This document shows positions 1 through 64,000 of a stretch of DNA of 64,000 nucleotides, piece by piece. The stretch is from an uncultured Pseudomonadales bacterium (GTDB lineage Bacteria > Pseudomonadota > Gammaproteobacteria > Pseudomonadales > Pseudohongiellaceae). The notes under the pieces were generated by a model. That model made no database searches. It was not told where the DNA came from and saw only the letters and a list, made by a program, of their open reading frames with translations. Each line of letters begins with the position of its first letter. Positions within the stretch are counted from its first letter, which is position 1. Position numbers and translations under genes: made by a program. The stretch spans positions 186,001-250,000 of the forward strand of contig CASIAB010000001.1 in NCBI GenBank assembly GCA_949372635.1, written 5' to 3'.

Positions 1-2
1 CA

Positions 3-506
3 GACCGAATAACCAATTTTCTCTATCTTGCTCGGATTTATCCTAATGCCCAACTGGTTTTCACTGGCGGCAGTGGTGCCGTCACCGAGCAGGAATTCAA
101 GGAGGCTGAGATGGCGCAAATCTTACTCGATCAGGTGGGCCTTGCCGAACGAGCAATCATCTTTGAGAGCGAGTCTCGTAACACCTCTGAGAATGCGAGA
201 AACAGCAAAGAACTGATCACGCCGGGAAACAACGAAAATTGGCTATTGATCACATCAGCATTTCATATGCCGCGATCGATCGGTGTGTTTTGTCAAGAGC
301 AGTGGATAGTGCAGCCCTACCCTGTAGATCACTATTCACAGAAGGGAAACTTGTTCCGGGTAAATTTCTCTTTCAGCGCCAATTTATCGGTGCTAAAAAT
401 CGCAGTCAGAGAATGGGTCGGGCTGATAGCTTATAGAGTTAGTGGCAGAAGCGATCGACTATTACCGGGTAGAAAAAATAATTGTTCAGCTACGGATGTC
501 GATTAG
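3..506 (+). CDS. DUF218 (YdcF/SanA/ElyC-like) protein, 5' end outside window
   Basis: The frame is open from the window edge, so the start lies upstream. The visible part reads ARIYPNAQLVFTGGSG, then an acidic ESESRNTSENA motif and LLITSAFHMPRS. These are the three hallmark blocks of DUF218 proteins, which in studied members (ElyC, SanA, YdcF) are inner-membrane-anchored envelope proteins linked to cell-wall or lipid-carrier maintenance. The C-terminal stretch after the HMPRS block is short and ends in a hydrophilic tail. The family assignment is strong; the exact cellular role is not known from sequence. Confidence 0.85.
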   Translation, partial: DRITNFLYLARIYPNAQLVFTGGSGAVTEQEFKEAEMAQILLDQVGLAERAIIFESESRNTSENARNSKELITPGNNENWLLITSAFHMPRSIGVFCQEQWIVQPYPVDHYSQKGNLFRVNFSFSANLSVLKIAVREWVGLIAYRVSGRSDRLLPGRKNNCSATDVD

Positions 507-550
507 TATCTCTTCGACGCCGTAACTGGCTTGATGATTGGTTTAGAATA

Positions 551-1274
551 TTACGGAGTCTGCCCCCCTAAATCCTCAACCGCCTCTTCGACCTTTGTAC
601 GCCATTCTATATTTGAGCCTCTAAAGGCTCTCTTAATCCGTCGAGACCGGGAAGGTCGGCACTTAAGATAGAAGAAACCCATTCCTACAAGACAACGCGA
701 ACGGCATTCGCCGCACTGGCGGTAGCGCTTTCGGCTCCAATATCTCGAATCTCGATGTCGGCAAGCGTTATCGGTGCGCTTACTAGAACGGACACGAAGT
801 TCAGCTGCGAATCTACCACTCGAAACTCGCGAATGATAATCTGTTGCCCGTAACCTTCTGCCGATTCAGGGTCGCTTGATGCAGCATCTCCTTCGTCAAG
901 GTTATTAAGAAGAAGCAGATATTGTCGCTAGTTATCTTTGTCTCATAGGTGATTATAGGCTGCATGATGACGATCGATTCGATCTCCGCCGCATCCGTGA
1001 ATACTGAATTCATATCGATGCTTACCAAAACCGAATCCTATTCAAAAGCATATTGCGATTCGAAGCCCTCGGGATTCTCAACGCGCGGGCAAGAGATGCT
1101 GCCCTACCCGCTTAGTGGTGATAGTGAAACGTTGTTCACTGTTACCGCCGTTCCCAACACGCTTGAGCCTACTACTTCTATCCCACTATTCGCGATGGAA
1201 TCAAGATAGAAGAACAGTCAGCTGCCTGCCAGCAGCAGAAGGGAAACAATGGAGATTAGAATTTTCTTGACCAT
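551..1274 (-). pseudogene. Decayed AsmA-like / DUF748-type protein
   Basis: Reading the minus strand from an ATG at 1274 gives an N-terminal membrane anchor (MVKKILISIVSLLLLAGS). It is followed by FFYLDSIANSGIEVVGSSVL, VTVNNVSLSPLSG, VENPEGFES and, after a frameshift near 905, IIIREFRVVDSQLNFVSV and ITLADIEIRDIGAES. This is the organisation of small AsmA/DUF748-like envelope proteins. The frame is broken by TGA at codon 19, three or four TAG codons and at least two frameshifts, the last near 575-590. No single open frame covers more than about 70 residues. The call is inferred from the reconstructed reading and was not checked by alignment. Confidence 0.75.
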
Positions 1275-1348
1275 TACTGCCTCTGTTTTTTAGTGACTAA
1301 TTGGTATCGGTCTTCTTTTGATATGGTCTTTGCACAGAAAATGGCCAG

Positions 1349-2179
1349 CTAACTATCGAAGGGCGCCGAGCTACCGATGACAGTTTCGATCCAGTCTAAC
1401 TGTAGAGCTACGATTTCGTATATTGCAATAGCTCCGTATTCTCCCTGCGTTTCCTCCGAAAACCCATTTACGGTGACCTCGCCAACTGTTATGCCAATTA
1501 GAAATAAGCCGTCCTCGTTCTCGAGTAACGCAGGGCCACCGCTATCACCCAAGCTAGGCACCCCCTCTAGAGGCAACGCTTGGCTCGCACGATCCCGTGG
1601 ATCATCGAATCGTATCTTGAATCGACGATCAACATCTGTGATCCGATTCCTAGCAAGACGAAGACTGCCATCATTGTATTGCCTGCCAGTTGTTCCCAAG
1701 CCGAAGTAGCCCCACCCGAGCAGAGTTACGATCGAGTCAGGGGCCAATTCCTGCAAATGCAGTGGCATTGCCCGCGGCGTTGTCGAAGCCTGCTTGAATC
1801 GCAGTAGAGCAAGATCTACATCAGCAGCATTTTCTAAATCAAATTCGGGATGAATAATGACAGCATCTATCTCCCGATCCTGGCCGCCAACTAAGACAGC
1901 GAAGTCGCGACCATTGGCTAGCGTATTACCAAGCAGTGTTTGCTCCACACAATGCGCTGCGGTTAATGCCCATTGCTGGTGAATTACTGTAGCAGCGCAG
2001 ACTTTTCGATTTCCCTGCTCCTCCAAAAAAAACACCGATGGATAGCTACTCTCTCTCACTTCATAGCGCGCAGGCCCTACATCGTGACGAATGATGATAG
2101 CGAAGCTGGGCGCGACAAAGGTAGTGCACAGTAGAAGTAATACAAATCGGCGAACAATGAGTAAAGAGTACTTATTCAT
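1349..2179 (-). CDS. Secreted trypsin-like (S1 family) serine protease
   Basis: A 276-residue protein with a signal peptide (about 1-27, ending in PSFA). All three chymotrypsin-fold catalytic residues are visible: His76 in TAAHC, Asp122 in DVDLALL and Ser213 in GDSGGP. It should be an active extracytoplasmic endopeptidase; the substrate is unknown. I chose the second of two close ATGs because AGGAG lies 6 nt before it, while the first ATG (2185) abuts the Shine-Dalgarno sequence. The start lies inside the end of the upstream small membrane gene, so the two are probably translationally coupled. Confidence 0.9.
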   Translation of the reverse strand: MNKYSLLIVRRFVLLLLCTTFVAPSFAIIIRHDVGPARYEVRESSYPSVFFLEEQGNRKVCAATVIHQQWALTAAHCVEQTLLGNTLANGRDFAVLVGGQDREIDAVIIHPEFDLENAADVDLALLRFKQASTTPRAMPLHLQELAPDSIVTLLGWGYFGLGTTGRQYNDGSLRLARNRITDVDRRFKIRFDDPRDRASQALPLEGVPSLGDSGGPALLENEDGLFLIGITVGEVTVNGFSEETQGEYGAIAIYEIVALQLDWIETVIGSSAPFDS

Positions 2180-2387
2180 CTTCATCTCCTGATTCTGCTT
2201 TAGCGTTGATTCGTCGTCTTCTTAGTGGACGCAGATTGGGTTGATAACTGGTCTTCTTAGTCATTCGAAACAGTTTCAGTAGTTGACGCAAAACGACGAC
2301 GATGGACAAGATTGCAAACACCAAAATGCAGGCAGCCAACCATTGCTCGTGTGTCCAGCTGGAGGTATTAATAAGATCGGACAGCAT
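2172..2387 (-). CDS. Small single-pass membrane protein, function unknown
   Basis: 71 residues. There is one hydrophobic segment (about 19-40), then a basic stretch rich in Arg/Lys (LRPLRRRRINAK) and an acidic tail (SGDEDE). The topology suggests the N-terminus outside and the basic part in the cytoplasm. No family recognised. It is kept as real because its last codons overlap the protease start and carry that gene's ribosome-binding site, a typical operon arrangement. It may be an accessory or anchor protein for the protease, which is inference only. Confidence 0.6.
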   Translation of the reverse strand: MLSDLINTSSWTHEQWLAACILVFAILSIVVVLRQLLKLFRMTKKTSYQPNLRPLRRRRINAKAESGDEDE

Positions 2388-2443
2388 AATCAGAGCCTTT
2401 CTAAGGAGGCATCATAGGATTTATCAAAATGCAATTTCGACAA

Positions 2444-3058
2444 CTAAGATTCGTCTGCGAGCTCAGATACGAGTTGTTCAATATTTTCGATTCGCTCCCA
2501 AGGATCATCCATCTCCAGCAGATCTTGCCTCTTCGCATTCTCTACAGGAATCAATTCCGCGAGGCGCCATCCAAGATCCCAAAGGTTGTCATAGTCGATT
2601 ATCAGATTCTTCTGCTCGACTAGGGGATGACTCTCCAGGTTTTGTAACAGTTGCGTCAATGGAGTGAAGTCATCGTCGACAGGTATCGTCTGTTTCCCAA
2701 CGCTATCGTTCTCAGAGAATACAACATTGGCCATCAATATTCCGCTCTCCGCCTGCCAGCATTCCTCCATATTGAATTTAGCGCTACCTTCTACTGTTAT
2801 TCCAAGCAGTCCATTAGACAGTTGATCCCAATCGATGATATTCGCATAGGTTCCCGTGCAGTGAATGGTTTGCTGTATTCCAGCTTGGACAGTTTCCATT
2901 CCTTTCTTCAGCAGACAGATTCCAAAGCCTGTCTCTGTGCGCATGCACTGCGTAACCAGATCGATGTAGCGCCGCTCGAATATTTGCATATCCAATCTAC
3001 CGCCAGGGAACATAACCAATTGTAACGGGAATAGTGGTATCTCTTGGGAATTAGTCAT
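2444..3058 (-). CDS. LON substrate-binding domain protein
   Basis: A 204-residue protein consisting of the Lon N-terminal domain alone: IPLFPLQLVMFPGG near the start, then IFERRYIDLV and FGICLL. The AAA and protease domains of Lon are absent, which is normal for this stand-alone family (YcaP/Lon-N type). Its role is not well defined; related domains bind unfolded polypeptides. The ATG at 3058 was preferred over a TTG at 3070. It lies 8 bp after the mpl stop codon on the same strand, so the two are likely co-transcribed. Confidence 0.85.
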   Translation of the reverse strand: MTNSQEIPLFPLQLVMFPGGRLDMQIFERRYIDLVTQCMRTETGFGICLLKKGMETVQAGIQQTIHCTGTYANIIDWDQLSNGLLGITVEGSAKFNMEECWQAESGILMANVVFSENDSVGKQTIPVDDDFTPLTQLLQNLESHPLVEQKNLIIDYDNLWDLGWRLAELIPVENAKRQDLLEMDDPWERIENIEQLVSELADES

Positions 3059-3066
3059 AGAAACAC

Positions 3067-4518
3067 TCAAAAACCAGAGGCCCCGTCAGGGCTGCGATCC
3101 AAGACGCGCAGTAGTTTCTCATGGATGCCATCAAAGCTGCCGTTGCTCATCACCACTATGTTGTCACCTTTGATAGAGTTCTCCTCTATGAATGAGACGA
3201 TCTCGTCCGTAGTAGAAAACGCATATCCTGGCACTTTACTATTGGCGACGAGCGCATTGAAATCAAGCCCCGACTTCTCTGGCTTCTGCCAGATAACCAT
3301 ATCTGCTTTCTGACAGGCCTCCACTAGTTGCTGCTGATGAACACCAAGTTTCATGGTATTCGAACGCGGTTCGATTACAGCGATCAGTCGAGATTCTGCA
3401 GCCTCAGATTTCAGCTTCATGTGTATACCCTGCAGAGTGGTCATGATCGCCGTAGGATGATGAGCGAAGTCGTCATAGACTTTTACGCCCTCAACTTCGC
3501 CACGCAATTCCATTCGGCGCTTCACACCTTTGTATGTCTGCAAGCCCTCTACAGCAATAGCGACATCGATCCCTACGTGATGAGCCGCTGCGATGGCAGC
3601 TATGCCATTCTTAACATTATGCACACCGGTAACATCCCATTTTACGAGCGTACGGCTTATCACTTCGCCAGAAGAACTCTGACCATATTTTGTTAGTTCG
3701 AATTCCGAACCCTGCCCGTTGAGGAGTTTCGCATTCCAGAACACACCGCCATTGGCAGCTAATTTCTTGCACACCTCCTCCGGCACAGCGACACCAAACC
3801 GTTGTTTCGATGTCCAATTTCCCATTCGCAAAACCATCTCGATGGTGGCCTCGCCATGAGGGACGATAAGTAGCCCATTACCTGGGACCGTTCTAATCAG
3901 GTGATGAAACTGTCTCTGAATTGCTTCGAGGTCGTCGAATATATCTGCGTGATCGAATTCAAGATTATTAAGGATAGCCGTTCTGGGCGCATAGTGAACG
4001 AACTTAGAACGCTTATCGAAGAAGGCACTATCGTACTCATCAGCTTCTACGACAAAAAATGCGGAGTCACCAATGTCAGCCGAGCGCGGCAGGTTATTAG
4101 TGACACCACCGATAAGATAACCTGGCTTCATGCCCGCATTCTCAAGTATCCAAGTTAGCATGGCGCTAGTGCTGGTCTTGCCGTGCGTACCCGCAACTCC
4201 CAGCACCCATCTATCATGAAGCACAAACTGTGACAGCCACTGCGGGCCTGACGTGTAATTCATTCCCTCGTTCAAAACGTGCTCGACAGCCGGATTCCCA
4301 CGGGAAAGCGCGTTGCCAATTATCACGACATCTGGCTCTGGGTAAAGGTGTTCTGGCCGAAACCCCTCCATTAAATCGATACCCATCTCTTCTAATTGCG
4401 TACTCATTGGCGGATAGACATTCTCATCGCTACCACTAACGTGGTGCCCGAGTTGTTTGGCAATTATGGCTAGGCTACCCATAAAGGTACCGCATATGCC
4501 TAAAATATGTACGTGCAT
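3067..4518 (-). CDS. mpl: UDP-MurNAc:L-Ala-gamma-D-Glu-meso-DAP ligase (murein tripeptide recycling)
   Basis: 483 residues from MHVHILGICGTFMGSLA. It is a Mur-ligase-fold enzyme that joins recycled murein tripeptide to UDP-MurNAc in the cytoplasm using ATP. Visible marks are the N-terminal Rossmann-like glycine motif, the ATP-binding loop GVAGTHGKTSTSAML (about 107-121), EADEYDSAFFDKRSK in the middle domain and YDDFAHHPTAI in the C-terminal domain. The open frame extends 38 codons further upstream, but that extension has no Mur homology, so the internal ATG is the start. Length matches Mpl (about 450-490) rather than MurC. Confidence 0.95.
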   Translation of the reverse strand: MHVHILGICGTFMGSLAIIAKQLGHHVSGSDENVYPPMSTQLEEMGIDLMEGFRPEHLYPEPDVVIIGNALSRGNPAVEHVLNEGMNYTSGPQWLSQFVLHDRWVLGVAGTHGKTSTSAMLTWILENAGMKPGYLIGGVTNNLPRSADIGDSAFFVVEADEYDSAFFDKRSKFVHYAPRTAILNNLEFDHADIFDDLEAIQRQFHHLIRTVPGNGLLIVPHGEATIEMVLRMGNWTSKQRFGVAVPEEVCKKLAANGGVFWNAKLLNGQGSEFELTKYGQSSSGEVISRTLVKWDVTGVHNVKNGIAAIAAAHHVGIDVAIAVEGLQTYKGVKRRMELRGEVEGVKVYDDFAHHPTAIMTTLQGIHMKLKSEAAESRLIAVIEPRSNTMKLGVHQQQLVEACQKADMVIWQKPEKSGLDFNALVANSKVPGYAFSTTDEIVSFIEENSIKGDNIVVMSNGSFDGIHEKLLRVLDRSPDGASGF

Positions 4519-4614
4519 TGAAATTCTCGCGCAGCTGGGCTGGATTATCAAAGTGCTGTTTATAGCACAAAACTTAGGTAGCATAGGAGTACTAAGCCAC
4601 CACTGAATTGAATA

Positions 4615-5115
4615 ATGCCAAACAAGCCCCAAAAATTCTGGACCTTCTCCCTAGAGCTTTACGACGCAGAGGGTGTAGCCGCAGCCTGCCTCGAATTGCA
4701 GGATGCCTATCAGCTGGATGTAAACTTGATTCTATTCTGTTTCTGGCACGGTAGCGCCTACGGAAAGATAGATCAGGAGTTATTGCAAAATATCATCAAA
4801 CTCTCGATCGAATGGCGCTCTGGGGTTGTGCAGCCGCTAAGAAGCGCGCGCTCCTGGATGAAACTAAACTCGAATCCAAGCGACCAATTCAATAGCCTGC
4901 GGGAACGTATAAAAGCAGACGAATTGATGGCGGAGAAGTTTCAAATCGAACGAATAGCCAACTTAACATTGGTATTTAATAAAGGCCGGAAATGTGTATT
5001 GAGCAACGATGACGCAGAGGAAAATATCGACAGCCTATTAGTTGCAGTAAAAATCGAGCGAGACGAGAAGATTGCCAGCGCACTAGAGATTATTCGAGGA
5101 GCAATTGAGAAATAA
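4615..5115 (+). CDS. TIGR02444 family protein (DUF2390)
   Basis: A 166-residue soluble protein. The N-terminal half matches the TIGR02444 pattern: FWTFSLELY, CLELQDAYQLDVNLILFC and WRSGVVQPLRSARSWMK. Members are small cytoplasmic alpha-helical proteins of unknown function found in gammaproteobacteria. The gene is divergent from mpl, with about 95 bp between starts. No membrane segment or signal peptide is seen. Confidence 0.8.
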   Translation: MPNKPQKFWTFSLELYDAEGVAAACLELQDAYQLDVNLILFCFWHGSAYGKIDQELLQNIIKLSIEWRSGVVQPLRSARSWMKLNSNPSDQFNSLRERIKADELMAEKFQIERIANLTLVFNKGRKCVLSNDDAEENIDSLLVAVKIERDEKIASALEIIRGAIEK

Positions 5116-5168
5116 CTGCGCGGCAGTCGGCGATGCATAGCTTTAGATCGCCACATATCCAGAAGGTG

Positions 5169-5194
5169 TAGCTATTCGCCATTACGAATAGCTA
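5169..5194. terminator. Perfect 10-bp stem-loop between convergent genes
   Basis: TAGCTATTCG, a 6-nt loop, then CGAATAGCTA. It lies 54 bp after the TIGR02444-type gene and well before the convergent helicase gene ends. No T-run follows on either strand, so it is not a textbook intrinsic terminator, but the position suits transcription termination or mRNA end protection. The rest of 5116-5554 shows no gene. Confidence 0.4.
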
Positions 5195-5554
5195 GAGCGC
5201 CAAATCAACAGCAAAGAGTAAGAGAGGCTTTAACCATAGTCCTCATTTGATTCAGCCGAATCCAAAAACCTCGAAATAAACCCGACGGAAAGTGCCAACC
5301 AGGTCGATGCAACAATCCAGCAGAGAGATTTAGAGTATCTGTCGAAGCCTGTACCTTGTGTAAACATGACATCCTCACACAGGGATATTATTGTGTAAGC
5401 AAAGCAGCACTGTCATTGACTGCCTATCAGTAAAGCGTGTAGCAGACCAGTCTGTAAACAGCTCGCGAAATGCACTCAGATTTGCTCAGATTTTTACCCC
5501 ATTTGTTGGTGAGGCGACACTATCGCGAATACCCTACCATAATGGCAATCGCAG

Positions 5555-6841
5555 TTACGCTGCTGCCTTCGATCGCGATGATTTCCATTTTCCGTTAGAC
5601 GAACCTTTGTTGGCTGGCTTTCCAGCAGCGCCCTGTCTACGACGAGGTCGCTGATTGTTAGCAGGTCGTCTGCTGGGCTCGCTATTCTTGCTAGCAGGAG
5701 CGGGATTCGCCAAGGCAAATGAGTACTCTTCGCTATCTCCCCTTGGAACTGCAAACTTTATTAGGCGCTCGATGTCGCGCAGCTGCTTACTCTCTTCACC
5801 GCTGACCAGAGAAATCGCCAATCCAGTAGCTCCCGCTCTGCCAGTTCGGCCTATGCGATGCACATAATCTTCAGGCACATGCGGAAGATCGAAGTTAATC
5901 ACCCGCGCAAGTTGCTCAATATCGATACCGCGAGCTGCAATATCTGTCGCTACCAAGACCTGCACCCCACCCTGCTTGAAGTCATGGAGAGCTTTAGTTC
6001 GCTGCGCCTGTGACTTGTTGCCATGGATAGCTGCAGCTTTTATGTTTTCTTTGATTAGTTTTTTGGCTAGGTTGTTTGCACCGTGCTTTGTGCGACTAAA
6101 CACCAATGTTTGATCATTGCTCGCCAGCATCATTTCGATTAGCAGGTTCGGCTTGCTAGCTTTGTCTACGTAATACATCTTCTGCGAAATAGCTTCGACT
6201 GTAGAATTCCTCGGAGCGACATCAATCTCTACTGGCTTGTTGCAGATCGTCTTCGCTAGGACTCGAATTTCATCGGAGAATGTCGCAGAGAACATCAGGT
6301 TCTGCCGCTGTTTCGGAAGTAGCGCCATTATTTTCTTGATATCGCGAATAAAACCCATATCCAACATTCGATCCGCTTCGTCGAGAATCAGCACTTCGAC
6401 ATCCCGGAAGTCGATGCATTTCTGTTGATACAAATCCAATAATCTACCAGGTGTAGCAACTAGGATGTCGAGGCCACGATTCAGTGTCTTCTTCTGCGGA
6501 TTAATATTCACCCCACCGAAGACTACGCCATATCTAAGATTCTCTTGCGCACCATAGGTTTGAATGCTGTCTTCAATTTGAGCCGCTAATTCTCGAGTCG
6601 GTGTCAGGATCAAGGCGCGAAAGGTATTTCTAGTTCGATTGGGACGTCCGCTTATCAATTGTAATAAGGGCAATGTGAATCCGGCGGTCTTTCCCGTGCC
6701 AGTCTGTGCAGCAGCCATTACATCACGACCAGCTAGAATCTCTGGGATAGCTCGTTCTTGAATTGGTGTTGGCGATGTATAGCCAGTTTGTTTTACTGCT
6801 TGCAGCAGTGTGTCGGATAGTCCGAGTGTGTTAAATGTCAT
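5555..6841 (-). CDS. rhlE: DEAD-box ATP-dependent RNA helicase, RhlE-like
   Basis: 428 residues with every DEAD-box motif: a Q-motif region (YTSPTPIQ), motif I AQTGTGKT (45-52), [21 protein letters not shown] (154-157), SAT (185-187), [19 protein letters not shown] and [10 protein letters not shown]. The tail (about 370-428) is low-complexity and basic, rich in Arg, Lys, Asn and Ser, as in RhlE proteins that bind structured RNA. It probably remodels rRNA or mRNA in ribosome assembly or at low temperature. It stands alone, followed upstream by nearly 490 bp of leader or intergenic DNA. The RhlE subgroup is chosen from core similarity and the basic tail. Confidence 0.9.
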
Positions 6842-7270
6842 TCAAATTCTCTTAGTTAGTAAGTATGCCGAAGCATTTTATTTGTTCGAAACGAAAACGT
6901 ATTGCTTACTCCACAAAGGGAGGAAGCACTGCGACTTCTCGTTATGATTTTCCGAACTTTAAACTGTTTTAATGAGTTCTATTGCACGGATGTGCATTCG
7001 ATAGCTAGTTCGTAGTTACTCGCGACTTGACTGCGAGTAGCCAGAAATGAGGCGGCGACTTGTTATTCGAGTCGGATCGAAGATCGATTCGCTGAATAAG
7101 AGTCTGCAGACTGCGATTTTGGCGCAGTAGCGTGACCTTATCTAAGTATGATGCACCGTCTAAATATTGCTGAAACAGGCGTTAGCGCTGACGAGCCCCG
7201 TCTAAACGTGTCGGGACTTTAGCACAAATCGAGGAGAAGTATCGTTTTTTATTGTTAATTCAGGGGGTTG

Positions 7271-7316
7271 AGGGATAACTAGCTATAACTCTATCCCTAA
7301 ACCTAAACCCAAACCC
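7271..7316. other. Hairpin and G-tract run in the 6842-7329 intergenic stretch
   Basis: No gene is visible in 6842-7329. Near its right end, AGGGATA (7271-7277) and TATCCCT (7292-7298) form an inverted repeat with a 14-nt loop. Overlapping it, four C-tracts lie at 7295-7297, 7302-7303, 7308-7310 and 7314-7316, spaced by TAAA/AAA. On the minus strand, which is the strand of the SDR gene ending at 7330, this reads GGG-TTT-GGG-TTTA-GG-TTTA-GGG: telomere-like and a possible two-layer G-quadruplex in the 3' end of that mRNA. Its function is unknown. Confidence 0.35.
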
Positions 7317-7329
7317 AGGTTATCGAAAT

Positions 7330-8109
7330 CTAATAAAGGAAAAACCCGCCATCAATCAACAGGCTATCCCCGGTGTGATAGCTACTAGCATCGCTCATTA
7401 AATAGGCGGCAATTCCCTCAAAATCCGATCTATCGCCCCAACGACGCGCTGGAATCCGTGGCAAAATTGCGTTGGCAAATTTCTCATTAGCATAGTTATC
7501 TGTCGTCATCGCGGTTTCGATGTGACCCGGCAGTATCGAGTTGGCAGTAACTCCCCAACGCGCGTATTCAACAGCCAAACCCTGCATCATCGAGATTACG
7601 GCTCCCTTACTTGCGCCATACGCTTCCACCCTCGCCATGCCCATCAATGCACCTAAAGAAGAGGTCGCAATGAGACGACCACCAGGATCACCGGCTTCGG
7701 CACGCTGTTTCATATGCTTAGCAGCACAGCGAAGCGTGTAGAACAGGCCATCTAGATTCACATCCATAACATGACGCCAATCTTCGGTAGAGAATTCTTC
7801 GAAACGACCCGATTTGGCGACCCCTGCATTGGCAAAACAACTGTCAACTCGTCCGAATACCTCTAGAGTCTCAGCGAATGCTTTCTCTACCGCAGCCTCA
7901 TCCGTCACATCACAGCACACAGGATGAACCTTCGTTCCGAACTCAGCGAGCTGTGCCAGAACTGCACTATTTTTCTGGGCATTTCTGCCCCAGATGCAAA
8001 CATCTGCACCCTGCTTCGCAACACCTTCAGCAAAACCCAGGCCGATGCCCCCGTTACCGCCGGTAATTAGAGCCACCTTGCCAGTTAGATCGAATAAATT
8101 TTTGGGCAT
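7330..8109 (-). CDS. SDR family oxidoreductase (FabG-like)
   Basis: A 259-residue classical short-chain dehydrogenase/reductase. The cofactor motif is TGGNGGIGLGFA, followed by CFANAG (the NNAG position), ATSSLGA with the catalytic Ser, and YGASKG with catalytic Tyr and Lys. The end is a typical DGGFFLY. It should oxidise or reduce a hydroxyl/keto group with NAD(P)(H); the substrate cannot be told from sequence. It lies 34 bp downstream of ubiX on the same strand and may share its transcript. Confidence 0.85.
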   Translation of the reverse strand: MPKNLFDLTGKVALITGGNGGIGLGFAEGVAKQGADVCIWGRNAQKNSAVLAQLAEFGTKVHPVCCDVTDEAAVEKAFAETLEVFGRVDSCFANAGVAKSGRFEEFSTEDWRHVMDVNLDGLFYTLRCAAKHMKQRAEAGDPGGRLIATSSLGALMGMARVEAYGASKGAVISMMQGLAVEYARWGVTANSILPGHIETAMTTDNYANEKFANAILPRIPARRWGDRSDFEGIAAYLMSDASSYHTGDSLLIDGGFFLY

Positions 8110-8143
8110 TATTTTGTTCTCTTAAGTTCTAGGGCTTGAATTC

Positions 8144-8719
8144 TTAGCCTTGTGTACCCTGCCAGCGCTTAACTAGACCAGGATCTATGTCAAAAAGGTC
8201 TAGCACTCGGCCTACATGGTGATCCACAAGATCATCAACCGACTGTGGTTTTATATAGTGTGCCGGCATTGGAGGCGCCAGAATTGCGCCATTCTGACTC
8301 GCACGAAGGAGCATGTCGCAGTGCCCCGTGTGCAATGGCGTTTCTCTCGGCACCAAAACCAATCTTCTACGCTCTTTCAACATCACATCAGCAGCACGTA
8401 CGAGAAGAGAATCTGCATAACAATTAGCGACTGCTGATAGTGTCTTTATTGAGCAAGGAGCAATGATCATTCCGTCTGAGCGAAATGAACCGCTCGCAAT
8501 CGTGGCGCCTATATCTTTGTTCGAATGCACATGATCGGCCATCGCCTGCACATCCTTGGACGAGAAGTCGGTTTCCACTGCGATGTTTAGCTTAGCGGAA
8601 TCCGACATGATCAGATGTGTCTCTATGTCCGACTCTTGCTGCAAAACTTGCAGCAGCCGTATCCCATAGATAACACCGCTGGCTCCAGACATTCCAATTA
8701 TCAATCGCACGAGTTTCAC
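8144..8719 (-). CDS. ubiX: Flavin prenyltransferase UbiX
   Basis: 191 residues. It makes prenylated FMN, the cofactor for the UbiD decarboxylase of ubiquinone synthesis. Seen: the N-terminal IIGMSGASGVIYGIRLLQ, the middle IIAPCSIKTLSAVANCYADSL, then VPRETPLH and MLLRASQNGAILAPPMPA. All are diagnostic of UbiX/Pad1. The frame is open further upstream (to 8863), but the match begins just after a GTG at 8719 preceded by GGAACAG, so that is taken as the start. An ATG at 8749 is the alternative. The gene is divergent from the phosphofructokinase gene. Confidence 0.93.
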   Translation of the reverse strand: MKLVRLIIGMSGASGVIYGIRLLQVLQQESDIETHLIMSDSAKLNIAVETDFSSKDVQAMADHVHSNKDIGATIASGSFRSDGMIIAPCSIKTLSAVANCYADSLLVRAADVMLKERRRLVLVPRETPLHTGHCDMLLRASQNGAILAPPMPAHYIKPQSVDDLVDHHVGRVLDLFDIDPGLVKRWQGTQG

Positions 8720-8866
8720 CTGTTCCAATTCGGGCTTCGAATGTTGCATCAATCTATGAGAGCTGGCAAGCAATTGAAGTACTATCTCACAGCTTGTAAA
8801 CTGCCTCTTCCCATTGCGTCGGCAACTACTGGCACCTCCATCGGATATAACGAGCGAACACACTCT

Positions 8867-10129
8867 ATGAGCAAAGCTAACCTTTTCTACGCCCAGTCGG
8901 GCGGGGTCACCTCCGTTATCAACGCTAGCGCCTGCGGCGTTATCGAGACCGCGCGAAAAAACAAAGACAAGATAGGAAAGGTGTATGCAGGGCTTAATGG
9001 CATCGTAGGCGCCCTAAGAGAAAATCTCATCGATACTAGCAAAGAATCTAAGCAGGCGATTGCTGCACTTCGCTCAACCCCTGCAGGCGCATTTGGCTCT
9101 TGCCGCTACAAGCTGAAATCCTATGCCGAGAACAAACGTGAATACGAACGCCTTATGGAGGTGTTTGTCGCTCACAATATTCGTTATTTCCTCTACAACG
9201 GTGGCGGTGATTCACAGGACACTGCCAACAAGATTTCTCAGCTCAGCCTCGAGAAGGGCTATCCAATTACCTGCATCGGAGTACCAAAGACTGTCGATAA
9301 CGATTTACCTATAACAGACAATTCTCCGGGATTCGGATCTGTGGCAAAATACGTCGCCGTTTCTATCCGCGAAGCGGGACTGGATGTTGCGTCCATGTGT
9401 GATTCTTCGACGAAGGTCTTCGTCATGGAGGTGATGGGTCGACATGCAGGCTGGATCGCAGGTGCCGCCGGCTTAGCGACAGAGCAGGAGGGCGACGCGC
9501 CACACATAATCCTTTTCCCAGAGATCGCATTCGATAAAGAAAAGTTCCTGCGCAAAATAAAATCCAGTGTCAAGAAATACGGCTACTGCGCCATCGTGGT
9601 TTCAGAGGGCGCTCAGAACAAAGATGGATCGTTTCTAGCAGATGCTGGCGGGGCGGACGCTTTTGGACACGTGCAACTCGGCGGTGTCGCACCCTTCGTC
9701 GCAAAGATGATTAAGGATGAACTGGGGTACAAATACCATTGGGCTGTTGCCGATTATCTCCAGCGTGCGGCGAGACATATCGCCTCTGCAACCGATGTGA
9801 ATCAGGCCTATGCCGTTGGCCAGGCAGCAGTCGAGTTCGCACTGGCAGGAAAGAACGCCGTAATGCCAGCGATCGTTCGCGGCAAAGGAAAACGGTATAG
9901 CTGGAAAATTGGTGAGGCAAAACTATCAGCAGTCGCTAATGTAGAAAAAATGATGCCGAGAAACTTCATTTCCCGTGACGGCTTTCATATTACTGATGCC
10001 GCGCGGGAGTATCTTTCGCCACTGATTCAAGGCGAGGACTACCCCAAGTACAAGAATGGTATCCCACAGTATGCGAGGCTGAAGAAGCAGCTGGAAAAGA
10101 AGAAGCTACGAAAATGGAAAACAAGCTAA
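8867..10129 (+). CDS. pfp: Diphosphate-dependent 6-phosphofructokinase
   Basis: 420 residues. It interconverts fructose-6-P and fructose-1,6-bisphosphate using pyrophosphate, reversibly, in the cytoplasm. Diagnostic residues: [12 protein letters not shown] at the N-terminus, GGGDS at 112-116 (Asp where ATP enzymes carry Gly) and PKTVDND at 140-146 (Lys where ATP enzymes carry Gly). Both substitutions mark PPi dependence. MGRHAGW (190-196) is the substrate site. The internal ATG was chosen because the upstream 84 codons overlap ubiX antisense and lack homology. It ends in a 4-bp tail-to-tail overlap with pdxH. Confidence 0.93.
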
Positions 10130-10764
10130 GGGGCTAGCCTATCGATGGACCAACTCGTATCGTCCTGCAGAAGATAACGAAAACGGTCATGTAAGCGATT
10201 CGCGCCACCCTGCCAGAATTCGATCTCCTTTGGCTTGATCCGATAGCCTCCCCAGAAGTCTGGAAGTGGAATTTCGCCGTTATTAAACTTTTGTTTCAAG
10301 CTCTCGAATTGATTCAAGAGAAATGATCGCGATGTCAGAACGCGGCTCTGCTGCGAGGCTATCGCAGCAATCTGACTTTCTTTTGGACGACTCGCAAAGT
10401 ACTTGAGCGACTCTGCAGCACTGACTTTTACCGTCTCACCACAGACCTTTACCTGTCGATCTATGGTATGCCAAGGAAAATGCAGGCTAATCTTGGGGTT
10501 TGTATCTAGCTCATCTGCCTTACGACTGCCGTAGTTTGTATAAAAAACAAAGCCGCTAGCATCGAAGTGTTTGAGCAATACGATGCGCTGACTAGGTTGG
10601 CCGTCTGCCGAGACAGTAGCAATAGTCATCGCATTAGGATCACCAATCCCTAGCTCGATGGCTTGCTGCATCCACATAGAAAACTGATCAAGCGGATCTG
10701 CGGCAAGTTCATCGAGACTTAGGCCACCATGCAAATACTCGCGGCGCAGTGATTCAAGATTCAT
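10126..10764 (-). CDS. pdxH: Pyridoxamine 5'-phosphate oxidase
   Basis: 212 residues, the normal length. It is an FMN-dependent enzyme that oxidises PNP/PMP to pyridoxal 5'-phosphate. Seen: the [14 protein letters not shown]-terminal block, [23 protein letters not shown], the FMN-binding [26 protein letters not shown], and the C-terminal [11 protein letters not shown] and NRLHDRFRY, where the final block carries substrate-binding Arg and His. The window also carries pdxJ at 19 kb, so two vitamin B6 steps are present though not in one operon. Confidence 0.95.
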
Positions 10765-10834
10765 AGTAAAGTCCAGGCGTTGCTTCCAGCCCGAAGGCTA
10801 AACTAAAATGTAATGGCTTGCGATATTACGGAGG

Positions 10835-11455
10835 CTATCGAATGAAATTTCCGTAATCCCAAAGTTGCTGTCGCGGCGAACCCGTAACGTAGTAATAGGT
10901 TCCATGGCCATGCTTTTCATTGGCAAAGAATTTACCAACGTACTTCTGTCCACCCGGCCAGCGATAAGTTCCCTCACCGTGATAGAAGTCGTCGAAAAAT
11001 GTACCGCTATAGTTTTCGACATTCTCTTTCATCCAAAACTCGCTATGTTCGTTCTCGCGCCACTCGGCTAATCCGATAAAGTAAGATCCCTGACCATTGC
11101 GTTTGTCCTCTTGCCAATGACCGATATACAGCTTTCCGCTTCCATTCCAATAAGTGCCGCGGCCGGAGCGAATGCCCATATCATAATTGCCGTCATAGAT
11201 AGCTTTAGCGACGAACGAGATAGGAATCTCGAGACGGCCTTTTCCGTGAAACTCGCCACCCCTGAAAATTCCGAAATACTCACCTTTACCCCATTGGGTG
11301 GTGAGTTCCATTCGGCCTCTGCCCTCGATGCAATCGCCTAGAACGCATTCTTCGGCAGTCACCCCCGCGAGAGATTGTGCTGTGATAGCGGCCGAAGAAA
11401 GCAAAAATCCTAGGCCTGCTGCCAATTGATAAAGCGTGAATCGTCTGATATTCAT
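10835..11455 (-). CDS. Secreted MORN-repeat protein
   Basis: 206 residues with a signal peptide (hydrophobic about 8-28, ending SAAITAQS). The mature part carries MORN repeats of the form G.G.....G..Y.G.W, for example GRGTYWNGSGKLYIGHW, GEGTYRWPGGQKYVGKF and GHGTYYY. MORN motifs usually form extended beta hairpins that bind lipids or proteins. Two conserved-looking Cys (EECVLGDC) follow the signal peptide and may form a disulfide. ATG 11455 is preferred to a GTG at 11467. The function is unknown. Confidence 0.8.
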   Translation of the reverse strand: MNIRRFTLYQLAAGLGFLLSSAAITAQSLAGVTAEECVLGDCIEGRGRMELTTQWGKGEYFGIFRGGEFHGKGRLEIPISFVAKAIYDGNYDMGIRSGRGTYWNGSGKLYIGHWQEDKRNGQGSYFIGLAEWRENEHSEFWMKENVENYSGTFFDDFYHGEGTYRWPGGQKYVGKFFANEKHGHGTYYYVTGSPRQQLWDYGNFIR

Positions 11456-11571
11456 AGGACTAACCACTAATTACGGCTCAATTTCCAGATGCGTGCATTG
11501 CCGACAATTATAACTCTTCGCTGGCTGCACTCAAGTTTTCACCCAATTCAGCTAAGGGCACAAATGTAGGG

Positions 11572-14241
11572 CTATACGACCCTGCGTAGCACATTGAGAG
11601 GGCTGGTACTCACAACCTCTCGAGTAGAGTTCATGCCTAAACCAGCGATAAGCACCATACCTAATAGAGGCCCAGCTGCCCATACCCAGTAGTGCATATT
11701 GAATTCCTGCTCAAACACCTCCTCCTGAAGATAATAGAGACTTGCCTCCGCACCGACAGTCGCGATGATACCCGCTAACGCACCAATGCTCGCAAATTCT
11801 ATCAAGAGACTAGTAAGAATAAGTCTCTTCCCGGCACCTAATGTGCGCAGTATCGCGTTCTCATGAAAACGCTCATCGAGTGTTGCGTTAACACAGGCCA
11901 GCAACACAAGCGCGCCACACACGAGCACTAACACTGAGATCAATTCGATAGCTGAAGTCACCTGAGCGATAATGTTCTGTACCTGTTCAATCAATGCATC
12001 TATTTCTATAACAACCATCGTAGGAAAAAGCCTAACCAAGTCATTGAGCAATATCTTTTGGTCTCTCTCCATCAATGCCGTCGATAAGAACGTTGCACCC
12101 AAGTGATTTATCGTCCCTGGCGAAAAAATGATAAAAAAGTTCGGCTGCATATTGTCCCAGCGCACGCTACGAAAACTACTCACTTCGGCAAAAATAGTTT
12201 GCTGATTAATCTCGAACTCAACCCTATCGCCGATTTTAATATCCAGCCAGCCGGCATAATCATCTTCGAGAGACACATACCCTGCATCGACAGCCTCTCC
12301 CCACCAGACGCCATCGGTAACTAAATTATCCGGCGGCAACTCATCGGCCCAGGTGACTTGGCGACGGCCTAGCCGGCCTTGGACCTGCCCTTCTTCCTGT
12401 TCCTGGGACTCTGCGCTATTTCCCGTAGCAGTATCGAGTTCGCTACGTGTTTGATCGTAGCGGCTGCTTTCTTCCTCCGATTGACCGCCCTCGGTAATGC
12501 TACTGCGCTCTTCCTCAGCACCAAGTTCTTCCTCGGGCTCGGGTATCTCACCATTTACCGAAATGACCCTAGCGCTGATTAGAGGATAGAACGCATTGCT
12601 TTCGACACCGTTCTTGGCGAAGAAGCTCTCGATCCCATCGATTTGGGATTCGGTAATGTTCATCATGAAATGGTTTGGCGTATTCTCGGGAAGCTGCCCC
12701 TGCCAGTCATCGATTAAATCCGTACGCAACAAGGTCAGAATTAACAGCGACATGATTGTCACGGAGAATACCATCACCTGCAGTACATTCTGTTTGCGTC
12801 GTCGTCGCGCCGCTGTCATGGCCAATTTCCAGGCACTGCCTGCCTTCATGCCAACCGATCCACTGGAGCGAAGCAATATATAAGAGAGCACCGAGAGGAA
12901 CAGCACGATAGCCGCAACCGCTGTCACCAAGACCGTCGTAAGTACTAGAGACTGGCTATACCAATACACAAGAAAAATAGTGCCTAGAATGCCAAAAATA
13001 TAAGGCACGCTGGCACCAAACTCCTGCTGATCGAGATCTTTACGCAATACACGCAGTGGTGGCGTAGCACGCAGCGCCAGCAATGGTGGCAATGCAAATG
13101 AGAGCAGACATATCACAGCGGTTAGCGAACCGATGACGAATGGTTCGAATCCTGCAGCAGGGAGATCTACAGTGATGACTGCCTGCAAAAGACGCAGAAT
13201 CACATGATGTACCAACCAGCCAAGAATGCAGCCGACAGCGATAGAAGTGAAAACCAGAACCGATTGTATGGCTAAATAAATTATGCCGATCTCGTTTGAG
13301 GTACAGCCGAAGGTTTTCAGAATCGCCACATAGTCATAGTGACGCTCAGCATAGCGCTTGGCGGTCAGTGCTATTGCCACCCCAGCAAGAAGCACTGCAA
13401 ACAATGAGCCTAGCAAAAGGAAACTCTCGGCCTTGTTCAGCGCGTCACTAATCTCTTCGCTCTCGTCGCGCACATCTCGAATTCGGTATTCACCCGGGTA
13501 TTCCTCGGAGATCCATTCGGAAAACGCTTCGAGCGTTTCTAGCTCTTCGCCTGCGAATAAGGCGCGATAAGCAACTCGACTGCCGAGCTGCACTACATTG
13601 GTCTGCGCCACATCATTCATGCTTAACATAAGACGCGGGCCTGCATTGTCTAGCATACCGGCCTGCTGTCGATCCGGCTCGGCGATAATGATCTTGCTGA
13701 CAGTCAATTCTGCCTCGCCAACGAATACAGAGTCCCCCACATCTATGCCTAGAGCAGAAAGCGCTCTAGACTCTAACCACACCTCGCCTGGTGGCGGGCC
13801 ACTCAAAATTGGAAATCCGCGAATAAAAGGTTCATCAGCGATGATCACTTCACCCCGCAGCGGGTAGTCAGAGCTCACCGCTTTTGCTGCGACTAGCATA
13901 TTGCCGGACTCGGAGAACGCCATGGAAGTGAATGAGAGAACACGCGCTGTGCGTAAGCCCAGAGATTCGGCGTAGTCTAGAATAGCTTCCGGTGGAGGCT
14001 GACGGCTGATCAGCACTCTATCCGCTGCAAGAATGTTTGCGGATTCGAGTATCAGGGCCTTTTCCAATCGGTCTGTAAAAAGCGCTATGCCGGTAACTGA
14101 AGCTACTGCCATAACTAGAGCAATAAACAACAGACGAATCTCTCCGCCCCGCCAGTCGCGCCATAGCAAGCGCAAGGCCAGCCCGAAGAGGGTCGAGAAT
14201 GTTTTGTTACCACCGCTTGTTGCAGCCACTGCATTAGACAC
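11572..14241 (-). CDS. ybbP: FtsX-type ABC transporter permease (YbbP-like)
   Basis: An 889-residue inner-membrane protein with two FtsX/MacB-type halves, each with long extracytoplasmic domains. A first transmembrane segment lies near 30-60, a central group of segments at about 280-480, and a C-terminal group from about 745 to the end (LISVLVLVCGALVLLACVNA, LAGIIATVGAEASLYYL). Residues of about 570-640 form an unusually acidic, Glu/Gln/Ser-rich insertion inside the second periplasmic domain. The order permease-ATPase divergent from tesA is the conserved ybbP-ybbA-tesA arrangement. It overlaps the ATPase gene by 8 bp. Substrate unproven; lipid or envelope processing is usually suggested. Confidence 0.9.
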   Translation of the reverse strand: MSNAVAATSGGNKTFSTLFGLALRLLWRDWRGGEIRLLFIALVMAVASVTGIALFTDRLEKALILESANILAADRVLISRQPPPEAILDYAESLGLRTARVLSFTSMAFSESGNMLVAAKAVSSDYPLRGEVIIADEPFIRGFPILSGPPPGEVWLESRALSALGIDVGDSVFVGEAELTVSKIIIAEPDRQQAGMLDNAGPRLMLSMNDVAQTNVVQLGSRVAYRALFAGEELETLEAFSEWISEEYPGEYRIRDVRDESEEISDALNKAESFLLLGSLFAVLLAGVAIALTAKRYAERHYDYVAILKTFGCTSNEIGIIYLAIQSVLVFTSIAVGCILGWLVHHVILRLLQAVITVDLPAAGFEPFVIGSLTAVICLLSFALPPLLALRATPPLRVLRKDLDQQEFGASVPYIFGILGTIFLVYWYSQSLVLTTVLVTAVAAIVLFLSVLSYILLRSSGSVGMKAGSAWKLAMTAARRRRKQNVLQVMVFSVTIMSLLILTLLRTDLIDDWQGQLPENTPNHFMMNITESQIDGIESFFAKNGVESNAFYPLISARVISVNGEIPEPEEELGAEEERSSITEGGQSEEESSRYDQTRSELDTATGNSAESQEQEEGQVQGRLGRRQVTWADELPPDNLVTDGVWWGEAVDAGYVSLEDDYAGWLDIKIGDRVEFEINQQTIFAEVSSFRSVRWDNMQPNFFIIFSPGTINHLGATFLSTALMERDQKILLNDLVRLFPTMVVIEIDALIEQVQNIIAQVTSAIELISVLVLVCGALVLLACVNATLDERFHENAILRTLGAGKRLILTSLLIEFASIGALAGIIATVGAEASLYYLQEEVFEQEFNMHYWVWAAGPLLGMVLIAGLGMNSTREVVSTSPLNVLRRVV

Positions 14242-14935
14242 TCGCTACTTCCTCATCTCTGGCGCTGGTCTTCTCATCGCTTACCGCTTCACCAGCAACC
14301 AGCCTGACGATGCGATCACACTTCTGCGCGAGTCGCTCATCATGAGTTACTAAAACTAGAGTAGTAGAAAACTCACGATTGAGATCGAATAGAAGTTCTA
14401 CGATCTTCGCACCGGTAGCCGTATCGAGATTTCCCGTAGGCTCATCGGCGAATAATATTCGCGCCTCGGTAGCGAATGCGCGAGCGATAGCTACGCGCTG
14501 CTGTTCACCCCCGGAGAGTTGATTCGGATAGTGATGCCCGCGCTCATCTAATCCTACCCTTGCTAAGAGGCGCTTGGCCTTCTCGTTCGCCTGAGCATCG
14601 CCCTTCAATTCTATGGGCAACATCACGTTCTCCAACGCAGTAAGACTGGGCAGAAGCTGGAAAGATTGGAAGACGAACCCGACGAGCTTGCCGCGCAATA
14701 CAGCGCGCTGCTCTTCATCCATAGCACTGAGGCTCTGCCCGTCCAATGCAACATCGCCGGAAGTCGCCGTATCAAGGCCGGCCATCAAGCCAAGCAGCGT
14801 CGACTTGCCGGAGCCGGAGGCACCTACAATCGCTACGGCTGCTCCGGTATCAATATTCAGGCTGACTGATTTAAGGATGGTCAGCAGACCCTCGCTGGTA
14901 TCTACACTCTTAGTTAGGTTTTCGATTCGAATCAT
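14234..14935 (-). CDS. ybbA: ABC transporter ATP-binding protein (YbbA-like)
   Basis: 233 residues, a complete nucleotide-binding subunit: Walker A GASGSGKST (about 38-46), Q-loop FVFQSFQLLPSLTALENV, signature LSGGEQQRVAIARA, Walker B ILFADEPTGNLD, and the switch His in LVTHD. It belongs to the MacB/LolD subgroup that pairs with FtsX-like permeases, here the overlapping downstream gene. The partner tesA is divergent about 200 bp away, as in Escherichia coli. Confidence 0.93.
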   Translation of the reverse strand: MIRIENLTKSVDTSEGLLTILKSVSLNIDTGAAVAIVGASGSGKSTLLGLMAGLDTATSGDVALDGQSLSAMDEEQRAVLRGKLVGFVFQSFQLLPSLTALENVMLPIELKGDAQANEKAKRLLARVGLDERGHHYPNQLSGGEQQRVAIARAFATEARILFADEPTGNLDTATGAKIVELLFDLNREFSTTLVLVTHDERLAQKCDRIVRLVAGEAVSDEKTSARDEEVASV

Positions 14936-15142
14936 GTACTCAGGGTCTCTTACAAATGCGTGTCAGGCAGCGATTATAGTCCAATTTGGCGCGTCAGTAT
15001 GGATTGCATTAGTCATTTGTCTCTATAGAATACAGGCATAAGCCATTTATTTACTTGCTCTACGTAGCCGAGACAATACCGGTTTACCATATTATTCCAC
15101 CCTATATGCTTTTGATACGATGAGACCCCGTTTAACTTGACC

Positions 15143-15790
15143 ATGCGTTTAATACGACTATGCATTTTCTGCTTTAGCTGCTCAATTTATTTAAGCAGCT
15201 GGGCTGCAGCAGATGAGAATCTGACCCTCCTTATCTATGGCGACAGCCTGAGCGCGTCCTATGGCATCGAGCAGGAGCAGGGATGGGTCAATCTTCTGAA
15301 AATTAAACTGCTCTCGGAGAAGTTGCCCGTGGATGTAGTTAATGGCAGTGTGAGCGGCGAGACCACCACCGGTGGTCTGGCGCGACTGCCAGCGATGTTG
15401 AACAGCTATGAACCGGAGTTATTGATACTCGAGTTAGGCGGCAACGATGGCCTGCGCGGCTTGCCGCTGGAGCTCATGCACGAGAACCTGGCATCGATGA
15501 TAGATTTAGCAAAGGCCAACGGCGCCGAAGTTATTCTTACCGGGATTCAGATCCCACCAAACTATGGACCGCGCTATACCGCTCCCTTCTTTGATACCTA
15601 CGCGACCCTCGCAGAGCAAAAGTCACTTCCTCTAGTGCCATTTCTGATCGAGGGAATTCCGCAGCAGCCTGAGCTAATGCAGAACGATGGCATCCATCCA
15701 CGCGCAGAAGCGCAGCTCATGATCCTCGACAATGTATGGCCCATCCTTGAGCCACAGCTCAAAAGCCTACTGAATAGAGTAGCAAAGTAA
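15143..15790 (+). CDS. tesA: Periplasmic SGNH esterase / lysophospholipase L1 TesA
   Basis: 215 residues with a signal peptide (about 1-22). SGNH-hydrolase blocks: GDSLSASYG with catalytic Ser35, NGSVSGETTTGGLARLP, GGNDGLRG (99-105) and DGIHPRAEAQ with catalytic Asp182 and His185. It hydrolyses acyl thioesters, lysophospholipids and aryl esters in the periplasm. ATG 15143 was chosen over a TTG at 15137. Divergence from ybbA/ybbP is the conserved context and supports the assignment. Confidence 0.93.
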   Translation: MRLIRLCIFCFSCSIYLSSWAAADENLTLLIYGDSLSASYGIEQEQGWVNLLKIKLLSEKLPVDVVNGSVSGETTTGGLARLPAMLNSYEPELLILELGGNDGLRGLPLELMHENLASMIDLAKANGAEVILTGIQIPPNYGPRYTAPFFDTYATLAEQKSLPLVPFLIEGIPQQPELMQNDGIHPRAEAQLMILDNVWPILEPQLKSLLNRVAK

Positions 15791-15846
15791 GAGAACCGAA
15801 GAAGGTTAGTTCGAAGCTTGAGCTAAAGATTTGAACCGGTGTTGCT

Positions 15847-16128
15847 TTAGAAGGAAAGCTGGATTTTGTCTACGCTATCCAGATCGAAGCCCTTGCCCTG
15901 ATACCAACGACGCAGCTCTTTAGAATCACCCTTGGCCTCACCATAGATAGACATTACCTGCTCGTCTTTGCAGAAGGCGATAACCTCATCTAACAGAGCA
16001 GAGCCAATATCCAATTTACGTCAGTACTGGCTAATCTCAATTATCTTAAGGCAATTGCTAACGCCGGGGTGCGGAATCATTATTGGCCGCGCTCCGAGAA
16101 ATCTATCGTCAGTGATTGTTCTCAAAAC
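15847..16128 (-). pseudogene. GNAT acetyltransferase remnant
   Basis: The minus strand reads IIEISQY-stop-RKLDIGSALLDEVIAFC, then YGEAKGDSKELRRWYQGKGF and ends LDSVDKIQLSF-stop. This is the C-terminal half of a GNAT N-acetyltransferase: the acetyl-CoA loop normally R/Q-x-x-G-x-G/A, here RKLDIGSA, and the helix before the final strands. An in-frame TGA at 16021-16023 sits where a Trp is usual. No N-terminal half with a start codon is found upstream. The rest of 15791-16429 shows no convincing gene. Confidence 0.7.
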
Positions 16129-16429
16129 GAGAGCTCAGCCGTGCAAAGCCGATAGCACTGCTACCACTATAAACATGAAAAACAGGATCGAGGCCAAACC
16201 ATTAGGCTTGGCTACTCTTGAGTCTGGTATGACACACTGTAATTTCTGAAACATTGTTAGTGACCCAAATAGGCTCTTCTAGTAGACGTCCATATTCTCG
16301 TTAAGATGGATGACGAACATCTGCACCATGCGGAAAAGTGTGAAGAGAGTCACATAAAAAATGCTCGCAAAACCCGCTATTTACTCTCTTTTCGCCGGGC
16401 TGGCTAAGCTGCAACATCACAGTCTACAA

Positions 16430-17716
16430 TTACGGTTTTTGACTAACTGGCTTACTTTTCATGCGATAGAGCATGATAGCGGAGGAGATATTACAGAGCG
16501 CAATCACTAACAAAGCAAGGTCATAATTGCCAACAAGATCGTAGTAATAAGCGACCAATACCGGACCTAGTGCCGACATACCAAAGGTAAATGGCATCGC
16601 TGTAGATCTCACCGAACCAAGATAGCGCCGCCCGAAGAACGTCGCCCATATCACTTCTTGTAAGGGTAGCAAGCCGCCCCAGCCAATCCCCATTAACAAA
16701 AATCCAGCGTAGACCAGAAGATCTAGCTCATTCGCTACACTAAAGACTATAAGCATCACCGCGCTACCAGTGATAGCCGCGCCTAAGGAAGCAAGCTTTC
16801 GCGGACTGTAGCGGTCGATGAGAATGCCCCAGAGGGGTTTGCTCAGAAAAGCTGGCACTGACGCCAACGAAATCATAGTGGAGGCAACAAGCCTCGAATA
16901 GCCAGCATCCGTCATCAGCGGAATCGTCTGAATCAGCATTACTGTAATCGAAATTTGAAATAAGCCGAATGCCAGCACCAAGAAATAGAAGCTGGAGGTG
17001 CGCATTGCCTGCGCACGCGTCATGGAATTCTCAAAATCAGCCTGCGCTGCCGCGCCGTGACCCTGCGACATCTCTTCTTCTGTCTTTCCATCGGGGTGCA
17101 AGCAGTGATCTTCTGGGCTGCGCCGCATGATAAATGCCATCGGCAGAGTAAGCAGTCCTGCCGCAATACCGAGCAGCTTCCATGAAGCTCGCCAACCGAA
17201 TTCATCCACCATCCATGTCGATAATATCGGTAGTATGATACCCGAAAGTGAGATTCCCATTCCCGCCAGAGCAACCACCCTCCCACGACGCTCGACAAAC
17301 CATTTACCTAAGGTCACATTGACTACTAAATTGCCGATCAATGCCGCGCCAGCGGTGAGCATTAGTCCGTTTAGCAGCAACCACTGACCAAGCGTAGTTA
17401 TATTCCCGAGACTATAAGTCGCGGCAGACAAAATGAATGCACCCACGATTATGAAGCGGCGTCCTCCATAGCGATCTATGGCGGAGCCGATTACAAAACC
17501 TGTACAAGCTAGAACAACTTGCCCTATAGAACGAGATAGACTGAATTCGGCCCGAGTCCAGCCAAACTCCTCGGTCATCGGAATGAGGAATGAGCCTACA
17601 ATGTAGTTGGACATGCCAACGGCAACGAATTGCGTGACGAATCCCGCCACGACGATCCAGTAACCATAGTAGATACGATTGGATTGGAAGTTATCGCTCA
17701 AGCTTTCTTCCAACAA
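16430..17716 (-). CDS. MFS transporter
   Basis: 428 residues with about 12 hydrophobic segments. The N-terminal half carries a cytoplasmic loop-2 signature (IDRYGGRRFIIVG), and the second half repeats it as IDRYSPRKLASLG, the twofold symmetry of the major facilitator superfamily. The start FGWTRAEFSLSRS resembles the oxalate/formate antiporter and monocarboxylate group. It is a proton-coupled inner-membrane carrier of a small organic solute, probably an acid, but the substrate is inference. No operon partner. Confidence 0.88.
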   Translation of the reverse strand: MLEESLSDNFQSNRIYYGYWIVVAGFVTQFVAVGMSNYIVGSFLIPMTEEFGWTRAEFSLSRSIGQVVLACTGFVIGSAIDRYGGRRFIIVGAFILSAATYSLGNITTLGQWLLLNGLMLTAGAALIGNLVVNVTLGKWFVERRGRVVALAGMGISLSGIILPILSTWMVDEFGWRASWKLLGIAAGLLTLPMAFIMRRSPEDHCLHPDGKTEEEMSQGHGAAAQADFENSMTRAQAMRTSSFYFLVLAFGLFQISITVMLIQTIPLMTDAGYSRLVASTMISLASVPAFLSKPLWGILIDRYSPRKLASLGAAITGSAVMLIVFSVANELDLLVYAGFLLMGIGWGGLLPLQEVIWATFFGRRYLGSVRSTAMPFTFGMSALGPVLVAYYYDLVGNYDLALLVIALCNISSAIMLYRMKSKPVSQKP

Positions 17717-17885
17717 GTTTTGGATGGAGCAGTGGCAAGTGCGTCTTACCGTAGAGATATCCGCGGAGCGCGCAGTCTAATCTAAGAGGACGTTATAGTA
17801 TATAAAAAGTATGCGCACCAGATAAAGCCCAATAATATGACACCTGACCCTTTTTAGTGAAAGCTAAGACCTAACGCTACAAATT

Positions 17886-18887
17886 CTAATTTCTGAGCCG
17901 GCTCTCTGGCATGCCATTACGACCACCGCGTCTACGCTGCACGTTAGCCCCTCGGGGTGACTGACGAGGCGACACTGCTGACCGGTTTTTCCTACCCTGA
18001 TTTTCCAGCTCACGCCTCTCGGCGTTCTGTCGACCTTGTCTTTCCAACACGTTACTTCGTTGATCAAAAGATGGAACACTTTGGACACTGCGCGAACCTC
18101 TATCGGGAATTGCTTCGGCGAACCGATCTCTCCCACCCCGCTCAGTTCTTTGGCCCTGTCCGCGGCCCTGATCACTTCTACCTTCCTGAAGACTGGGCGC
18201 GGCGCCACCATTATTGCCGCGAAAAACTGGAGGAACTGCACGCTGTCGGCTGGGCACTATGCGACCGTTCGACCTAGACTCGTGATCTCGGCGATCATAA
18301 TAAGCTGATTTGCCACGACGAAGATCTATGCCGCGTAAACCCAAGTGAGGTGAACCCGAGTTAAGTGACCCATAGTTGCGAAAACCATAGTTGCGCAAAC
18401 TAATGATTGATATAACACTGTAAAGTGAATTATAGGCTGGGTCATAGCTCTGCTTACGTAAACCGGCGTAATAAAATTCATCGCTTAAATTTGTGAACAC
18501 GTTACTTAATATACTTATCTCACGATACAGATTTGGATCATGGCTACGTCGATCGGCTGCAAAAAATACTTGCTCGAGACGCTCGTAGCCGCGACGAACA
18601 TCTTTGAAGTGTGAACGGATATGGGAATTACTGCGATTACGTCTTAATGAATCGGCAAGTCGTGAAGCCTTCATTTTCAGGGTTACAGCACGCTGATGAA
18701 CGGAGTCATAGTGGCGGGTGTAGCGAAGATCATCTGCTAGCTGAGCGCTAATCAATTCGATCTGATTCACGAGCCGGGGTAGTTCGAAATCTGTAGCAAA
18801 TACAATATTGGGTGTCAGAACCACTAATACAACGACGATGCTCGCCCAGCGCGGAATGCTTACTAGCCTTAAACCCCTGCTTTTCAT
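17886..18887 (-). CDS. Secreted Arg-rich protein of unknown function
   Basis: 333 residues from the second ATG, which has GGGG 8 nt upstream. It has a signal peptide (SIVVVLVVLTPNIVFA). Residues of about 30-150 are helical and may be a coiled coil (LVNQIELISAQLADDLRYTR, KDVRRGYERLEQVFFAADRR). The C-terminal 170 residues are low-complexity: Arg, Gly, Gln, Ser and Asn with almost no hydrophobics (GGRDRFAEAIPDRGSRS, RQGRQNAERREL). Net charge is strongly positive, suggesting binding to an anionic polymer such as nucleic acid or lipopolysaccharide. I recognise no family. Confidence 0.7.
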   Translation of the reverse strand: MKSRGLRLVSIPRWASIVVVLVVLTPNIVFATDFELPRLVNQIELISAQLADDLRYTRHYDSVHQRAVTLKMKASRLADSLRRNRSNSHIRSHFKDVRRGYERLEQVFFAADRRSHDPNLYREISILSNVFTNLSDEFYYAGLRKQSYDPAYNSLYSVISIISLRNYGFRNYGSLNSGSPHLGLRGIDLRRGKSAYYDRRDHESRSNGRIVPSRQRAVPPVFRGNNGGAAPSLQEGRSDQGRGQGQRTERGGRDRFAEAIPDRGSRSVQSVPSFDQRSNVLERQGRQNAERRELENQGRKNRSAVSPRQSPRGANVQRRRGGRNGMPESRLRN

Positions 18888-19027
18888 AACATCCACCCCT
18901 TATCGAATGAATTCGACCCTGATCGTGATCTAATAGTATAGGCGCAGGGGCTGAACACTAACTTAACAGGGTGCGTCTTTAACTCGTAAGTTTCCAGATT
19001 TCCCCTAACTATCTGCTCAGCACCTAC

Positions 19028-19759
19028 TCAACTAGCACCTACGATCGCCAGGTAGCGCTCAATAACCTGGGAAACCCCCAGCTGTAGCGATTCGACAATC
19101 AGCGCATGACCGATCGATACTTCGAGAATATTGGGTATCTGCAGAAACTTAGCCAAATTCTGTAAGTCCAAATCATGCCCTGCATTGATACCTATACCGA
19201 GCTGATCCGCTCTTTGTGCCGCCGCACGATAACACTCGAAAACTGACTCCCGCTCGGGACCCGCGTAGTGGCTCGCGAAGTCCTCCGTATATAGCTCGAT
19301 ACGATCCGCAGCTACGCCCTGTACGTGATCAACCATTTCAGAATCAGGATCTAGGAATAGACTGCTGCGAATGCCGCTGTTACGAAGTTCGCTCAATACC
19401 TGTTGTAGCACAGACTGATTCGGCGGAATATTCCAACCATGATCCGAAGTCAGTTGCTCCGGAGAATCGGGTACGAGCGTGCATTGATCTGGACACACTT
19501 CTAGCACCATCTTCATGAAGTCTTCCGAAGGGTAGCCCTCTATATTGAATTCGACCTGCGACTTCTCTTTTAGCATTTCGCTAAGCGCATAGACATCGCG
19601 CCGAGTTATATGACGCTCGTCTGGGCGCGGATGGACCGTTATGCCCTTAACGCCCAGTGCGATTAGCTGTTCGCTGAATCCAACTACGCAGGGAAATTCT
19701 CGACCTCGAGAATTTCTCAATAGGGCAATCTTATTTACATTAACGCTGAGTACTGTCAC
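19028..19759 (-). CDS. pdxJ: Pyridoxine 5'-phosphate synthase
   Basis: 243 residues, the usual length. It condenses 1-deoxy-D-xylulose 5-phosphate with 3-amino-2-oxopropyl phosphate to PNP in DXP-dependent vitamin B6 synthesis. Conserved blocks: SVNVNKIALLRNSRG at the start, GVKGITVHPRPDERHI, FNIEGYPS, CTLVPDSPEQLTSDHGW, RIELYTEDFA, GIGINAGHDL and VSIGHALI. These match the TIM-barrel PdxJ active site. It is the first of a minus-strand group with an alpha/beta hydrolase and bcp upstream (19.8-21.1 kb). Confidence 0.95.
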   Translation of the reverse strand: MTVLSVNVNKIALLRNSRGREFPCVVGFSEQLIALGVKGITVHPRPDERHITRRDVYALSEMLKEKSQVEFNIEGYPSEDFMKMVLEVCPDQCTLVPDSPEQLTSDHGWNIPPNQSVLQQVLSELRNSGIRSSLFLDPDSEMVDHVQGVAADRIELYTEDFASHYAGPERESVFECYRAAAQRADQLGIGINAGHDLDLQNLAKFLQIPNILEVSIGHALIVESLQLGVSQVIERYLAIVGAS

Positions 19760-19806
19760 AACAATTCCTTAAAGCAACTATCGAACCAGAACCGAGTCGA
19801 TGTGAA

Positions 19807-20583
19807 TCAACTGGGTAAGAATTTAAGTAGAATCTTCTGCAGGGCCTGAGGTTGTTCCGCATGCAACCAATGCCCCGCATCCATGATTAGCTTTACCGAT
19901 GCCACAGGAAAAAATTCTTTGATCTGCGTTTCATACTCGGGTTTTATATACAGTGACAGACTGCCTTTTACAAAAAGTACGGGTTTCGAAAAACTCTTTG
20001 TCGATACGAGCTCCGACCGGAGCTTAGCGTAGTTTTCCCGTATTGAATCGTTATGTAGCCGCCACTCATATGAACCTTCATTATTACGCGCTAAATTTTT
20101 TAGGACAAATTTTCGTAGAGCCTCCTGGGGAATATAATCTTCGAGGGTTACTTCAGCCTCTGTCCTGCTTTGGATCTCACTGAGTTTCACAGCATCCATG
20201 GCAGCCAGCACATTCATGTGACTGTCTGCATCCTCGGGATAGCTAACCGGAGCTATATCAACAATCACCAGTTTATCCACCAAATCAGGGGAGTTGAGCG
20301 CAAGCTGCATCGCAACTTTGCCACCCATCGAATGTCCAACGATACTGCAAGATTTTAATCCTAGGCGAATAATCAGCTGACGAACATCTTCCGCCATTAC
20401 CTGATAATCGAGCTGATCTGAATGCGGGGAGTCACCATGATTGCGCAGATCGACCCCATAGACAGCGTACCTCCCTGCTAACTGCTTACAGTGCCACCCC
20501 CAATTGCTAAGGCTTCCAAACAAGCCATGAAGCACGAGCACGGGCGCACCCGCTGCTGAGTACTGTAGATAGTTTAACTCCAT
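19807..20583 (-). CDS. Alpha/beta-hydrolase (YbfF-like esterase)
   Basis: 258 residues. Alpha/beta-hydrolase marks: oxyanion motif VLHGLFGSLSNW, VDLRNHGDSPHS, nucleophile elbow GHSMGGKVA (Ser about 95), DIAPVSYPEDA and the C-terminal His in DAGHWLHAEQP. The combination matches the YbfF acyl-CoA esterase group in size and motifs. Cytoplasmic, no signal peptide. It is 11 bp downstream of bcp and likely co-transcribed. Confidence 0.85.
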   Translation of the reverse strand: MELNYLQYSAAGAPVLVLHGLFGSLSNWGWHCKQLAGRYAVYGVDLRNHGDSPHSDQLDYQVMAEDVRQLIIRLGLKSCSIVGHSMGGKVAMQLALNSPDLVDKLVIVDIAPVSYPEDADSHMNVLAAMDAVKLSEIQSRTEAEVTLEDYIPQEALRKFVLKNLARNNEGSYEWRLHNDSIRENYAKLRSELVSTKSFSKPVLFVKGSLSLYIKPEYETQIKEFFPVASVKLIMDAGHWLHAEQPQALQKILLKFLPS

Positions 20584-20594
20584 AACAGCCGGGC

Positions 20595-21068
20595 CTAGTG
20601 CAGATCCTTAAGCAGCTCCAATACATCATCATGATGAGTCTTGGTCTTGAACTTATCCATAATATGCGCCAACCGCCCTTGCTTGTCGATGATAAAAGTT
20701 GTTCGCACGATACCCATGTACTCACGACCCATGAACTTCTTTAGATCCCACACGCCATACTTGTCAGCGATGCCATGATCCTCATCTGCTAAAAGATCGA
20801 AATTCAGACTCTCTTTTTCTTCGAACTTCGCCAATCTCTTCACCGGATCTGGGCTCAGACCCAGTGCTACCGCGTCAAACTTGGCTAGCTGCTTTCTGGA
20901 ATCGCGTAGTCCGCAGGCTTGATTAGTACAGCCAGGCGTCATGGCCTTCGGATAGAAATACAGCACTACGTTAGCGCTGCTTCTGAAGTCTTTCAAACTT
21001 ATCTTCTCTCCTGCTTGGTTTAGCAAAGTGAATGTCGGCGCCAAATTGCCTAGTTTCAAAGCGGTCAT
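20595..21068 (-). CDS. bcp: Thioredoxin-dependent peroxiredoxin Bcp
   Basis: 157 residues, the normal Bcp/PrxQ length. The active site TPGCTNQACGLRD holds peroxidatic Cys47 and resolving Cys52 five residues later, the atypical two-Cys PrxQ pattern. Other marks are YFYPKAMTPGC and LSPDPVKRLAKFEEK. It reduces hydrogen peroxide and organic hydroperoxides using thioredoxin in the cytoplasm. It leads the group bcp, alpha/beta hydrolase, pdxJ. Confidence 0.93.
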   Translation of the reverse strand: MTALKLGNLAPTFTLLNQAGEKISLKDFRSSANVVLYFYPKAMTPGCTNQACGLRDSRKQLAKFDAVALGLSPDPVKRLAKFEEKESLNFDLLADEDHGIADKYGVWDLKKFMGREYMGIVRTTFIIDKQGRLAHIMDKFKTKTHHDDVLELLKDLH

Positions 21069-21255
21069 TGTGTTCTCTCTCGGATTCAGTAAGAAATGTG
21101 ATACATGGATTTAATTAGCGCCATTGTACCCTCTAGAATTCTATTCACTAACTCATAAAATACGCCTAAGCCTGACACTGATCGCAGCAGGTGATCTTAC
21201 TCGCTCGCTGAATTGACATTATCTGAGCTGGATTTCTCCATGATACACTGACCAA

Positions 21256-21962
21256 ATGAGGGCAAGAGCTGAATCCATAGTCGTAATTACTGGAGCAGGC
21301 ATCTCTGCCGAATCTGGCATCAAAACTTTTCGCGCGGCCGATGGCTTGCGGGAGAATCACCCCATCGACGACGTCGCCACACCTGAGGGTTTCGAATGCA
21401 ATTAGTCTACGAGTTCTGCAACCCACGGCGACAGCAATTACTCTCGGATAAAGTCAGACCCAACGAAGCACACAGCTACCTTGCGAAATTTGAGCACGAG
21501 TTCTCAGGAAAATTTCTATTGGTTACGCAGAACGGAGATAACCTTCACGAACGCGCTGGATCAGATAATTTAATACATATGCACGGTGAGTTACTAAAGA
21601 TGCGCTGTCTTGACTCGCTGTTGATATTCGATATCGCTGAGGACTTCAACTTCCACACTGAATGTCGTTGCTGCCTTTCACACGGCAATCTACGGCCACA
21701 CATTGTCTGGTTTGGCGAGATGCCATTGCAGATGAACAAGATCAATCAGGCGCTGGAAAGTTGCGATGTGTTCGCAGCCATTGGCACCTCTGGGAATGTG
21801 TAGCCTGCTTCTGGCTTCTATTAGACCGCAAAGATTCGCCGTGCACATAGTGTTGAACTGAACCTTGAGAACACAAGCTCTAGGTTTGATGAACACATTG
21901 TCGGTAATGGCTCAGAGATAGTGCCAAAATATTTTGAGAATTTATTAGCGCAGGATTTTTAG
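21256..21962 (+). pseudogene. cobB: Broken Sir2-family NAD-dependent deacylase (cobB)
   Basis: Three frame segments together spell a near-complete CobB. Segment 1 from ATG 21256: [19 protein letters not shown], ended by TAG at codon 50. Segment 2 (21396-21803): [33 protein letters not shown] with the catalytic His, a Cys cluster and LRPHIVWFGEMP, ended by TAG right after GTSGNV. Segment 3 restores VELNLENTSSRFDEHIVGN and ends at 21962. At least one frameshift and two or more stops prevent a full product. Segment 2 keeps the catalytic His but lacks the NAD-binding first motif, so it is very unlikely to work alone. Confidence 0.88.
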
Positions 21963-22185
21963 AATTCTGATCGCAGCGCACACAGAAGAGGTATCCAAGG
22001 CTGCATATTTCATATGAAACACCCAACAAACCGACAGTCCTTACCACTCATGCACCACAGAGTTTAGCGCCTAGGGAGCGGATATTGTTGGCCTGCCCGA
22101 ATATTTCGTGTAAGAATCAGGAATAGCAATTGAGCCTATCGCTCACTCAATAAACTAGCAATAATGATTCAGAATGAGGTTTACG

Positions 22186-23022
22186 ATGGAATCTTCTAAG
22201 TTCTTTTTTACTGCAGCGCTCTCAACTATAGCGCTGAGCTTTACTCAGTTCTCCCTCGCTGATCATCATGGCGCCGCCACAGCAAAGACGTTAACTCAGT
22301 GGGCAGAAGGCGAGCATCGCAGTGAGTCGAATCGCGATCGAAACAAATCGCGCAATCCGGTAGACACTCTGGAGTTTTTTGGCCTAGCCGCAGACATGAC
22401 TGTAATAGAAATCCTGCCGTCCAGAGGCTGGTATACCGAGATTATGGCACCTTATCTTCGCGATCACGGAAAATACTATGCAGCCCATTTTTCACCAAAC
22501 GCATCTGCCTCTTACATGCCGCCCAACCTACGTAATTTTGAAGAGAAGATCACCGCTGACCCAGATCTCTATGGAAAAATTACTGTACGTCATCTGAACC
22601 CGCCTAACGAGGTTACTATTGCACCACCTGAGTCAGCAGACATGGCGCTTACGTTTCGCAACGTCCACAACTGGATCATGGCAGGACAAGAACACGAATA
22701 CTTCGCAACGTTCTACAAAGCGTTGAAGCCTGGTGGTGTTCTGGGAGTAGTTGAGCATAGAGCTAAGCCAGATGCTGGCATGGACGTCATGCGCACCTCC
22801 GGATACGTAACCGAAGCTTATGTAAAAGAAGTTGCAGCAGCTGCCGGGTTCGTATTTGCAGGCAACAGCGAATTGAACGCCAATTCTAAAGATCCAACAG
22901 TACACCCCGAAGGTGTTTGGACTCTTCCTCCTAACTACAGAATGGGCAATGTGGATAGAGGTAAGTACATGGCAATTGGTGAAAGCGACCGCATGACGCT
23001 AAAATTCGTCAAGCCACTGTAG
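22186..23022 (+). CDS. Secreted/periplasmic class I SAM-dependent methyltransferase-like protein
   Basis: 278 residues with a signal peptide (about 1-26, ending QFSLA|DHHG). The core resembles the COG4798 methyltransferase group: RNPVDTLEFFGLAADMTVIEILPSRGWYTEIMAPYL with motif I altered to ILPSRGWYT, MALTFRNVHNW, and a GVLGVVEHRA strand. A predicted exported methyltransferase is odd because SAM is cytoplasmic; the family is nevertheless usually annotated this way. ATG 22186 is preferred because GAGG precedes it by 7 nt. Real activity is uncertain. Confidence 0.8.
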   Translation: MESSKFFFTAALSTIALSFTQFSLADHHGAATAKTLTQWAEGEHRSESNRDRNKSRNPVDTLEFFGLAADMTVIEILPSRGWYTEIMAPYLRDHGKYYAAHFSPNASASYMPPNLRNFEEKITADPDLYGKITVRHLNPPNEVTIAPPESADMALTFRNVHNWIMAGQEHEYFATFYKALKPGGVLGVVEHRAKPDAGMDVMRTSGYVTEAYVKEVAAAAGFVFAGNSELNANSKDPTVHPEGVWTLPPNYRMGNVDRGKYMAIGESDRMTLKFVKPL

Positions 23023-23047
23023 AACGCTAAAAAATAAACTCGATAAC

Positions 23048-23788
23048 ATGAAAAACAATTCTCCGGTATGCGTCATCATCGGCGCTGGTGACTATATAGG
23101 CGCCGCCATAGCACGCCGATTTGCCGCCGGGGGCTTCATCGTTTGCCTTGGAAGACGCAATGGCGAGAAGAACGATGCGCTCGTTGCTGAAATCGAGACC
23201 GCAGGCGGTCAGGCCCTCAGCTACACATTGGATGCACGCGAAGAAGTTCAGATAGTCGAGCGTTTCGCCTCAATTGAGAAGGATATCGGGCCAATCGAGA
23301 TTGTGATTTCGAACGCGGGCGGAAACGTAAACTTCCCCATCCTAGAAACCACTGAGAGAGTATTCTATAAAGTTTGGAAGATGGCCTGCCTGACCGGATT
23401 TTTGAGTGGTCGAGAGGCAGCAAAATACATGCTGCCACGCAAAAGAGGCTCTATATTCTTCACAGGCGCAACAGCCAGCCTACGCGGAGGCAGTGGATTC
23501 GCCGCATTTTCCAGCGCTAAATTTGGACTACGCGCCTTGGCACAAAGCATGGCGCGAGAACTCGGTCCCGAGAACATTCATGTGGCACATCTGATCATCG
23601 ATTCTGGCGTCGATACCGCCTTCGTCCGTGATCGAATAAAGGAGCAAGGCGAAGATCCAGACTCCCTGCCCGCCGACTCTCTTATGCACCCAAAATCTAT
23701 AGCAGACAATTATTGGATGCTGCATCATCAAAGTCGCGATGCATGGACCCATGAGATGGACGTCAGACCGTTTGCCGAAAAATTCTAA
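23048..23788 (+). CDS. SDR-family protein with Phe in place of the catalytic Tyr
   Basis: 246 residues. The Rossmann motif GAGDYIGAAIARRF and the VISNAGGN strand are those of the short-chain dehydrogenases. The active-site segment reads FTGATASLRGGSGFAAFSSAKFGLRA: the usual Y-x-x-x-K is F-x-x-x-K, so the general acid/base Tyr is missing. Either another residue supplies it or the protein is not a standard oxidoreductase. It follows the methyltransferase gene by 25 bp and precedes the HCCA isomerase-like gene by 47 bp, so the three are probably one transcript. Confidence 0.85.
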   Translation: MKNNSPVCVIIGAGDYIGAAIARRFAAGGFIVCLGRRNGEKNDALVAEIETAGGQALSYTLDAREEVQIVERFASIEKDIGPIEIVISNAGGNVNFPILETTERVFYKVWKMACLTGFLSGREAAKYMLPRKRGSIFFTGATASLRGGSGFAAFSSAKFGLRALAQSMARELGPENIHVAHLIIDSGVDTAFVRDRIKEQGEDPDSLPADSLMHPKSIADNYWMLHHQSRDAWTHEMDVRPFAEKF

Positions 23789-23835
23789 ATCTTGCCCAAT
23801 TCACACTGGTACGAACTAAAGGTATGAACTAAATT

Positions 23836-24453
23836 ATGAAAATTAGAGCAGAATTCCATTTCGATTTTGGCAGTCCTAACACCTACTACTGTCATCGAGT
23901 CATACCTGCCATCGAAGAACGCACAGGCCTCACTTTTGACTATGTGCCGATATTACTAGGCGGCGTATTTAGAGCGACAAATAATAAATCGCCTATGGAA
24001 GCGCTCGCGGGCATCAAAAACAAATCTGAGTACAACGCTCTAGAGACAAAGCGCTTTATTGAGAAATACGATCTATCGAAGTTCAAATTTAATCCTAACT
24101 TTCCCGTGAATACACTGCATATTATGCGTGGCGCGGTTAGTGCAAGTGACAAAGGTATCGCTAAGGAATACATCGAGGCTATATATCAGAGCATGTGGGA
24201 GCAGGAGCTCAATATGGCTGACGCTAAAATTATAAAGAACGCTCTACTAGCCGCGAACTTACCAGCAGATGAATTGCTAGCGGGAAGCGTTGAGCTCAGT
24301 GTGAAGCAGAAGCTGATAGACAGCACAGAGGCCTCAGTGAATCGAGGCACGTTCGGCGCACCTACCTTTTTTGTAGGTGAAGAAATCTTTTTCGGAAAGG
24401 ATCGACTAAGAGAAGTTGAAGAAGAGATCGTCGCTCAATTAGCGCGATCGTAG
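23836..24453 (+). CDS. DsbA-family / 2-hydroxychromene-2-carboxylate isomerase-like protein
   Basis: 205 residues of thioredoxin/GST-kappa fold. The N-terminal FHFDFGSPNTYYCHRVIP carries the Ser (about 13) that activates glutathione in HCCA isomerases in place of the CxxC of DsbA. The C-terminal GTFGAPTFFVGEEIFFGKDRL is the conserved cis-Pro loop and tail. It probably isomerises or conjugates a substrate with glutathione in the cytoplasm. Its 3' end overlaps the convergent next gene by 19 bp. Confidence 0.88.
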   Translation: MKIRAEFHFDFGSPNTYYCHRVIPAIEERTGLTFDYVPILLGGVFRATNNKSPMEALAGIKNKSEYNALETKRFIEKYDLSKFKFNPNFPVNTLHIMRGAVSASDKGIAKEYIEAIYQSMWEQELNMADAKIIKNALLAANLPADELLAGSVELSVKQKLIDSTEASVNRGTFGAPTFFVGEEIFFGKDRLREVEEEIVAQLARS

Positions 24454-25073
24454 ACTCGAATTAGGCTAATTGCCCCTCGAAATGATTCCGGTTCGATTGT
24501 CATCTCGATCCGCAATCGATTCCCGCCTTCTTCAAGTATGTAGGTCTCAAGCGTGAAGCCTCCATCGCGAGGTCTAGCCTCCACAACTAGCGCAGCCGCA
24601 TCCCAATTCCCGAACGAGAAGTCTTCGCTGCCTTCTGAATAGAAACTATTGGCTGTAATACTGCGCCGCCGGCCATCAGTGTGGAAGATGCGTTGATAGT
24701 TATCCGCGTAGGTGAAGGTAAATTCTGGGTCTGTGTATTCGATACGCAATACATCGTCATAGGAGATGCGATCGTAGAGTTCCTGCTCCGGGGGGCCGCC
24801 TCGGTAGAAGTCTTCTGGACGCTTCCTGAAAAAGCGCCGAGCAACCTTCCCACCACCAGCCTTGATAGCCTCTTCCACCTGATCGTCACTATTATCAGAT
24901 AGCTCATCATTGATGAGCCAGTCTCCCGCCATTAGCTGGCGATTTTCCGAGTCCGCATCCTCGCTCTCTGACTGCTGCGCCCCAGCCAAGAATACGGTGA
25001 ATACTATCAGCAACACGAAGAGGCGCTTTGCCGCCTTACCAAAGAATTCTAGTTGATCGCTCACTTTTTTCAT
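24435..25073 (-). CDS. Secreted protein of unknown function
   Basis: 212 residues. There is an N-terminal hydrophobic signal (LFVLLIVFTVFLAGA), then an acidic linker and a beta-rich body with alternating polar strands (VLRIEYTDPEFTFTYADNY, FHTDGRRRSI, NRLRIEMTIEP). The pattern suggests a small lipocalin-like or barrel fold that measures or binds something in the periplasm. I do not recognise the family. It lies 30 bp downstream of the haloalkane dehalogenase gene on the same strand and may be in its transcript. Confidence 0.7.
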   Translation of the reverse strand: MKKVSDQLEFFGKAAKRLFVLLIVFTVFLAGAQQSESEDADSENRQLMAGDWLINDELSDNSDDQVEEAIKAGGGKVARRFFRKRPEDFYRGGPPEQELYDRISYDDVLRIEYTDPEFTFTYADNYQRIFHTDGRRRSITANSFYSEGSEDFSFGNWDAAALVVEARPRDGGFTLETYILEEGGNRLRIEMTIEPESFRGAISLIRVYDRAN

Positions 25074-25103
25074 CCAGTTATCTGTGATTCAAGGTTACTA
25101 CTA

Positions 25104-25979
25104 TTAGATCGTCTTTTGCCATTCGGCGATCGCCTGCCCGATCTCGTGGGGTGAATCTTCTTGAAGGAAATGATTTCCCAAGACTGTCACCTCGGTTTGA
25201 TTCTGCCAAGACCTACAAAATTCTCGCTGCGCTCCTATCAAAATCGCTCCCGGCTCAGCATTAATAAATAGCTTGGGTAGTTCCGCTTCAGTAAGCCATT
25301 CAGCATAGGCTTGTACGATCTCTAATACGTCTGCGGGAGTTCCATCGATCGGTATTTGTCGTGGCCAGGTAAGAGTCGGTCGTCGATCCTCGCCATTATT
25401 TTGGAAGGGACGCCGGTAGACTGCCATCTCCTCCTTGGTCAAATCTCTAAGAATAGAACCCGGCAGGACTCTCTCGACAAAGGTGTTCTTATCCAGCACC
25501 ATTTCTTCACCGGCGCTTGAGCGAAAGCCCTGGAACATGCCTCGCGCTGCCTCAGGCCATTCTTCCCAAGATACCGGCCGAACAATGCCTTCCATATAGG
25601 CGATGCCCTTAACGGCATCGCGATGCCTATTAGCCCAATCGAAACCCAGAGCTGAACCCCAGTCATGAATCACCAGAGTTACATCGCTCTCGACTCCCAG
25701 CGCCTCCAATGCACCATCGAAGTAGTCCCTGTGTTGCACGAAGGTATAGCTGCTAGCATCGGGATTGTCTAACTTATCTGAATCCCCCATGCCGATGAGA
25801 TCGATAGCTATACACCGCCCCTGATCTTGTAGATGCGGCATGACATTACGCCATAGATAGGATGAAGTAGGATTCCCATGCTGGAAGATGATCGGGTCGC
25901 CTTCTCCCATCTCCACATAACTCATCGTCTTGCCCTTAACTATGATCTCCTTCTTTGTGTGTTCCTTGGCGCTTAACAT
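25104..25979 (-). CDS. dhaA: Haloalkane dehalogenase (HLD-II / LinB-DhaA type)
   Basis: 291 residues. It hydrolyses carbon-halogen bonds of haloalkanes to alcohols. All five functional residues are visible with LinB-like spacing: nucleophile Asp106 and halide-binding Trp107 (HDWGSA), catalytic acid Glu130 (MEGIVRP), His270 (LGNHFLQED) and halide-binding Asn36 ([10 protein letters not shown]). Glu at this position with Asn36 identifies subfamily II. The start at 25979 has GGAG 6 nt upstream; ATG 25991 overlaps that site. It is divergent from an acyl-CoA synthetase gene, which could activate acids formed downstream of dehalogenation (inference). Confidence 0.93.
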
Positions 25980-26182
25980 TGCTTTCTCCATAGTTTGTTT
26001 GGGTTTTATCCCCGAAAGGCGCAGATTTATGAGAATAAACCTCCCCGCTCATCAATTCAATTGCAGCAGGCATATCAACCAGAGTACGGGGCCTCGAGCG
26101 GCATTTGAACAAGCCCCCAGTTATCGGCTATGCTCCAACATCACGACGTGAATCACACTACGGCGATCAGGAGAGAATCCGA

Positions 26183-27817
26183 ATGACAATGCAGAAAACA
26201 CCTCTATTAATGTCCAGAATACTAGGCAGGGGTGCAATCTTAGATCCGGATATAGAAGTAGTCACCATGCAGGCTGAAGGCATGCATCGGCAGACGCTGA
26301 AACAAACCTGGGATAGAGCGAATCAAGTTGCCAATGCACTGTATAAGCATGGCATCGAGGTAGGCGACAGAGTAGGCAGCTTCATGTGGAATAATTATCG
26401 CCACCTGGAGTTGTATCAAGCAGTCCCCTCCATGGGTTGTGTGCTGCACACGCTGAATATTAGACTTTCTCCGACCGATCTTGAATACATCATTAATCAT
26501 GCAAACGATAGAGTGATCTTCGCAGATGAAGATTTACTTCCTCTTCTGGAGCCGCTGTGGGGCAAGCTGCCTAGTGTAGAGCTTCTCGTCATCTGCCGTC
26601 ATGGCGAGGGTGGCGAGAGTTCATTCGAAAACCAAATTGATTATGAAGATTTTATTGCAGGTCAGGATTCAATTTACGACTGGCCGGAAATAGATGAAAA
26701 CTCTCCGATGGGTTTGTGTTATACGTCCGGCACTACTGGCAAGCCAAAAGGCGTCATGTACACAAACCGTTCCACCTATTTACATACGCTTACCGAATGC
26801 CTAACAGATTCCATGGGGCTGTCCTCGCTCGATTCCCTTCTCTGTATCGTACCAATGTTTCACGCTATGGGGTGGGGGCTTCCTTTCTGCGCCTCTATGC
26901 TGGGCTGCAAGCAGGTTTTGCCCCATCGATTCATGGTACCGGACGCTTTTCTTAAACTAATGGCCGAAGAAGGAGTTACGATCTCTGCTGGCGTTCCAAC
27001 TATCTGGCAGGGAGTTAAGGCCGCGCTCGAGGCTGATCCAAAGAAGTATGACCTTAGCAAACTAAAAAGCATGACCTGCGGCGGATCTGCGCCACCGGTT
27101 TCCATGATGCGCTGGTACTGGGATAGCTACAACGTTGAAATGATTCAGGGCTGGGGAATGACCGAGACCAATCCTCTTGGCACCTTGTCAAGAAAGGTAG
27201 CCAAACGCTCTCACATAAACATATCCGAAGACCAACAGTTTGAAAATATTGCCAAGGCCGGCCTCGCTATGCCAGGACTGGAAATCGAAATCTTCGATGA
27301 GGATTGGAACCGTTTGCCCCACGATGGCGAAGCTGTGGGCGAACTCTGCATTAAGGGGCCATGGATTGCGGCGGAATATTTTAATGATCCACAACCGGAC
27401 AAATTTCACGACGGTTGGCTCGTGACTGGTGATGTCGCGAAAATTGATCCTGAACAGTATATTCTCATCGCCGATCGCTCTAAGGATTTGATCAAGTCAG
27501 GCGGCGAATGGATATCATCCGTAGACTTGGAGAACCATATTGTAGGAATGACCGACATTGCACAGGCGGCAGTTGTCGCACAGCCTCACCCGAAATGGGA
27601 TGAGCGACCAGTTGCGTTGGTCATTATGCAGGCAGGCAAGTCACTGGATAAAGAAGCTGTGCTCGAACACTGCAGCAAGATTTTCGCCAAGTGGCAATTG
27701 CCGGATGATATTATCGTCACAGATGCGATCCCGCTTACCTCTACAGGCAAGATAGACAAAAAGGTCATCCGCGCACGGTTAGAAGCCGAGGGCTATCAGC
27801 TACCTAGCTTGCGCTAG
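26183..27817 (+). CDS. Medium/long-chain fatty acyl-CoA synthetase (AMP-forming)
   Basis: 544 residues. It activates a carboxylic acid to acyl-AMP and then acyl-CoA. Marks: P-loop CYTSGTTGKPKGVMYTNRS, GWGMTETNPLG, the hinge VTGDVAKIDPEQYILIADRSKDLIKSGGEWIS and the C-terminal catalytic Lys in LTSTGKIDKKVIR. Overall it resembles AlkK-type medium-chain ligases. ATG 26183 follows AGGAG by 9 nt; the frame upstream lacks homology. It is convergent with the next gene and ends inside a perfect hairpin. Confidence 0.92.
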   Translation: MTMQKTPLLMSRILGRGAILDPDIEVVTMQAEGMHRQTLKQTWDRANQVANALYKHGIEVGDRVGSFMWNNYRHLELYQAVPSMGCVLHTLNIRLSPTDLEYIINHANDRVIFADEDLLPLLEPLWGKLPSVELLVICRHGEGGESSFENQIDYEDFIAGQDSIYDWPEIDENSPMGLCYTSGTTGKPKGVMYTNRSTYLHTLTECLTDSMGLSSLDSLLCIVPMFHAMGWGLPFCASMLGCKQVLPHRFMVPDAFLKLMAEEGVTISAGVPTIWQGVKAALEADPKKYDLSKLKSMTCGGSAPPVSMMRWYWDSYNVEMIQGWGMTETNPLGTLSRKVAKRSHINISEDQQFENIAKAGLAMPGLEIEIFDEDWNRLPHDGEAVGELCIKGPWIAAEYFNDPQPDKFHDGWLVTGDVAKIDPEQYILIADRSKDLIKSGGEWISSVDLENHIVGMTDIAQAAVVAQPHPKWDERPVALVIMQAGKSLDKEAVLEHCSKIFAKWQLPDDIIVTDAIPLTSTGKIDKKVIRARLEAEGYQLPSLR

Positions 27818-27822
27818 GTAGC
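27799..27822. terminator. Perfect 10-bp hairpin spanning the acyl-CoA synthetase stop codon
   Basis: GCTACCTAGC, loop TTGC, GCTAGGTAGC. The stop codon TAG lies in the second arm. It sits between two convergent genes 26 bp apart, fitting a bidirectional terminator or mRNA 3' stabiliser. No T-run follows. Confidence 0.45.
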
Positions 27823-27843
27823 CTCTTGCTCAAGTATAGACAA

Positions 27844-28905
27844 TCACTGGACTGGGTCTGTAGGAGCGTAGTCGATACCTTCGGTATCTGCCCTTCTAGC
27901 CCCAGCCAGAATTCCAGGTAGAGCATAGTTCCCTTCATGACATGCGTACTCATACAGGCGCTCACCATTCGCATTCATGGGTAGTTCGCCACTCCACGAC
28001 TGGCTATAATTCGTTGGATCCTCAACAGTAAACTGATATAGGATTTTGTCATCCGACGTGCGTGTAAAACGCTCAAGCACCTTCATTTGCTGAGAACCAT
28101 AAAAGCGATGTTCCAGTGAGGAGCGCATGCCCTGCTGCGCGTGAAAATTTGTCGTCTCGATGACGAGAGAACCTTCCTCGTAATAACCAATCGAATCACC
28201 CAACCAAGGATAGAGCGGTGGGTCCTGATGCGCGGAATTCATGCGTACGATACGTGCATCATGATTCATCTCAGCAAGTAGAACGACATGAGATTCCGTC
28301 TGGATTATCTGTGTCAGGTTGTTGTAGAGAACTGGCAACTTAGGCGGTCCACCTGAAGAACCAAAACCTACCATACAGCGCTCACCAAGAGGCCTTACCT
28401 CGGGTCCATCGTAGGATTGCCTCTGCTGCATCGCCGCAGCAAAATTGGCGCGACCCTGTTCGCTATAGGGAAGCTGACCGTCTTCGGGCTCCACTATCAC
28501 CGATGTACGAATTTCGCCATTTACGACCGCTAATTGCTCACCCGGGTCCATCCAGAACGTATTATACCCGCCAACATTCTGTCCCGCAGAAGGTGCCTCG
28601 CGATTGGGATCGCTAGGTCGATTGCTCGCTTCCATTCGCGCCCTTACTCTCGTTTCGATCAAGATGGCCTCTTCTTCTGAGATCGCCAGCTTCCCCTCGA
28701 ACCGATCTGCCCTCTCTAAATTAGTCTGGGTTGCCAAAGACCAAGTTCCCTGAATATCCGGCACGCCAAATTCTGTTAGAGGTTTTATATAGCCTGCTTC
28801 AGCAGCAAAACTACTGCCATGAATAGAAACGAATGTGCTAAAGGCACAGAAACTCGCACAGGTTAATACCAAGTAATCGGAAACGGAATAATTTTTATCT
28901 TTCAC
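27844..28905 (-). CDS. Secreted protein of an unnamed family (paralogue of the protein at 45.3 kb)
   Basis: 353 residues from a GTG at 28905, chosen because AGGAG lies 7 nt upstream; the longer ATG start (28965) would lack a site and spoil the signal peptide. The mature protein has strings shared with the 45.3-kb protein: FGVPDIQGTWSLATQTNLERAD, NVGGYNTFWMDPGEQLA, the PPDGQ/PEDGQLP region, PWLGDSIGYYEEGSLVIETTNF and YEYACHEGNYALPGILAG. Two Cys (GERCMV and YACHEG) may pair. It is probably periplasmic; function unknown. The sequences are typical of large secreted families in marine gammaproteobacteria. Confidence 0.82.
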   Translation of the reverse strand: MKDKNYSVSDYLVLTCASFCAFSTFVSIHGSSFAAEAGYIKPLTEFGVPDIQGTWSLATQTNLERADRFEGKLAISEEEAILIETRVRARMEASNRPSDPNREAPSAGQNVGGYNTFWMDPGEQLAVVNGEIRTSVIVEPEDGQLPYSEQGRANFAAAMQQRQSYDGPEVRPLGERCMVGFGSSGGPPKLPVLYNNLTQIIQTESHVVLLAEMNHDARIVRMNSAHQDPPLYPWLGDSIGYYEEGSLVIETTNFHAQQGMRSSLEHRFYGSQQMKVLERFTRTSDDKILYQFTVEDPTNYSQSWSGELPMNANGERLYEYACHEGNYALPGILAGARRADTEGIDYAPTDPVQ

Positions 28906-29134
28906 TGAATTGCTCCTGGTTGTAGTCACAAGCTGCCCGTCATCGAATAGAGCTCTTACGCCCATTTAGAGTATGCCATCTATTCATCACCAATTTCTAA
29001 AATCCTACCACCCACTTCAGTTTTCTAAAGATTGGGTTAAATAACCGAGCCATAACCGGTTCGGAAAATACAAGCGATTTAGGCGAAAATATTGTCAAAT
29101 TAGTAAACTCAGCTCGGTGTAACTAAGGTTTAAA

Positions 29135-29148
29135 TCTGTTATAACAGA
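29135..29148. promoter_or_regulatory. 14-bp perfect palindrome upstream of the SUMF1-like gene
   Basis: TCTGTTATAACAGA reads the same on both strands. It lies 77 bp before the SUMF1-like start in a promoter-like AT-rich stretch. It could be an operator for a dimeric regulator; no binder is known. It may also be chance. Confidence 0.3.
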
Positions 29149-29225
29149 GAATATGGTATCAAACAGTGCAACATGCTCTAATTTGGTGCAAAAAGAAGTG
29201 TCAGTAAAGGATTAAACCAGTAGCA

Positions 29226-29801
29226 ATGACGAATACCAAACAATTAACGAGCGCAGTCGCGCTTCTTGCCTCCATAGCCCTTCTCGATAATTTCATCTTT
29301 GTTGAATTGGAACCCGGATTCGAAAGGATGGTGCTTATCGAACCCTATGGCTCTATGAGCAAAGCTGATACCGCGCTGGCAAATGAGAGCAGCAAGGCCT
29401 TGAGTGAAGCAAAAGATTTTTGGATCGATCAACATATGGTTAGCGGCGCTGACTTCGCGAAGTTTTTAGAATCAACAGGCTATGAGCCACAGGAAGTAGC
29501 AGCGGTTAGCCAGCAACAATTTACAAGTGGAGTAGAAGTTGTCGCACTTGCTGTTAGCGTCGAAGAATTGCGGGCTCAAGTTGGCAATGCTAATTGGAAG
29601 AAGGCTAGTGATAACTTTCCCATGCACAACACTGTCACGGGCCAAAACGATCTGAAGGTCAATTTTAACGACGCTCAGAATTATTGCAATTGGCTAGGTA
29701 AAGTTTTACCGACATCAGAACAATTCGAGCATATCTCTATGCAAGATCATAACCAAAACGTCGCCAAACTTATCGAGTTTCGCTGTGTGAGAAATATTTA
29801 G
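29226..29801 (+). CDS. Shortened SUMF1/FGE-sulfatase-domain protein
   Basis: 191 residues. After an N-terminal hydrophobic segment (about 8-28), fragments of the formylglycine-generating-enzyme/SUMF1 domain appear in order: FWIDQHMVSGADFAKFLESTG, ANWKKASDNFPMHNTVTGQ, VNFNDAQNYCNWLGKVLPTSEQFEH and the terminal FRCVRNI. The long middle of a normal SUMF1 domain (between LPT-x-E-W and the GFRCV end) is missing, so the core is internally deleted. The frame is open throughout. It is either a compact non-catalytic relative or an early pseudogene. Confidence 0.6.
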   Translation: MTNTKQLTSAVALLASIALLDNFIFVELEPGFERMVLIEPYGSMSKADTALANESSKALSEAKDFWIDQHMVSGADFAKFLESTGYEPQEVAAVSQQQFTSGVEVVALAVSVEELRAQVGNANWKKASDNFPMHNTVTGQNDLKVNFNDAQNYCNWLGKVLPTSEQFEHISMQDHNQNVAKLIEFRCVRNI

Positions 29802-29835
29802 AAATCACGGATAACCGCCATTCGGCGCAAGCCAG

Positions 29836-30996
29836 CTAGATCTCTCTAGCTATTAGCAACTTCATTATCTCGTTACTGCCACCATATATTTTCTGTATGC
29901 GACTATCCGCATACATTTTGGCAATCGGATACTCCATCATAAACCCATAACCACCGAAGAACTGCAGACACTCATCTATGATTTCGCACTGCTTCTGCGT
30001 CGTCCACCACTTCGCCATGGCAGCCGTGGCTTCGTCTAAATTACCATCGGCAAGCTTCATCGCGCAGTCGTCGACGAACACTCTGGCCAGACGTGCCTCC
30101 GTGTAACGCTCTGCCAACTTAAATTGAGTATTCTGAAAATCGAAAATTCGTTTTCCAAATGCCTTACGCTCTTTGACATACTCGCTCGTAATCTTCAATG
30201 CCTTCTCGATCGCTGCACAGGCGCCGGCAGCAATAATCAATCTTTCCTGCGGCAGTTGCTGCATCAACTGCACAAAACCTTTCCCTTCGGATGGGCCTAA
30301 CAAATTTCCTTTGGAAACTCTTACATTATCGAAAAATATCTCAGCGGTATCCTGCGCTTTCATACCAAGCTTCTCTAGGTTCCTACCGCGGCTGAAGCCG
30401 CCCTCACCCTCAACCAAATCGGTTTCCACCATGATCAGCGAGATTCCTTTACCTCCCTCTTTCGGATCAGTCTTCGCAACAACACAGATAAGACTCGCGG
30501 TTATACCATTTGTAAGGAATGTCTTCTGGCCATTCAAAACGTATTCGTCGCCTTGCAGGATAGCGGTAGTCGCCACTGATTGAAGATCGGAGCCAGTGCC
30601 TGGCTCGGTCATAGCAATAGCTGAGACGATCTCTCCGCTCGCCATTAGCGGCAACCACTTCCTCTTCTGCTCTTCACTCCCGTAAGAATTAATGTAATGG
30701 GCAACAATGCCAGAATGCACACCGTTTCCAAACCCGGTAACGTTGGCGTAGCTAAGCTCTTCGACCAATACCATCTCGTGCTTAAAGTTGCCGCCTCCAC
30801 CACCATACTCTTCTGGTATTGATGCGCAGAGCAGGCCCGCCTTTCCAGCAATAAGCCAAGCATCCCTATCGACGAAGCCCTGTTTCTCCCATTTATCCAT
30901 CTTCGGTACAAATTCTTTCTGCAAAAATTTGGCGACCGCGTCGCGCATAATATGCAACTCTTCATCCATCCAAGGAGAATCGTAGGAATCAATCAT
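29836..30996 (-). CDS. Acyl-CoA dehydrogenase (long-chain type active site)
   Basis: 386 residues with the family signatures AIAMTEPGTGSDLQ, the middle-domain FLTNGITASLI and a GGYGFMMEYPIAKMYAD C-terminal helix. The usual terminal catalytic Glu position reads YGGSNEI (Gly), but Glu251 in LPQERL occupies the long-chain/isovaleryl-type base position, so the enzyme should be active. It is an FAD enzyme forming a 2-enoyl-CoA. It lies 11 bp downstream of the thiolase gene and belongs to the same minus-strand operon. Confidence 0.92.
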   Translation of the reverse strand: MIDSYDSPWMDEELHIMRDAVAKFLQKEFVPKMDKWEKQGFVDRDAWLIAGKAGLLCASIPEEYGGGGGNFKHEMVLVEELSYANVTGFGNGVHSGIVAHYINSYGSEEQKRKWLPLMASGEIVSAIAMTEPGTGSDLQSVATTAILQGDEYVLNGQKTFLTNGITASLICVVAKTDPKEGGKGISLIMVETDLVEGEGGFSRGRNLEKLGMKAQDTAEIFFDNVRVSKGNLLGPSEGKGFVQLMQQLPQERLIIAAGACAAIEKALKITSEYVKERKAFGKRIFDFQNTQFKLAERYTEARLARVFVDDCAMKLADGNLDEATAAMAKWWTTQKQCEIIDECLQFFGGYGFMMEYPIAKMYADSRIQKIYGGSNEIMKLLIAREI

Positions 30997-31007
30997 GATA
31001 TTTCCTC

Positions 31008-32195
31008 TTAGGCTGTAACCGAATCCATACGTTCGATGATCATGGCGTTTGCAGTACCCCCACCCTCGCAGATAGCAATCAAGCCGAAGCGCTTCTGCTG
31101 CCGCTCTAACTCATGCACTAAAGTGGTCATTAGTTTCGCTCCGGTACCGCCTAGCGGATGCCCCAAAGCCTGTGCGCCACCATTTACATTTAACTTGTCT
31201 AGGTCCGCACCCACCGCCTTTGCCCATGCAAGAGGCACCGACCCGAACGCCTCATTGACCTCGTACAGATCGATATCATCGATGGTGAGTCCTGCCTTCT
31301 CAAGTACTTTGTGCGTCGCAGGGATAGGGCCTTCTAACATGATCACCGGGTCTGAGCCAACTACCGCCAACGAGTGGATCTTCGCGCGCACCGGAAGATT
31401 GTATTTCGCTACCGCCATCTCATTTGCGATCATGACAGCTGCCGAGCCGTCACTAATCTGGCTTGCAGTACCGGCTGTTATCACTCCGCCTTCTCGTAGG
31501 GTTTTTAAAGATTGCATGCCTTCTAAAGTTGCTTCGCCACGAATACCTTCATCTACTAGATGCACGTCAGCCGAACCATCTTCTAAATTAATATTTAGCG
31601 GAACAATCTCTTCTTTGAAGTAGCCATTATCAGTTGCAGCTTTTGCACGCTGATGACTCAATAGTCCGAAGGCATCGAGATCGGCACGAGTAATCGCATA
31701 CTTTTCCGCCAATAGCTCTGCGCCATCGAACTGACTAAACTGGATACCAGGATACTGAAGCTCCAAACGATCACCCTTGGGGATACCGCGGCCATTCGGT
31801 AAGCCATCCCGTATATTGGAGCCAATTTCTACTGTGCTCATCGCCTCTACGCCGCCTGAAATAATAACGTCCTGAGTGCCCGACATGACTGCCTGCGCAC
31901 CAAACTGAATTGCCTGTAATGATGAGCCGCATTGACGATCTACAGTTGTTCCGGGCACAGCTAGGTCGAGCTTGGAAGACATAGATACATTGCGGCCTAG
32001 ATTACCCGCCTGTGAGCCGATCTGCACTACGACACCGAATATCACATCGTCTACAGCATCCGAAGGAATACCGGTCCTGTCGACCAGCTCATCAACTACG
32101 ATTGCGCCAAGATCCACAGGGTGGATATCGCTCAATCTACCTTTTCTCTTTCCTGTTGCAGTACGCACTGCTCCGACTATATATGCATCAGCCAT
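31008..32195 (-). CDS. Acetyl-CoA C-acyltransferase (thiolase)
   Basis: 395 residues from MADAYIVGAVRTATGKRKG. Catalytic residues: Cys89 in VDRQCGSS, a His in NVNGGAQALGHPLGGTGAKL and a second Cys in ICEGGGTANAMII. It cleaves 3-oxoacyl-CoA or condenses acyl-CoAs in the last step of beta-oxidation. The ATG at 32195 has AGGGGG upstream. It sits between the dehydrogenase gene and the hydroxyacyl-CoA dehydrogenase-like SDR gene in one operon. Confidence 0.93.
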   Translation of the reverse strand: MADAYIVGAVRTATGKRKGRLSDIHPVDLGAIVVDELVDRTGIPSDAVDDVIFGVVVQIGSQAGNLGRNVSMSSKLDLAVPGTTVDRQCGSSLQAIQFGAQAVMSGTQDVIISGGVEAMSTVEIGSNIRDGLPNGRGIPKGDRLELQYPGIQFSQFDGAELLAEKYAITRADLDAFGLLSHQRAKAATDNGYFKEEIVPLNINLEDGSADVHLVDEGIRGEATLEGMQSLKTLREGGVITAGTASQISDGSAAVMIANEMAVAKYNLPVRAKIHSLAVVGSDPVIMLEGPIPATHKVLEKAGLTIDDIDLYEVNEAFGSVPLAWAKAVGADLDKLNVNGGAQALGHPLGGTGAKLMTTLVHELERQQKRFGLIAICEGGGTANAMIIERMDSVTA

Positions 32196-32263
32196 TTGTT
32201 TTTGCCCCCTGGCAATTATTGAATTAACTAGATAACTAAAAATATTGTTTGAACAATTTAATG

Positions 32264-33034
32264 TCAAAGAGCCGGCATACGAATGCCCGCATCGAGCCTA
32301 ATTGTTTCGCCATTCAGATATGAACAAGTCACGATCTGCGCCACCTGATCTGCAAACTCTTCAGGGTTACCGAGACGCTTTGGAAATTGAGTTATAGCTA
32401 TGAGTGGGTCTCGCACCTCGTCCGGGGCTGATGCCAGCAATGGCGTCTCAAATACTCCTGGTGCGATTGTATTAACTCGAATACCTCTCTTCGCTAGATC
32501 TCGAGCAATCGGTAATGTCATCGATACGATACCGCCCTTGGATGCGGCATAACCTGCCTGGCCAGTCTGACCATCGAATGCGGCGATGGAAGCCACATTA
32601 ATGATGACTCCACGCTCATTGTCTGCTGTAACCGGATCGTTAACCTGCATAACTTCGGCACAAAGACGCAGCACATTGAAGGTGCCGATCAGGTTGACTC
32701 TCACGATGTGCTCAAATTTCTGTAATGGCATCGGGCCATTCTTACCAACCGTCCGCGCAGCTCCACCGATTCCTGCGGAGTTTACATTGATGTGTACCGT
32801 GCCAAATTTTTCTTTGGCCATTTCGAGCGCCGCCGCTACCGACACTTCATCCGCGACATCGCCCGCATGATAGATAGCGTTATCACCCAACTCAGCCGCA
32901 GCCTTCTGCAACATCTCCTCGTTTAGGTCGAACAGCATGACCTTCGCGCCTGCCGAAATAAAGTTTCGTGCGGTGGCCAGGCCTAGGCCTGATGCTCCAC
33001 CGGTGATAAATGCTGTTTTATTTTGTAATTCCAT
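32264..33034 (-). CDS. 3-hydroxyacyl-CoA dehydrogenase-type SDR (HSD10-like)
   Basis: 256 residues. The motif ITGGASGLGLATARNF, VNSAGIGGAART and catalytic AGYAASKGGI with Tyr and Lys are those of type-2 3-hydroxyacyl-CoA dehydrogenases; the C-terminal IRLDAGIRMPAL also fits. It would supply the third step of beta-oxidation beside the thiolase and dehydrogenase. The frame is open to 33100, but homology starts at the ATG at 33034. Its end lies 68 bp from the chosen thiolase start. Confidence 0.87.
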   Translation of the reverse strand: MELQNKTAFITGGASGLGLATARNFISAGAKVMLFDLNEEMLQKAAAELGDNAIYHAGDVADEVSVAAALEMAKEKFGTVHINVNSAGIGGAARTVGKNGPMPLQKFEHIVRVNLIGTFNVLRLCAEVMQVNDPVTADNERGVIINVASIAAFDGQTGQAGYAASKGGIVSMTLPIARDLAKRGIRVNTIAPGVFETPLLASAPDEVRDPLIAITQFPKRLGNPEEFADQVAQIVTCSYLNGETIRLDAGIRMPAL

Positions 33035-33230
33035 ATTGCTTAGCGCCGTTAGTTCGTAACTTTTTGTTAAATGCGGGACGCAAAAGGATAATGTATCCAT
33101 TGCAAAAGTGAAACATCTAATGAGACAGGGTTTACAGGCTAAAATTACGGTACTTTCCTCTCATTGGTTTTATTTCCGCTGCACAATCCCCTATGATTCA
33201 TAGGACTTGAATTTAGCAACAGGAATTAGG

Positions 33231-34358
33231 ATGGGACCGTTACAGGGATTAAAAGTACTGGAGATGGCTGGAATTGGCCCAGGGCCCTTCTGCGCCATGA
33301 TGTTGGCCGACATGGGCGCTGAGGTAGTTCGGATCGATAGACTGAGCCACAAAGGCGCAGGTCATAGGGCGAACGTGCTAAATCGAGGGCGCCGTTCAAT
33401 AGCTCTAGACCTTAAAAACCCAGCCGCTGTTGAGACGGTTCTGCGGATGATGGAAGACGCAGACGCGCTCATCGAAGGATTCAGACCCGGCGTGATGGAA
33501 CGCCTAGGCCTAGGGCCCGATGTCTGTCTCGAACGCAATCCAAGACTCATCTTCGGTCGCATGACAGGCTGGGGACAATCTGGCCCTTTAGCTCATACTG
33601 CTGGGCACGATATCAACTATATATCTATAGCTGGCGCGCTAGGTGCAATGGGCTATTCTGACAGAGCCCCCGCCCCACCGCTCAACCTAGTAGGTGACTT
33701 TGGCGGTGGTGCCATGTACTTACTGACAGGCATCCTCGCCGCTCTCCATGAGAGAACCAACTCGGGGCAGGGGCAAATTATCGATGCCGCCATGACCGAC
33801 GGCACTGCGAGTCTGTTAAGCCCCTTCTTCGGGCTGATGGAGATGAATATGTGGACTACCGACCGACAGGCCAATAAATTGGATGGCGGCGCTCACTATT
33901 ACAATAGCTATGAATGTATTGACGGTAAATATATTTCCATAGGCTCCATCGAGCCAAAGTTCTATGCACTCCTTTTAGAGAAGTGTGAGATTAAGGACGA
34001 GGAATTTCTAGCACAGCAAAACCAGAGTGCATGGCCGCAACTAAGAGGAAAACTCGAGAAACTATTTCTTACAAAAACACGATCCGAATGGAGCGACTTG
34101 ATGGAAGGAACGGACGTCTGCTTCGCACCAGTACTTGATCTAGGCGAAGCGCCAAGTCACCCTCACAATGCTGCCAGAAATACATACGTAGAATTTGACG
34201 GTGTGACTCAGCCTGCACCCGCTCCAAGATTTAGTCGCACGCAGTCTCAGATAAAGTCATCTGCCGCCATGGTCGGCGAGCATACTGACCAGATCTTGGC
34301 AGACTGGGGATATAGTGAAAACGAAATAGAACAACTACGAACGGCGAAAGCCATCTAG
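33231..34358 (+). CDS. CaiB/BaiF family CoA transferase (alpha-methylacyl-CoA racemase-like)
   Basis: 375 residues from [20 protein letters not shown]. Family blocks: [70 protein letters not shown] with the Asp of the active site (AGHD) and FTLTGI-like ILAALHER. The MTGWGQ and AGHD text is typical of alpha-methylacyl-CoA racemases. It is divergent from the beta-oxidation operon and lies at the left edge of the AT-rich segment. A TTG at 33207 was rejected in favour of ATG 33231. Confidence 0.9.
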
Positions 34359-35156
34359 AAAGAACGTATAAATGGGTAATCAATACCTTATAATCACGCT
34401 AGCTTTATAGGCAATGATTACTGGTATTACCTTGCTGACAAACTAGTCGCACAATAAACAGGTAACAGACTTGCTTGGAATAGCCGCCCGCTATTTGAAC
34501 ACTTGTGTGGCCGTCCAGCTCGCTTCCCTGCAAGGAAGTCTGCCATGCCTTACTCGCCAATGCCTTGATCATGGACGGTCGCATGCCTGCTCTATCTGGC
34601 CTGAACAGTTTCTGCAACTAGGGAAATACGATACTGCCACTTCTCTGCATCACTTTGATTGTAGGCGGTATGGCTGGCTTTTACTACTTTACGTTTGTCG
34701 ACGAAAACATCTTCTGACGCATACGCATCATACCATGATGATGGCTATTTTCTCGGCCTACATCGTCTATGTCTTGGCAAAAGGTCTCAAGCTAGATCGA
34801 AAACTTAAATCAGTCATGGCCATCAATACTACCTATCGTAATTCACTACAAACTATGAAACATGGAATACAGAAGCTTGTCATTCATAGGCTAAGTGAGA
34901 CATTTATGATGACTTTTGAGACTTCCCCAACAGAGGAGACATCTGCAGAGCTCAGGGTGTTAGCAGCAGAGGGGGGTTTGAGCAAGTAAGCAGCTGCGTT
35001 ATACTTAAGTATCAAGAATCAAATTTATTAGGGAACAGATGTGGGAATAATTAGTAATTTAAAGGTAACTAATTGATTTTAGTGATTAGTAAAGTCCACC
35101 CATTGGTATCATAACCTTGTTGTATCCCAATACTTCTTCAACCCTGAAGACTTCTA
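34359..35156. other. 800-bp stretch without a convincing gene, probably decayed
   Basis: An open frame at 34471-34989 (172 codons) exists, but its first half is low-quality and unlike a protein. A second frame at about 34640-34710 reads LIVGGMAGFYYFTFVDENIF followed by stops, and the long frame later reads MMAIFSAYIVYVLAKGLKL. Together they suggest two pieces of a decayed membrane protein joined by a frameshift. The family is not recognised. From here the base composition becomes visibly AT-richer. Confidence 0.35.
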
Positions 35157-36305
35157 ATGCCTCAAATGAATAAGCTATCTAAAGCTAAGTTTTGGCACTC
35201 AATCCACTCTTGGATTGGATTGAAACTTTCCCTTCTAATGACCTTTATCCTATTGACCGGGAGCATCGCTGTATTCTCTGCAGAAATAGATTGGTTCTTG
35301 TTCCCAGAAATGCGGTCATCTGATTCAACACCGGTAGTGCAAGTATCATGGGGAGCAAGTTTTGATGCAGTACGTGAAAATTATCCTAAATATGAGATTG
35401 ATAGCTTAAATCGGTATCCACAGGATTATATTGCATTGCAAGTAATAGCGAATACGCCTTGGAATGAGCTTGTAAGAATTTGGGTGGAACCAAGTGACGG
35501 GACAGTTTTAGGTGTAACTCAATGGTATAACGCGCAACGATTTCTTCGTAGCCTGCACAGGCATCTCATGATGCCCAACAATATAGGCATCCCTATTGTA
35601 ACTTTTATGGCTTTCCCTCTACTAACTTCATTAATTGCAGGACTCTTTATCTATAAAAAGTTTTGGAAGGGCATATTCAAGCGACCACGTTTTGAATTGA
35701 AGACTCGAATCTGGTTGGGTGACTTACATCGCCTAACGGGACTTTGGAGTAGCTGGTTTATAGCTCTCATAGCAATAACGAGTATATGGTATTTTATTGA
35801 GGAACTTGGAGGTAATGCACCGCCCTTACCTTCACCGGTTTCTCATAGCTGGGGCGGTTCTTCAGACCTCCCTTCGGGCTTTTCAGGTCAAACATTAGAG
35901 CGAGCCGTAGAGCTTGCTTTAACTAAGGTACCTGGCTTGGAAATACGCAGAATAGGTTTAGGCGAAACTTTGATAATCGAGGGCGATTTAACTGCTAACC
36001 TAGTGAGACCCCGAGCTAACTCGGTTTATTTAAACCCTTCGACTCTAGAAATAATTGGAAGCTATCAAGGCGAAGAATTAGAATTACATAATAGGATTTC
36101 TGAAGCAGCTGACCCTTTGCACTTTGGCTATTTTGGTGGTCTGATCTCAAAAGCTATATGGTTCTTAGTCGGCATGTGTATGACATCACTTTCTATCACT
36201 GGCTTTATGATTTATGCCACTCGCATTGGAAAAATTTTACTCCCGGGCAAAGCGCTTAAAGCACATGATGCCCCCCCCAAAGAAGAAGATATTCAATTCC
36301 CATGA
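35157..36305 (+). CDS. PepSY-associated transmembrane protein
   Basis: 382 residues with four membrane segments (about 20-42, 139-162, 193-213 and 334-361) and a large PepSY-like extracytoplasmic part. Conserved His pairs flank the segments: FWHSIHSWIG, SLHRHLMMP, DLHRLTGLW and PLHFGYFGG. This is the PepSY_TM group, which includes the ferrisiderophore reductases FpvG and FoxB and heme/iron-related proteins. The His residues could bind heme. It overlaps the next gene by 4 bp (ATGA). It lies in the AT-rich segment upstream of a Fur-controlled pair, so an iron role is likely; the exact function is inferred. Confidence 0.85.
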   Translation: MPQMNKLSKAKFWHSIHSWIGLKLSLLMTFILLTGSIAVFSAEIDWFLFPEMRSSDSTPVVQVSWGASFDAVRENYPKYEIDSLNRYPQDYIALQVIANTPWNELVRIWVEPSDGTVLGVTQWYNAQRFLRSLHRHLMMPNNIGIPIVTFMAFPLLTSLIAGLFIYKKFWKGIFKRPRFELKTRIWLGDLHRLTGLWSSWFIALIAITSIWYFIEELGGNAPPLPSPVSHSWGGSSDLPSGFSGQTLERAVELALTKVPGLEIRRIGLGETLIIEGDLTANLVRPRANSVYLNPSTLEIIGSYQGEELELHNRISEAADPLHFGYFGGLISKAIWFLVGMCMTSLSITGFMIYATRIGKILLPGKALKAHDAPPKEEDIQFP

Positions 36306-36724
36306 AAGATTTACTTATAGCTTGGTGGAGCTCAATGGGGTTTTGGCGTTGGCCAAATATCTGTCTAGTTCTAGTTGCTCTCTATTTATCTCTGACTAAT
36401 CTTGGATTACTTGCAATTAATATGAATAATTGGACATATCATGGTGAAAAGTTATTAGGAAAAGCTGAAATAGAACTTGATACTCGAGGAGTCCTGCGCA
36501 CTAGCGACATTGTTGGGGCCAGAATATGGTCATCAGATGCTGGAACTTACTTGATCAGTTCTGGCAGTAGAGTTAGCCATTCACTTACCATCGAATTAGA
36601 TGCAAACGAAGAAAAGGAGTTCAAACTACCAATTTCTAACCCGTTGGGCGCACCGCTAATTGTTACAGTCAGTGACTCTCAGCATAATTCGATAAATTGG
36701 AACTTAGGTAAGTTGTTTAAATAG
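36302..36724 (+). CDS. Small membrane-anchored protein of unknown function
   Basis: 140 residues. There is one hydrophobic segment (ICLVLVALYLSLTNLGLLAI, about 20-40) and then a beta-rich extracytoplasmic domain (IELDTRGVLRTSDIVGARIW, GSRVSHSLTIELD, LIVTVSDS). No family recognised. The 4-bp overlap with the PepSY gene implies translational coupling and perhaps a two-subunit membrane complex. Confidence 0.7.
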   Translation: MKDLLIAWWSSMGFWRWPNICLVLVALYLSLTNLGLLAINMNNWTYHGEKLLGKAEIELDTRGVLRTSDIVGARIWSSDAGTYLISSGSRVSHSLTIELDANEEKEFKLPISNPLGAPLIVTVSDSQHNSINWNLGKLFK

Positions 36725-36821
36725 TATGTGTTCCAGATTGCAGATAATCGAAGAGATTCTTAACAATCGGAAGAATTAAAATTCCTTGGACAAAAGGAGT
36801 ATAGTTAATCTATCATTGTAA

Positions 36822-36840
36822 ACGAATGATAATCATTAAC
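36822..36840. promoter_or_regulatory. Fur box
   Basis: The core AATGATAATCATTA lies 20-38 bp before the ATG of the repeat protein. Against the classic 19-bp Fur consensus I count 15 matches. The position suits iron-dependent repression of the repeat protein and the oxygenase downstream. Confidence 0.82.
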
Positions 36841-36859
36841 ATTTAGCGGGATTCAACCA

Positions 36860-37546
36860 ATGTCAGGGAAAAAACTAACACGTAGGTCGTTTCTAGGAAT
36901 CGTTGCCAGCGCGGGGATCATCTCAAAAAGCTCGTTTTTGGGATTAGTGTCTTCGGTCTACAGCTCCAATTCTCTGGCTCAAGAAGGCTCCGATTCTGCT
37001 TCAACCGAAGGTGCAGACACCAGCGACCAATCGGGACGAGCAAAGGAGTCTGGCTCTAGCGAAGGATCAGATAGTATTGACCAGTCTTCTGCTAATGATT
37101 CAGATTCCAGTGATCAATCGGGCCGCACTAGCAGTGATTCGGATTCCAGTGATCAATCGGGCCGCACTAGCAGTGATTCGGATTCCAGTGATCAATCGGG
37201 CCGCACTAGCAGCGATTCAGATTCCAGTGATCAATCAGGCCGCACTAGCAGTGATTCAGATTCCAGCGATCAATCAGGCCGTACTAGCAGTGATTCGGAT
37301 TCCAGTGATCAATCGGGCCGCACTAGCAGTGATTCAGATTCCAGCGATCAATCAGCGAGCGGATCAGATTCATCTGAAGGTTCAGATAGTAGCGATCAAT
37401 CAGGACGCACAAGAGGATCTGATGGAGGTGGAACTAGGCAATCAGAGGGATCTAGCAGCGACGCTGACTCTAGTGAAGGAACAGATAGCAGTGATCAGTC
37501 ATCTGCTAACGATTCTGACTCCAGTGATCAGTCAGGTCGAGGCTAA
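36860..37546 (+). CDS. Tat-exported Ser/Asp-rich tandem-repeat protein
   Basis: 228 residues. The N-terminus carries a twin-arginine motif (LTRRSFLGIVASAG) and a hydrophobic stretch, with a likely cleavage near NSLAQ|EG (about 41). The mature part uses almost only Ser, Asp, Gln, Gly, Arg, Thr, Glu, Ala and Asn. It contains no Cys, His or aromatic residue and is very acidic. Six and a half tandem copies of SSDSDSSDQSGRT fill the centre, flanked by degenerate copies such as GSDSSEGSDSSDQS. A Fur box lies just upstream and the Cupin_4 oxygenase gene starts 11 bp after its stop. I know no function; it looks like a substrate polypeptide for modification. Confidence 0.87.
   Translation: MSGKKLTRRSFLGIVASAGIISKSSFLGLVSSVYSSNSLAQEGSDSASTEGADTSDQSGRAKESGSSEGSDSIDQSSANDSDSSDQSGRTSSDSDSSDQSGRTSSDSDSSDQSGRTSSDSDSSDQSGRTSSDSDSSDQSGRTSSDSDSSDQSGRTSSDSDSSDQSASGSDSSEGSDSSDQSGRTRGSDGGGTRQSEGSSSDADSSEGTDSSDQSSANDSDSSDQSGRG
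37097..37354 (+). repeat. 39-bp coding minisatellite, 6.6 copies
   Basis: Copies begin at 37097, 37136, 37175, 37214, 37253, 37292 and 37331 (last one 24 bp). Each encodes DSDSSDQSGRTSS. Copies differ only at scattered, mostly third-base positions (tcagat/tcggat, ccagtgat/ccagcgat, tcgggc/tcaggc), so the array grew by duplication and is held in frame. Confidence 0.95.
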
Positions 37547-37557
37547 GTTTTGCGAGT

Positions 37558-38745
37558 ATGAGACATGAAAGATGGTATGAAAACCCACTTTCTTGCTTAA
37601 TTGGCGGAATTTCACCTGAAGATTTTTTCTCTGATTATCATGAGCAGCGCGCTCTGCACTGTGAGAACACTGAAATAAACCACTTTTGTGGACTTCTGTC
37701 GATAGACAGGATCGATGAAATTATAGCAACTACCGAACTACCGCCAACGTCAGTGCAAATGGCTAGGAAAAAGCCTCCCTTAGATAGATCCTTCTATACG
37801 TTCAAAAATGGCAATATAGATAGGGGAGCTGTGATTAACCATTACCAAAATGGCGCAACGATAATACTTCCACAACTCCAGCTCGCCGATGAAAAGCTCG
37901 CTCAGTTTTGTCGTTCTCTAGAAAAACAGCTCTCTTGTAAAATTCAAACCAATATTTATCTGACTCCAGGCAGCGCCCAAGGATTTAGCACGCATTATGA
38001 TGACCATGATGTGTTTATCATTCAAATTTCAGGCAAGAAGAAATGGCGCCTTTATCAAAAGCCAATAGATAATCCTTACAGTGGAGAAAAATTTAAGGCT
38101 GGCAATTACGAACCAGGGGCTCTAGAACATGATTTTATTCTTAAAGCCGGTGACTGCGCTTATATTCCCAGAGGCCTAATGCATGATGCTATTAATATAG
38201 GTGAAGAGCCTTCTCTGCATATTACGGTGGGATTACTTGTAAAGAAGTGGGCTGACTTAATGCTGGAAGCCATGTCTGAGGTAGCACTTAGAAATCCAAA
38301 GTTTCGACGCTCCCTTCCAGCTGGCTTCGCACGAGATGACTTTAATGTCTCAGATGCTAAAGAGTATTTTACCGTACTCGTTAATGAGTTTAGCGAAGAC
38401 ACCAACTTTGAAGAAGTTTTTGAATACTTTAAGGAAAACTTTTTAAGACTTCGGGTCCCAGATTATAGGAATCAACTCAATTTGGCGCTTTCGTCTTTGG
38501 ATCAAAGCGATTCCTTTATCCGTCGAGCCAATCTGCAAGCATTGGTGAGGTCAGATGAAAATGAAGTTATTGTGGTAGCAGGTGGAGGTGACCTCCATTT
38601 TATTGGCAACTCATTAAAAGGGATAAAAATAGCCTTATCAGGCGAGAAATTTTCAATTGGAGCTTTTTCTGATATCTCGAAGAAAGAAGCCGAATCTATA
38701 ATTCATAAATTGAGCGCATTCGGGTTAATCGAGAAAATAAACTAA
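37558..38745 (+). CDS. JmjC/Cupin_4 Fe(II)- and 2-oxoglutarate-dependent oxygenase (ROX family)
   Basis: 395 residues. The double-stranded beta-helix carries the metal triad His146-x-Asp148 (THYDDHDVFIIQISGKKKWRL) and distal His209 (IPRGLMHDA). This text is typical of the ribosomal-oxygenase group (YcfD, MINA53, NO66), which hydroxylates Arg or His side chains of proteins. The C-terminal 150 residues look like the helical dimerisation region plus a winged-helix-like end (SIIHKLSAFGLIEKIN), as in the same group. It begins 11 bp after the repeat gene, so that protein is the obvious candidate substrate. The repeats lack His but contain Arg, Asp and Asn. Confidence 0.9.
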   Translation: MRHERWYENPLSCLIGGISPEDFFSDYHEQRALHCENTEINHFCGLLSIDRIDEIIATTELPPTSVQMARKKPPLDRSFYTFKNGNIDRGAVINHYQNGATIILPQLQLADEKLAQFCRSLEKQLSCKIQTNIYLTPGSAQGFSTHYDDHDVFIIQISGKKKWRLYQKPIDNPYSGEKFKAGNYEPGALEHDFILKAGDCAYIPRGLMHDAINIGEEPSLHITVGLLVKKWADLMLEAMSEVALRNPKFRRSLPAGFARDDFNVSDAKEYFTVLVNEFSEDTNFEEVFEYFKENFLRLRVPDYRNQLNLALSSLDQSDSFIRRANLQALVRSDENEVIVVAGGGDLHFIGNSLKGIKIALSGEKFSIGAFSDISKKEAESIIHKLSAFGLIEKIN

Positions 38746-39250
38746 TAAAACTCTATTTTTATTGGATTTCCGAAGAGTCTCAAACCTGTTAGAAATTGAA
38801 CGGTTCGGGTCCGTTAATCTCTGCCAAGCACCGGATGGGTGTCTTTCACTGCTAATTAGAAACAGGATCCAATGTGCCGCGTATAATAAGAGCCATTCCT
38901 GATAACCATATAAGGGAGAGGGAAGGTGACTTAAATTTAGGATTTGAGCGTTGTTCTTTTTTTTCATCAGTCTGGCGGGCTGCTTGCAAGATCTCACGCA
39001 ATAAATAGTCGCTATTACTGACAGAGCATTGCGTCTAGGATCAAGGATCCTTATCTCGGTTAGCTTCCTTTTGTTAAAGAGGATTTGCTCTCAGAGAAGA
39101 TATAGTTACTGGATGATGTGTGAAAGAAAAAGAAATCACTGATGAACTCTCTCTTTCTTTCCAATCATCTAATTACTATTTTGAAGTAAACTCATAATTC
39201 TTGTTAAAAATAGCATATTACAAATAATTTAGAGCATCTTTGTACTTTAA
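38746..39250. other. 500-bp intergenic stretch, no gene seen
   Basis: It lies between the oxygenase gene and the convergent DUF4920 gene. AT-rich. Only short frames occur, none with recognisable sequence. No clear hairpin with a T-run was found. Confidence 0.6.
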
Positions 39251-39721
39251 CTAAGAGCCATTTTCTAATTGAACAGAGCGCGCAACAATAGAATATTCTT
39301 TCACTTTACCTTGCAGCTCAAGAGTAGACTGCGAACCAGCATCTTTAGCAAAATGGGCAGCCTGCTCACCACTTAAGGTATGTTCACTAAGAACGCCATA
39401 AACTAAAGAGCGCTGCATACTGGTTTCAATTGGAACAAAAAAACCATAATCTTCAAAAGTAATGCGCGCATAGCTGTCACCATCGACTAGGATCATCCAG
39501 CACCCTTTCGCTTGGCATACTTCAGTGACTTGACCTTTAACTTTTATGAAGTTGTCCCCGCCACCATCAAAGGAAGCAATCGCTTGCTTGAGTGAAACCA
39601 CTTCACCTTCAAGTGGTATTCCTGCACCAAACTCCTGGTCAGCGCTAAAAAGTCCTTCAGCGCTAGAATCAATTCCCAAAACAGCAAACAGACTTAGAAG
39701 TAAGCCACCAGATAATTTCAT
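39251..39721 (-). CDS. Secreted DUF4920 protein
   Basis: 156 residues with a signal peptide (MKLSGGLLLSLFAVLGIDSSAEG). The core VKGQVTEVCQAKGCWMILVDG is the DUF4920 hallmark, with two Cys four residues apart followed by Trp. The fold is probably an OB-like barrel with a disulfide or metal site in the periplasm. Function unknown. The ATG at 39721 gives the best signal peptide and has AGGG upstream; ATG 39739 is an alternative. It is convergent with the oxygenase operon and shares its AT-rich composition. Confidence 0.85.
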   Translation of the reverse strand: MKLSGGLLLSLFAVLGIDSSAEGLFSADQEFGAGIPLEGEVVSLKQAIASFDGGGDNFIKVKGQVTEVCQAKGCWMILVDGDSYARITFEDYGFFVPIETSMQRSLVYGVLSEHTLSGEQAAHFAKDAGSQSTLELQGKVKEYSIVARSVQLENGS

Positions 39722-39995
39722 ATTTTTAACCCTATTCATTCTTGTTGTGCAAGTTCAAAAATGCCAAAAAACATATCTTCAATTCTTGCCACGTTCCAAT
39801 ATATGCGTCTAAAGTCAAGAAACCATAGAAAATTACTAAATATGCTACTCAATCCCCTGCGTAAAGCAAACAGATTTTTCAACTTAATTTTAAAATTACA
39901 GCTAATTCAAATGGCCACCAGTTCTATACAAATTAAATACGTAAAACCGTGCACTTATTAAACTAGATCGTTCGTCTCCAATAGTATGTGTTGAG

Positions 39996-40036
39996 GTGAG
40001 ATGGTGCCAGCTTAGATCAGCGCTGGGTCCCCTCAC
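39996..40036 (+). other. Possible structured leader before the enoyl-CoA hydratase gene
   Basis: In the 39722-40119 stretch, which has no gene, GTGAG (39996) pairs with CTCAC (40032) and CCAGC (40007) with GCTGG (40022). This gives a two-tier hairpin about 85 bp before the start codon. It matches no riboswitch I know and could be chance or an untranslated leader element. Confidence 0.25.
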
Positions 40037-40119
40037 GGTGAGCGAAAGGAAGATCTGCATAAGTCATAGCTTCACTGTATTATGGCTAACCCGCTATCGC
40101 TGTTTATTGGAGCCAGGTA

Positions 40120-40998
40120 ATGGTTTATAACACAATCCTCTATCAGATTGAAAACAACATCCTAACCATCACGCTCAATCGTCCCGAGCACATGAACGCC
40201 TTTACGGTTGAAATGGCAAACGAGCTGATCGATGCTGTGAATCGCGCCAGCGAAGACGATGATGTTCGAGCCATCGTGGTCACTGGAACTGGCAAGGCAT
40301 TCTGTGCAGGCATGGACCTAGGCAACAAGGGAAATGTATTTGGACTAAACGAAGTTTTGCAGCCGACTATAAGTGATATGCAAACTAAGCTGGATGACCC
40401 CGATATGATTTCCGGCGTCCGCGATACCGGCGGCCGGCTAACTCTCGCGATATACGACTGCAAAAAACCGGTCATTGCCGCCATCCATGGCGCGGCCGTG
40501 GGCATCGGCGCAACCATGACCTGCGCGATGGATATTCGGCTCGTTTCCGAGAATGCCCGAGTGGGCTTCGTATTTAACAAAATAGGCATTACACCGGAGG
40601 CTTGTTCCACCTGGTTCCTCCCCCGAATCGTCAGCATGGGTAAGGCCTTAGAATGGGTTTATAGCGGCGAACTAGTTCTAGCTGAGGAATTAAAAGCTAG
40701 CGGTTTCGCTAATTCGATAGAACCTAAGGAATCACTTCTGGAAAAAGCCTACGAACTCGCCAACCAAATAGCGCAATACAGCCCAGTGTCTATCGCTCTG
40801 ACGCGACAGATGATGTACCGTAACGCGGCTCAAGATCACCCACTGGCGGCGCATCAAGTAGATTCCTTAGCGATATTCTATGCGAGCCAAGGAAGTGGTA
40901 AGGAAGGCGTAAAGGCTTTCTTAGAAAAGCGAAAACCAGAATATGTTGAGAAGGCGTCCATTGACATGCCACCTTTCTATCCCTGGTGGGAAGACTGA
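40120..40998 (+). CDS. Enoyl-CoA hydratase/isomerase (crotonase family)
   Basis: 292 residues. Crotonase marks: LNRPEHMNAFTVEMANEL, the oxyanion-hole AFCAGMDLG and the second oxyanion motif IAAIHGAAVGIGATMTCAMDIRL. In GFVFNKIGITPEACSTW the Glu occupies the second catalytic position. It resembles hydratases acting on longer acyl chains. A GGAG site precedes the ATG. It follows the AT-rich segment and resumes the acyl-CoA theme of 25-34 kb. Confidence 0.9.
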   Translation: MVYNTILYQIENNILTITLNRPEHMNAFTVEMANELIDAVNRASEDDDVRAIVVTGTGKAFCAGMDLGNKGNVFGLNEVLQPTISDMQTKLDDPDMISGVRDTGGRLTLAIYDCKKPVIAAIHGAAVGIGATMTCAMDIRLVSENARVGFVFNKIGITPEACSTWFLPRIVSMGKALEWVYSGELVLAEELKASGFANSIEPKESLLEKAYELANQIAQYSPVSIALTRQMMYRNAAQDHPLAAHQVDSLAIFYASQGSGKEGVKAFLEKRKPEYVEKASIDMPPFYPWWED

Positions 40999-41054
40999 GC
41001 GCCGAGCAGGAAAGAGTAGACGAACAACTAACAATTAATCTGACAGCTACCGCA

Positions 41055-41429
41055 ATGCTTAAAAATTTCAGACTCCTCTGCTCCATTAGTGGACGCGTAA
41101 TCCTTGGGCTATACTTTTTCGGCCCAGATGCACTGATGAAATCATGGATATGGAGGGCACATCTGCCTAAATGGCTTCACAAGGCGTGGTGTTTATCTCA
41201 TTCTTCCTGATCTTGACCATTGCGATTCAGCTATTTGGCGGCGGTAGCTGGAGCATCGATAGCAAACTTGCTAATTCAAAGTAATGTCAGTAGCTTTCGG
41301 CAATGTCGGCACACTGCGACCTCGATTCTTGACAGCTTCCCGCGCGCCTGCGAAAGTGGCCTTGAATACAGAGCAGTAGGCACCATCTTAGTGCTAGTAG
41401 CGAAAGCTACTCCGAATAAACTCAGCTGA
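41055..41429 (+). pseudogene. DoxX-family membrane protein remnant
   Basis: From ATG 41055: MLKNFRLLCSISGRVILGLYFF. A second frame then reads MDMEGTSA-stop-MASQGVVFISFFLILTIAIQL, and a third ends RAVGTILVLVAKATPNKLS before TGA at 41429. The order (membrane helix, GPxLMK-like loop, membrane helix, final helix with a short polar tail) is that of DoxX-type four-helix proteins. Two or more frameshifts and stops break it. Confidence 0.72.
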
Positions 41430-41509
41430 TTTGAAGATTCGAGTCCGACAAGTAGAATCTTTACTGCAGCACTGTGTAAACAAAACTCTTAAACAGGACT
41501 AGCCATATT

Positions 41510-41857
41510 ATGATAATGGTTCAATCAACTTTTCATCTAGTTTCAGAATCCAAATCTGAAGCACTCAATTTGATGAAGGACATGTCTCGTCTCTGTCGCC
41601 AGGAACACGGCTGCCAGAACTATGAGTACTTCGAAGGTCTAACCGACACCAATCAGATAGTCCTATTACAAGAATGGGAAAATGCCGACTGCTTGCAAGC
41701 CCACTATCAAACATCTCACATGGAAGAATTTCTGGGCAAGCTTGGTAACTATCTAGAGAGCGAAGTCATCACGCGTAGCTATGCATCACAAGACGAGCCT
41801 CGAGCAGCTTCGGCGAGCAGCGAGTACTTGGCAAAGCCAGAGCAGACGATCCACTAG
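41510..41857 (+). CDS. Antibiotic biosynthesis monooxygenase (ABM) domain protein
   Basis: 115 residues. A ferredoxin-like ABM fold: VQSTFHLVSESKSEALNLM, RQEHGCQNYEYFEG, VLLQEWENADCLQAHYQTSHMEEF. The family includes YgiN-like quinol monooxygenases and small heme- or quinone-acting enzymes without cofactors. The C-terminal 20 residues are an extra low-complexity tail. Function is not otherwise indicated. Confidence 0.85.
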   Translation: MIMVQSTFHLVSESKSEALNLMKDMSRLCRQEHGCQNYEYFEGLTDTNQIVLLQEWENADCLQAHYQTSHMEEFLGKLGNYLESEVITRSYASQDEPRAASASSEYLAKPEQTIH

Positions 41858-41958
41858 ACCTATTGTTGCTCCTCGTTACAAATCATACAGATCACCTAGG
41901 TTGATCATTAAGTCAGCGCTAGTTATTGAGCTTACAGTCGAAATACAGGGACCAGTAA

Positions 41959-43311
41959 ATGTTCTATACGCTGCAAGGTGATCAGAAGACTCTCGTTTCA
42001 CCGGAAGAAAATACCCGGCTGCTATACTGGCGAACCTCCACGTTCTGGGTAATGCTCATTGGCTATGTGGGCTACTATATTTGCCGCGGCAACCTCGCCG
42101 CCGCCTTTCCTCTGCTTACACAAGAATTCGGCTACTCCAATACACAACTCGGCATTATAGCTTCTCTATCTGAAATGGCCTATGCCTCCGGAAAATTTAT
42201 CAATGGTCCATTAGCCGATAAAATCGGAGGTCGTAAAATCTTTCTCGTCGGTATGGCGGGTGCAATATCCTTCAACATCATCTTTGCGATCTCAGCAAGT
42301 CTGACTGTATTTATCATTGTATGGTGCTTTTGCCGCTACTTTCTTTCCATGGGCTGGGGCGGGCTGACCAAGACAATCGGCAACTGGTATCCAAGAGAGC
42401 GCAACGGCACTGTGATGGGCTTAATTAGTGTCAACTTTCAGTTTGGCGGAGTCGTGGCCACTCTGTTTGCAGGATTCCTGGTAGCTATGGGTGTTCCTTG
42501 GCAAGGAGTCTTTATCTATCCCGCCATGGTACTCACATTGATCTTGATCTGGTCTTACTTCGCGTCGCGCTCTAGCCCCAACGACGTGGTACCTGGCGCT
42601 AGGCCAATAGAAGGCGAAACTTCAAAGGAGCAAATTGCCGACTACGGCGACGAGGAACAGCCGCCTGTATCGACTATTATGAAAACACTGTTGCGCCTAC
42701 CTATATATCGGCAGTTGCTCGTGTTTAGCTTTCTCACCACACTACTGCGTTCTGTATTCTTATTCTGGACGCCGAAATTCTTGTTCGACATCGGCCTAGG
42801 CGCAAGCTCCGCAATTTTGCGCTCAGCCATATTTCCATTGTTGGGGGTAGCTGGCACGGTGTTCATCGGATGGTACACAGACCACCACGCACGCAACGGA
42901 GACCGAGCGCGCATGATGTGGATGATGCTTTCCGTGCTCGTTTTTTGCATGATCGCCATAGCGGTGCTAAGCAGCGCGAGTGAACCTAACTTCAATTTGA
43001 TCTTGTTCTTTCTCGGAGCTAGCGGGTTCTTCTTGCTGGGCCCCTACTCGATGAGCAGCGGCTGTCTCACACTAGACATCGCTGGCGCGAAAGGGGCAGG
43101 TTCCTGTACAGGTATTATCGACGGGATGGGTTATATTGGCGGAGCGATCGCAGCTTTTGCTGCAGGCATACTCTCCGACTATTTGGGCTGGCCGCAAGTA
43201 TTTTTAGTGCTATCAGTGTTTGCCGTCGTCTCCACTCTTAGCGCTTGGTTGATGAGTCGTGGGTTTCAAAAGATGGCGCGAAAATCAACAGCGGAGAATC
43301 GCCTCGGCTAA
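41959..43311 (+). CDS. MFS transporter, organophosphate:phosphate antiporter (OPA) type
   Basis: 450 residues with about 12 membrane segments. GYVGYYICRGNLAAAFPLL near the N-terminus and GPLADKIGGRKIFLVGMA match GlpT/UhpT/hexose-phosphate transporters; the Arg in YYICRGN is the phosphate-binding Arg position of GlpT. It should exchange an organophosphate or related solute for phosphate. It is tail-to-tail with the NTF2-like gene (4-bp overlap). Confidence 0.88.
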   Translation: MFYTLQGDQKTLVSPEENTRLLYWRTSTFWVMLIGYVGYYICRGNLAAAFPLLTQEFGYSNTQLGIIASLSEMAYASGKFINGPLADKIGGRKIFLVGMAGAISFNIIFAISASLTVFIIVWCFCRYFLSMGWGGLTKTIGNWYPRERNGTVMGLISVNFQFGGVVATLFAGFLVAMGVPWQGVFIYPAMVLTLILIWSYFASRSSPNDVVPGARPIEGETSKEQIADYGDEEQPPVSTIMKTLLRLPIYRQLLVFSFLTTLLRSVFLFWTPKFLFDIGLGASSAILRSAIFPLLGVAGTVFIGWYTDHHARNGDRARMMWMMLSVLVFCMIAIAVLSSASEPNFNLILFFLGASGFFLLGPYSMSSGCLTLDIAGAKGAGSCTGIIDGMGYIGGAIAAFAAGILSDYLGWPQVFLVLSVFAVVSTLSAWLMSRGFQKMARKSTAENRLG

Positions 43312-43787
43312 TCCTGAGCTTCATATTTTTTAATCTGATCAGTGATACCGCGCACCATGCCGTTAGGGATTGGGAAAGTTAGATGGTACTGCAAGATTTT
43401 CCAACCCATAGACGTGCGCATCAACACTCCTGTGCCACGGCTACTGCCATAACTCTGACTCAACAACGCCTCGTCAAACCATGCACTTAATCCATCTGGG
43501 GTGATGTTGACATTGCGTTTCTGCGGCGTATATACCCAACCATTGCTGCCACTCGAGTACTGGCGAAACTCTTGCTTAACCCAACGCTCCCCTGCGTCGG
43601 TTCCTATGAATACACCACCGTCGCTCATTAGATCAAAATAGACATCCCATTCGCCGTTAGCGGCGGCCTGATGATAGTCATCTAACACTTTATTTATGGC
43701 AGCGATATCTGTTTGCCGTGACTGGCTGTTTTGGGAACAGCCGAACAACGTAAAAGACAATAGAATTAGAATCGATATGTTCTTCAT
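43308..43787 (-). CDS. NTF2/SnoaL-like lipoprotein
   Basis: 159 residues. A lipobox LFGC follows the signal sequence (ISILILLSFTLFGC). The mature part is an NTF2-like cone fold (SnoaL_3 type): INKVLDDYHQAAANGEWDVYFDLMSDGGVFIGTDAGERW. It is probably an outer- or inner-membrane-bound periplasmic protein; ligand unknown. It is 6 bp downstream of the alanine symporter gene. Confidence 0.85.
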   Translation of the reverse strand: MKNISILILLSFTLFGCSQNSQSRQTDIAAINKVLDDYHQAAANGEWDVYFDLMSDGGVFIGTDAGERWVKQEFRQYSSGSNGWVYTPQKRNVNITPDGLSAWFDEALLSQSYGSSRGTGVLMRTSMGWKILQYHLTFPIPNGMVRGITDQIKKYEAQD

Positions 43788-43793
43788 AGTTTG

Positions 43794-45218
43794 TTAGTTC
43801 TCCGAAGGTATCGTGTCACTAGTGCTAGATGGCCCTTTTTCATCGAATTCTCCAGCATCGATTCGCGCAAAATAAGCGCCAGATACTGTCTTAACCTTCG
43901 GCGCTAAAAGCAGTGTCGAGACCATGGTAGGTATCGCCATCGTAGCGTACATGCCATCCAGAAGATTAATCACCACTTCTAGCGAGACTAAGGCACCAGC
44001 AATTATCAGCGCCATATACGCGTACATATAGAACCTTTCTTTTGACGTTCCAAAGAGAAAGCCCATGCACTTACTCCCGTAGTACCAATAGGTGAGTATC
44101 GTTGTCATGCTCAACACAATTACCATGATCAGCAATAGATACGAACCGTAGCCTGGAAACACCTGCTCATAGGCCTGCGTAGTCATCGTGATGCCCACTC
44201 CACCACCTTCCCATACGCCGGTGACCAGCAGTGCCAGTGCCGTGCAGGTGCAGACGATCAACGTGTCGGCGATAGGGCCTATCATGGCAACTAGTCCCTC
44301 CCGGGTTGGTTCGTTTGTCTTGGCTGCCCCATGTGCCAAAGACTCTGTGCCTATTCCTGCTTCGTTGGAGAAGGCGCCGCGCTGTACGCCAACCAAAATA
44401 ACTGCGCCGAGCACGCCTCCCGATACAGCTTCTCCGGTAAACGCATCAGTGAATATGAGTACGAACATAGCAGGTATCTCGCCAAGATGACTCGCCAGCA
44501 GCACACCGGTGATCAAAAAATAGAAGATCACCATAGAAGGCACCATCTTGCCCGCGATCGCAGACACTCTCTTCACCTTTCCTATTGCAACGCTAAACAT
44601 GACGATGGCAAGAACTACACCGGCGCCGAAGTCAAAACCAAAATGTTCTTCGCTAGTCGCCATCCCTGCAGGAATCGCAATGACATCGCGCAAAATCTGA
44701 ACCAATTGATTCACCTGAAAAATAGGTAGGGTTCCTACCATGCCTGCTATGGCAAACACCCATGCTAGAGGTAACCACTTGCGACCTAGCCCCTCGCGAA
44801 TCACATACATCGGACCGCCTTGCAGCTTGCCCTCGTCGTCTATGCCGCGATACATAATCGCCAGTGAGGCGGTATAGAATTTAGTAGATATTCCGACGAT
44901 TGCAGTAATCCACATCCAAAATATCGCACCCGGACCACCTACTGTGATCGCGATGGCTACGCCGGTGATGTTTCCAAGGCCCATGGTTCCCGCTAATGCT
45001 GTTGCGAGCGCACCATAGTGACTAATGTCGCCGGATGCTGCCTTCGAGGCGTCATCAAATTTACCCTTCAACAAGCCTATGCTATGGGAGAAATAACGAA
45101 AGTGACGTAGCCTGGAATGAATCATAAAGAAGCAGCCACCACCCACTAGCAAAATAACTAGCGGCAAGCCCCACATAAAATTGGTATAGGCAGCGATCGC
45201 GGCTTCGATTAAGTCCAT
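43794..45218 (-). CDS. Alanine/glycine:cation symporter (AGCS family)
   Basis: 474 residues with about 11 membrane segments. Family signatures: GTMGLGNITGVAIAITVGGPGAIFWMW near the N-terminus, GGPMYVIREGLG, and GVQRGAFSNEAGIGTESLAHGAAKT in the middle. It takes up Ala or Gly with Na+ or H+. The co-transcribed NTF2 lipoprotein has no known link to uptake. Confidence 0.93.
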   Translation of the reverse strand: MDLIEAAIAAYTNFMWGLPLVILLVGGGCFFMIHSRLRHFRYFSHSIGLLKGKFDDASKAASGDISHYGALATALAGTMGLGNITGVAIAITVGGPGAIFWMWITAIVGISTKFYTASLAIMYRGIDDEGKLQGGPMYVIREGLGRKWLPLAWVFAIAGMVGTLPIFQVNQLVQILRDVIAIPAGMATSEEHFGFDFGAGVVLAIVMFSVAIGKVKRVSAIAGKMVPSMVIFYFLITGVLLASHLGEIPAMFVLIFTDAFTGEAVSGGVLGAVILVGVQRGAFSNEAGIGTESLAHGAAKTNEPTREGLVAMIGPIADTLIVCTCTALALLVTGVWEGGGVGITMTTQAYEQVFPGYGSYLLLIMVIVLSMTTILTYWYYGSKCMGFLFGTSKERFYMYAYMALIIAGALVSLEVVINLLDGMYATMAIPTMVSTLLLAPKVKTVSGAYFARIDAGEFDEKGPSSTSDTIPSEN

Positions 45219-45336
45219 TACAATTTATGACCCTGTAATGTGGATAATTCGATTCTGGCTAATGAGGCGATAAGTCTGTCCGCTTGATGTTTCTCAGAAT
45301 GCGTCCGGTACCGATAATCTGACGCCGGACTTTAAA

Positions 45337-46326
45337 CTACTGCGCGTTCCTAGCATCTGCCTCATACCGACGCTCTCCGGCGAGTATAGCAGGCATCGCA
45401 TAGTTGCCCTCATGGCAAGCGTATTCATACAATTTTTCACCGGTATACATCGGCATCTCCGCAGTCCAGGGCTGAGTATAGAGCTCTGGATCGTCGATGG
45501 TAAATGTGTAATGGAGCTTGTCATCGGCGACGCGAGTAAATCGTTCCGTCAGCAGAATATTATTGGACATTAACCGCTCTTTCGCAATCTGCCAGCCATT
45601 GAAGTTTTTAGTCTGCACAATCAAGGTATCACCCTCGTAGTAACCTATCGAGTCACCCAGCCACTTATCAAAGGGTAGCTCCTTAAACTCCTGATCCATT
45701 CGCACGATTCGCGCGTTGTGCACCATCTCAGCTAGCAGCATTACATGAGTCGGCCCTTGCACGATTTGCATATGGTTGTTATAGAGACTACTCATGAACG
45801 GCGCTGTTGAAGCGAAACTTATGAGACATCGATCGGAAAGAGTTCTTCCTTCAGGCCCATCGCTCTCTGCTAAGCCCATGGGCAACTGATCCTGCTGCGA
45901 TCGGCGAACTGCCTGCCCCTCTTCTCTCCAGGGAATCTGGCCATCAGGCGGGTCTACAATGAGAGAAGTTCGATACTTGCCATTCATCTGAGCGAGGGCA
46001 TCGCCGGGTGTAATCCAAAAACCGTTATAGCCCCCCACATTTTTGGGCCCCGGAGCTTCGGCACCTGTTGCCTCAAGAAACGCGAGATAGTCAGGTGTAG
46101 AAACCATCTTCGCCAACATCGTTTCCTCGTCTACTTCTAACTCGCCTTCATAGACATCCGCACGCTGGAGGCTGGTTCGGGTCTTGTAGTTCCAGACACC
46201 TTGCACATCCGGCACGCCAAAGTCGGTCTGAGGCGGCATATAGTTCTCGGCAGCAAAGGCGTGAGGTCCTATAAATACAGCTATCATAAGACTAGCAAAC
46301 GCGTTGACTCGCAAGTGAATTCTCAT
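45337..46326 (-). CDS. Secreted protein of an unnamed family (paralogue of the protein at 27.8 kb)
   Basis: 329 residues from the ATG at 46326, which has AAGGA 7 nt upstream. Signal peptide about 1-25 (FIGPHAFAAEN). It shares the pattern of the 27.8-kb protein: FGVPDVQGVWNYKTRTSLQRADVY, NVGGYNGFWITPGDALA, PPDGQIPW, KWLGDSIGYYEGDTLIVQTKNF and YEYACHEGNYAMPAILAGERR. Function unknown. An HxlR regulator gene starts on the same strand just upstream. Confidence 0.85.
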   Translation of the reverse strand: MRIHLRVNAFASLMIAVFIGPHAFAAENYMPPQTDFGVPDVQGVWNYKTRTSLQRADVYEGELEVDEETMLAKMVSTPDYLAFLEATGAEAPGPKNVGGYNGFWITPGDALAQMNGKYRTSLIVDPPDGQIPWREEGQAVRRSQQDQLPMGLAESDGPEGRTLSDRCLISFASTAPFMSSLYNNHMQIVQGPTHVMLLAEMVHNARIVRMDQEFKELPFDKWLGDSIGYYEGDTLIVQTKNFNGWQIAKERLMSNNILLTERFTRVADDKLHYTFTIDDPELYTQPWTAEMPMYTGEKLYEYACHEGNYAMPAILAGERRYEADARNAQ

Positions 46327-46374
46327 GGCGACATCCTTAATTAAATTCATTAGTGGAACTACTCTTCAAAACAA

Positions 46375-46743
46375 TTATACATGTTGGAGTCGACGCGGCA
46401 TTCGGGACCCAGCTACATGAACTTCGCCCCATTTTGCCATCGCTTTAACCACTGGCAGGAGGCCTTCACCTGCTTCCGTTAGGAAATATTCGTATCGTAG
46501 TGGATTATTTTGATAAGGGGTTCTGCGAATCAGCTTATTCTCCAGCAGCATTTTTAAACGACTGGCCAATATGTTGCTTGGAATGCTCTCAACCCCCTGC
46601 TGAAAATCTTTATTGCGGTGACGAGCAAAAAACCCGATATCACGGATAATTAGCAGCGTCCATTTATCACCGACCAAATCCAAGGCCGTGGCAACAGGAC
46701 AGGGACTACGTTTAGCGACCGAACTTGAAAGCTTTTTAATCAT
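46375..46743 (-). CDS. HxlR-family transcriptional regulator
   Basis: 122 residues. A winged-helix HxlR domain: RSPCPVATALDLVGDKWTLLIIRDIGF with the single conserved Cys near the start, IPSNILASRLKMLLENKLIRRTPY as recognition region and YEYFLTEAGEGLLPVV as wing. HxlR proteins often sense electrophiles through that Cys. A strong inverted repeat lies 15-43 bp upstream of the start, so autoregulation is likely. It lies 48 bp upstream of the secreted paralogue, which it may control. Confidence 0.92.
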   Translation of the reverse strand: MIKKLSSSVAKRSPCPVATALDLVGDKWTLLIIRDIGFFARHRNKDFQQGVESIPSNILASRLKMLLENKLIRRTPYQNNPLRYEYFLTEAGEGLLPVVKAMAKWGEVHVAGSRMPRRLQHV

Positions 46744-46757
46744 GGAGGAAGCGTAAC

Positions 46758-46786
46758 TTAGTGACTTGTTTTTTACAAGTGACTAA
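46758..46786. promoter_or_regulatory. Inverted-repeat operator for the HxlR regulator
   Basis: TTAGTGACTTGT, TTTTT, ACAAGTGACTAA: 12-bp arms with one mismatch around a 5-nt spacer. It sits directly upstream of the regulator's ATG on the minus strand and has the size and AT-rich spacer typical of HxlR-family sites. Confidence 0.72.
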
Positions 46787-46973
46787 ATCATGCAAAACAG
46801 AAAATGAGAGGGATCAGATGAGTTAGATGCTTCGAATCGACTTTCAAGGGGATTCAGCTTAGAAATCGTAGGCGCAATGGGCCTTTTATGAAACCTGCTT
46901 TTATAAATCTATGATTCATGCTCAATGCAGCGGGCAACGCGCTTGCAAAGACAGCTGCTGATGCTTTACGCGC

Positions 46974-49340
46974 CTACCGAACGTTATCGGCAAAGATAAA
47001 CTCTGATGGAGGTTGCTGGCCGCGGAGATTCTCCACGAAATAGTCCCAGCGTCGCTTCATAAAGTAGCGTCTATTTCCAAAACCATGGTTAGCATTGGGC
47101 AAAACCACTAGATCGAAGTCCTTGTCAGCTTCGATCAAAGCATCGACCACCAACAGCGTGCTGGAAGGGTGTACGTTGGTATCGAGCATGCCGTGGGCAA
47201 GCAACAGCTTACCTTCCAAGTTAGCAGCCAGCAGTTGGTTCGCCTGATTGTCGTAGTTCGTAGTGACTACTGGCTCGCCTTCATCGGGATTGCTCTCGGG
47301 ATAGGTCTCTAACAGCCCCTGCCACTTCTCGCCCCAGTCATCTTCGTAATTTCGATTATCGTGATTGCCCGCACCGGATACGGCGACCTTGTAGAAATCT
47401 GGATAGCGCAAAATTCCTGCGGTCGATGCGAAGCCACCACCTGAATGCCCCCAGATGCCTATTCTCTCGAGATCCATCCAAGGATTACCTGCCCCTAACT
47501 GCCTGATTCCTTCGATCTGATCTGGCAGGCCGTTGTCGCCCATGTCTGCATAGTAGGCATCGTGAAAAGACTTCGACCTCCCCGGCGTGCCCATGGCATC
47601 TAACTCGACTACGATGAATCCAAGTTCGGCCAGCGACTGCTTGTCATTACGCGAGGAGCGAAACGAGCGCGTGCCGACACTGCCACTTTGAGGCCCGGGG
47701 TAGAGATAGTTCAATATCGGATAGGACTTTGTCTCATCGAAATTAGAAGGCTTGTAAAGTAAGCCGTAGAGGTCGGTGATCTGATCTCTGGCCTTTACGA
47801 TAAATGGACTCGGTGCCACCCAGCCACTCTTGATAAGTGGGTCTATATCCGTTTCTTCGAGAATCAGTTGCGTCTCTCCCGCGGTGTTGCGCACTAAAGA
47901 TACTGGAGCGGTATTTGGTGTCGAATATACATCACTAAAATATTTAGCCGATTCGGACCACCTAATCTGATGGTTTGCAGTCTCCGGGGTTAGGTTTATT
48001 AATTCAGACCCATCGAAATTAACTCGATACAGATACTGAAAATAAGGATCGCCGGGCTCGCGATTCGAGCCGAGGAAATAGATCTGCTGATTTTCTATAT
48101 CGATCTGCTGAATCTGAAGCACTGCCCAACTGCCCTGAGTGATCTGATGCTTCAACTCGCCTGACTGCAGGTCGTGCAAATAGAGGTGCCCCCAATTTTC
48201 TTGCTCAGAGAACCAGACAAACTCATTTCGCTCGGGAAAGACACGCCAATTGGCAGCGTTGTATCCAGATTCGTAATAGGTGTCGACCTCTTCCAGGTAG
48301 ACAGGCCTCACCTCACCGGTTTCTGGATTTGCAATCTGCAGCTGCGCAATCTTGTGATCACGCGAAGAAGAGACGAACGACAATGTCTCGCTATCCTCAC
48401 TCCACTCCACGTCCAGAAACACCCCGCCGCGGCCAGCTATATGATCGCTAGTTGTCGATCTATGGGGGTCGGGTGACATATTTAAAGCTACAATGCGCGG
48501 CGTATCTTCAAGATGAATAACTATTCGCTCGATCATAAATATGTAGTCATCGCCTGGCAGTGGATACTTCCACACATCCAAATCGCCATGACCTACCTGC
48601 GTAGACCACAGATACATCTCGCCCACATTTCTACCGTCGTGACGGAAGGTAGCTATCTTGGTGGAGTCTGGCGACCATAAGAGAACCGGACCATCGTCGC
48701 GTAACCACCCTGCATTATTGGTCGCATATCCATAGTCCTGCTCACCATCGAAGGTGAGTTGGGTCGCCTCGTTGCTCGCAGTATCCCGAACCCAAAGGTT
48801 GTGCTCATTGATAAAGGCTGCCCTGCCGCCGTCAGGGGAAATAAATTCACTTGGTGGAGCCTCCGCGAGCTGGTTGAGCGTGTAGCTGCTCAGGTCCAGC
48901 ACATAACTTTGATCCTCATAATCGAATTCGAGCTGCCCTGGCGCCTCACCCAGATGCAGCCGCGACAGGCTTAAGTCATTACCGTCAACTTCCTCGTCTA
49001 CATAGGTTGCCAGTTCCATTGCTAGACGAGTCGTATCGAAAAGTGGCAATTTTTGCGCCGTCTTTACATCCACTAAAATATAATCAGAGCCGCTCCGGGT
49101 TGAACGGTGATAGATCAATCGATCATCATCCTGCCAGTATTGAGCGAGGATATTATTCTGAACTAGCTCAGCAGTATTGATTCCAAGAAAGCTTTCCGCT
49201 CGCTCATAGTCGGCGGCGGTTATGCTCTCCAGGCTAGGTACGACAGCCGTAACTGTCTCGTTGTTAGGCCCCGGTGAACAGGCCTGAATGATGGCAAGGG
49301 AAAATAGTACGATCGAGCTACGTCTAATCGTGTGATTCAT
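46974..49340 (-). CDS. S9-family prolyl oligopeptidase/DPP-IV-like lipoprotein peptidase
   Basis: 788 residues. A lipobox is visible (LFSLAIIQACSPG), so it is a lipid-anchored periplasmic peptidase. An N-terminal eight-bladed propeller region (DPPIV_N: TKIATFRHDGRNVGEMYLWS) precedes a C-terminal alpha/beta-hydrolase. The nucleophile motif GHSGGGFAS and the His in NANHGFG are seen, with an Asp in AHGMLDTNVHPSS. It removes N-terminal dipeptides or cuts after Pro. The ATG at 49340 follows GAGAGG. Confidence 0.92.
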   Translation of the reverse strand: MNHTIRRSSIVLFSLAIIQACSPGPNNETVTAVVPSLESITAADYERAESFLGINTAELVQNNILAQYWQDDDRLIYHRSTRSGSDYILVDVKTAQKLPLFDTTRLAMELATYVDEEVDGNDLSLSRLHLGEAPGQLEFDYEDQSYVLDLSSYTLNQLAEAPPSEFISPDGGRAAFINEHNLWVRDTASNEATQLTFDGEQDYGYATNNAGWLRDDGPVLLWSPDSTKIATFRHDGRNVGEMYLWSTQVGHGDLDVWKYPLPGDDYIFMIERIVIHLEDTPRIVALNMSPDPHRSTTSDHIAGRGGVFLDVEWSEDSETLSFVSSSRDHKIAQLQIANPETGEVRPVYLEEVDTYYESGYNAANWRVFPERNEFVWFSEQENWGHLYLHDLQSGELKHQITQGSWAVLQIQQIDIENQQIYFLGSNREPGDPYFQYLYRVNFDGSELINLTPETANHQIRWSESAKYFSDVYSTPNTAPVSLVRNTAGETQLILEETDIDPLIKSGWVAPSPFIVKARDQITDLYGLLYKPSNFDETKSYPILNYLYPGPQSGSVGTRSFRSSRNDKQSLAELGFIVVELDAMGTPGRSKSFHDAYYADMGDNGLPDQIEGIRQLGAGNPWMDLERIGIWGHSGGGFASTAGILRYPDFYKVAVSGAGNHDNRNYEDDWGEKWQGLLETYPESNPDEGEPVVTTNYDNQANQLLAANLEGKLLLAHGMLDTNVHPSSTLLVVDALIEADKDFDLVVLPNANHGFGNRRYFMKRRWDYFVENLRGQQPPSEFIFADNVR

Positions 49341-49377
49341 CAATGCAGCCTCTCATGTGCAACTAGGAAAGTAGACG

Positions 49378-50430
49378 CTAAAGGAGTGCGTCTAATATTA
49401 AGTCAACCGATTCGACTATGCGCTGGTCTCTAACTCTTAGATCAGGACAAAATTCGATACCAGTCAGATGCTGCAATCCTAGGATATAGCGTACAGCAAT
49501 CTTGCTCGCCTGCTCATCAGAGAATTGCTGATCTTTTTCAGTGACCATGCCCCGGGCGAATTCTTTGGAGAATGAAACTGGCCTGCCATTACGCTGCAGA
49601 ACATTGCTGCTGTCATCCAGGCGCCAGAAGCGCGAGGAGTCCATGGTGTAGAGTTCATCTGCTGCTACAATCTTGCCCGCATTATTGATGCCGTGCTCGG
49701 TCTTTGTATCCACCAGCACCATACCTCGTCCAGCCAGATACTGAGAGATCATACCGAAAGCCATCAGCGATGAATTTCGGATTTCATTGTACTGCGCCTG
49801 AGTACAAACACCGCTATCGATCAGCGATTTCGCATCGGTAGTTTGATCGACCTTGTCCTTGGTGCTCGGAGTATCCATGACGTATGGCAGGATACCGTTT
49901 GGGACCAGATCAGCAACGCTCATCTCATGCCCAGCATAGTGAAGCACAGCTTTTCCAGTCTCTTTAGCCCGCAACCAATGTTGATACAAAGATGTAGAAG
50001 TCGAGCTCTCAGCCATATAAAGACGCAGAACATTCTCGATACTAACTATCTCTAGATTCTCAGAGGGAATAACTGTCGAACTCGGCAGCAATCCATCCAC
50101 GGCAAACTGCGAAGAACCCAACACATCCTCTACCAGACGCAGCATATGGTCGTGATTAATCGCTAACACCTGATCTTTGAATGGGATCGCGCCGCGATTA
50201 ACATCATGGGTCGAGATTCGATTGTTGCGAAACATGAGTCGCAGCGAAATGCCCGATGCATTAACTAAAGCATCCCCAAATACGGAGTCTGATACCTTGC
50301 CTTTGAGCACAGACGCTCTATTCAGGCGAGGAATATCTCCATCAGCTATGAGCTGCTGTATGGTTCGACCCTCATTGACCGAACTGCCGTGCTCGGCGAC
50401 TAATTCTCGGATTTGCTTCTCGTCTAGCAT
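49378..50430 (-). CDS. purC: SAICAR synthetase-like protein (long, divergent PurC)
   Basis: 350 residues. The ATP-grasp-like PurC fold: VLKGKVSDSVF, LRLMFRNNRISTHDVNRGAIPFKDQVLAIN, the VDTKTEHGINNAGKIVAADELYTMDSSRFW block with substrate and metal residues, and SFSKEFARGMV. It would catalyse aspartate addition to CAIR in purine synthesis. It is longer than the about 240-residue E. coli enzyme and resembles the longer bacterial/eukaryotic branch. Alone, between the peptidase and the tRNA. Confidence 0.87.
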   Translation of the reverse strand: MLDEKQIRELVAEHGSSVNEGRTIQQLIADGDIPRLNRASVLKGKVSDSVFGDALVNASGISLRLMFRNNRISTHDVNRGAIPFKDQVLAINHDHMLRLVEDVLGSSQFAVDGLLPSSTVIPSENLEIVSIENVLRLYMAESSTSTSLYQHWLRAKETGKAVLHYAGHEMSVADLVPNGILPYVMDTPSTKDKVDQTTDAKSLIDSGVCTQAQYNEIRNSSLMAFGMISQYLAGRGMVLVDTKTEHGINNAGKIVAADELYTMDSSRFWRLDDSSNVLQRNGRPVSFSKEFARGMVTEKDQQFSDEQASKIAVRYILGLQHLTGIEFCPDLRVRDQRIVESVDLILDALL

Positions 50431-50626
50431 GGAATTTTCGACTACCGCCTATAGCGTGGAATTAAGCAATAAAGAATAAGTGAATCGTTGAGGGACTACA
50501 AGATTGCTAGAGGCGTTGCTACACATGTCAGCGGCGCCACTGCTAAAGGTCGCCATATAGATAGTTGACCTGCCTAATTTTGCTACTAAAATGCTACTGA
50601 GGTAAATCTTACTGAAGAAGTGAAAG

Positions 50627-50704
50627 TGGTGCCGCCACCAAGAGTCGAACTCGGGACCTGCTGATTACAAGTCAGCTGCTCTACCACGGCTGAGCTATAG
50701 CGGC
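50627..50704 (-). tRNA. tRNA-Thr(TGT) with encoded CCA
   Basis: The minus strand folds into a full cloverleaf: acceptor GCCGCTA paired with TGGCGGC, D arm GCTCAGCCGTGGTAGAGC, anticodon stem GCTGA/TCAGC with loop CTTGTAA (anticodon TGT), T arm CCGAG-TTCGACT-CTTGG, discriminator A and an encoded CCA. It decodes ACA (and other Thr codons by wobble). Confidence 0.95.
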
Positions 50705-50979
50705 ATATTCCTTTATTTCCCTGTCAGGCCGCGCATACTACATAAAAAGAGCCACAGCATCAATAGTTCAGTTAGTTGATCTTTGAGGCTCCGGTGTAAC
50801 AGGCTCCCCCGCCCGCATATAACTACGTCTACGCAGCAGGATCGGCGTACGAGTAGCGCTCAGAATGCTGTGCTTAAAAGTGTATGTCGAGCGCTCCTGC
50901 CACTGGTTCCGCATAAGCTATTTAGCTATCTATAACTGACTGTCTCACTGTCCAGTATTTTGCTGCTTAAGTAAAAGAT

Positions 50980-51003
50980 CACCCTACTCTGAGGAGCAGG
51001 GTG
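50980..51003. terminator. Hairpin in the 50705-51584 non-coding stretch
   Basis: CACCCT-A-CTC, loop TGAG, GAG-C-AGGGTG: a 6+3 bp stem with one mismatch. No T-run. The stretch between the tRNA and the acyltransferase operon otherwise holds only decayed coding pieces. Confidence 0.3.
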
Positions 51004-51279
51004 TAGGCTATCTATTGCCGGGCGAAGGCGCACAGCTAAGCGAGAATGCATCGTTTTCAACTGGCTATTTCTTTGAAGATGACCAGTATAAAATTATTGC
51101 CAGCGACGAAGTGTTAAGCCGGACGCACTAATCGATCGCGCTGCTGCCGGTATGCTGCTTGCAACTTTTATCGGCCGCTTGATAGGAGATATCGCTTACG
51201 AGTATCCACAGCTGGAAATCTAATCTACTCAGGAAATGGGCCGAGTAAAGAAGGTTGATTTTCCAACAATCGACGGTAG

Positions 51280-51489
51280 CTCACCAATGCCCTTGAGGGG
51301 CCGCATATTGCTGAAGGCGCTAGCATGTTTGCGGATGGCCGCAAGGTTCCCGCTTCATTAGAGTGCGAGTCGGATAGCTTACACGATTGTGATGAAGAGA
51401 TAATTCTGGTGTACCTGAATAACTTGCCGGAAGCGTTCAAGATGCATTTTTTGCAGGTGCAGACACCACTTGGTTTATTTAGTAATTAG
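51280..51489 (+). pseudogene. Remnant of a secreted protein, family not recognised
   Basis: The frame ending in TAG at 51489 reads ASMFADGRKVPASLECESDS, then EEIILVYLNNLPEAFKMHFL and VQTPLGLFSN. The alternating pattern and the HFLQVQTPLGLF ending look like the last strand of a beta-sandwich or IPT-like domain. Upstream pieces in other frames (for example SFSTGYFFEDDQYKIIASDE at about 51050 and LATFIGRLIGDIAYEYPQ near 51160) suggest the rest of the decayed gene. No start codon joins them. Confidence 0.4.
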
Positions 51490-51584
51490 CATTTATTTTC
51501 TGTGAATTAGGGATGCGAGCGCCGGCTGAATGACCACGCTATGAATTCAGCTGGATTTTTCTCTTCCAGATAATAGCTTAAATC

Positions 51585-52745
51585 TCAAGCCGTTGGCTTA
51601 TCGAGGCGACGATAGAGCAATCTTCGCAGCGGAAACTCTACAAATCGGTAGAGCAGGTAACTCAACAATATAAGTCCAAGCATTAAAATCGCAATATGAA
51701 CAGGAAACTGTAGCGACGGCGCTAGCAAATCGGTGTATTGCAGGAACTCCATCACTGGCCAATGAAAACAATACAGTACGTAGCTCATGCCACCTAAGGT
51801 GGTGCACAGTCGTGTTATTTTCTTGCCAGGATACCATTCCAGCTTCAGCAGTGCGTAGACCATCATTACAATAAACGGTAGCTCAACGAAAAATATATGG
51901 TACACATAAGGAATGTAGTTCGACGCAAAATGAATGACGCTGACATAGGCCGCAACAGATACTAAACTGGGTAACAGTTTTATGGACCTTGAGTCGGAGC
52001 TTTTCTGTGTCAAAACGAAGGCTTTGTACATCAGCATACCAAATAGAAACTCGATGCCACGGATCACCGGATTGGTCATAATGGATCCGGTTATGTCTAT
52101 CGCACCCAAGGTTTCGACGCCTGGTAAATAGAGTTGGATTAAAGCAAATTGCAGTAGGTAACCGGCTATGAATGCGGCGATAACCCGCCGCAGCGAATTG
52201 ATCGGCTTAATCAGCAGCAACAATAGCGGGAAGCATAAATAGAAATACATTTCCAGTACTAACGACCACAGTGGTCCATTGAATAACAGTTTCAAAGTCT
52301 GGATAGGACTTAGTGATTGCGCAAAAAGCAGGTGGCGCCAGCTTGCTCCGATCCAGAATTGAGCTTCTTTGGTTTTCGGCAGATCGTGAGTAAGCAGATT
52401 TGGTCGATTAACTTCGGTGAAGAAACCCTCTCCTAGATTGTTATAGCCGTATACCACGAATAGCGCCGACGTTATTACTGCCAAGGAATACACGGGGTAG
52501 ATTCGAACAACGCGATGCAGATAGAATCGTCGAACATCTGCAATGGAGGTCAATTTTGGGTAGGTGTAGCACAAGATGAAACCACTGACGACAAAAAACC
52601 AAGACACAGCGGTGGTAGCAAAGGCGCCATAGATGACGAACTTACCAAAAATCATTTCATAGTGTACTAACACTACTAGCGCAGAAGCTATAAACCGGAG
52701 CGCGTCTAGGATTGGGATTTTTTGCCTGCTAACCGTCATAATCAT
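51585..52745 (-). CDS. OafA/YrhL-type membrane acyltransferase (second copy)
   Basis: 386 residues, about 10 membrane segments. Acyltransferase_3 marks: LDALRFIASALVVLVHY with the catalytic His, the YLHRVVRIYPVYSL block, GPLWSLVLEMYFYL and HWPVMEFLQY. It transfers an acyl group from a cytoplasmic donor to a sugar or glycan. Its start overlaps the upstream acyltransferase stop by 4 bp. Confidence 0.9.
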   Translation of the reverse strand: MIMTVSRQKIPILDALRFIASALVVLVHYEMIFGKFVIYGAFATTAVSWFFVVSGFILCYTYPKLTSIADVRRFYLHRVVRIYPVYSLAVITSALFVVYGYNNLGEGFFTEVNRPNLLTHDLPKTKEAQFWIGASWRHLLFAQSLSPIQTLKLLFNGPLWSLVLEMYFYLCFPLLLLLIKPINSLRRVIAAFIAGYLLQFALIQLYLPGVETLGAIDITGSIMTNPVIRGIEFLFGMLMYKAFVLTQKSSDSRSIKLLPSLVSVAAYVSVIHFASNYIPYVYHIFFVELPFIVMMVYALLKLEWYPGKKITRLCTTLGGMSYVLYCFHWPVMEFLQYTDLLAPSLQFPVHIAILMLGLILLSYLLYRFVEFPLRRLLYRRLDKPTA

Positions 52746-53872
52746 GCCTGCGCATCAGCGTGAGCCTGGGCCATATAAGTCCGGCGCCGCACCAGAAACG
52801 GACGTTCAATAATCCAGTAAGTTGCTGTGGAAATCAGCACCACCAAGGGCATGATAATAAACGTGGTGTTCAGTAGCGCGGTGCCAAATGGATCGGAAAT
52901 GTGCAGCCACACGGCCCAGTCTCTGCCCATTAGGTAATCCAGAACCACATAGTGAACCAGATAGACTGAATAACTGACCGTACCCAGCGCCACCAATAAT
53001 TTGCCTAACCAGGCGGGAAAACATCGTGAAAATGACAGATAGCCGATTACAAATATCGCCCAGCAACTGGCTTCTATGGTCGGCCACATCGCCCACTTGC
53101 CATAATTGCTGCCGTTACCGCCAAGCTGATTGAAGACGTATAATGCTGTTACTACCAGTAATAAGCCCAGCAATGCGAGCACGTCAAATTTTTTACTCTC
53201 ATCGAAATACCTCAGATAAAAAAGGCCGGCTAACATGCCTATCAGAAATTGATCTAGCCGCCCCATAATGGACCAATAACTGACCTGCAACATATTGGCC
53301 CCCTCTAACATCATGTAATAACGGATCGATAGGAGCAGAAAAATTAACAGAGTCAGAGCATACCAATCAAATTTTTTCACCAGCAGTATTAGAAAAGGAA
53401 ACAGCAGATAGAAATGCCATTCGACGGCGATAGACCAGAACACGAATGTGAAAGCTCCCCCATCAATTGCCTCAGGACTGTTTGCTCCGAAGAAGACTGA
53501 ACGCGCCAGTCCAAGCCAGCTAAGATTTTCCGTGTTGAAGATGATGCCCAAGGTGAGGAAAAACAGGAAAAGTGGGTAGGTCCTCAATAAACGGTTTCTG
53601 TAAAATCCTACAAAATTCAGTTCGCGTTGTGATGAGCCAACGGTAAAAACGAAGGCAGACAACACAAAGAAAAGCGAAACGGCCGTGTGGCCCTCGATGA
53701 TCAGTGAAATGAAAGGATTCTCAGCAAGCGGCCAGAAGCTCAGGTTATAAGCAACATCGCTCTGTAAACTGTGTGTGATTAGATGGCAGCCGTGAAAAAA
53801 CAATACCAGAAGAGCAGCGAATCCGCGAAGGTGGTCGAGCGCAGGAATGTAACCGAAGTTAGAGCTCTTCAT
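52742..53872 (-). CDS. OafA/YrhL-type membrane acyltransferase (first copy)
   Basis: 376 residues. LDHLRGFAALLVLFFHGCH with the catalytic His, then RNRLLRTYPLFLFF, FVFWSIAVEWHFYLLFPFLI and YSVYLVHYVVLDYL, the acyltransferase_3 pattern. It is similar to but clearly distinct from the second copy, so the pair acts on different positions or substrates. It begins 6 bp after the copper/heme fusion gene. A surface glycan modification role is likely. Confidence 0.9.
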   Translation of the reverse strand: MKSSNFGYIPALDHLRGFAALLVLFFHGCHLITHSLQSDVAYNLSFWPLAENPFISLIIEGHTAVSLFFVLSAFVFTVGSSQRELNFVGFYRNRLLRTYPLFLFFLTLGIIFNTENLSWLGLARSVFFGANSPEAIDGGAFTFVFWSIAVEWHFYLLFPFLILLVKKFDWYALTLLIFLLLSIRYYMMLEGANMLQVSYWSIMGRLDQFLIGMLAGLFYLRYFDESKKFDVLALLGLLLVVTALYVFNQLGGNGSNYGKWAMWPTIEASCWAIFVIGYLSFSRCFPAWLGKLLVALGTVSYSVYLVHYVVLDYLMGRDWAVWLHISDPFGTALLNTTFIIMPLVVLISTATYWIIERPFLVRRRTYMAQAHADAQA

Positions 53873-53878
53873 GAAGGG

Positions 53879-55552
53879 CTATTGATTGTCGACAGCAATA
53901 GCCATCCAGCCAATAAACATTTCCTCCCAGGACTGCTCTCCCCAAGTCACATCGATATCTGAATTCGGATTAAAAGGATTGGCCGAGGAATTGTCAAATA
54001 CACCATCGGCTACGATGGCTGTACCCGCAGGCAGAAATTTAGGTTCCTTCAGCCAGTAATTCATCTGCCAATGGAATTGGTAATTTGGCACTGACAACAA
54101 TTTCTCGCTGCTACCGTTAGGATAGACAGCTGTGTATTTCATACTTTTGCCTCGATAATGCATATGCGGCGACATAGCATAGAGATAAGAGTCAGCATTC
54201 ATTACAACGCTAGCGGTAGTCGCATAACTGCGCTCACCTGCGGGTATCATGATTCCCTCATTTACTGCTATGGGATTCGTCAGGGTTTTCTCAGGCGCTA
54301 TATCGATATAATGCATCCCCAGTCGAGTCTGGTTTCTTGTGGCTCGTCCATTTGTCGTGTAGTGGATCTGCATGACCAACCTGTCATTGCTGGAGAATCT
54401 TTGGGCGATTCCTTCTGGGTAAAAAATTGTCGATTTACTGGGAGCATAGGCAGCGATATCAACAAGGCCGCGCTCACCATCAAAAGATTTGTCCTGCACA
54501 AACACGCGAGCATGGTGCACAACGGCAGGATCGCCGAGCTCGAATTCATATCCCTTAATCCATTTGTCTTCTGTAAGTCCTGTTTCCAACGTCAGCCAGA
54601 TGTAATCCATCACACCGGTGGCAGGAATGGATTGCTCCGCGAAGGTGAATATCTCATCGGGCACGCCCAGTTGCCAGCCGCCGATATAAGGCTCTATGGA
54701 ATTGAGCGGATCTTCATCCCCCTGGGTCAATTCACCACTCGGCACCCCGGCATCGATCCAATTGATCAGGGTAATCATTTCTGTAGTGGTGATGTGATTC
54801 AGCCCGTTGAACCGAGCGGGGTCGGCGTCAATTTGACTCGGTGGCATACGCTTGGTCAACAACACCTCACGAATCATCGGTGCCCATCCCTGAATCATAC
54901 GATGCTCTGTCATCGCCCAGGGTGCACTGCCACCTTCGCGATGACAGTTAGCGCAGCGCTCTGTCAATATGGGAGCCACGTCATCGACATAAGTCGGAGT
55001 CCCTGGCCGTTGCTGGAAAGGAAGCGGATCGAGCCGGCAAGCTTCGTCTACAGACGCGTTAATAGCGCCTAGCGTAGCAGCGAGTTGGCTAGATTGAGCG
55101 CTATTGAAAACAGGAGGAAGCTCATTATCTGGAGAGCTAAGTAGCATGGCCTCGTAAGTGTTCGGGTCGAGCAACAGCAAGCTACCTGCTCGGGAAAGGC
55201 TCAGAGATTGGGTGATATAACCCGTCTCATCCAACATCACAGGAATATTCCTGCCGGACAGTCTTTGCGTGAAGCGAGAAACTGGTCCGGCAGTGATAGC
55301 CAGGAGTGGAGAAGACGTTCTGAAACTTGAGCCGATACTCGCCAAGTGGTCAACGGCCTGGTCGGAGAGTTCGCAAGAATCTTGATGTACATAGAGTAGA
55401 ACAGCGTTCATATCTTTGTACCGACTCAACTGGTGATGCTCCCCCGTTGAATCGAGTAGTGCGAAATCGCCAATCCGGTATGATTGCGCTCCGCAGAGAC
55501 CCGGCAGCAGGCAGGCAAGGAGGATCGCAGATATGTTGAGCGCCTTGCGCAT
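53879..55552 (-). CDS. Periplasmic redoxin / cytochrome c / PHM-like copper monooxygenase fusion
   Basis: 557 residues with a signal peptide (about 1-22). Residues 23-165 form a redoxin-like domain with a single Cys60. Residues 186-275 are a cytochrome c domain with heme site CANCH (200-204) and a likely axial Met in MPP (236). Residues 300-557 resemble a peptidylglycine/dopamine-type copper monooxygenase: His346-His347, His397, His463 and His465 and Met545, matching the expected CuH and CuM ligands. The heme could feed electrons to copper. First gene of the operon with the two acyltransferases. Substrate unknown. Confidence 0.87.
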   Translation of the reverse strand: MRKALNISAILLACLLPGLCGAQSYRIGDFALLDSTGEHHQLSRYKDMNAVLLYVHQDSCELSDQAVDHLASIGSSFRTSSPLLAITAGPVSRFTQRLSGRNIPVMLDETGYITQSLSLSRAGSLLLLDPNTYEAMLLSSPDNELPPVFNSAQSSQLAATLGAINASVDEACRLDPLPFQQRPGTPTYVDDVAPILTERCANCHREGGSAPWAMTEHRMIQGWAPMIREVLLTKRMPPSQIDADPARFNGLNHITTTEMITLINWIDAGVPSGELTQGDEDPLNSIEPYIGGWQLGVPDEIFTFAEQSIPATGVMDYIWLTLETGLTEDKWIKGYEFELGDPAVVHHARVFVQDKSFDGERGLVDIAAYAPSKSTIFYPEGIAQRFSSNDRLVMQIHYTTNGRATRNQTRLGMHYIDIAPEKTLTNPIAVNEGIMIPAGERSYATTASVVMNADSYLYAMSPHMHYRGKSMKYTAVYPNGSSEKLLSVPNYQFHWQMNYWLKEPKFLPAGTAIVADGVFDNSSANPFNPNSDIDVTWGEQSWEEMFIGWMAIAVDNQ

Positions 55553-56142
55553 GGATAGATTATAGCCCTGTACGATATTTGAAGAGGATTGTACACTAGA
55601 AAGTAGATAACGCGGAAGTAAGCAGAGTATAAAGCAAAAAAGCTATGTCTCTTGATATCAATAGCTTTTTACTCCTCAGACTACCGACCGCGGCGCGGCC
55701 TTTATTATCAGCTCTAGCATCTAACGCAATAGCCAGACCAAAACGACAAATGGGTGGCTTAGTTTCATTTACAGCGAGCTTGACGAGACGACTCTTTATA
55801 TCTTGAAGCGGCATGAGGCGCTAGCATCTATCTACCTACGGCGAAGCACCTAATACGATTGCGGCAGCAAAAGAGTATTTTCAAAAACGAGTAGCAGTCG
55901 CGGGTAAGCACTTGTGAGATAATCAACGTCTAGTAAATAAGAAGTTTGGAGTCTCCGATATTTTTCTGACGACCTGCTTTGGATGGGCGGAGTCATGTGG
56001 CATCGGCTTGTCCGATAACTTGAAAAGCTATCTGAATAGGATGGTAGCAAGAGAAGGGTGCCGGGCAACGAAGACACAGAATATTCAACAGCTATAGATC
56101 AATAACAATAGAACTACAGCAATTAATCAGAAGGCGAAACCC
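55553..56142. other. 590-bp stretch without a recognisable gene
   Basis: Short frames on the minus strand (55596-55814 and 55850-56077) have no family resemblance and unusual composition. It may contain older decayed sequence before the CaiB remnant. Confidence 0.5.
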
Positions 56143-56604
56143 ATGGGACCTTTGCAGGATATAAAAGTACTAGATCTAACCAGTATGGTAACGGGGCCAG
56201 TGGCTGCCATGATGCTGGGTGACCATGGTGCCGACGTCATCAAGGTCGAACCAATCCACGGTCAGCAGCTGAGGTATTTGGGCGAACGACACAATGATAT
56301 TGCGCCAACCTTTTACTCCTGCAATCGCAACAAGAAATCTCTCTCGAAGGATTTGAAAAGAGATGCTGGCAAGGAAGTACTGTAGAAGCTCATCGATGAA
56401 ACTGATTTCTTCCTGCAGAATTTTCGGCCGGGCGCCATAGAGCGAATGGGTTTCGGTGAAGAAGAAGTCAGAAACAACATAGTCGTACAGCACTACCAAC
56501 CTTTCGTTGATATCTACAACATCGCGAAGAATGTTGGTGTCATTGCTCTGTTTAGAAAACCAAAACCGAAGCTCGTGCAGAATTATCAATCAGCTCAAGA
56601 GTAA
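56143..56604 (+). pseudogene. Truncated CaiB/BaiF CoA transferase remnant
   Basis: MGPLQDIKVLDLTSMVTGPV, then MMLGDHGADVIKVEP, NRNKKSLSKDLKRDAGKEVL, a TAG stop at 56383-56385, and continuing in frame LIDETDFFLQNFRPGAIERM and GFGEEEVRNN. These are the first 110 residues of a CaiB-family CoA transferase. Family sequence then ends abruptly; the remaining codons to the TAA at 56602 do not match. The C-terminal two thirds, including the second domain, are lost. It lies 7 bp before pgi. Confidence 0.82.
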
Positions 56605-56611
56605 GCTCGAC

Positions 56612-58189
56612 ATGAATAGCTCAAGAAATAAAGCAGCCAGGCTGGCTTTAGAGAAACACAGCGAAGAATTCAGACGTAAAGAATTTCGCCTAAGCGAATT
56701 ATTTGGCGCCGATACTAATCGCTTTCAAGAGTACTCGCTAAGTCACGAGGGGCTCCTACTCGATTACTCCAAGAACTTTATAAAGTCAGAAACGATTTCT
56801 CTACTACTCGATCTGGCGCAGCAGAGCCAACTGTCCGCGGCGATCGATGCGATGTTTCGCGGCGAAGAAATTAACACTACCGAGCAAAGAGCGGCGCTGC
56901 ACGTCGCTCTGCGGGACCCCTGCGCAAAAACCAACACTCCTGAAGTCAGCGCTTCCCTCGAGAAAATGGAATCGCTAGTGGCCGAGCTGCATGGCGGAAA
57001 ATGGACGGGTTACAGCGGCAAGGCGATTACCGACGTCGTCAATCTTGGTATTGGGGGTTCAGATCTCGGTCCCGCGATGGTCTGTGATGCGCTGCACCAC
57101 TTCGCGACTCATAAGCTCACTGTACATTTCGTGTCAAATCTCGATCCCTCGCACCTACAGAGCACCCTCAAAGGCCTGCAAGCCGAGACGACCCTCTTCG
57201 TCATAGCCTCCAAGTCTTTTTCTACACTCGAAACACTCAAGAATGCCGAGGCAGCCCGTGATTGGCTGCTGCAACAGACCGAAGCATCTGCTACGGCTAA
57301 GCACTTTGTCGCCATAACTACTAATCTAAGCGCGGCCACAGAGTTTGGTATTGAAGAAAAAAATCTATATCCACTCTGGGACTGGGTTGGCGGCCGATTC
57401 TCTTTATGGTCAGCAATCGGTTTACCCATTGCGATCGCGCTAGGCATGGCCGGTTTTCGACAGTTGCTTGCCGGGGCGCACTCTATGGATGAACATTTTC
57501 GAACGGCACCGCTCGAGAAAAATATTCCTGTTATTATCGCCCTCCTGAATTTCTGGTACCGAGAATACTTCGATGCGCATAGCACAGCTGTGATCCCCTA
57601 TAGCCAAAGCCTAAACCTACTGCCTTCTTTCCTGCAGCAGCTATGTATGGAGAGTCTTGGCAAGAGCGCAGATAAGCAAGGTGCACCGATCGAACACAAT
57701 ACCGGCGACATCATCTGGGGCACAGCCGGCACCAACGGACAACACTCTTACTTCCAGCTCCTGCATCAGGGCACTGAATTTGTTCCTGTGGATTTCATAA
57801 CAGCCGCCAATAGCGCTGTCCAGGGCAACGCTGAGGCGCATCAGCATCTGTTGGCCAACTGTTTTAGTCAGAGCCTAGCATTGATGGAAGGAAGGGTAGA
57901 TGCCGATTCGATCCACAAGGTCGTAGCAGGCAACAAACCCAGCAACACACTGCTGCTTGAGGAGTTGAACCCCTACAACCTAGGTATGCTCCTCGCACTT
58001 TACGAGCACAAGGTCTACGCTCTCAGCATACTTTGGAACATCAATGCCTTCGATCAATGGGGAGTCGAGCTAGGTAAGAAGCTATCTACAAAAGTTTTTG
58101 CGGCCATGTCTGCAGGCACAGACCAAGAACTCCTCGACAAGTCAACGCAAGGTCTTATTCAAAAATCTCAGCACTGGAGAAAAGACTGA
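56612..58189 (+). CDS. pgi: Glucose-6-phosphate isomerase
   Basis: 525 residues, close to the usual length. Signatures: NLGIGGSDLGPAMVCDAL, DWVGGRFSLWSAIGLP and GAPIEHNTGDIIWGTAGTNGQHSYFQLLHQG; the active-site Glu and His are in the last two blocks. It interconverts glucose-6-P and fructose-6-P. The ATG at 56612 starts the conserved text; the frame upstream is the CaiB remnant region. It may share regulation with the sugar-nucleotide genes nearby, but they lie on the other strand. Confidence 0.95.
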   Translation: MNSSRNKAARLALEKHSEEFRRKEFRLSELFGADTNRFQEYSLSHEGLLLDYSKNFIKSETISLLLDLAQQSQLSAAIDAMFRGEEINTTEQRAALHVALRDPCAKTNTPEVSASLEKMESLVAELHGGKWTGYSGKAITDVVNLGIGGSDLGPAMVCDALHHFATHKLTVHFVSNLDPSHLQSTLKGLQAETTLFVIASKSFSTLETLKNAEAARDWLLQQTEASATAKHFVAITTNLSAATEFGIEEKNLYPLWDWVGGRFSLWSAIGLPIAIALGMAGFRQLLAGAHSMDEHFRTAPLEKNIPVIIALLNFWYREYFDAHSTAVIPYSQSLNLLPSFLQQLCMESLGKSADKQGAPIEHNTGDIIWGTAGTNGQHSYFQLLHQGTEFVPVDFITAANSAVQGNAEAHQHLLANCFSQSLALMEGRVDADSIHKVVAGNKPSNTLLLEELNPYNLGMLLALYEHKVYALSILWNINAFDQWGVELGKKLSTKVFAAMSAGTDQELLDKSTQGLIQKSQHWRKD

Positions 58190-58199
58190 CGCTAAGCAC

Positions 58200-58400
58200 T
58201 CACTCCGATTCGGATAACTCTCCTAGTGCATAGTGGTCTACTGCGGAGAATGGATCGTAACGGTGGCGCAGCAGTTCACGCCATTGCTTATATTTATCGA
58301 GCCCTCTAAACCCCTCAATATGATCCTAGAGAGTTTCCCGTTTCACTAGAAGCAGCTTGCGACTCTCTTGCTCAATGCAGTGTCGCAACTGGCGTGAATG
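58200..58400 (-). pseudogene. Possible C-terminal gene remnant, family not recognised
   Basis: The minus-strand frame is open for 42 codons to a TGA (stop at 58200-58202): HIEGFRGLDKYKQWRELLRH, then DPFSAVDHYALGELSE. Just upstream in the same frame a TAG interrupts LRHCIEQESRKLLLVKRETL. The composition is protein-like with charged helices, so it is probably the end of a decayed gene in the sugar-nucleotide cluster. No family named. Confidence 0.35.
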
Positions 58401-58445
58401 GCAAACAGTAAAAAATTTTCAAATAAGGCTCTAGCGTAGTTATGA

Positions 58446-59795
58446 TTATTCCATTAGCAAAAGTAGCTCGGCTGTTTTCTCATTCATGAGCCCTTCATCT
58501 GCACGTGATTCAACGTTTAGTCGGACGAAGGGCTCTGTATTAGACATCCTAATATTGAAGCGCCAGTTCTCAAACTCCATACTCAATCCATCAGTTTGAT
58601 CGACACCAATACAGCTCGCAGAATAGAGTGATTCTATCTTTTCCAGCAAGGAGAGCGGCTCTTCGATTCGTCTATTAATTTCACCGCTCGCCGGAAATGC
58701 CTGCATTCTTTCGTTTACAAGCTCAGATAACTTCTTGCCAGTTTTAGATATTAAGCCAGCCACCAAAAGCCATGGCACCATACCACTGTCACAATAAAAG
58801 AAATCTCTAAAATAGTGATGCGCACTCATTTCCCCACCGTAGACAGCGTCTTCTATCCGCATCCTCTCCTTGATGAATGCATGGCCGGTTTTGCACAGAA
58901 CTGCCTCGCCAGAAAATTCTTTTGTAATCTCAATCGTATTCCAAGTCAGTCGAGGATCGTGAACTATCTTTCCGCCGGGCTCCTGTTCAAGAAAACTCTG
59001 CGCTAAAAGACCTACAATGTAATAGCCTTCAATAAAACGCCCATTCTCATCGAAGAAGAAACAGCGATCGAAATCGCCATCCCATGCAATACCCATGTCT
59101 GCACCTTCTGAGCCAATAGCATCGATGGTTGTGCCTCGATTCTCCACCAAAAGAGGATTGGGAACACCATTTGGGAAAGTGCCATCTGGTTCATGATGAA
59201 CCTTGAAAAATTCTAACGGCAGAAACTGCTCAATCGTGTCTATTGTTGATCCCGCGCCACCGTTACCAGCGTTGCACACTATCTTCAACGATTGTAGATT
59301 TGGAACATCAACATAGCCTAACAAGTGTTCGATATAGGCGGGCTGAGTATCGTCAAAACTGATCGTCCCTAGCTTATTACAGAATACGAAACTATTCTCC
59401 TCTGCAAGTCTCTTGATTTCGTTAAGACCAGTATCACCACTTATGGGCTTGGATGATTCTCGGACAAATTTCATGCCGTTGTAGTCTGCAGGGTTGTGAC
59501 TAGCTGTCACAACAATTCCCCCATCCACATTCAAATGGCTAGTAGCAAAATAAATCTCTTCGGTACCGCATTGCCCGATATTAATTACATCTGTGCCTGC
59601 CTCCGTAAGACCCCGAGATAATGAGGCGCACAGTTCCTGGCTGCTTAAGCGGATGTCGTAACCAACTACGACTTGTTGGGGCCTTAGATATTCGGCATAA
59701 GCTCGCCCAATTCTATAGGCTATTTCACTGTTCAACTGATCGGGGACGCGACCCCTTACATCATAGGCTTTGAAACAAGTGAGTTCTTCAGTCAT
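58446..59795 (-). CDS. Phosphomannomutase/phosphoglucomutase
   Basis: 449 residues. Alpha-D-phosphohexomutase blocks in order: [28 protein letters not shown] with phospho-Ser99, the Mg site [16 protein letters not shown], the sugar loop [19 protein letters not shown] and the phosphate-binding [15 protein letters not shown]. It converts mannose-6-P to mannose-1-P for the manC product downstream in the pathway. Same strand as manC, with the GalU remnant between. Confidence 0.95.
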
Positions 59796-59911
59796 ATATC
59801 TGACCCCTCAATTTAAGCGGTTGTGATTTCTAGTAGCCATCAGCTGGATTTCGATTTCAAATTCGAGAGATTCATACTGCCCTTGAATAAATCTATCCTG
59901 ATGGCGCCTTA

Positions 59912-60112
59912 TTATGTGTTATTCATCGCATCTATAAAGCAATCGACGCTGCCAAAATCGAAACGATGCCCCTTAAAACGATAACCTATGACTTTACCCT
60001 GCTGAGCCTGAATCTGGAGCGCACCTGTGATCTGCATCTTTCCATTTTTCCCTGGTGGTGTACTACGGAAAACATCGAATATATCTGGACTGAGCATATA
60101 GCGCAGGATCAC
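59912..60112 (-). pseudogene. galU: UTP-glucose-1-phosphate uridylyltransferase (GalU) C-terminal remnant
   Basis: 66 codons read LRYMLSPDIFDVFRSTPPG, GALQIQAQQGKVIGYRFKG and RFDFGSVDCFIDAMN. These match the C-terminal part of GalU (RYVLSPDIFD...GYRFKGKRFDCGS). The nucleotide-binding N-terminal 220 or so residues are absent; manC ends only 38 bp upstream. The piece is probably what a recombination event left when manC was placed here. Confidence 0.88.
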
Positions 60113-60150
60113 TCGGAGCGTCTCCGGGCTTGTGCTAGTTAGATTCGCTT

Positions 60151-61566
60151 TCAGACCCTGTTATATTGGTCTTCGAAGCGAACGATATCATCCTCGCCAA
60201 GATATTTACCAATTTGCACCTCGATGACTTCTACGGGTTCATTACTGGCATTGGTCAGTCTGTGCTTACTACCGACCGGAATATACGTTGATTCATGAGG
60301 CTGAAGTTGAAAATCTTCGTTGTCACAAGTGACTAATGCAACACCCTTGAGCACCGTCCACCATTCCGCCCTCTTATGGTGCAGCTGCAACGAGATCGAT
60401 GCTCCAGCATTAACTATCAAATGCTTTACTTGATAGCCCGGCCTGCTGCTTAGACACTCGTAGGAACCCCAGGGGCGATAGACCAAACGGTGTAACGTGC
60501 CTTCCTCCCGCTCATGGTCTTGCAGCTGTTTTACTAAGTGCTTCACGAACTGCGCCTGCGAGCGGTGGGTCACCAACACGGCATCTGCCGTCTCGACAAC
60601 TACGACATCCCGTACACCTGCAACAGCGACAAGCCGAGACTCAGATTGAATATAACTGTCTTGTACATCGAAGGAGAGCACATCGCCAAATAGTGCGTTG
60701 CCGTGCTCATCTTTCGCCCGCGCCTCCCACATAGCATCCCAGGCGCCAAGATCATTCCAGCCCGCATCAAGGGGCACGACCACAGCCGAGACCGTCTTCT
60801 CCATCACTGCATAGTCAATAGAATCGCTGCGACAGCTCGCGAAAATTGGCTCTGGGATTCGCTGGAAGTTTTCTGAGGATTCCAGACTCGCGTAGGCCTG
60901 ATGACAGCTATCAAAAATATCTGGAGCATGCCGCTTCAGCTCTCGCAAATATGTAGACGCAGAAAACAAGAACATGCCACTATTCCAAAAATAGTTACCG
61001 CTATCCAGATAAGCCTGCGCGGTTTCTTGATCTGGCTTTTCCACAAACTGCTCTACGCAATATCCATTTCCGCTCGCGAGCTCTGCACCTTTATTTATGT
61101 AGCCATAGCCCGTTTCTGGGACACTTGGCACTACACCGAATGTAGCCAACTTGCCTTGCTTGGCCGAATGCAATGCCTGAGTTATCGCTTGTTGAAATGC
61201 TATTTGATCCTCGACCACGTGATCGGCTGGCAATATTAAGAGAAGCGGGTCCGCGCTATTTTGCAGCGCAGATAATGCAGCAAGAGCTACTGCAGGCGCA
61301 GTATTTCTGCCGACCGGTTCTAGTAATATATTGCTGTGCTCTTTGCCTAGTCGCCGCAATTGCTCTGCAACCAGAAAGCGATGATCGTTATTACAAACGA
61401 CTATCGGATCTTCGAGGTCAGACAAGCCCTCTAGACGTGACAAGGTGTTCTGAAATAGAGAGCCCTCCATCTCAGGGAATTCAATGAATTGCTTTGGCTG
61501 CAACGATCTAGAGGATGGCCAGAGGCGGGAACCCACACCTCCAGCGAGAATAACGGGAATTAACAT
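60151..61566 (-). CDS. manC: Mannose-1-phosphate guanylyltransferase / mannose-6-phosphate isomerase (bifunctional)
   Basis: 471 residues. The N-terminal nucleotidyltransferase domain shows VILAGGVGSRLWPSSRSLQPKQF, ILPADHVV, FVEKPD and WNSGMFLF. The C-terminal cupin isomerase domain shows RPWGSYECL, VKHLIVNAGASISLQLHHKRAEWWTVL and ESTYIPVGSKHRL with metal-binding His. It makes GDP-mannose for surface polysaccharide. ATG 61566 was chosen over a GTG at 61578. Confidence 0.94.
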   Translation of the reverse strand: MLIPVILAGGVGSRLWPSSRSLQPKQFIEFPEMEGSLFQNTLSRLEGLSDLEDPIVVCNNDHRFLVAEQLRRLGKEHSNILLEPVGRNTAPAVALAALSALQNSADPLLLILPADHVVEDQIAFQQAITQALHSAKQGKLATFGVVPSVPETGYGYINKGAELASGNGYCVEQFVEKPDQETAQAYLDSGNYFWNSGMFLFSASTYLRELKRHAPDIFDSCHQAYASLESSENFQRIPEPIFASCRSDSIDYAVMEKTVSAVVVPLDAGWNDLGAWDAMWEARAKDEHGNALFGDVLSFDVQDSYIQSESRLVAVAGVRDVVVVETADAVLVTHRSQAQFVKHLVKQLQDHEREEGTLHRLVYRPWGSYECLSSRPGYQVKHLIVNAGASISLQLHHKRAEWWTVLKGVALVTCDNEDFQLQPHESTYIPVGSKHRLTNASNEPVEVIEVQIGKYLGEDDIVRFEDQYNRV

Positions 61567-61741
61567 AGAGCCTGACACCTTGGGCTGATAAAGCTGAACG
61601 ACATAGTAGCAAAATATCGTCTAATTTAATAAATAGAGCTGATTCAACACACTGCCATCAATTTATGATCGATTATTTGGCTTCAGCGCGATACCATTGA
61701 AGACTTTGCAGAGCCACCCCTTGGAGGAGTTTAGCCAGCTT

Positions 61742-62278
61742 ATGACACAAGTCGGACACAACTTTGTTCCTAAGAACTCCTATACATTGAAAGAATTGGT
61801 AGATTGCGGCCAAGGTCGCCTATTCGGCCCTGGCAACGCGGCATTACCTGTCGACAATATGCTCATGCTAGATCGGATTGTAGAGATCGACGCAGACGGC
61901 GGCGTGCACGGTCGCGGTCAAATAATCGCTGAGCTCGACATAACACCCGAGCTTTGGTTTTTCGACTGTCACTTTCCCGGCGATCCGGTCATGCCTGGAT
62001 GTCTAGGATTAGATGCCCTTTGGCAGCTATTGGGATTCTACCTCGGCTGGAGTGGTCACCCTGGCAGAGGTCGGGCACTTGGAGCTGGCGAGGTAAAATT
62101 TACTGGCGAAATACTGCCGACTTCAAAGAAAGTAGTTTACGAGTTATCGATAAGTCGACTTATTAATAGAAGCCTTGTCATGGGAATCGCCGACGGAACA
62201 GTATCTGTGGATGGCAAGACAATCTATACCACCAAAGCATTGAAAGTTGGTTTGTTCAAGCCAGGAAGCTCATTCTAA
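61742..62278 (+). CDS. fabA: 3-hydroxydecanoyl-ACP dehydratase/isomerase
   Basis: 178 residues from [20 protein letters not shown]. Active site: His77 in [14 protein letters not shown] and Asp91 in [10 protein letters not shown], the hot-dog fold pair. It introduces the cis double bond of unsaturated fatty acids. The TTG at 61697 would add 15 atypical residues, so the ATG with GGAGGAG upstream is used. fabB follows after 43 bp, the usual fabA-fabB operon. Confidence 0.95.
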
Positions 62279-62321
62279 TGCAGGATCGATGAGTGATTCT
62301 TTAATGATCGAGGGAAATCGC

Positions 62322-63539
62322 ATGAAGCGCGTTGTCGTTACTGGTATCGGAATTGTGTCCTGTTTGGGCAATGACAAAGAGTCGGTACTAGATTCACTCA
62401 AAGCGGGCCGTAGTGGTATCCAGCACAATCCCACCTATGAAGAAATTGGCATGCGCAGCCATGTTAGCGGAACTGTGCAGATCGACACAGCTGAACTGAT
62501 AGATCGCAAGATACTCCGTTTTATGGGCGACGCCTCCGCTTATGCGTACCTCGCCATGGAACAGGCGATATCTGACGCCAACCTCACACAAGAAGAAGTA
62601 TCCAATTTTCGCTCTGGATTGGTAGTGGGGTCCGGCGGCGGCTCCTCCGAAGAACAACTTGAATCTACAGATATCATGCGCGAGAAAGGTTTGCGCAGAG
62701 TAGGGCCTTACCGTGTAACACGTACGATGAGCAGCACCACGTCCGCTTGTCTGGCCACTCCATTCCAAATCAAAGGTGTCAACTACACGATCTCATCGGC
62801 CTGCGCGACCAGCGCACACTGCATTGGCCATGGAGCCGAGCTAATTCAGCTAGGCAAGCAGGATATAGTTTTCGCAGGAGGCGGCGAGGCAGAACATTGG
62901 ACAATGAGCCATATGTTCGATGCTATGGGCGCGCTTTCAACTAAATACAACGACACTCCCGGTAAAGCCTCACGCGCTTTCGATGCTGACCGCGATGGCT
63001 TCGTGATCGCTGGCGGTGGCGCGATTCTTGTCATGGAGTCTCTCGATCACGCCCTAGCGCGAGGCGCAAAGATCTATGCAGAACTGACCGGATATGCGGC
63101 AACCTCCGATGGTCATGACATGGTTGCACCTGCAGGCGAAGGCGGCGCACGCGCGATGCAGATAGCGACCGATGGCTTGGAAGGGTCAGTAGACTACATC
63201 AACACACACGGCACCAGCACACCGGCCGGTGACGTCTCGGAACTACGCGCGATCAAAAGCGTGTTTGGTGAGAACATACCAACACTAAATTCAACCAAGT
63301 CGCTGACGGGGCATTCACTTGGCGCGGCAGGCGCACAGGAAGCCATCTATACCCTATTGATGATGGAGAATGATTTTATTGCAGCCTCGGCCAATATCGA
63401 AAATCTAGACGAAGAAGCGCAAGGAATGCCAATCGCAATCGAGCGCCAAGATGACATTACCCTGAACCGCGTCATGTCGAACAGCTTCGGCTTCGGTGGC
63501 ACCAACGCCTGCCTAGTCTTTGATCACTATCAAATCTAG
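62322..63539 (+). CDS. fabB: 3-oxoacyl-ACP synthase I
   Basis: 405 residues. The ketosynthase triad is Cys161 ([10 protein letters not shown]), His296 ([11 protein letters not shown]) and His331 ([11 protein letters not shown]). It elongates unsaturated acyl-ACP made by FabA. The ATG at 62322 has GAGGG 7 nt upstream; the frame before it is in the fabA end. Co-transcribed with fabA. Confidence 0.96.
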
Positions 63540-63589
63540 GGACGCCTAAGGTAGGAAACTTATTCTTAGTTTAACTGGTCCAACCTAGC

Positions 63590-64000
63590 ATGAAGATAAA
63601 TTCTACGTTTCGTATCATACTAACTCTGCTATTTGGCAGTGTCCTGCTCGCAGGCAACGTCGCTCAAGCGCAGCTCGCACCTCGCACAATCTCGGGCCTA
63701 GAAGCGCAGCCCATTTCTCCACAGCCTCTCTCTGTGGAACTAGCTTTTCCTTTCTATGTCAGTGCCGCTAGCCCAGGGCGATACAAGATTGTATGGAACC
63801 TGCCAGATGGCCACTACCTGTATAGACATGCATTCCAATTCACGCTGAGCCAGCAAGCCGATTCAGAAGAACTACCCGTAGAAGTCACGATACCGGATGG
63901 CCTGAAGAAAAGTGACCAGTTCTTCGGAGATATAGAAGCCTATTATGGCCAGCTAGATATCGGTCTCAGCCTTACTACCGTGCCGGGGCCGAACGCAAGA
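63590..64000 (+). CDS. dsbD: Thiol:disulfide interchange protein DsbD, N-terminal part (cut by window end)
   Basis: 137 codons to the window edge. There is a signal peptide (FRIILTLLFGSVLLAGNVAQA), then the DsbD-alpha immunoglobulin-like domain: YKIVWNLPDGHYLYRHAFQF, and VEVTIPDGLKKS before FFGDIEAYYGQL, as in DsbD-like proteins that carry electrons to the periplasm. The two Cys of DsbD-alpha would lie beyond or near the edge. The membrane and C-terminal thioredoxin domains are not in view. Confidence 0.85.
   Translation, partial: MKINSTFRIILTLLFGSVLLAGNVAQAQLAPRTISGLEAQPISPQPLSVELAFPFYVSAASPGRYKIVWNLPDGHYLYRHAFQFTLSQQADSEELPVEVTIPDGLKKSDQFFGDIEAYYGQLDIGLSLTTVPGPNAR

Follow-up and report, generated by a model that had tools for sequence, protein, structure and literature searches.

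The locus described here lies in a 64-kb stretch of DNA that was analysed at its full length (the window), and is composed of the following genes and features:

35157..36305, + strand: gene for a PepSY_TM membrane protein (Pfam PF03929)
36302..36724, + strand: gene for an orphan protein of 140 aa, overlapping the PepSY gene by 4 bp
36822..36840, + strand: Fur-like box ACGAATGATAATCATTAAC (15/19), 19 bp ahead of the repeat-gene start codon
36860..37546, + strand: gene for a predicted Tat-exported Asp/Ser repeat protein of 228 aa, the proposed substrate
36860..36979, + strand: twin-arginine signal peptide (TRRSFLGIV ... SLA), cleavage site placed by eye
37096..37353, + strand: tandem array of 6.6 copies of 39 bp, encoding DSDSSDQSGRTSS
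37558..38745, + strand: gene for a JmjC_2 (Cupin_4) oxygenase of the Fe(II)/2OG type, 395 aa, with H146, D148 and H209

An earlier note on this DNA had described a repeat protein with a Tat signal, an oxygenase with an intact triad 11 bp downstream, a PepSY neighbour and a Fur box matching 15 of 19 positions, and each of them was recovered: the TRRSFLGIV signal is followed in frame by the 39-bp array (94% matches between copies), the JmjC_2 gene begins 11 bp after the stop codon of the repeat gene and retains H146, D148 and H209, the PepSY_TM protein matches PF03929 with 164.7 bits (cut-off 28.8), and the box was found again at 36822-36840. A long shifted frame across the array (37011-37568) was rejected as a by-product of the stop-free repeat, because relatives show the Tat frame. 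The orphan gene, absent from that note, codes for a protein with one N-terminal hydrophobic segment (by eye) and has relatives in 10 named loci in addition to the window. PADLOC gave no match.

The oxygenase contains a JmjC_2 domain (99.6 bits, curated cut-off 22) whose HxD...H residues are invariant across 74 aligned relatives and align with the triad of NO66. An AF2 model built on the 74-sequence alignment was used, an earlier 15-sequence model (mean pLDDT 65.9) being set aside, and the protein has the full-length NO66/RIOX architecture, with JmjC, dimerisation and winged-helix parts. These features are shared with the RIOX/ROX enzymes (NO66, MINA53, YcfD), of which the known ones add a hydroxyl to the beta carbon (C-3) of His or of Arg. 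Unlike them, the window enzyme belongs to a separate clade and is encoded beside an exported protein in whose repeats His is often missing and Arg sometimes; 'ribosomal oxygenase' is here the name of a fold and not a demonstrated substrate.

A protein search with the repeat protein against a set of 5.8 billion returned only two weak matches, and co-occurrence was therefore tested through the enzyme and through whole genomes. The earlier note had made its reading depend on the two genes occurring together in relatives, and this was found with few exceptions: a repeat gene adjoins the enzyme gene in 49/53 named relatives by a fixed rule (52/53 on reading), compared with none of 19 control loci, these being the further JmjC_2 matches that were given loci, with 1.5-kb flanks. 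Among 58 relative genomes, 11 carry the enzyme and 10 of these also the repeat protein, and in another family both occur in the same 3 of 99 genomes. The paired loci vary in gene order, orientation and repeat type, and several of the paired genomes contain a second, distant JmjC_2 match. Comparison of sequences thus gives good support to the view that pairing with a repeat gene marks one enzyme clade and that the two genes are co-inherited, the arrangement of a RiPP-type system in which a putative precursor gene lies beside its modifying enzyme. The repeat protein is very probably the substrate of the oxygenase.

The exceptions are of several kinds. L047 has an enzyme that also lacks its first 42 residues and no repeat gene, L114 has no repeat gene within 16 kb of the enzyme, and L121 (E 1e-58) has none either; in L120 the frame that holds the repeats is open but shows no start, and in L050 repeats are present but no Tat signal can be seen. 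A single MAG supplied both L031 and L032, which have an identical repeat protein. The labelled enzyme comparison covers 40 of the 54 named enzymes (the window and 53 relatives), all given the label 'repeat', also the partly masked L036 and the variant L042, and leaves out L032, L038, L039, L044, L047, L051, L056, L063, L069, L075, L077, L078, L079 and L083, of which L047 is without a repeat gene; L122 received the label 'none', even though its enzyme follows a DxDPxDP peptide.

The repeat sequences differ widely between loci, and 88 proteins were extracted by a rule requiring a twin-arginine motif, an Asp content of 8% or more and over half of the residues from D/S/G/Q/T/N/E/M. Asp, Ser, Gly and Ala are present in 88/88, the universality of Asp being partly by construction because the rule demanded it, whereas none of Arg, His, Asn and Lys is universal: His is absent from 55 proteins and Asn from 8, and the mature L042 protein has no Arg. 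Arg-only, His-only and Asn-only targets were set aside on this composition. From the Arg, Asp or Asn proposed at first, Asp survives best and is probably the hydroxylated residue. DSDSSDQSGR and TDSDPSDPVGNGRG are candidate substrate peptides for the oxygenase.

The same pair could act instead on Arg or another residue, hydroxylation tuning a disordered surface or periplasmic polymer. The alphaproteobacterial-type repeats are near neutral, and by reading most of their units contain Arg, which could therefore be the target in those loci; most of these units end in GxGR (by reading), with R in 396/399 pattern-selected units. YcfD, which shares the fold, places a hydroxyl on Arg81 of L16 (PMC4295552), and in a RiPP ornithine is hydroxylated by the JmjC protein BipG (PMC12707348). 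This alternative has to account for L042 and for L034, L037 and L040, which have 7-8 repeats each and only 2-3 Arg, all in the tail (as by reading also in L035, L041 and L044), and we regard it as unlikely.

The term 'acidic' used in the earlier note fits the window protein (net charge of the mature form, -30) and the gammaproteobacterial proteins (median -21 in 22) and does not fit the other group (median -4 in 65). The mature window protein contains no Cys and was assigned to no Pfam family; NCBIfam hits of repeat proteins to a YSIRK lipase and to staphylococcal Clf/Sdr adhesins scored far below the cut-offs and were dismissed as due to low complexity. In 24/88 repeat proteins the signal is followed by a lipobox-like motif.

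Evidence for iron comes from promoters and neighbours. Fur boxes were scored against a 19-position consensus, scanning one orientation, and ACGAATGATAATCATTAAC is the sole site of at least 15/19 found across the window; when the window was resampled 10 times (first order), no site reached 15 and those of at least 14 averaged 0.7. The 'Fur-controlled cassette' of the earlier note was narrowed: in the window a clear box stands before the repeat gene only, and the best match upstream of the PepSY gene is 11/19. The boxes expected in relatives were found mainly in one group: they precede the repeat gene in 12/22 gammaproteobacterial loci (3/184 control genes), with no site above 12/19 in 8 of the 22, and are weak in most of the 28 alphaproteobacterial-type loci, where 3/28 reach at least 14/19 (5/282 controls). 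This scoring left out L053, at a contig end, and L036, L047 and L050, from which no repeat gene had been extracted; L033, titled Dehalococcoidia, was grouped as gammaproteobacterial from its tree position. The recurrence of the box in gammaproteobacterial promoters suggests that the repeat gene belongs to the Fur regulon.

A PepSY membrane protein gene is present in 18/25 gammaproteobacterial loci, and five have a downstream TonB receptor gene with its own Fur-like box; phmmer detected no relatives of either in the flanks of 28 alphaproteobacterial-type loci. The sole PDB match found for the PepSY_TM protein with a 10-row profile was 7abw (E 6.5e-8), which we take to be FoxB, a ferrisiderophore reductase. 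Both belong to the PepSY_TM family, although the window protein is distant and a reductase role is predicted at most.

The best explanation of the whole, held tentatively at somewhat below an even chance, is an enzyme-substrate cassette for iron homeostasis, in which Asp is beta-hydroxylated and the product binds iron in the periplasm. Low iron would lead Fur to derepress the repeat and JmjC genes, as the boxes suggest. The JmjC_2 oxygenase, a divergent enzyme of the RIOX/ROX fold, would then act on its neighbour's repeats within the cytoplasm, a step with strong comparative support, and would beta-hydroxylate at least one Asp per repeat. After modification, the long hydrophilic chain would be exported via Tat, as its signal predicts, to become a soluble periplasmic protein or, where the lipobox-like motif follows the signal, a lipoprotein. 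Beta-hydroxy-Asp is an iron ligand in NRPS siderophores, and the hydroxylated chain is therefore read as a multivalent binder of Fe(III) in the periplasm or at the cell surface, which may be loaded through TonB-dependent uptake and pass iron to the PepSY protein. Taken by itself, iron as the cargo of the modified protein is the option towards which we lean. Several points count against such a cassette: the alphaproteobacterial-type loci with near-neutral repeats, few boxes and no PepSY or TonB relatives in their flanks, the 8 gammaproteobacterial loci with no site above 12/19, and the enzymes of L047 and L114 without a repeat gene. Nothing seen accounts for the long chain leaving the periplasm or being taken up, and an oxygenase that depends on Fe(II) would be produced just when the metal it would help to gather is scarce.

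Alternatively, the protein might be a large RiPP-like precursor, with the repeats as cores, that is cut to short hydroxy-Asp peptides, secreted and retrieved as siderophores through TonB. The five TonB receptor genes with their boxes favour this, as does the bOHAsp-Ser-Gly-Ser-Ser-bOHAsp spacing of potashchelin (PMC7100376), which resembles D-S-D-S-S-D. However, no dedicated protease or exporter was found among ten annotated neighbour representatives, the receptor occurs in few loci, and the lipobox-like motif argues for a cell-bound protein in 24 cases, making this route improbable. Calcium binding, with hydroxy-Asp stabilising the site as in EGF-like domains and the Fur link secondary, is about as improbable, or slightly more so: the Asp spacings DxD....D and GGEGTDxxD are loosely like TSP3 and RTX repeats, but no calcium-binding Pfam family (EF-hand, TSP3 or RTX) matched the window protein or ten relatives (low-complexity repeats are hard for profiles), and the gammaproteobacterial boxes, PepSY and TonB genes indicate iron. 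That the linked enzyme targets something else, such as a ribosomal protein, beside an independent Fur-regulated neighbour agrees with its RIOX fold and is very unlikely given the two-way co-occurrence, in which the order and orientation of the genes and the type of repeat vary, and given the second, distant JmjC_2 match in several of these genomes.

The proposed enzyme-substrate cassette for iron resembles bufferins, in which an MNIO turns Cys into thiooxazole (PMC12452194), in having a ribosomal exported precursor adjoining its oxygenase and a relation to metals. It differs in its JmjC enzyme, in the Tat instead of the Sec route, in the absence of Cys for an MNIO to modify from the mature window protein and in its Fur-like boxes, bufferins being copper-binding and answering copper stress. 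The potashchelins are also Ser/Gly-rich, with hydroxy-Asp residues five apart, if Asp is hydroxylated here; they are NRPS peptides, unlike this ribosomal protein. BipG of biphenomycin is likewise a JmjC oxygenase working on a ribosomal peptide, although its target is ornithine in a small antibiotic peptide.

More speculatively, a ribosomally made, Tat-exported poly-(beta-hydroxyaspartate) protein, each chain of which is modified at many places by a dedicated JmjC oxygenase, might be a siderophore made of protein or might store Fe(III) in the periplasm. JmjC enzymes would then run a class of large RiPPs that bind metals in Proteobacteria, and the Streptomyces DxDPxDP mini-precursors would be their distant kin. 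No description of the pairing was found in the open-access PMC papers searched, which do not include most subscription journals, so that this is weak evidence of novelty.

Through this pair, one clade of bacterial JmjC enzymes gains what seems to be a dedicated substrate outside the ribosome, and exported RiPP-like proteins gain another oxygenase type and export route (Tat); the iron cassette, if true, would place the hydroxy-Asp ligand of siderophores in a genetically encoded polymer. Direct testing is possible in named strains, since the pair is present in Maricaulis maris DSM 4734, M. salignorans DSM 16077 and Woodsholea maritima DSM 17123, and also in Hyphobacterium indicum and Brevundimonas denitrificans.

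The cassette in the window contains the following elements:

35157–36305, forward strand: PepSY_TM gene
36302–36724, forward strand: orphan gene coding for 140 amino acids, overlapping the PepSY_TM gene
36822–36840, forward strand: Fur-like box, 15/19
36860–37546, forward strand: gene for the Tat-signal repeat protein
37558–38745, forward strand: JmjC_2 oxygenase gene, 11 bp past the repeat gene

The repeat gene includes a tandem array of 39-bp units (94% matches) specifying DSDSSDQSGRTSS, and its protein matched no family in a Pfam search; the mature protein, counted as 183 residues, contains 36 Asp, 74 Ser and one Lys, has a net charge of −30 and is devoid of Cys and His. The enzyme, with conserved catalytic residues and a predicted fold, has the domain and architecture of the RIOX fold family, a membership that concerns its fold rather than its substrate, and the repeat proteins carry Tat signals. 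The 140-residue orphan family has an N-terminal hydrophobic segment (WWxSMGxWRWxN), is represented outside the window in 10 named loci, adjoining the PepSY or the repeat gene, and gave no Pfam match for the two members searched. A DUF4920 protein is encoded downstream of the cassette on the opposite strand (39251–39739).

The pairing of the two genes is conserved across the enzyme clade, in both directions. Enzyme relatives were drawn from the GTDB set by patterns based on the enzyme alone, giving 53 named loci (titled Pseudohongiella, OM182, other gammaproteobacteria, Maricaulis, Hyphobacterium, Woodsholea, Brevundimonas and others), and whole loci, up to 17 kb, were scanned with a fixed rule for the repeat ORF (same strand, motif count and Asp content). 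This rule found the ORF in 49 loci, always less than 1.9 kb from the enzyme. On reading the other four, a Tat signal and repeats are visible in L036 although it is partly masked, in L039 and L042 the Tat signal leads into a different Asp/Glu-rich sequence, and L047 has no repeat gene and an enzyme without its first 42 residues. Co-occurrence in relatives, the check set beforehand in the earlier note, was thus borne out, with a repeat-type neighbour in 52/53 loci by reading and in 0/19 control JmjC_2 loci (same genus and order; L012–L030, 1.5-kb flanks). Only L043 has its nearest repeat gene downstream of the enzyme; elsewhere it lies upstream, and many Maricaulis-type loci contain two or three repeat paralogues in a row. 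In L042 (7615–7902), a Met/Glu/Asp-rich sequence without Arg stands in place of the repeats, enzyme and PepSY being retained.

Across 398 sampled genomes from the phylum, including the window's own, the Tat repeat protein adjoins the enzyme in 7/7 other members at E ≤ 1e-100 and in 0/7 more distant matches (1e-29 to 1e-38). Families f74 and f63 (alphaproteobacterial by reading) contributed 12 new loci, of which 10 have the repeat protein and 2 lack it, so that, pooled with the sample members, 17/19 further loci carry the gene; none was found beside the enzyme over 16 kb in L114 or over 15 kb in L121, a weaker match (1e-58). Mapped onto a tree of 89 enzymes, of which 57 have a repeat neighbour and 32 lack one, the trait requires 2 changes, against a mean of 26.2 when shuffled, and 0/500 shuffles were as low; the tree was weighted above Fisher tests because related genomes are not independent. 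Conversely, a search with the window repeat protein retrieved 10 of 58 related genomes, all within the 11 holders of the enzyme clade, and the holder that it missed (G026) has the repeat gene on direct reading. Among 99 genomes of another family, three contain the repeat protein and the same three the enzyme. One genome (G892; L136, L137, L138) has, by reading, seven Tat repeat proteins and a single enzyme gene, five of them beside the enzyme and two far off; a TonB_C energy-transducer gene adjoins one of the distant two. L094 (7223–7348; genome G000, contig C4) contains a short fragment resembling enzyme residues 230–271 in a 56-residue open frame, which looks decayed and has no repeats nearby. 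Searches of an open-access library turned up no account of the pairing, which is limited evidence of novelty.

The repeats vary in type: SDSDSSDQSGR in the window, GGEGTDSSDQS in Pseudohongiella, TDNDPNDQAGNGRG in L043, TDSDTGSYADPVGNGRG in Maricaulis, and short two-repeat forms, such as TDADNGNITDRAGYGRG, in L099–L102. In the alphaproteobacterial-type group (45 sets, counted on 477 GxGR anchors), Asp lies three residues before GxGR in 399 anchors, and 397 are preceded by DxD at either of two fixed distances. Known targets of 2OG protein hydroxylases are Arg, His, Asn, Asp, Pro and Lys. Asp, Ser, Gly and Ala are common to 88/88 extracted repeat proteins, for Asp partly by construction, since extraction required at least 8% Asp, whereas Arg is missing from 1, Asn from 8, Gln from 41, His from 55, Glu from 65 and Lys from 85; the L039 and L042 variants, chosen by position, are likewise Asp-rich. 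L034, L037 and L040 have 2–3 Arg, in the C-terminal tail only, and 7–8 repeats without Arg. Asp is favoured as target because it is the sole 2OG-hydroxylase residue type in all extracted proteins; the enzyme would hydroxylate the repeats, at Asp. The target may instead be mixed, or Arg, in the alphaproteobacterial proteins, where most repeat units contain Arg. In L099–L102 and L110–L113 the enzyme is accompanied by one to three short Tat proteins, most of which have two repeats; ahead of their twin arginines recurs a KTLTDxDITT segment that may be a recognition leader.

Asp hydroxylation of the repeats would have a chemical precedent as iron binder in the beta-hydroxy-Asp of NRPS siderophores. 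Potashchelin carries bOHAsp-Ser-Gly-Ser-Ser-bOHAsp, and D-S-D-S-S-D of the repeats has the same spacing, a resemblance rather than a test (PMC7100376). The system is RiPP- or bufferin-like in being exported (Tat signal) and ribosomal, with an oxygenase adjoining the precursor, but it is not a bufferin: the window mature protein lacks Cys and a JmjC enzyme replaces the MNIO (PMC12452194). In the literature consulted, BipG is the one proven case of a JmjC enzyme in a RiPP cluster (PMC12707348).

A relative of the enzyme on a Streptomyces clavuligerus megaplasmid (L122) is 37% identical to that of L102, and 91 bp upstream of its gene a 48-residue ORF (4781–4924) terminates in two units, ADNDPSDP and ADPDPFDP. 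DNDP[ST]DPV occurs twice in each of its homologues P0124 and P0125, known as peptides only, from two other Streptomyces; these units share a DxDPxDP core with many alphaproteobacterial repeats, and the S. clavuligerus leader SL.PDEIEV resembles, by eye, the KTLTDxDITT leader of the L099–L112 short Tat proteins. The ORF is a possible RiPP precursor without Tat signal. In Rhizobium etli (pRetIE4803b, L125) the JmjC_2 gene, a radical SAM/SPASM gene and a 77-residue ORF form one gene run, and in Pseudanabaena galeata (pPg_03, L124) the JmjC_2 gene lies near a LanM gene. Because of these three settings, this JmjC_2 branch looks at home among ribosomal peptides. Two Streptomyces plasmids (L132, L133) carry tandem cupin (JmjC-like) gene pairs with an MFS transporter, an M13 metallopeptidase and TPR proteins, possibly another peptide cluster.

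In gammaproteobacteria, the pair is accompanied by Fur-like boxes and by PepSY and TonB neighbours. A site of at least 14/19 precedes the first repeat gene in 12 of the 22 loci scored, the window among them, against only 3/184 control genes in the same loci; in 8 of the 22 the best site is at most 12/19. A PepSY_TM gene lies beside the pair on the same strand in 18/25 loci, plus the window, in varying order; among the loci in which it directly follows the enzyme gene, seven show an overlap of 1 or 4 bp with that gene's end. A PepSY gene that forms a separate unit has its own box (14–18/19, seven loci), and so does a separate TonB receptor gene (13–16/19, five loci). The window PepSY has no clear box of its own (best 11/19). 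The only PDB match to the PepSY protein in a profile search was 7abw (E 6.5e-8), which we take to be FoxB, a ferrisiderophore reductase. The hydroxylated product would be a candidate Fe(III) binder, with either the periplasm or the cell surface as its probable site of action. Of the other 28 loci, 9 have sites of at least 13/19, versus 7/282 controls, and 3 (L070, L071 and L077, with tandem boxes) have sites of at least 14/19, versus 5/282; their searched flanks contain no PepSY or TonB-receptor relative. The most frequent neighbours in Maricaulis-type loci are ruvABC and transketolase.
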